Below are positions 1 through 16,920 of a stretch of DNA of 16,920 nt, one piece after another. How positions within the stretch are numbered: position 1 is the first letter of the stretch; each line of letters begins with the position of its first letter. The DNA comes from a bacterium (lineage in GTDB: Bacteria > BMS3Abin14): NCBI GenBank assembly GCA_029210545.1, contig JARGFV010000052.1:1-16920 (forward strand), given 5' to 3'. The notes below the pieces were generated by a model. That model had not been told where the DNA came from. It saw nothing but the letters and a program-made list of their open reading frames with translations, and searched no databases. The translations under genes were made by a program, and so were the position numbers.

Positions 1-154
1 AACACACAGCCATTGGCACTCGATCCGGGCGCCTCTCCCAGGCGCGGCTGCTTTTGCCGGTCATCGATCCGGGCGCCTCTCCCAGGCGCGGCTTGTCATT
101 GATTTGGGCGCCCCGCGCGGGGCGCATTGATGACTTTTTGCGAAGTCATCAATG
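1..154 (-). repeat. Multi-hairpin intergenic element, left copy
   Basis: This is a tandem set of hairpins downstream of the minus-strand radical SAM gene, beginning 14 bases after its stop. Read in that gene's direction it holds a 12-bp stem (arms 143-154 and 125-136, loop of six), then the self-complementary 18-mer GCGCCCCGCGCGGGGCGC (108-125), then two direct repeats about 44 bases apart. Each of those contains the hairpin GCGCCT/AGGCGC with a five-base loop (73-89 and 29-45). The same element recurs inverted at 16739-16892; I count three mismatches over bases 1-125. The window starts inside or at the edge of the element, so its outer boundary is unknown. A short open frame crosses both copies but looks incidental. 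It may act as a terminator or be a dispersed repeat; no mobility gene is present. Confidence 0.85.
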
Positions 155-168
155 TTCACGTTTCTCTC

Positions 169-2754
169 CTAATCCCAGATCCTGGACCATCCAGGGCGGT
201 CGCCGCTGCCGGTTTCCGTCAGGGCGAAAGACAGTCTCGTCCGCGTCAGACGAACTCCGTGCATCTCGTCATCTTCAAAACCCAGCAGGGCGCCCAGCAC
301 CTCAGCGGGACGGGCACTGCCCGCCTCCCCCTTGAGGGCGAGGGAAAATTTCAGGGACCGGTCGTCTGTCGCTTCCATGGACAGGATGAACTCTTTGAGA
401 TCCACGGTCTTCTCCTTGCCCTTTCTCACCCTGACGACCTCGATGATGTCTTGCTCCATGAAACGGCTAACCAGTTTCTCAAGCCCGTCGGCCGGTTCCG
501 GAAGCCCGGCGGTGTATTCCATGGACCGGACCCGTCCGTTGAGTGCCGCCCCGTCCAGTGACGTTTTCCACGCGGCCAGGATGCGGACACCGTCCGGAAG
601 CTGCAGGTTGACCTTTTCCATCAGTTCATCAGAAGGCATGGCCAGGTTGAGTTCCAGATCCAGCCATTCGGCCAGGGCCTCTGTAGCGGTGGGCAGCGAG
701 AGAGCGAAGTTGATCCTCGGTTTCGGGCTGTAGCCCCCCGTAAAGGCGAGTGGAATAGACGCCCTGCGGCAGGCACGCTCGAACAGCCGCACCATCTCGA
801 GGTGGCCAAGGAACCTGATGTCCCCGGTACGCTCGAAAACAGTCCTGACCCTGCGGATCGGGCGGTCCGCCTCCCTCATGGGGTCAGAGGCCTCCGGAAC
901 CTCTTCTCCCGGCCCGTCAGGCCCGGTTGCCAGGCGGATCGGGGGAAGGTTTGCCATCTGCTCGGTTGTGCACGCCCCGCAGCCCTGGCACCCCTCATCC
1001 CGGCAATCCGGGGTCACCTCTCCCCGGATCCCCTTGCGGTACTCTGCGAGGAGGAAATCTTTCGTGACGCCTGCGGACAGGTGATCCCATGGCATCACCT
1101 CTGATTCATCCCTTTGGCGGGATGCGTACCAGGCCGGATCCAGTCCGACCTTCACAAAGGCAGACCGCCACCTTTCCCATTTGAAATGCTCTTCCCACCC
1201 GTCCCTCACCGCACCGCTGCGCCATGCGGCCTCAATGACGGATGACATCCTGCGATCACCCCTTGCCAAGGCGGCTTCGAGGAGAGCCTGGTCCGTGCGG
1301 CTCCACCGCACCTGGATCTTCCGGCCGCGGAGCCTGCCCTTGAGATAGTCGAGTCTCCTTTTGAGTTCCGGTTCAGGCTCCTGGGATGCCCACTGGAAGG
1401 GAGTGTGAGCCTTGGGAACGAAGGGGGAGATGTTGGCGGTGATCCGCGCATTGCCGGGCGCGTTTTCTGCGATAGAGTTGACCAGTCCGACGATCCCGTC
1501 AAGGTCCTCGTCTGTTTCGGTGGGCAGACCGATCATGAAATACAGTTTGACAGCCTCCCATCCGTTTTCGAACACCCAGCCCGCCGTCCGAAGGATCTCG
1601 TCGTCAGAAAACCCCTTGTTGAGGACACGTCGGAGCCTGTCAGTACCGGCTTCCGGAGCCAGGGTGAACCCTGTCCTGCGGACCCGGAGGATCTGGCGGG
1701 CCACTTCCTGGGTCAGCCCCCCGATGCGCATGGAAGGCAGGGAGATGGAAACCCGTTCCTGGCCGTAACGGTCCATGAGGGAACCGAGCACTTCGTCGAG
1801 GGGACCAAAGTCACCGATGCTCAGGCTGGTGAGGGCAAGGTCCTCGTACCCTGTGGCGGTAAGGGCCACATCGGCCGTTTCCAGGACGGAGGCCACGGTA
1901 CGCTCCCTGACAGGACGCGTGACCATCCCCGCATGGCAGAAACGGCATCCCCTGGTGCAGCCCCGGGTGGCCTCAATGTTGACCCGATCGTGGATGGGGG
2001 GCAGGAACGGAACCATGAAAGCCGAGATCGGCAGGATCTCGTCGAGATCCTCTACGGTGCTCGCCAGGACCAGTCCCGCACCTTCGGGTCCTGCAATGGC
2101 CCGGATCGTTCCGTCTTCGTTGTATTCCGGGAGATAATCAGCCGGATCGTAAACGCCGTCGAGTTCCCTGATGGCGGACATGGTCACCGTCCGGCTCCAA
2201 CCGCGATCACGGCTCTCGAGGGCGGTCCGCAGCATGGCCAGCCACTGACGTTCCCCGTCACCCAGGTAGAACAGGTCGAAAAAGTCAGCCAGCGGTTCCG
2301 GGTTGAATACGCATGGCCCTCCGCCGATGATGATGGGGTGATCCTCGTTGCGCTCACCGGCCTTGTGAGGGATGCCGGCCGCATCCAGGACGGTGAGGAT
2401 GTTGGTATAAGTCAGTTCCGACTGCAGGGTCACTCCGAGGAGATGGCACTTTGCCAGCGGCGTCCTGGATTCGAGGGTGGCAAGATCGAGCCCCTCGGAC
2501 CTGAGCAGATCAAGCATGTCCCCTTCGGGGAGGAAGACCCTTTCGACCTGCACCCCTTCCAGAAGATTGCCGATGCTGTAGAGGATCTGGGTCCCCAGAT
2601 GGGACATGCCCACCTCGTAAAGGTCGGGAAAAACGAGGGCAGCCCTCAACCGGACCTCGCCGGCTTTCTTGTGGACGGAGTTGATCTCGATACCCAGGTA
2701 CCGGGACGGTTTTTGAACCTTTCCTAAAAGAATGTCCCACGATACCGGGGACAT
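169..2754 (-). CDS. TIGR03960-type B12-binding radical SAM protein fused to DUF2344 (TIGR03936) domain
   Basis: Predicted radical SAM enzyme of unknown substrate, probably cytoplasmic. From the ATG at 2754 it is 861 residues. The N-terminal part resembles a cobalamin-binding-like domain (QKPSRYLGIEIN, ALVFPDLYEVGMSHLG, IIIGGGPCVFNPEPLADFF). The radical SAM cluster motif is C266-x3-C270-x2-C273 within RGCTRGCRFCHAG. A Cys-rich patch (CQGCGAC) lies near residue 590. The C-terminal 220 residues match the DUF2344/TIGR03936 pattern (RFLGHLEM, GGYSPKPRINFALSLP), a domain often fused to this family. The start is uncertain: the frame is open upstream to a TTG at 2919, but that stretch is tandem repeats encoding RRTKTEV units and is unlikely to be native protein. 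ATGs at 2799 and 2787 are alternatives, and none has a clear Shine-Dalgarno site. Homology begins at about ILLGKVQKP, directly after the chosen ATG, which itself lies in a hairpin. Confidence 0.88.
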   Translation of the reverse strand: MSPVSWDILLGKVQKPSRYLGIEINSVHKKAGEVRLRAALVFPDLYEVGMSHLGTQILYSIGNLLEGVQVERVFLPEGDMLDLLRSEGLDLATLESRTPLAKCHLLGVTLQSELTYTNILTVLDAAGIPHKAGERNEDHPIIIGGGPCVFNPEPLADFFDLFYLGDGERQWLAMLRTALESRDRGWSRTVTMSAIRELDGVYDPADYLPEYNEDGTIRAIAGPEGAGLVLASTVEDLDEILPISAFMVPFLPPIHDRVNIEATRGCTRGCRFCHAGMVTRPVRERTVASVLETADVALTATGYEDLALTSLSIGDFGPLDEVLGSLMDRYGQERVSISLPSMRIGGLTQEVARQILRVRRTGFTLAPEAGTDRLRRVLNKGFSDDEILRTAGWVFENGWEAVKLYFMIGLPTETDEDLDGIVGLVNSIAENAPGNARITANISPFVPKAHTPFQWASQEPEPELKRRLDYLKGRLRGRKIQVRWSRTDQALLEAALARGDRRMSSVIEAAWRSGAVRDGWEEHFKWERWRSAFVKVGLDPAWYASRQRDESEVMPWDHLSAGVTKDFLLAEYRKGIRGEVTPDCRDEGCQGCGACTTEQMANLPPIRLATGPDGPGEEVPEASDPMREADRPIRRVRTVFERTGDIRFLGHLEMVRLFERACRRASIPLAFTGGYSPKPRINFALSLPTATEALAEWLDLELNLAMPSDELMEKVNLQLPDGVRILAAWKTSLDGAALNGRVRSMEYTAGLPEPADGLEKLVSRFMEQDIIEVVRVRKGKEKTVDLKEFILSMEATDDRSLKFSLALKGEAGSARPAEVLGALLGFEDDEMHGVRLTRTRLSFALTETGSGDRPGWSRIWD

Positions 2755-2762
2755 TCTTTTAG
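2724..2762. repeat. Perfect 15-bp hairpin (REP-like palindrome) at the 5' end of the radical SAM gene
   Basis: CTAAAAGAATGTCCC (2724-2738) and its exact reverse complement (2748-2762) enclose a nine-base loop. The likely start codon of the radical SAM gene (2752-2754) lies in one arm, and the other arm encodes the first residues of the conserved region (DILLG). The AAAAGAATGTCCC/GGGACATTCTTTT core resembles REP-type palindromes I associate with RAYT transposases; that link is from memory and not tested. No transposase is present here. Confidence 0.7.
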
Positions 2763-2821
2763 AGGAGATATTTGAACAATCTTTCATTTTTTGGCTCATC
2801 CGGTTAATGCGTACCTGATCC

Positions 2822-2884
2822 GTCTTCGTTCTTCGGACTTCCGTCTTCGTTCTTCGAACTTCCGTCTTCGTTCTTCGAACTACG
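2822..2884. repeat. Tandem array of 21-bp units (3 x 7 bp)
   Basis: Three 21-base copies, each made of three heptamers (GTCTTCG, TTCTTCG, then GACTTCC, AACTTCC or AACTACG). On the minus strand it reads RRTKTEV per unit in the open frame upstream of the radical SAM gene. It belongs to the set of 7-base-period arrays seen in most spacers of this window. Confidence 0.85.
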
Positions 2885-2933
2885 CCGTGACAAGACGCCG
2901 TGACAAGACGCCGTGACAAGTCGCCGTGACAAG
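2882..2933. repeat. Four tandem 13-bp repeats
   Basis: Four head-to-tail copies of (A/T)CGCCGTGACAAG, differing only in the first base of the last copy. They abut the 21-bp array. This is the only tandem array in the window whose period is not a multiple of seven. Confidence 0.85.
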
Positions 2934-2954
2934 CAGATTTTCTCCGATGAACCT

Positions 2955-3001
2955 AATTTCCAACAGCTTCTTCAGATTCCCTGAAGAAGCTGTTGGAAAT
3001 T
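2955..3001 (-). terminator. 21-bp perfect hairpin spanning the end of the isomerase-like gene
   Basis: Arms 2955-2975 and 2981-3001 are perfectly complementary around a five-base loop. On the minus strand the first arm encodes the residues NFQQLLQ near the C-terminus, and the stop codon (2972-2974) falls in the second arm. The stem is only moderately GC-rich and no long T run follows. It is therefore a plausible but atypical terminator between this gene and the radical SAM gene. Confidence 0.55.
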
Positions 3002-3745
3002 CAGGAGAGACCGGGCCGTTTCCTCACGGCTGTGGTGCTCGAGGACCACCACGGGATCCAGGCTGCGGGCCGCCACCTCACGGCAAAGGGCCCGGAAGTC
3101 GAACTCCCCCTCTCCCACCGGCAGGTGAAGATCCCGCTGCCTGTCGTTGTCGTGGAGGTGGAGTTCGGCAAGACCGTTTCCGAACACGTCCAGCCAGTCG
3201 CCGAGGGTCACCTCCGAAAAGAGAAGGAGATGTCCAGTGTCCAGGCAAAAACCAAGTTCCTCACCCAGGCGATCCCTCAGTGCTCCAAGGTGATCGGGAC
3301 GGGTGTCAAAAACGTTTTCGAGACAGACACGGGTGCCGGCCTTCTCTGCCGACTCCAACAGTTCGCCCCAGATTCGCAGGCTGTTGGTGAGCCACAACTC
3401 CTCACGCCAGGCGAACCGCCATCGGTCAAACCCGGGATGAAAAACGATCTGTTTCGGTCCCACCCGGCGGGCCAGTTCCATGACCTGTGAGAACCGGAAC
3501 CGTGTGACCTCCAGGACCCTTGGGTCGAACCCCCCGGGAGAGAGGTCGATGAAGGGCGCGTGAAAAGTCAGTTCCCGCCCGCCTTCCCCCCACCTGACCA
3601 TATCTTCCACTGCTGCGTCGTCAAGGCTGTCGAGGTGCTCCCCGGCCAGGTATATTTCAGGGAAAAGCCCGTGGGCGTCCAGGAACTCGAGGTCACCGGT
3701 GAGGTCTTTCAGACCGGCCCGGCCGTAGAGAGCGGCGCAGCTCAT
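2972..3745 (-). CDS. Sugar phosphate isomerase/epimerase-like TIM-barrel protein (AP endonuclease 2 family)
   Basis: 257 residues, the usual size for the xylose-isomerase-like/AP endonuclease 2 superfamily (PF01261). Its members are metal-dependent TIM-barrel isomerases, epimerases, nucleases or phosphodiesterases. Likely metal ligands lie at the expected strand ends: H62 (TFHAPF), H103 (VFHPGF), E143 (CLENVFD), D169 and H172 (CLDTGH), H196/H198 (ELHLHDN) and E236 (VLEHH). The substrate cannot be read from sequence. The ATG overlaps the TGA of the K+ channel gene (ATGA, 3742-3745), so the two are probably translationally coupled. The last residues are encoded in the arm of a long hairpin that also contains the stop. 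Family assignment is firm, specific function open. Confidence 0.85.
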   Translation of the reverse strand: MSCAALYGRAGLKDLTGDLEFLDAHGLFPEIYLAGEHLDSLDDAAVEDMVRWGEGGRELTFHAPFIDLSPGGFDPRVLEVTRFRFSQVMELARRVGPKQIVFHPGFDRWRFAWREELWLTNSLRIWGELLESAEKAGTRVCLENVFDTRPDHLGALRDRLGEELGFCLDTGHLLLFSEVTLGDWLDVFGNGLAELHLHDNDRQRDLHLPVGEGEFDFRALCREVAARSLDPVVVLEHHSREETARSLLNFQQLLQGI

Positions 3746-4803
3746 GATCCGGTGGCGACCTTGTCCAGGCGCTCGAGATCCGGGCCGTGTCCCAGCACCA
3801 CAAGGGTATCACCCGCCTTGATCTCGGTGTTGAAGTTGGGATTGAACTCCATGATGCCGGTAACCCCCTTGATGGCCAGAATGACGATGTTGAGATCCTT
3901 CCTCAGCCCAGAAGTGGCAAGGGTCGTGCCGACCAGGGTGGACTTGGGGCTGACACGTTTTTCGTCCAGGATGAGATCCATCTCCTTGTTCTGGATAATG
4001 TTTTCCAGGAAATCGAGGACCGTGGGACGGACGATAGCCTGTGCGATGCGATGCCCTCCCAGGAAATAGGGGGAGACCACCTTGTTGGCCCCCGCCCGGA
4101 CCAGCTTTTTGATGGTCTCCTCGGCAGCCGAACGGGCCACGATGTTCAGCTTGGGGTTCAGGCCCCGCGCGGTGAGAACGATGAAGACGTTCTGGGCGTC
4201 GTCTGTGACCACCGAAACGAGGCCCCTGGCCCTTTCTATGCCGGCCTCAATGAGTTCCTCGTCACTGGTGGCGTCGGCTTTCATGTATGGGACACCGAGC
4301 CGCTCCAGCTCTTCGAGAACCTCGTCCCCGCTCTCGAGGACCACGAAGGGGATCTTCATCTCGGTGAGCTCTTCACAGATGATGCGCCCCATCCGGCCGA
4401 AACCACAGATAATGTAATGGTCGCGAAGCTTCTGGATCGCCTTCATGGATCTCCTCCCGAGGGCGGTTTTGATCCTTTCTTCGATCATGAGGTTACCGGC
4501 GGTGCCCAGGGCAAAACCCGCGGAACCGACACCCATGACGATGACAAGGATACTGAGGAACTTTCCGGCGTAGGAAAGGGGATGGACCTCTCCGTAGCCG
4601 ACAGTGGAGAGGGTCAGGACGGTCATGTAGAAGGAATCGAGGACCCCCCATCCCTCAACGACCATGTACCCGAGGGTGCCGCCGCCGATCACAAGTGTGA
4701 GGACGACCAGGGCCATCCTCAGCTGGACCTTGAGGGAGGTGAGCCCGTTGCTCCGGTCCGGCCGATTTCGATCCAGCCTCCACCCCGTGCGCCTGGCGGT
4801 CAC
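3742..4803 (-). CDS. Potassium channel protein with RCK (TrkA-N/TrkA-C) regulatory domains
   Basis: Two-helix K+ channel of the Kch/MthK type, in the inner membrane. A first transmembrane segment (from LRMALVVLTLVIGGG) is followed by the pore helix and the selectivity filter TVGYGE, then a second segment (FLSILVIVMGVGSAGFALG). A Rossmann-type RCK domain follows with IICGFGRMGR, an acidic strand end (VVLESGD) and KADATSDE, then a C-terminal TrkA-C domain (GTTLATSGLRKDLNIVILAI, GDTLVVLG). The chosen start is a GTG at 4803, 19 bases after the FmdB-like stop, with a weak GGACGG upstream, giving 353 residues. The frame stays open to a GTG at 4893, but that would overlap the upstream gene by 71 bases; an ATG at 4716 is the other option. 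It is coupled to the downstream isomerase-like gene by an ATGA overlap. Confidence 0.88.
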   Translation of the reverse strand: MTARRTGWRLDRNRPDRSNGLTSLKVQLRMALVVLTLVIGGGTLGYMVVEGWGVLDSFYMTVLTLSTVGYGEVHPLSYAGKFLSILVIVMGVGSAGFALGTAGNLMIEERIKTALGRRSMKAIQKLRDHYIICGFGRMGRIICEELTEMKIPFVVLESGDEVLEELERLGVPYMKADATSDEELIEAGIERARGLVSVVTDDAQNVFIVLTARGLNPKLNIVARSAAEETIKKLVRAGANKVVSPYFLGGHRIAQAIVRPTVLDFLENIIQNKEMDLILDEKRVSPKSTLVGTTLATSGLRKDLNIVILAIKGVTGIMEFNPNFNTEIKAGDTLVVLGHGPDLERLDKVATGS

Positions 4804-4822
4804 CGCATCCGTCCGCTTGTGA

Positions 4823-5089
4823 TCAGTCGCTGTTGGCGGGACAGGTCTGGCAGGCCGGCTTATTCTTTTCGTCGCCGCACGAACCGGCCTCACTGGAGGT
4901 TGAAGAACCCGGTGAGGAATAATCGGTCTTGTACCAACCGTTCCCCTTGAGGATGAAGTTTGTTGTGTTAATAAGCCTTTCGACCTTGCCTCCGCACTTC
5001 AAGCATCCGTCCAGGGGATCATCGGTGATCCTCTGGACGATCTCGAAGGTCTCTTTGCACTTGCCGCAGCGGTACTCGTATGTGGGCAT
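4823..5089 (-). CDS. FmdB family zinc ribbon protein
   Basis: Small (88-residue) protein starting MPTYEYRCGKC, the hallmark of the FmdB/CxxC_CxxC_SSSS putative regulatory family. The zinc ribbon is C8-x2-C11 with C29-x2-C32. The KCGG.VERLI and FILKGNGWYKTDY segments are also typical. The tail is Ser-rich and ends with extra cysteines (CGDEKNKPACQTC). The ATG at 5089 has a strong site, AGGAGAG, five bases upstream; the open frame further upstream is repeat-derived. It lies first in a likely operon with the K+ channel and isomerase-like genes. The exact role of the family is poorly known. Confidence 0.9.
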   Translation of the reverse strand: MPTYEYRCGKCKETFEIVQRITDDPLDGCLKCGGKVERLINTTNFILKGNGWYKTDYSSPGSSTSSEAGSCGDEKNKPACQTCPANSD

Positions 5090-5111
5090 TAATCTCTCCT
5101 GGAAAGATCTC

Positions 5112-5146
5112 GTGATTGGTAATTCGTGATCCGTGATAGGTAACCG
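5112..5146. repeat. Heptamer array, GTGATCC/GTAATTC type
   Basis: Five in-phase 7-base units of the form GT(G/A)A followed by three variable bases (GTGATTG, GTAATTC, GTGATCC, GTGATAG, GTAACCG). It lies between the FmdB-like start and the PHP gene stop. Confidence 0.75.
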
Positions 5147-5153
5147 CGAAGAG

Positions 5154-5169
5154 CTTATATCTATATAAG
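5154..5169 (-). promoter_or_regulatory. AT-rich palindrome, possible promoter/operator for the FmdB-like operon
   Basis: CTTATAT-CT-ATATAAG is a perfect 7-bp inverted repeat about 65-80 bases upstream of the FmdB-like start. It is the most promoter-like stretch of the 161-base gap between stop and start; TATAAG or TATAGA could be a -10 element on the minus strand. I see no convincing -35 box. Confidence 0.3.
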
Positions 5170-5225
5170 GTTCACTGATCACTGCATTCCGGCTACTGGG
5201 TACTGAGTACTGGGTACCGGGTTTA
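5170..5225. repeat. Heptamer array, GGGTACT/GATCACT type
   Basis: Eight consecutive 7-base units in one phase, grading from GTTCACT and GATCACT into GGGTACT, GAGTACT and GGGTACC. The first units match those of the large array at 7989-8086. Confidence 0.7.
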
Positions 5226-5250
5226 AATCTATTCACGAAAAACTCTTCTG

Positions 5251-6102
5251 TCAACGTCCTGCCTTTTCCCGGTGCAGGGCAATCAGGGCGTCGGCGACGG
5301 ATCTCGGGATCTCCAGGTTGCCCCTGCCGACACCCAGCCGGGTCTCCATCATCCCCGGCCCGTGGAAATCGCTCCCCCCTGTTGCCAGCAGACCGTGCTT
5401 TTCGGCCAAGGCAACGTAAAGGGCCGTTTCTTCAGCGGAATGGCTGTAATAGTGGGCTTCCACACCCGCAAGCCCGAGGGAGGCCAGGCGTCCGAGAAGG
5501 TCTGAAAGGTCCCCGTCGGGAAGGGAGAGGGTCTGGGGATGGGCCAGGACAGGCACGCCCCCGGCCTGAAGGACCTTTTCGACGGCCCGCTCCGGGGTCA
5601 TCTTCTCCCGGTCGGTATAGGCGGCTGCCCCTTTCCCGAGGTAGCGGTCGAAGGCCTCCGTGAAGGTGGAGACGTATCCCCGCGCGAGCATGGCGTTGGC
5701 GATGTGGGGGCGTCCCATGCTCTCACCTCCAGCCAGGGCGGCAACCTCATCCCAATCCATGGGACAGCCCAGTTCGGCCAGTTTCTTCAGGATGATCCGG
5801 TTTCTGTCGTCTCTTCCGCCCCGCAGCCAGGCCAGGGTCTCCATGAGGCTCTCATCCCCGGGGTCCACGAAATAGCCCAGCATATGCATGGTCCCCGGGT
5901 TGTACTCGGCACTGATCTCGATACCGGGAATGAACTCGATCCCCAGCTTCCCGGCAGCCTGCCGGGCCTCCGCGAGACCCGAGAGGGTGTCGTGATCGGT
6001 GAGGGCGATCACCTCGATGCCGGCCTCGGCGGCGTGAGCCATGAGTGCCGAAGGGGATAGCTTTCCGTCCGAAGCGGTGGAGTGGGTATGTAGATCTATC
6101 AT
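5251..6102 (-). CDS. PHP domain metal-dependent phosphoesterase (TrpH/RnmV-like)
   Basis: 283-residue PHP-domain hydrolase resembling the YciV/RnmV (RNase AM) and TrpH group, members of which act on nucleoside bisphosphates or short RNA 5' ends. Metal-binding motifs are all visible: D3-L-H5-T-H7 at the N-terminus, T35-D36-H37-D38, E61 in PGIEIS, GRPHIA, VLAHP, and GGSDFHG near the C-terminus. The ATG at 6102 is preferred over the in-frame ATG at 6120. It gives the usual MIDLHTHS start and has AAGGTG five bases upstream, whereas the earlier ATG has its purine run directly adjacent. The gene is divergent from the kinase gene. The specific substrate is not determined. Confidence 0.88.
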   Translation of the reverse strand: MIDLHTHSTASDGKLSPSALMAHAAEAGIEVIALTDHDTLSGLAEARQAAGKLGIEFIPGIEISAEYNPGTMHMLGYFVDPGDESLMETLAWLRGGRDDRNRIILKKLAELGCPMDWDEVAALAGGESMGRPHIANAMLARGYVSTFTEAFDRYLGKGAAAYTDREKMTPERAVEKVLQAGGVPVLAHPQTLSLPDGDLSDLLGRLASLGLAGVEAHYYSHSAEETALYVALAEKHGLLATGGSDFHGPGMMETRLGVGRGNLEIPRSVADALIALHREKAGR

Positions 6103-6123
6103 GATCTCACCTTTGATCATTCC

Positions 6124-6151
6124 TTATCAGTAGTCAGGAGCCGGGAGCCGG
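6124..6151. repeat. Heptamer array, GAGCCGG type
   Basis: Four in-phase 7-base units (TTATCAG, TAGTCAG, GAGCCGG, GAGCCGG) just upstream of the PHP gene start. Short and degenerate, but of the same period as the other spacer arrays. Confidence 0.55.
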
Positions 6152-6153
6152 AA

Positions 6154-6167
6154 TGATATTAATATCA
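6154..6167. promoter_or_regulatory. 14-bp AT palindrome in the divergent spacer
   Basis: TGATATTAATATCA is a perfect palindrome between the divergent PHP and kinase genes. It could be an operator or part of an AT-rich promoter; no regulator is identifiable from the window. Confidence 0.35.
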
Positions 6168-6267
6168 ACCAAACTACCCTCGTAAAAGGCCTTCTGGAAG
6201 CCATTTTGCATGTCCATCAAACGAGTTGGTAGAATTACTCTTCGCCAACAGTAAAGTCAACCGGGTC

Positions 6268-6307
6268 ACCCGAAATCCGCGATTGGTTTTGATCGCGGAT
6301 TCCGGGT
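6268..6307. other. 16-bp stem hairpin upstream of the kinase gene
   Basis: Arms 6268-6283 and 6292-6307 pair with one mismatch (A6273/C6302) around an eight-base loop. It is GC-rich (core ATCCGCGAT) and is followed by the pyrimidine array. It could form in the kinase leader RNA as an attenuator-like or stabilising structure. There is no clean U tract, so I do not call it a terminator. Confidence 0.5.
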
Positions 6308-6312
6308 CTTCC

Positions 6313-6410
6313 TTCTTCCTTCTCCCTCCTGGCTCCTTCCTTTCCACTTTCCACTTTCCATTTGCTTTTCCCACTTTCTTTTCTCCCTTCCCCCTTTCCC
6401 CTTTCCTCTG
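6313..6410. repeat. Pyrimidine heptamer array upstream of the kinase
   Basis: Up to fourteen 7-base units on an almost pure C/T strand, clearest at 6334-6361 (TCCTTCC, TTTCCAC, TTTCCAC, TTTCCAT) and degenerate towards the end. The tract continues nearly to the kinase ATG and leaves no purine-rich ribosome binding site. The kinase frame reads through it without a stop. Confidence 0.65.
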
Positions 6411-6423
6411 CTATTTTTCTCCC

Positions 6424-7986
6424 ATGAAGAAGGTCTTCGGCAACTACACCCTTGTTGAGCGCATCGGCGTCGGGGGCATGGGAGAAGTCCACCGGGCCAT
6501 CAAGGGAGGGCCGGACGGTTTCAGGGTCGAGGTTGCCCTCAAGCTCATCCTGCCTCACCTCGCCAGGGACGACGCCTTCAGAACGAGGTTCTCCAGGGAG
6601 GCCCGTCTGGCTGCCCGCCTCAACCACCCGAACATCGTCCGGGTTCACGGTTTCGATATCCAGGATGGTTCCCCCTTCATCGAGATGGAGTACGTGGCCG
6701 GCGCCGATCTGGCCGCCCTGATCAGGACCCTTTGCGAAGGGGAACGCCTGCCTCTTCCCCAGGCTGTTCACATCATCCACGGCGTGGCGAGGGGACTCGC
6801 CTACGCCCACTCCAGTCCGCGCAGCGGCGGGGATGGAGGGCCTGCCGCCGGACCGGTAGTTCACCGCGATCTCAACCCTCACAATATCCTCCTGTCCTAC
6901 GCCGGGGAGGTCAAGATCGCTGACTTCGGTATCGCCAGGGCCTCCCTTGCCGACATCACCGCATCGGCCACACTCATGGGGAAACTGGCCTACATGGCGC
7001 CGGAGCAGGTTGACGGCAAACCTCTGGACCATCGCTGCGATCTCTTCAGCCTCGGCATCACCGCCTACCAGCTGTTCACCGGTGTCCACCCTTTCAAAAG
7101 GGCCAGCGAGGCAGCCACCCTCATCGCGGTCCAGAAAGCATCCTTCCGGCCCATCGAAGAGTTTATTCCTGAACTGCCAAAGGACATCACGGCGGCTATC
7201 GCTTCCCTCCTTGCAGCCGACCCCGAAGATCGCCCGGCCAGTGCCGCTCAAATCGCCGATATCATGGAAAAACACGTCGAGCCCGGCACGTCGGCAGCCG
7301 TCGCCCGGCGGGTCGAGAGGGCATCCGCTCCCGTGCAGGGCAATATAACCGCCGCCGCGACCGCTCAAACCATGCAACGGCTCCGCAAGCCGTGGACGGT
7401 TCCTGTCCTGGGGGCAACGGCTGCCGGGTTGACCGCCCTGCTCATCCTTGTAAACCTTTTTTCCAGCGCCCCTGTTCGACAACCCGATCAATCCGCGCCA
7501 CCGACACAGGTGATCTCCTCCCCACCATCCACCCCTGTACCGGCCTCACCCGGTGAAGAACTGGTGGACGCCCGGGTGCGCGTCGTCACCGTTCCCCAAC
7601 AGGCCGACATCTTCATGAAAGGGACGCTCCTGGGCCGCTCACCATTAACGGTCTCCCTGCCGTCGGAAGAAGGGGAAGCGGAGTTCCGGGCCGAGCTGCC
7701 CGCCTTTTCCCGGACCCGTTTCACACTGAGGCGGGACCAGGCCGGGGAAGAGGTCATCATCGAGCTTACGCCCATCCCAATGGTAACTGTTCACATCCAG
7801 GCCGTACCGTGGGCCAGGATCATGATCAATGGAAAGGATGCGGGAGAAACACCCCGGGACATCGAGCTGCCCATCGGGCAACAGCTGCTGACCCTGGTCA
7901 ACCCTGTCCTGGGGGTCACGAAAGAGATCGACGTGATGGTTCACAAAGGGATGAAACCTCTCACCATCGATATGGAGGAGAGATAG
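6424..7986 (+). CDS. Eukaryotic-like Ser/Thr protein kinase with transmembrane segment and PEGA domains
   Basis: 520-residue Hanks-type kinase anchored in the inner membrane. Glycine-rich loop G15-VGGMGEV22, VALK lysine K40, helix-C glutamate E59, catalytic loop HRD (D149), DFG aspartate D167, and the MAPEQ motif are all present, so catalysis is plausible. The catalytic loop reads HRDLNPHN: the usual lysine two residues after the aspartate is Asn, and a Gly/Pro-rich insertion precedes it. A single hydrophobic segment at about 326-346 leads to a Pro-rich linker and two PEGA-like repeats (VTVPQQADIFMKGTLLGRSPL and VPWARIMINGKDAGETPRDIEL), predicted to be periplasmic. The ATG at 6424 is chosen because homology starts at FGNYTLVERIG. 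It has no Shine-Dalgarno site, and the frame is open upstream to a TTG at 6226 through repeat sequence. The target is unknown. Confidence 0.9.
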   Translation: MKKVFGNYTLVERIGVGGMGEVHRAIKGGPDGFRVEVALKLILPHLARDDAFRTRFSREARLAARLNHPNIVRVHGFDIQDGSPFIEMEYVAGADLAALIRTLCEGERLPLPQAVHIIHGVARGLAYAHSSPRSGGDGGPAAGPVVHRDLNPHNILLSYAGEVKIADFGIARASLADITASATLMGKLAYMAPEQVDGKPLDHRCDLFSLGITAYQLFTGVHPFKRASEAATLIAVQKASFRPIEEFIPELPKDITAAIASLLAADPEDRPASAAQIADIMEKHVEPGTSAAVARRVERASAPVQGNITAAATAQTMQRLRKPWTVPVLGATAAGLTALLILVNLFSSAPVRQPDQSAPPTQVISSPPSTPVPASPGEELVDARVRVVTVPQQADIFMKGTLLGRSPLTVSLPSEEGEAEFRAELPAFSRTRFTLRRDQAGEEVIIELTPIPMVTVHIQAVPWARIMINGKDAGETPRDIELPIGQQLLTLVNPVLGVTKEIDVMVHKGMKPLTIDMEER

Positions 7987-7988
7987 GA

Positions 7989-8086
7989 GTTCACAGTTCA
8001 CAGTTTACAGTTTACAGTTCACGGTTCACTGATCACTGATCACGGTTCACTGATCACGGTTCACGGTTCACGGTTCACGTTTCACC
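7989..8086. repeat. Heptamer array, GTTCACG/GATCACT type (largest in the window)
   Basis: Fourteen in-phase 7-base units starting two bases after the kinase stop codon. Variants are GTTCACA, GTTTACA, GTTCACG, GTTCACT, GATCACT and GATCACG, ending in TTTCACC. Variants are clustered and interspersed, as expected from slippage combined with point mutation. The array fills the gap to the ABC ATPase ribosome binding site. Confidence 0.9.
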
Positions 8087-8112
8087 GGTGAGTTCCGGGG
8101 AGAGGAACATCT

Positions 8113-8874
8113 TTGCTCAACCTCGATTCTGTCAGCGTAACCTACTCCACGGCGGCCGGTGACCACCAGGCACTTGCCGCCGTCGACATGACGGTGGAAA
8201 AGGGCGGTTCCTGCGTCATCATCGGGCCGACGGGGTGCGGCAAAACCTCTCTCCTGTTCCTCCTGGCCGGCCTCATTGCGCCCACGGAGGGGCGGGTATC
8301 GGTAGGCGGCGATACCTTGGCGGGAGTCCGCCGGGGAACCAGCCTCATTCTCCAGCAGCACGGCCTTTTCCCGTGGAAAGACGCTTACGCCAATGCTTCC
8401 CTGGGGCTCACCCTGCGGAACGTGGACCCTCGAGAGGTCCTCTCGACCACTCGAAAACTCATGGAAGAGATGGGGATATGGGAGATAAGGAAGAGCCTCC
8501 CCTCCCAGCTTTCCGGAGGCCAGAGGCAGCGGGTAGCCATCGCCCGGTCCCTGGCCACATCCCCGGATCTTCTTCTCATGGACGAGCCGTTTTCCGCCCT
8601 GGATGCCATGACCCGGGAGACCCTCCAGGACCTGGTACTTGCCCTTTGGAAGGAATGGGCTTTCACCTTCGTCCTGGTGACCCACAGTATCGAAGAGGCG
8701 GTATTCCTGGGCAAAAAGATCGTCGTCATGTCAGCCGGGCCCGGCCGCATCGCCCAGGTGGTGGATAACCGTGCCATGGGAGATCACGGTTTTCGCCTCA
8801 CCGGACCGTTCCATGAAAAATGCACCGAGCTTCGCCGGCTCATGGAACATACCCGCCAGGAAAACCCGGCATGA
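8113..8874 (+). CDS. ABC transporter ATP-binding protein, nitrate/sulfonate/taurine (SsuB/TauB) type
   Basis: 253-residue ABC ATPase energising uptake through the permease encoded next. Walker A is GPTGCGKTS (38-46), the signature LSGGQRQR begins at L133, Walker B LLLMDEP places D157-E158, and the switch histidine is H191 (VTHSIEEA). The Q-loop region (LILQQHGLFPWKDAYAN) and the C-terminal MSAGPGRI segment match the SsuB/TauB/ThiZ group. Translation probably starts at a TTG (8113), with GGGGAGAGG about nine bases upstream; I see no ATG giving a full N-terminus. The TGA overlaps the ATG of the permease (ATGA). Substrate is unassigned, and no substrate-binding protein gene is adjacent. Confidence 0.9.
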   Translation: MLNLDSVSVTYSTAAGDHQALAAVDMTVEKGGSCVIIGPTGCGKTSLLFLLAGLIAPTEGRVSVGGDTLAGVRRGTSLILQQHGLFPWKDAYANASLGLTLRNVDPREVLSTTRKLMEEMGIWEIRKSLPSQLSGGQRQRVAIARSLATSPDLLLMDEPFSALDAMTRETLQDLVLALWKEWAFTFVLVTHSIEEAVFLGKKIVVMSAGPGRIAQVVDNRAMGDHGFRLTGPFHEKCTELRRLMEHTRQENPA

Positions 8875-9620
8875 GCCGGAAACAGCGCACCTTGACCGGG
8901 TACATTTTAGCCCTGGGCACCATCCTGGCGCTCTGGCAGGCCGCCGCCTGGGTGCTTTCCACACAGTCTCTCCCGGGACCTTTATCTGTCGCCGTTTCCT
9001 TTTTCTCCCAGATCACCGGCCGGCTCGCCGGTCACTTTCTCGTCTCCGGCTACCGGGTCCTTGTGAGCCTCGTTCTCGCCCTCGGCACAGCAGTACCTTT
9101 TGGCATCGCCATGGGCAGGATCAAGGGAGCGGACCGGCTCCTGTCACCTTTCGTCTACCTTCTCTACCCGATACCGAAGATCGCCCTCCTGCCGCTGATC
9201 CTCCTCCTGTTCGGTATCGGGGACGGTTCCAAGATCTTCCTCATCTCCTTCATCCTCTTTTTCCAGATCCTCGTGGCCACCCGGGACGCGGCGCGTGAGA
9301 TCCCCAGGGAACACATCCTTTCCATGCGCTCCCTTGGGGCCGGCAGGAGGCAGAAGGCGATCCACCTTGTGCTGCCGGCAATTCTGCCCAAGGTCCTCAC
9401 GAGCCTCCGGATCGGGATCGGGACCTCCATCGCCGTCCTTTTCTTCGTGGAATCCTTTGCCACCAGCAAGGGCCTCGGATTCTTCATCCTGGACGCCTGG
9501 AGCCGGCTCGATTACGAGAGCATGTATGCGGGGATCGTGGGGATGGGCCTTCTCGGAGTGATCCTCTACGAGTTGGTGGAGGTCCTGGACCGGAAGTTAT
9601 GCGGGTGGACCAAAATATAA
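8871..9620 (+). CDS. ABC transporter permease, SsuC/TauC type
   Basis: 249-residue inner-membrane permease of the binding-protein-dependent family. About six hydrophobic segments are visible, including ILALGTILALWQAAAWVL, SLVLALGTAVPFGIAMG, a segment around PIPKIALLPLILLLFGIG, and IVGMGLLGVILYELV near the end. The EAA-type cytoplasmic loop reads MRSLGAGRRQKAIHLVLPA and should contact the ATPase. The start ATG overlaps the ATPase stop and has AGGAAA upstream. The TAA stop lies within the stem of the downstream terminator. It forms a two-gene transporter with the ATPase; the binding protein must be encoded elsewhere or be absent. Confidence 0.9.
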   Translation: MSRKQRTLTGYILALGTILALWQAAAWVLSTQSLPGPLSVAVSFFSQITGRLAGHFLVSGYRVLVSLVLALGTAVPFGIAMGRIKGADRLLSPFVYLLYPIPKIALLPLILLLFGIGDGSKIFLISFILFFQILVATRDAAREIPREHILSMRSLGAGRRQKAIHLVLPAILPKVLTSLRIGIGTSIAVLFFVESFATSKGLGFFILDAWSRLDYESMYAGIVGMGLLGVILYELVEVLDRKLCGWTKI

Positions 9621-9658
9621 AAAATCTGCCCATCCGAAGATGGGCAGATTTTTTATAT
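9615..9658. terminator. Bidirectional rho-independent terminator between convergent genes
   Basis: A perfect 20-bp stem (9615-9634 with 9639-9658) around a CGAA tetraloop. The GC core TCTGCCCATC/GATGGGCAGA is flanked by an A run on one side and a T run on the other, so it can serve both the permease (plus) and gdhA (minus). The permease TAA (9618-9620) sits in the stem. Confidence 0.93.
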
Positions 9659-9676
9659 CTTTGTTAAAGGTGCGGA

Positions 9677-11038
<1,362 letters not shown>

Positions 11039-11112
11039 TTAATCTTGACCATGATTCCCTGTTGACCAGCTGCCGTCTCGGATAAGCTGTTTCCTGTATC
11101 AGGGCAGGCCGC

Positions 11113-11140
11113 TGTGACGACACACACCATCATCGTCACA
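11113..11140 (-). promoter_or_regulatory. Inverted repeat upstream of gdhA, possible operator
   Basis: TGTGACGA and TCGTCACA form perfect 8-bp arms around a 12-base spacer, about 90-115 bases upstream of the gdhA start. The layout suits a dimeric regulator site. I could not find convincing -10/-35 boxes beside it. Confidence 0.4.
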
Positions 11141-11160
11141 ACGATTGCATCCCAAAGGAA

Positions 11161-11365
11161 GTGCAAGCTTCATACCATTTCGACGATCTGCGTGACAGGT
11201 TGTTTTATCTTTTATTTACAAAGGGTTATCTGTCACCTTTTCAGGATCGCAAAAGGCAACGCCCGTTTTTGTGTATATATGAAACAATTTTGTATATAAA
11301 TATTACACATAAATGGGCCCTTTCATTTATATTCCCGTGCGGCATGCATTCTTTATTTCATTATT
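11161..11365. other. AT-rich non-coding stretch
   Basis: About 200 bases clearly richer in A/T than the rest of the window, with TATATA-type runs at 11273-11300. A plus-strand frame stays open through it into the ChaN-like remnant, but its residues (e.g. YETILYINITHK) match no family I know. It may contain the gdhA promoter on the minus strand or be decayed or acquired DNA. I recognise no gene in it. Confidence 0.5.
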
Positions 11366-11367
11366 GC

Positions 11368-11583
11368 ATGAGCTCTGGACACGCACCTCCCGCTCCATTG
11401 GAATACCTGTCGAACAACCCGGGGGAAACGATGGTTGTCCTCGCCGGCAACAGCCACGCGTGGAAACCGGGCATCCCCGGCCAGCTGGCCGATTTCAACC
11501 CCGGCATGCCCTACAGGGTCATCCTCCCCGAGGTCCTCGTTGCCCAGCCCAGGAGCAGGATTACAGAAGAGCTGGCAGACTAA
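11368..11583 (+). pseudogene. Remnant of a ChaN-like (Cofac_haem_bdg, PF04187) gene, C-terminal fragment
   Basis: About 60 residues resemble the C-terminal end of ChaN-family haem-binding lipoproteins: MVVLAGNSHAWKPGIPGQL, then YRVILPEV and ITEELAD. No signal peptide, lipobox or N-terminal two-thirds of the family can be found upstream; the frame instead runs into AT-rich sequence. The TAA at 11581 looks like a mutated TAC, because the frame would continue as DYLWLLEVN, which fits the usual family ending, until TAA at 11614. No ribosome binding site is visible. Family identification is from motif memory and moderately sure. Confidence 0.5.
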
Positions 11584-11598
11584 CTGTGGCTGTTGGAA

Positions 11599-11619
11599 GT
11601 TAACGGTTCACAGTAAACT
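11599..11619. repeat. Short heptamer array at the end of the ChaN-like remnant
   Basis: Three in-phase 7-base units (GTTAACG, GTTCACA, GTAAACT) overlapping the former 3' end of the ChaN-like frame, 11 bases before the tetR promoter. Short enough to be chance alone; called because of its likeness to the array at 7989. Confidence 0.4.
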
Positions 11620-11630
11620 TCGCTTGTTCC

Positions 11631-11659
11631 TTGACACCGACCGACCGGTCGGTCAAAAT
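11631..11659 (+). promoter_or_regulatory. Predicted sigma70 promoter with TetR-type operator in the spacer
   Basis: A consensus -35 box TTGACA (11631-11636) is followed by a 17-base spacer and a weak -10 box CAAAAT (11654-11659). The 16-bp perfect palindrome GACCGACCGGTCGGTC (11639-11654) fills the spacer, so a bound repressor would block RNA polymerase. It lies about 210 bases upstream of the tetR start, and autoregulation by that TetR protein is the simplest reading. The palindrome type is, from general knowledge, common for TetR-family operators. Confidence 0.72.
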
Positions 11660-11663
11660 TTCA

Positions 11664-11698
11664 GGTATAGGTAATCCGTAATCAGTAATCCGTAACCA
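11664..11698. repeat. Heptamer array, GTAATCC type
   Basis: Five in-phase 7-base units (GGTATAG, GTAATCC, GTAATCA, GTAATCC, GTAACCA) immediately downstream of the predicted tetR promoter, so within the leader RNA. Related in form to the array at 5112-5146. Confidence 0.8.
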
Positions 11699-11769
11699 GA
11701 TAAAGCTGATCTTTTTTAATGGAATCTCGCTGGTAAACACTGGCTGCTCTTTGCGGAGGATGGTCCAGG

Positions 11770-11859
11770 ATGGCTACTATTTCAGGCGGAATGCATTTTT
11801 CTTTCTCCTCCCTCCTGCCTCCTCCCTCCTCCCTGCCTCCTCTCTCCTCCCGGTATTAA
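11770..11859 (+). other. Possible leader ORF in frame with tetR (29 codons)
   Basis: ATG at 11770 has a good GGAGGA site nine bases upstream (11755-11760). It opens a 29-codon frame, partly encoded by the pyrimidine heptamers (Ser/Pro/Leu-rich). It ends at TAA 11857-11859, one codon before the tetR ATG and in the same frame. It could couple translation of tetR, which has no ribosome binding site of its own. No homology is expected; this is a structural inference. Confidence 0.35.
11806..11847. repeat. Pyrimidine heptamer array upstream of tetR
   Basis: Six in-phase 7-base units on a pure C/T strand apart from two G positions (TCCTCCC, TCCTGCC, TGCCTCC, TCTCTCC), ending 15 bases before the tetR ATG. 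It occupies the region where a Shine-Dalgarno site would lie. Confidence 0.8.
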
Positions 11860-11862
11860 CCA

Positions 11863-12477
11863 ATGTCGGCGAGAAGGATCGACAGGGAGAACAAGAAACA
11901 CGATATCGCCCTCGCGGCCATGTCCGTTTTTGCCGATCACGGATTTGATTCCACATCCATGAGCAGGGTAGCCTCTGAAGCGGGTATCGGCAAAGGCACG
12001 ATCTACGAGTATTTTTCCTCCAAGGACGACCTCATCGCCACATCCATCCGCCTCTGGATGCAGAACATGGCCGAGGAAACGGAAAAGGCTCTCGAAGCGA
12101 TCCCGGACCCCGAGAGCCGCCTGAGGGCCTACGTCCACTCCTTTGTTGATATGTTCCTCACCGATGAGAAGATGCCCCGGCTCATGGTCTCCTGTTTCCA
12201 GTTTTTCATGACCAGGCGGAGCGACACGAAATTCAGCGACACCCTTCGGATCATGTTCAGGGCCGGTGTGAGTTCCATCGAGAGGATTCTTCTGGATGGG
12301 ATGGAAGCGGGTGTGTTCAGGATCGAAAGCTACCAGGATGCCGAGCGGATTGCCGTCAACCTCACGGCCTTCCTTGACGGGATCTGCCTTGATTACCTGG
12401 CCACGGGCGGGGTTTTCGACCTCAGGGAGCAGGTGGAATATTACATGAGGTACCTGCTGGAGGCAGACATAAAATGA
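11863..12477 (+). CDS. TetR/AcrR family transcriptional regulator
   Basis: 204-residue dimeric repressor-type protein. The N-terminal DNA-binding domain is typical: ALAAMSVFADHGFDSTSM (17-33), then the helix-turn-helix VASEAGIGKGTIYEYFSSKDDLI (36-58). The C-terminal all-helical ligand domain is divergent, so the ligand is unknown. The ATG at 11863 gives the normal short basic N-terminus but has no Shine-Dalgarno site; a leader ORF stops three bases upstream. The palindrome in the promoter at 11639 is its likely operator. As the first gene before the LolA-like/permease/ATPase genes, it probably controls them together with itself. Confidence 0.92.
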   Translation: MSARRIDRENKKHDIALAAMSVFADHGFDSTSMSRVASEAGIGKGTIYEYFSSKDDLIATSIRLWMQNMAEETEKALEAIPDPESRLRAYVHSFVDMFLTDEKMPRLMVSCFQFFMTRRSDTKFSDTLRIMFRAGVSSIERILLDGMEAGVFRIESYQDAERIAVNLTAFLDGICLDYLATGGVFDLREQVEYYMRYLLEADIK

Positions 12478-12481
12478 ATCG

Positions 12482-12509
12482 GTTCCAGGTTCCAGATTCC
12501 AGGTTCCAA
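12482..12509. repeat. Heptamer array, GTTCCAG type
   Basis: Four in-phase 7-base units (GTTCCAG twice, ATTCCAG, GTTCCAA), starting four bases after the tetR stop codon. Confidence 0.8.
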
Positions 12510-12616
12510 GAAAGATTGAAAGGAAGCAGATCGTACAAGTTGAACGGTGAAAAGTGAATGGAACCCACTTCCCGAGACTGCTTCGGACAGGACTTGCCTC
12601 GCAGCGACAAACGCCC

Positions 12617-12651
12617 TGTCATTGCGAACTGATAAACGTGTGAAGCAATCT
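12617..12651. repeat. Degenerate copy of the TCATTGCGA...GAAGCAATC dispersed repeat
   Basis: TGTCATTGCGAAC, an eight-base centre, then GTGTGAAGCAATCT, with ATTGC/GCAAT arms. From general knowledge this pattern is a common intergenic repeat in deltaproteobacterial and some other genomes. It lies between tetR and the LolA-like gene; that 201-base gap otherwise holds the GTTCCAG array and no gene I recognise. Confidence 0.5.
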
Positions 12652-12678
12652 GGGTTACCGGCCGGAAGGGATATCGCA

Positions 12679-13455
12679 ATGAGGTTCGAGATTTCAACAA
12701 GGTACCTGTTTATTCTTGTCCTCTTTCTCGTTCTTTTCAGCTCCAGGATTTCGGTGGCGGCTACGGCCACCGAAATCCTGGAGAGAGTCGACGACCTGTG
12801 GCGGGGGGAGTCCAGTTTTGCCGAGATGACCATGGAGGTAAAGACCGAGCACTACGAAAGGTCCATGAAGCTCAAGGCGTGGTCCCTCGGAAAGGACAGG
12901 TCCATCATCGTCATCACCTACCCTCCCAAGGACAGAGGCGTAGCCACCCTCAAGGTGGACAAGGATATCTGGAACTACCTGCCAAGGGTCAACCGGGTCA
13001 TCAGGGTCCCCTCCTCCATGATGATGGCCAACTGGATGGGCAGCCATTTCACCAACGACGACCTGGTCAAGGAGAGCAGGATGTCGGAGGACTATGAAGC
13101 CGAGGTGACCTTTGAGGGAGAGCGCGAGGGGACGCTCATCTATGAACTGACACTCGTACCGAAACCCGACGCCCCCGTGGTCTGGGGGCGAATCGAGATC
13201 TCCGTCGTGCAGGACACTCTCACTCCCGTCCGGGCCCTTTACTACGACGAGGAGGGCGTCCTCACCCGGACCATGGAATTCAGTGATATACGGATGATGG
13301 GCGAGAGGGAGATCCCCGCGGTCATGACCCTGATCCCGGAAGACAAGCCGGAAGAGAGGACGGTGATCACCTACGATTCTCTCGATCTGAACCTTGACCT
13401 TGACGCGGACTTTTTCTCCCGTGCCAATATCACCGGAAAGGACCTTCTGCGATGA
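12679..13455 (+). CDS. LolA-like outer membrane lipoprotein-sorting protein
   Basis: 258-residue periplasmic protein. A signal peptide is clear: a short basic start (MRFEISTRY), hydrophobic core LFILVLFLVLF, likely cleavage near ISVAA. The mature part matches the LolA-like fold family found beside MacB/LolCE-type exporters (TATEILERVDDLWRGESSFAEMTM, RSIIVITYPPKDRGVATLKV, IWNYLPRVNRVIRVPSSMM, LDADFFSRANI near the end). It probably carries a hydrophobic cargo or lipoprotein delivered by the neighbouring ABC exporter. The ATG at 12679 is chosen for its AAGGG site and the signal peptide; the open frame upstream is repeat sequence. The stop overlaps the first permease ATG (ATGA), showing coupling. 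A perfect 18-bp hairpin lies in its codons for the signal-peptide end. Confidence 0.88.
   Translation: MRFEISTRYLFILVLFLVLFSSRISVAATATEILERVDDLWRGESSFAEMTMEVKTEHYERSMKLKAWSLGKDRSIIVITYPPKDRGVATLKVDKDIWNYLPRVNRVIRVPSSMMMANWMGSHFTNDDLVKESRMSEDYEAEVTFEGEREGTLIYELTLVPKPDAPVVWGRIEISVVQDTLTPVRALYYDEEGVLTRTMEFSDIRMMGEREIPAVMTLIPEDKPEERTVITYDSLDLNLDLDADFFSRANITGKDLLR
12741..12783. repeat. 18-bp perfect inverted repeat inside the LolA-like coding sequence
   Basis: CTCCAGGATTTCGGTGGC (12741-12758) and its exact reverse complement (12766-12783) flank a seven-base loop. It encodes the end of the signal peptide and the start of the mature protein (SSRISVAATATEILE). A stem this long and perfect is unexpected inside a gene. 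Confidence 0.85.
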
Positions 13456-14675
13456 CCCTCGTCAGGATGGCGTGGAGGAACCTCTGGCGAAACCCGAGGA
13501 GGACCCTCATCACCCTGTTTTCCATGATCTTCGGGCTCACCATGATGATCGTAGGGTACGCTCTTATGGACGGGATGCTTGACCAGATGGTGCACTACGC
13601 CACCCTCCTGGGAACGGGGCATGTGCAGATCCACCATCCGGAATACCTTGAGGACCATTCCCTCTACGACACCATGCCGTCAACCCCCGAGGCCATCGCG
13701 GCCGCGTCCGGTTTCGGTGAGGCCGCGCCCAGGATCTTTGCCACGGCCCTCGTCAGCTCCGGCAAACAGTCGGCCGGAGGGCAGCTGTGGGGAATCGACC
13801 CGGCCCGGGAAAGTAACGTGACCGAGCTGCATAAGCACCTGAGCGAGGGCCGCTGGCTGGAACCGGAAGCACGGGAACAAGTGGTCCTTGGGAAGAACAT
13901 CGCGAGGACACTTTCGGTCAGGCCTGGTGACGAGATCATCGTCCTGACCCAGGCGGCCGACGGTTCCCTGGGAAACGCCATCTTCACTGTCTCCGGCGTG
14001 TTCAAGAGCATCGGCGAAGCGGTGGATCGTGGAGGGGTTTTCATGCACATCAACGACCTTGCCACTTTGCTCGTCCTGGACGGCAAGATCCACGAGATCG
14101 CCGTAAGGCTCGACGAACCCGACAACCTCGACCTGGCCCGCGCCGGCATCCAGGAGCACCTCGACCCTGAACAGTACAAGGTCGAGGACTGGAAACAGCT
14201 TCTCCCGGAGCTGTCCGAGTACCTGCGCCTCAGTTCCTCCAGCATGGGCATCATGCTGCTCGTCATCTTTGCCGTCGCCGGTCTCGGTATCGTAAACACA
14301 CAGCTCATGGCCCTGTTCGAGAGGACGAGAGAGATCGGCATAATGAGGGCCCTGGGCATGGGGCCGTTCCCGGTAGCCGCACTCCTCCTCATCGAAACGA
14401 TCTTCCTTGCTCTCATGGCGGCCGCCGCGGGGGGAGTAACAGGATCCCTCTGGTCTTTACATCTGGAGAAGAACGGTTGGGACATATCGTGGATGGGCGG
14501 CAGCTTCGACTTCGTGGGGGTCGCCTTCGATCCCCACATGTACGCGACCCTGACCCTTGAGGCGGTCTTCCAGTCCGTGGCCATCATGTTCATCGTCGTC
14601 CTCGTGGTCATTTTGTATCCCCTGTTCAGGGCGACCAGGATCAGCCCGGTGGACGCCATCGGAAGGGGGCGGTGA
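13452..14675 (+). CDS. ABC transporter permease, FtsX/MacB/LolCE type (first)
   Basis: 407-residue inner-membrane subunit with the four-helix MacB/LolC topology. An N-terminal amphipathic MAWRNLWRNPRRTLITLF leads into TM1 (about 20-38). A large periplasmic domain follows to about residue 260, then TM2 (265-288), the cytoplasmic ERTREIGIMRALGM loop, TM3 (305-333) and TM4 (372-394), ending RATRISPVDAIGRGR. These proteins transmit ATPase motion to the periplasm rather than forming a classical channel. Start and stop overlap the neighbouring genes (ATGA with the LolA-like gene; TGATG with the second permease). It probably pairs with the second permease as a heterodimer like LolC/LolE. Confidence 0.92.
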   Translation: MTLVRMAWRNLWRNPRRTLITLFSMIFGLTMMIVGYALMDGMLDQMVHYATLLGTGHVQIHHPEYLEDHSLYDTMPSTPEAIAAASGFGEAAPRIFATALVSSGKQSAGGQLWGIDPARESNVTELHKHLSEGRWLEPEAREQVVLGKNIARTLSVRPGDEIIVLTQAADGSLGNAIFTVSGVFKSIGEAVDRGGVFMHINDLATLLVLDGKIHEIAVRLDEPDNLDLARAGIQEHLDPEQYKVEDWKQLLPELSEYLRLSSSSMGIMLLVIFAVAGLGIVNTQLMALFERTREIGIMRALGMGPFPVAALLLIETIFLALMAAAAGGVTGSLWSLHLEKNGWDISWMGGSFDFVGVAFDPHMYATLTLEAVFQSVAIMFIVVLVVILYPLFRATRISPVDAIGRGR

Positions 14676-15904
14676 TGGTCGTCAAGCTCGCTTTCAGGAA
14701 CCTCCGCCGAAACTTCCGCCGCACCCTGATCACCGTTTTGGCCATAGGGATCGGAACGGGCCTGGCCCTGTTCGGTGTCGGTCTCGGGGACGGCGGCCAT
14801 TTCCAGATGATCGAAAACGGCGTAAGCATCGGCCAGGGACATCTGACCTTCCAGAAAGAGGGGTTCCTGGAATCTCCCTCCAACACCCTTTTCATTGAGG
14901 ATCCGGCTCTTTTCATGGAGATCGCCGGCCGGTCAGATGACGTCGACCAGGCCTTTCCCCGGATCAGGGGAGATGGCATGCTGGCCACAGCGGCCGGCGC
15001 GGAGGGTGTCGCCTACCAGGGGATCGATCCGACCCGACCCGGCGAGGCCTCGATTTTTCGCAGGAGCATGTCCGAAGGGGAATTCCTGACCGAAAACGCG
15101 GGTGCCGGGATCGTGGTGGGCGCCAGGCTTGCCGATCGATTAAAGCTGAAAGTGGGCCGGAAAGCCGTTCTGACCACCCAGGACGCCACCGGTGAGATCA
15201 CCAGCACCCTCCTGAGGGTGACAGGTATCTTCCGGACCGGGTCGGGTGCCATCGATGGAAGCATCTGCCTGATCCCCCTGGCATTCCTCCAGGAAGCGCT
15301 CTCCATGAATGGAGGGGTCACCTCCATAGCTCTTTACATCAGGAACCCTTTCAAGCATGAGGAAACGCTGCAACGGATCGCCGCGCAGATCCCGGAAGGT
15401 CCAACACATCTTTACGCATGGCAGACACTCCAGCCCGACCTGAGAGACTACGTGGTCATCGACGACGCCTTCGGGTACATGATCTACGCCATCATCCTTC
15501 TCATCGTCGCCATCGGTGTCCTCAACACCGTTCTCATGTCGGTCATGGAACGGCGCCGGGAGATCGGCATCCTCACCGCCGTGGGCATGGAGGGGGGACA
15601 GGTCATGAGGATGTTACTCACCGAGACGGTTTTCATCACCATCCTCGGGATCCTGGCCGGTCTCGCCATGGGCCTGGGTGTTAATTGGTATTTTTCAGTC
15701 TACGGCTGGGATCTGAGCGCGATGTCTCCCGAGGAGTGGAGCCTGGCCGGCACCGTCATCGATCCCGTCCTGCGCTCACATCTGCGGCCGCAAAGGGCGA
15801 TCATCCTGTGCGGGCTGGTTTTCCTGCTCACCGTGACCATGGGCATATACCCGGCCTGGAAGGCCTCCAGGACCCTGCCGGTGGAGGCGATGGAGAAGCC
15901 TTAA
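14675..15904 (+). CDS. ABC transporter permease, FtsX/MacB/LolCE type (second)
   Basis: 409-residue paralogue of the preceding permease, with the same plan: KLAFRNLRRNFRRTLITVLAI at TM1 (about 15-38), periplasmic domain, TM2 (267-290), ERRREIGILTAVGM loop, TM3 (310-338), TM4 (374-395), and an ending WKASRTLPVEAMEKP. The ATG at 14675 is preferred over the GTG at 14672 because GGAAGGGGGC is well spaced from it; either start overlaps the previous stop. The two permeases are clearly related but differ through the periplasmic part, which suggests a LolC/LolE-like asymmetric pair. The stop codon lies in the first unit of a 48-bp tandem duplication. Confidence 0.92.
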   Translation: MVVKLAFRNLRRNFRRTLITVLAIGIGTGLALFGVGLGDGGHFQMIENGVSIGQGHLTFQKEGFLESPSNTLFIEDPALFMEIAGRSDDVDQAFPRIRGDGMLATAAGAEGVAYQGIDPTRPGEASIFRRSMSEGEFLTENAGAGIVVGARLADRLKLKVGRKAVLTTQDATGEITSTLLRVTGIFRTGSGAIDGSICLIPLAFLQEALSMNGGVTSIALYIRNPFKHEETLQRIAAQIPEGPTHLYAWQTLQPDLRDYVVIDDAFGYMIYAIILLIVAIGVLNTVLMSVMERRREIGILTAVGMEGGQVMRMLLTETVFITILGILAGLAMGLGVNWYFSVYGWDLSAMSPEEWSLAGTVIDPVLRSHLRPQRAIILCGLVFLLTVTMGIYPAWKASRTLPVEAMEKP

Positions 15905-15993
15905 AGGCAGTCCAAAGTCCAATGTCCAATGTCCAAAGGGACTACGCCTTAAAGGCAGTCCAAAGTCCAATGTCCAAAGTCCAAAGGGACTAC
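15898..15993. repeat. 48-bp tandem duplication built of GTCCAAT-type heptamers
   Basis: Two adjacent 48-base copies (15898-15945 and 15946-15993) with one mismatch. Each contains four in-phase 7-base units (GTCCAAA, GTCCAAT), then GGGACTA. The first copy includes the last codon and the TAA of the second permease. Confidence 0.88.
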
Positions 15994-16041
15994 CATTTTA
16001 TGGAACTTGAAATTTGAAATTCAATCGTCCGGAGGCCAACC

Positions 16042-16743
16042 ATGTCGATCATCAGAACTGAAAACCTCAACCGCAACTACCAGCAGGGGTCTGTGACGGT
16101 TCACGCCCTGCAGGACGTGGACCTTCAGATCGAGCGCGGGGATTTCACTGTCCTGGCCGGGCCCTCCGGGTCCGGGAAAACCACCCTGCTCAACATGCTC
16201 GGGGCTCTGGACAAGCCGTCGTCCGGGAAAGTGTGGCTGGACGGGCAGGAGATCACCGGGCTTTCGCGCCGGCAGCAGTCACAGCTCCGGAGGGACCGGA
16301 TCGGCTTCGTTTTCCAGTTCTACAACCTGGTCCCGGTCCTCACGGCTTTTGAGAACGCCGAGTTCGTCCTGCTGCTCCAGGGGGTCGAACGTCACGAGCG
16401 CAAGGAAAAGGTCAGGGAGCTTCTCCGGAAGGTCGGGCTCGAGGGACTGGAGAAAAGAAAGCCCCACGAGCTTTCCGGGGGACAGCAGCAGAGAGTGGCC
16501 ATCGCGAGGGCTCTCGCTTCCAGTCCGGCGGTGATCCTGGCCGACGAACCCACGGCCAACCTGGATTCGGCCACCGAGGAAGGGCTCCTCGATCTCATGG
16601 AGGGTCTCAACCGGGAATTCGGGACGACCTTCCTGTTCTCCTCCCACGACCCCGACGTCATCAAGAGGGCCAAGCGGCTCATCAAACTTCATGACGGAAG
16701 GATTGTTTCGGACGAAAGGATACGATCCGAAGACCAAAGTTGA
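16042..16743 (+). CDS. ABC transporter ATP-binding protein, LolD/MacB type
   Basis: 233-residue ATPase of the LolD/MacB/SalX group, which drives MacB-type permeases. Walker A GPSGSGKTT (40-48), Q-loop FVFQFYNLVPVLTAFEN, signature LSGGQQQR from L144, Walker B VILADEP with D168-E169, and switch H202 in SSHDP are intact. The YNLVPVLTAFEN and ADEPTANLDS sequences are typical of this subgroup. The ATG follows GGAGG with good spacing. It is the last gene of the TetR-LolA-like-permease-permease-ATPase cluster, 137 bases after the second permease. Its final Ser codon and TGA stop form part of the first hairpin arm of the element that follows. Confidence 0.93.
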   Translation: MSIIRTENLNRNYQQGSVTVHALQDVDLQIERGDFTVLAGPSGSGKTTLLNMLGALDKPSSGKVWLDGQEITGLSRRQQSQLRRDRIGFVFQFYNLVPVLTAFENAEFVLLLQGVERHERKEKVRELLRKVGLEGLEKRKPHELSGGQQQRVAIARALASSPAVILADEPTANLDSATEEGLLDLMEGLNREFGTTFLFSSHDPDVIKRAKRLIKLHDGRIVSDERIRSEDQS

Positions 16744-16892
16744 TGGACTCGCAAAAAGTCCATCAACGCGCCCCGCGCGGGGCGCCCAAATCAAGGACAA
16801 GCCGCGCCTGGGAGAGGCGCCCGGATCGATGACCGACAAAAGCAGCCGCGCCTGGGAGAGGCGCCTGGATCGAGTGCCAATGGCTGTGTGTT
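16739..16892 (+). repeat. Multi-hairpin intergenic element, right copy
   Basis: Inverted copy of the element at 1-154 and of the same length. In order: an 11-bp stem (16739-16749 with 16757-16767, loop CGCAAAA), the self-complementary 18-mer (16768-16785), and two GCGCCT/AGGCGC hairpins (16804-16820 and 16848-16864). The stop codon of the LolD-like gene (16741-16743) is inside the first arm. The outer base pair of the first stem is G-C here and A-T in the left copy, and the inner stem bases also differ with pairing kept. The last 28 bases of the window show nothing I can identify. Confidence 0.85.
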
Positions 16893-16920
16893 CGATCCGT
16901 GAGGGAACCGAAAACCACGC

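Follow-up and report, generated by a model that had tools for sequence, protein, structure and literature searches.

Tandem arrays with a period of 7 bp lie in intergenic gaps of this genome and of its family relatives, and each family of units mostly holds one orientation, judged inward from the closest gene edge, at both gap ends and on any gene strand. The best explanation that we can offer, and we offer it tentatively, is that the arrays are paired heptamer sites amplified by slippage, whose inward orientation is kept by a putative protein that reads DNA directionally. The structural description is firm. From it we infer the mechanism, in which slippage would account for the birth of arrays and a directional binding protein for their keeping.

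Period-7 arrays in the window, the genome and its relatives

The window is the whole stretch of DNA analysed, 16,920 nucleotides of contig JARGFV010000052.1. Arrays were called in it by Tandem Repeats Finder and a lag-match scan (Table 1). A sequence-only reading of the window had listed a series of heptamer arrays in strict 7-base phase. Period-7 arrays were recovered at every listed position except 11599-11619, where neither finder calls an array and the readable units are three and degenerate (GTTAACG GTTCACA GTAAACT). The phase is not strict throughout, as the 2819-2881 array is best described by 21-bp units and abuts a 13-bp array (ACGCCGTGACAAG, four copies, 97%) at 2882-2933. Long ORFs cross three of the arrays. 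These ORFs are probably read-through and the arrays then lie in spacers, since the genes called by a coding model begin at 2754, 5089 and 6424.

Table 1. Heptamer arrays of the window
Position	Strand	Array	Context
2819..2881	.	21-bp x3 array of 7-bp units GTCTTCG/TTCTTCG/GAACTTC	97% matches, period 21
5112..5146	+	Left-edge degenerate array GTGATTG GTAATTC GTGATCC GTGATAG	Upstream of likely minus-strand gene start 5089
5170..5225	-	Right-edge array TCACTGA / GGTACTG, inward reading CAGTACC	
6124..6151	+	Left-edge array GGAGCCG	Divergent gap
6307..6410	-	Right-edge arrays TTCTTCC, TTTCCAC, CCCCTTT; inward GGAAAGT/AAAGGGG	Upstream of likely kinase start at 6424
7988..8085	+	14 units GTTCACA/GTTTACA/GATCACT/GTTCACG, longest array of the window	Begins 1 base past stop
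11664..11699	+	GTAATCC/GTAATCA array	Within 11584-11862 spacer; score slightly against inward rule
11805..11851	-	Right-edge array CTCCTCC, inward GGAGGAG	GGAGGAG family recurrent in the window's genome
12481..12508	+	Left-edge array GGTTCCA	3 bases past stop
15909..15936	+	Left-edge array AGTCCAA/TGTCCAA	G003 and G011 carry similar GTCCAA units in their orthologous lolE-lolD gap
15957..15986	+	Second copy of the 15909 array	Within 48-bp tandem duplication (15898-15993, 97%)
16007..16021	-	Right-edge array TTGAAAT, inward ATTTCAA	

Two other features of the window were recorded. The peptide VIDPGASPRRGLSLIWAPRAGR occurs in the translations at 54-160 and 16744-16850, indicating one repeat in opposite orientations; the copy at 16744 holds a GC-rich palindrome, GCGCCCCGCGCGGGGCGC, and the word ACTTTTTGCGA of such end repeats is found in 67 of 506 gaps of the window's genome, with a polarity of 71 to 31. 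At 9620-9676, an array-free gap between convergent genes carries a hairpin with an A-run and a T-run (AAAAAATCTGCCCATCCGAAGATGGGCAGATTTTTT), likely a bidirectional terminator.

Lag-7 runs in the gaps of the window (2.2 kb) comprised 156 matched bases, whereas 500 shuffles under a dinucleotide model averaged 1.7 and never exceeded 22; lags 14 and 21 are harmonics of lag 7. To extend this to the genome, we sampled 1.19 Mb of the 2.72-Mb MAG (241 contigs), using a home-made gene caller. The 165 kb of spacers held 145 exact lag-7 runs of at least 9 and the 1.02 Mb of coding sequence 34, or 87.6 against 3.3 per 100 kb, with the coding density 27 times lower. In the same spacers, runs of at least 9 numbered 46 at period 8, 9 at period 9 and 0-3 at periods 5, 6 and 10. 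In a smaller sample, 57 period-7 runs were observed compared to 0.4 in shuffled gaps. The excess of period 7 is far beyond chance, and the excess that the sequence-only reading had predicted for spacers genome-wide thus survived comparison with other periods, with shuffles and with relatives. The family relatives G001, G003, G004, G007 and G008 are also enriched (0.36-1.5 arrays per intergenic kb), and the excess is hardly present in the sampled outgroups, four of five of which had zero arrays and the fifth (G014) three. One unit, GTCCAAA, is nearly restricted to the family, forming arrays in 7 of 12 family genomes and in 2 of 278 others.

Arrays had been claimed for nearly every gap. Genome-wide this does not hold: a lag-7 run of at least 7 was present in 156 of 562 gaps (~28%), and one of at least 9 in 37 of 205 gaps of the smaller sample. 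The window, with an array in seven of its approximately ten gaps, is therefore array-rich. A constant placement, often 2-6 bases after a stop codon, had also been described. Arrays do lean toward gap edges (relative edge distance 0.189, against 0.25 expected), but they are found on the start sides and the stop sides of genes alike, so there is no visible tie to any particular gene function.

Unit vocabulary, inward polarity and pairing within gaps

The 145 unit counts in the sample of the window's genome comprised 73 distinct canonical units, compared to 133 expected for random spacer heptamers, and the commonest unit occurred 12 times where the expected maximum was 2.7. Sixteen units are common with G003 and ten with G001. 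Units are thus gap-specific, as had been proposed, yet they are not wholly unshared, being drawn from a restricted vocabulary. That vocabulary goes well beyond a few fixed sequences (73 canonical units), and GGG is absent from most units, so that a G-tract of at least three per unit is not the rule.

For the polarity test, each combination of gap, side and family contributed a single record, and flips were permuted by gap side. Units were in the majority orientation, read inward from the gene edge, in 250 of 290 records, whereas the null was 190±5 with a maximum of 210 in 4000 permutations. The plus-strand orientation, used as a control, gave the null level of 189. The inward rule was significant in each of three genera (103/122 in the window's genome, 61/64 in G003 and 42/47 in G001). 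It applied to gaps in which just one side carries arrays (126/142 vs 96±3.5) as well as to those with arrays on both sides (62/76). An EM motif with free rotation gave a log-likelihood of 976 for inward reading, compared to 889 for flipped nulls (maximum 899), and no gain for the plus strand (886.5) or gene sense (885). Orientation by gene sense or by chromosome strand, having no signal, was rejected. The inward consensus is near YCARRWT, and the motif from the three genomes predicted orientation in the held-out genomes G004, G007, G008 and G011 in 40 of 52 cases (p=1.3e-4). The effect was of similar size whether a gap was tandem, convergent or divergent, and this speaks against transcription as the cause.

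Most arrays of the window score inward, the exceptions being those at 2822 and 11664 and part of that at 7988. A second family, with period 8 and units near TCTCCGTG (inward CACGGAGA), was inward in 25 of 29 cases in the sample of the window's genome (L001-L020, L094-L133). Adjacent arrays were arranged as '><' in 52 cases and as '<>' in 11, a supporting count only, as the PWM was trained on the same data. In the spacers of the window's genome, G001 and G003, the approximately 5 bases just past the inner array end are A-rich, with A reaching 0.41 compared to ~0.28 deeper in the gap.

Within a gap, the arrays at its two ends match each other as an inverted pair, the typical form being [GATCTCA]n-core-[TGAGATT]n. 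Such pairs agreed with at most one mismatch in 13% of cases in the window's genome and 28% in G003, compared to 3.4% and 6.9% for random inward pairs; in G001, pairing within gaps was not above background. None (0%) of the arrays flanking one gene matched within one mismatch, and the gene rather than the gap as the unit of organisation was rejected on this ground. One pair from G003 forms a strong hairpin with a long stem (-30.8 kcal/mol, z=-3.5).

The sequence-only reading had argued from a shared period and unshared sequences to a mechanism that fixes the period. The period excess bears this out, but the argument is incomplete: the restricted vocabulary, the gap-edge polarity and the inverted pairing indicate that orientation is fixed as well and that a degenerate consensus is favoured, and slippage that fixes the period is therefore insufficient alone.

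Array turnover and the explanations considered

Orthologous gaps can differ by as much as hundreds of bases. A handful of them were read in G004 and G009, two species that are ~85% identical. One gap has, in G004, a core of ~245 bp containing dispersed repeats between two arms and, in G009, a coreless foldback of ~60 bp. The left arm of another gap is GTTCCAC in G004 and AGTCCAG in G009. In a third gap, the left arm AGTCCAG is common to both species in about 2 copies against 4, and the two diverge in the core and in the right arm (ACGTTGAAC against CTCTGGACT). The orthologous comparison also placed CTGGACT opposite ACGTTGAAC with the orientation unchanged, and the inward orientation was kept in every replacement examined. 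No clean empty site was seen among these few gaps, which were not chosen as a designed test. Small as the sample is, this turnover argues against the simple decay of one insertion and for continued renewal under an orientation rule.

In the explanation that we prefer, the arrays would act as directional sites located at both gap ends, with an inward consensus near YCARRWT, often forming convergent inverted pairs around a variable core. Tandem duplication of 7 nt by replication slippage would create and resize the arrays, and later point mutation would produce gap-specific units with a single fixed period. A putative nucleoid or regulatory protein that binds paired sites may then keep the orientation and the loose consensus, by analogy with a proposal made for Geobacter metallireducens. 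Slippage is suggested because copy numbers differ and because neighbouring units resemble each other, although the test of neighbour similarity is biased by the method of array extension. Several points count against this explanation: pairing in G001 does not exceed background, arrays at starts and stops alike show no tie to gene function, a strong array is missing from most gaps, and turnover is rapid. The last two are unusual for essential regulatory sites. We make no claim on the direction of growth: an initial test placed more mismatches at the inner end (49 against 89), yet the outer pair had to match by the way arrays were defined, and the outcome of a symmetric test was weak and in the opposite sense (p=0.049).

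The arrays might instead be the arms of foldback or MITE-like insertions in gaps, with solitary arrays having lost an arm. We consider this unlikely, although it accommodates the inverted terminal arms and their polarity, the dispersed repeats in cores and the large length differences between orthologous gaps. No transposase or target-site duplication was identified, and a REP/RAYT system was rejected as the driver, as RAYT (PF01797) is not enriched in the array-rich family genomes (0-3 copies vs 0-9 outside). Furthermore, the left arm shared by G004 and G009 beside a differing core and right arm, together with the coreless G009 foldback, indicates that arms and core are not mobilised together. 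The arms also comprise dozens of different units.

Neutral 7-nt slippage alone, with the period set by the length of DNA held by the polymerase and with ordinary or inverted-repeat sequence as the seed, is in our judgement slightly less likely still. It fits many units with one fixed period, the greater likeness of neighbouring than of distant units (in the biased test) and the polymerase-footprint hypothesis of Mrazek et al. 2007, as cited in PMC4692102. The gap-edge orientation, the common consensus and the matching arms are not predicted by it, unless polar sequences constantly reseed the arrays.

A role at the RNA level, in which the paired arms form transcript hairpins acting as terminators, 3' end protection, or Rho or translation signals, is very improbable. 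The stable stem of the G003 pair and the short A-rich stretch past the inner array end are consistent with it. Polarity, however, is alike in tandem, convergent and divergent gaps and gene sense carries no signal, one-sided arrays are equally polar, and the window has no Rfam match.

The least probable reading treats the arrays as scars of telomerase-like or reiterative end synthesis at breaks within gaps, where each 3' end would be lengthened inward through error-prone copying of its terminal 7 nt and the ends would then rejoin, sometimes with captured DNA as the core; if true, it would explain together the fixed period, the drifting gap-specific units, the two-sided inward polarity and the solitary arms, and a weak signal of greater homogeneity among inner units (p=0.049) fits it and proves nothing.

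Comparison with known heptamer repeats

An excess of heptamers in many bacteria is already known, as are inverted heptamer pairs in Xanthomonas and G. metallireducens; the former goes back, with the footprint hypothesis, to Mrazek et al. 2007 as cited in PMC4692102. Earlier explanations of heptamers (polymerase footprint, quadruplexes, translational control) each rested mostly on a single unit from a single lineage. In the present genome, dozens of units obey one gap-edge orientation rule that outlasts the replacement of units. The cause that sets the period is thereby separable from the cause that sets the orientation, and the arrays offer a clear test of slippage against binding proteins and mobile elements.

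In cyanobacteria (Calothrix, Nostoc), the STRR sequences cited in PMC4692102 are likewise tandem, of period 7 and placed in spacers, with several units per genome. They comprise few named unit families, and gap-edge polarity is not reported for them in the literature compared. The TAACTGA repeats of marine Beggiatoaceae (PMC4679880) are also heptamer direct repeats between genes. That system has one unit, located just upstream of start codons, and related heptamers are rarely repeated, in contrast to the many units at both gap ends described here. Xanthomonas GGGAATC and Nostoc GGGGA(T/C)T (PMC4692102) provide a further intergenic heptamer excess. The Xanthomonas unit forms 70-75 convergent inverted pairs per genome, and their lengths vary at the same genes in related species. 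Each of these two lineages has one G-rich, quadruplex-forming unit, whereas the present vocabulary is broad and most of its units are without G-tracts.

The closest description is that of G. metallireducens (PMC2700814), where tandem sites on opposite strands are paired in three classes: octamers GTTGCTYN (class 1), TCTCCGTS (class 2) and heptamers MTYCTGA (class 3), the last with about five tandem copies per array and eight pairs. They are putative sites of global regulators, and binding of the IHF/HU type is the authors' proposal. The two systems share tandem 7- or 8-nt repeats, pairs on opposite strands and variable spacing, although pairing above background is absent in G001. The inward consensus YCARRWT admits TCAGRAK, the reverse complement of the class 3 motif, with only a subset of units close to it, and the period-8 arrays of the window's genome fit class 2. 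The G. metallireducens sites number tens at most and follow a single consensus in each class, whereas dozens of variants and hundreds of arrays are present here, with a polarity rule that extends to solitary arrays. The wide range of units, the gap-edge rule in solitary and paired arrays alike, and turnover under that rule appear to be new, being undescribed in the literature compared. Together, the Geobacter pairs, the Xanthomonas pairs and the present arrays may represent one widespread kind of paired site.
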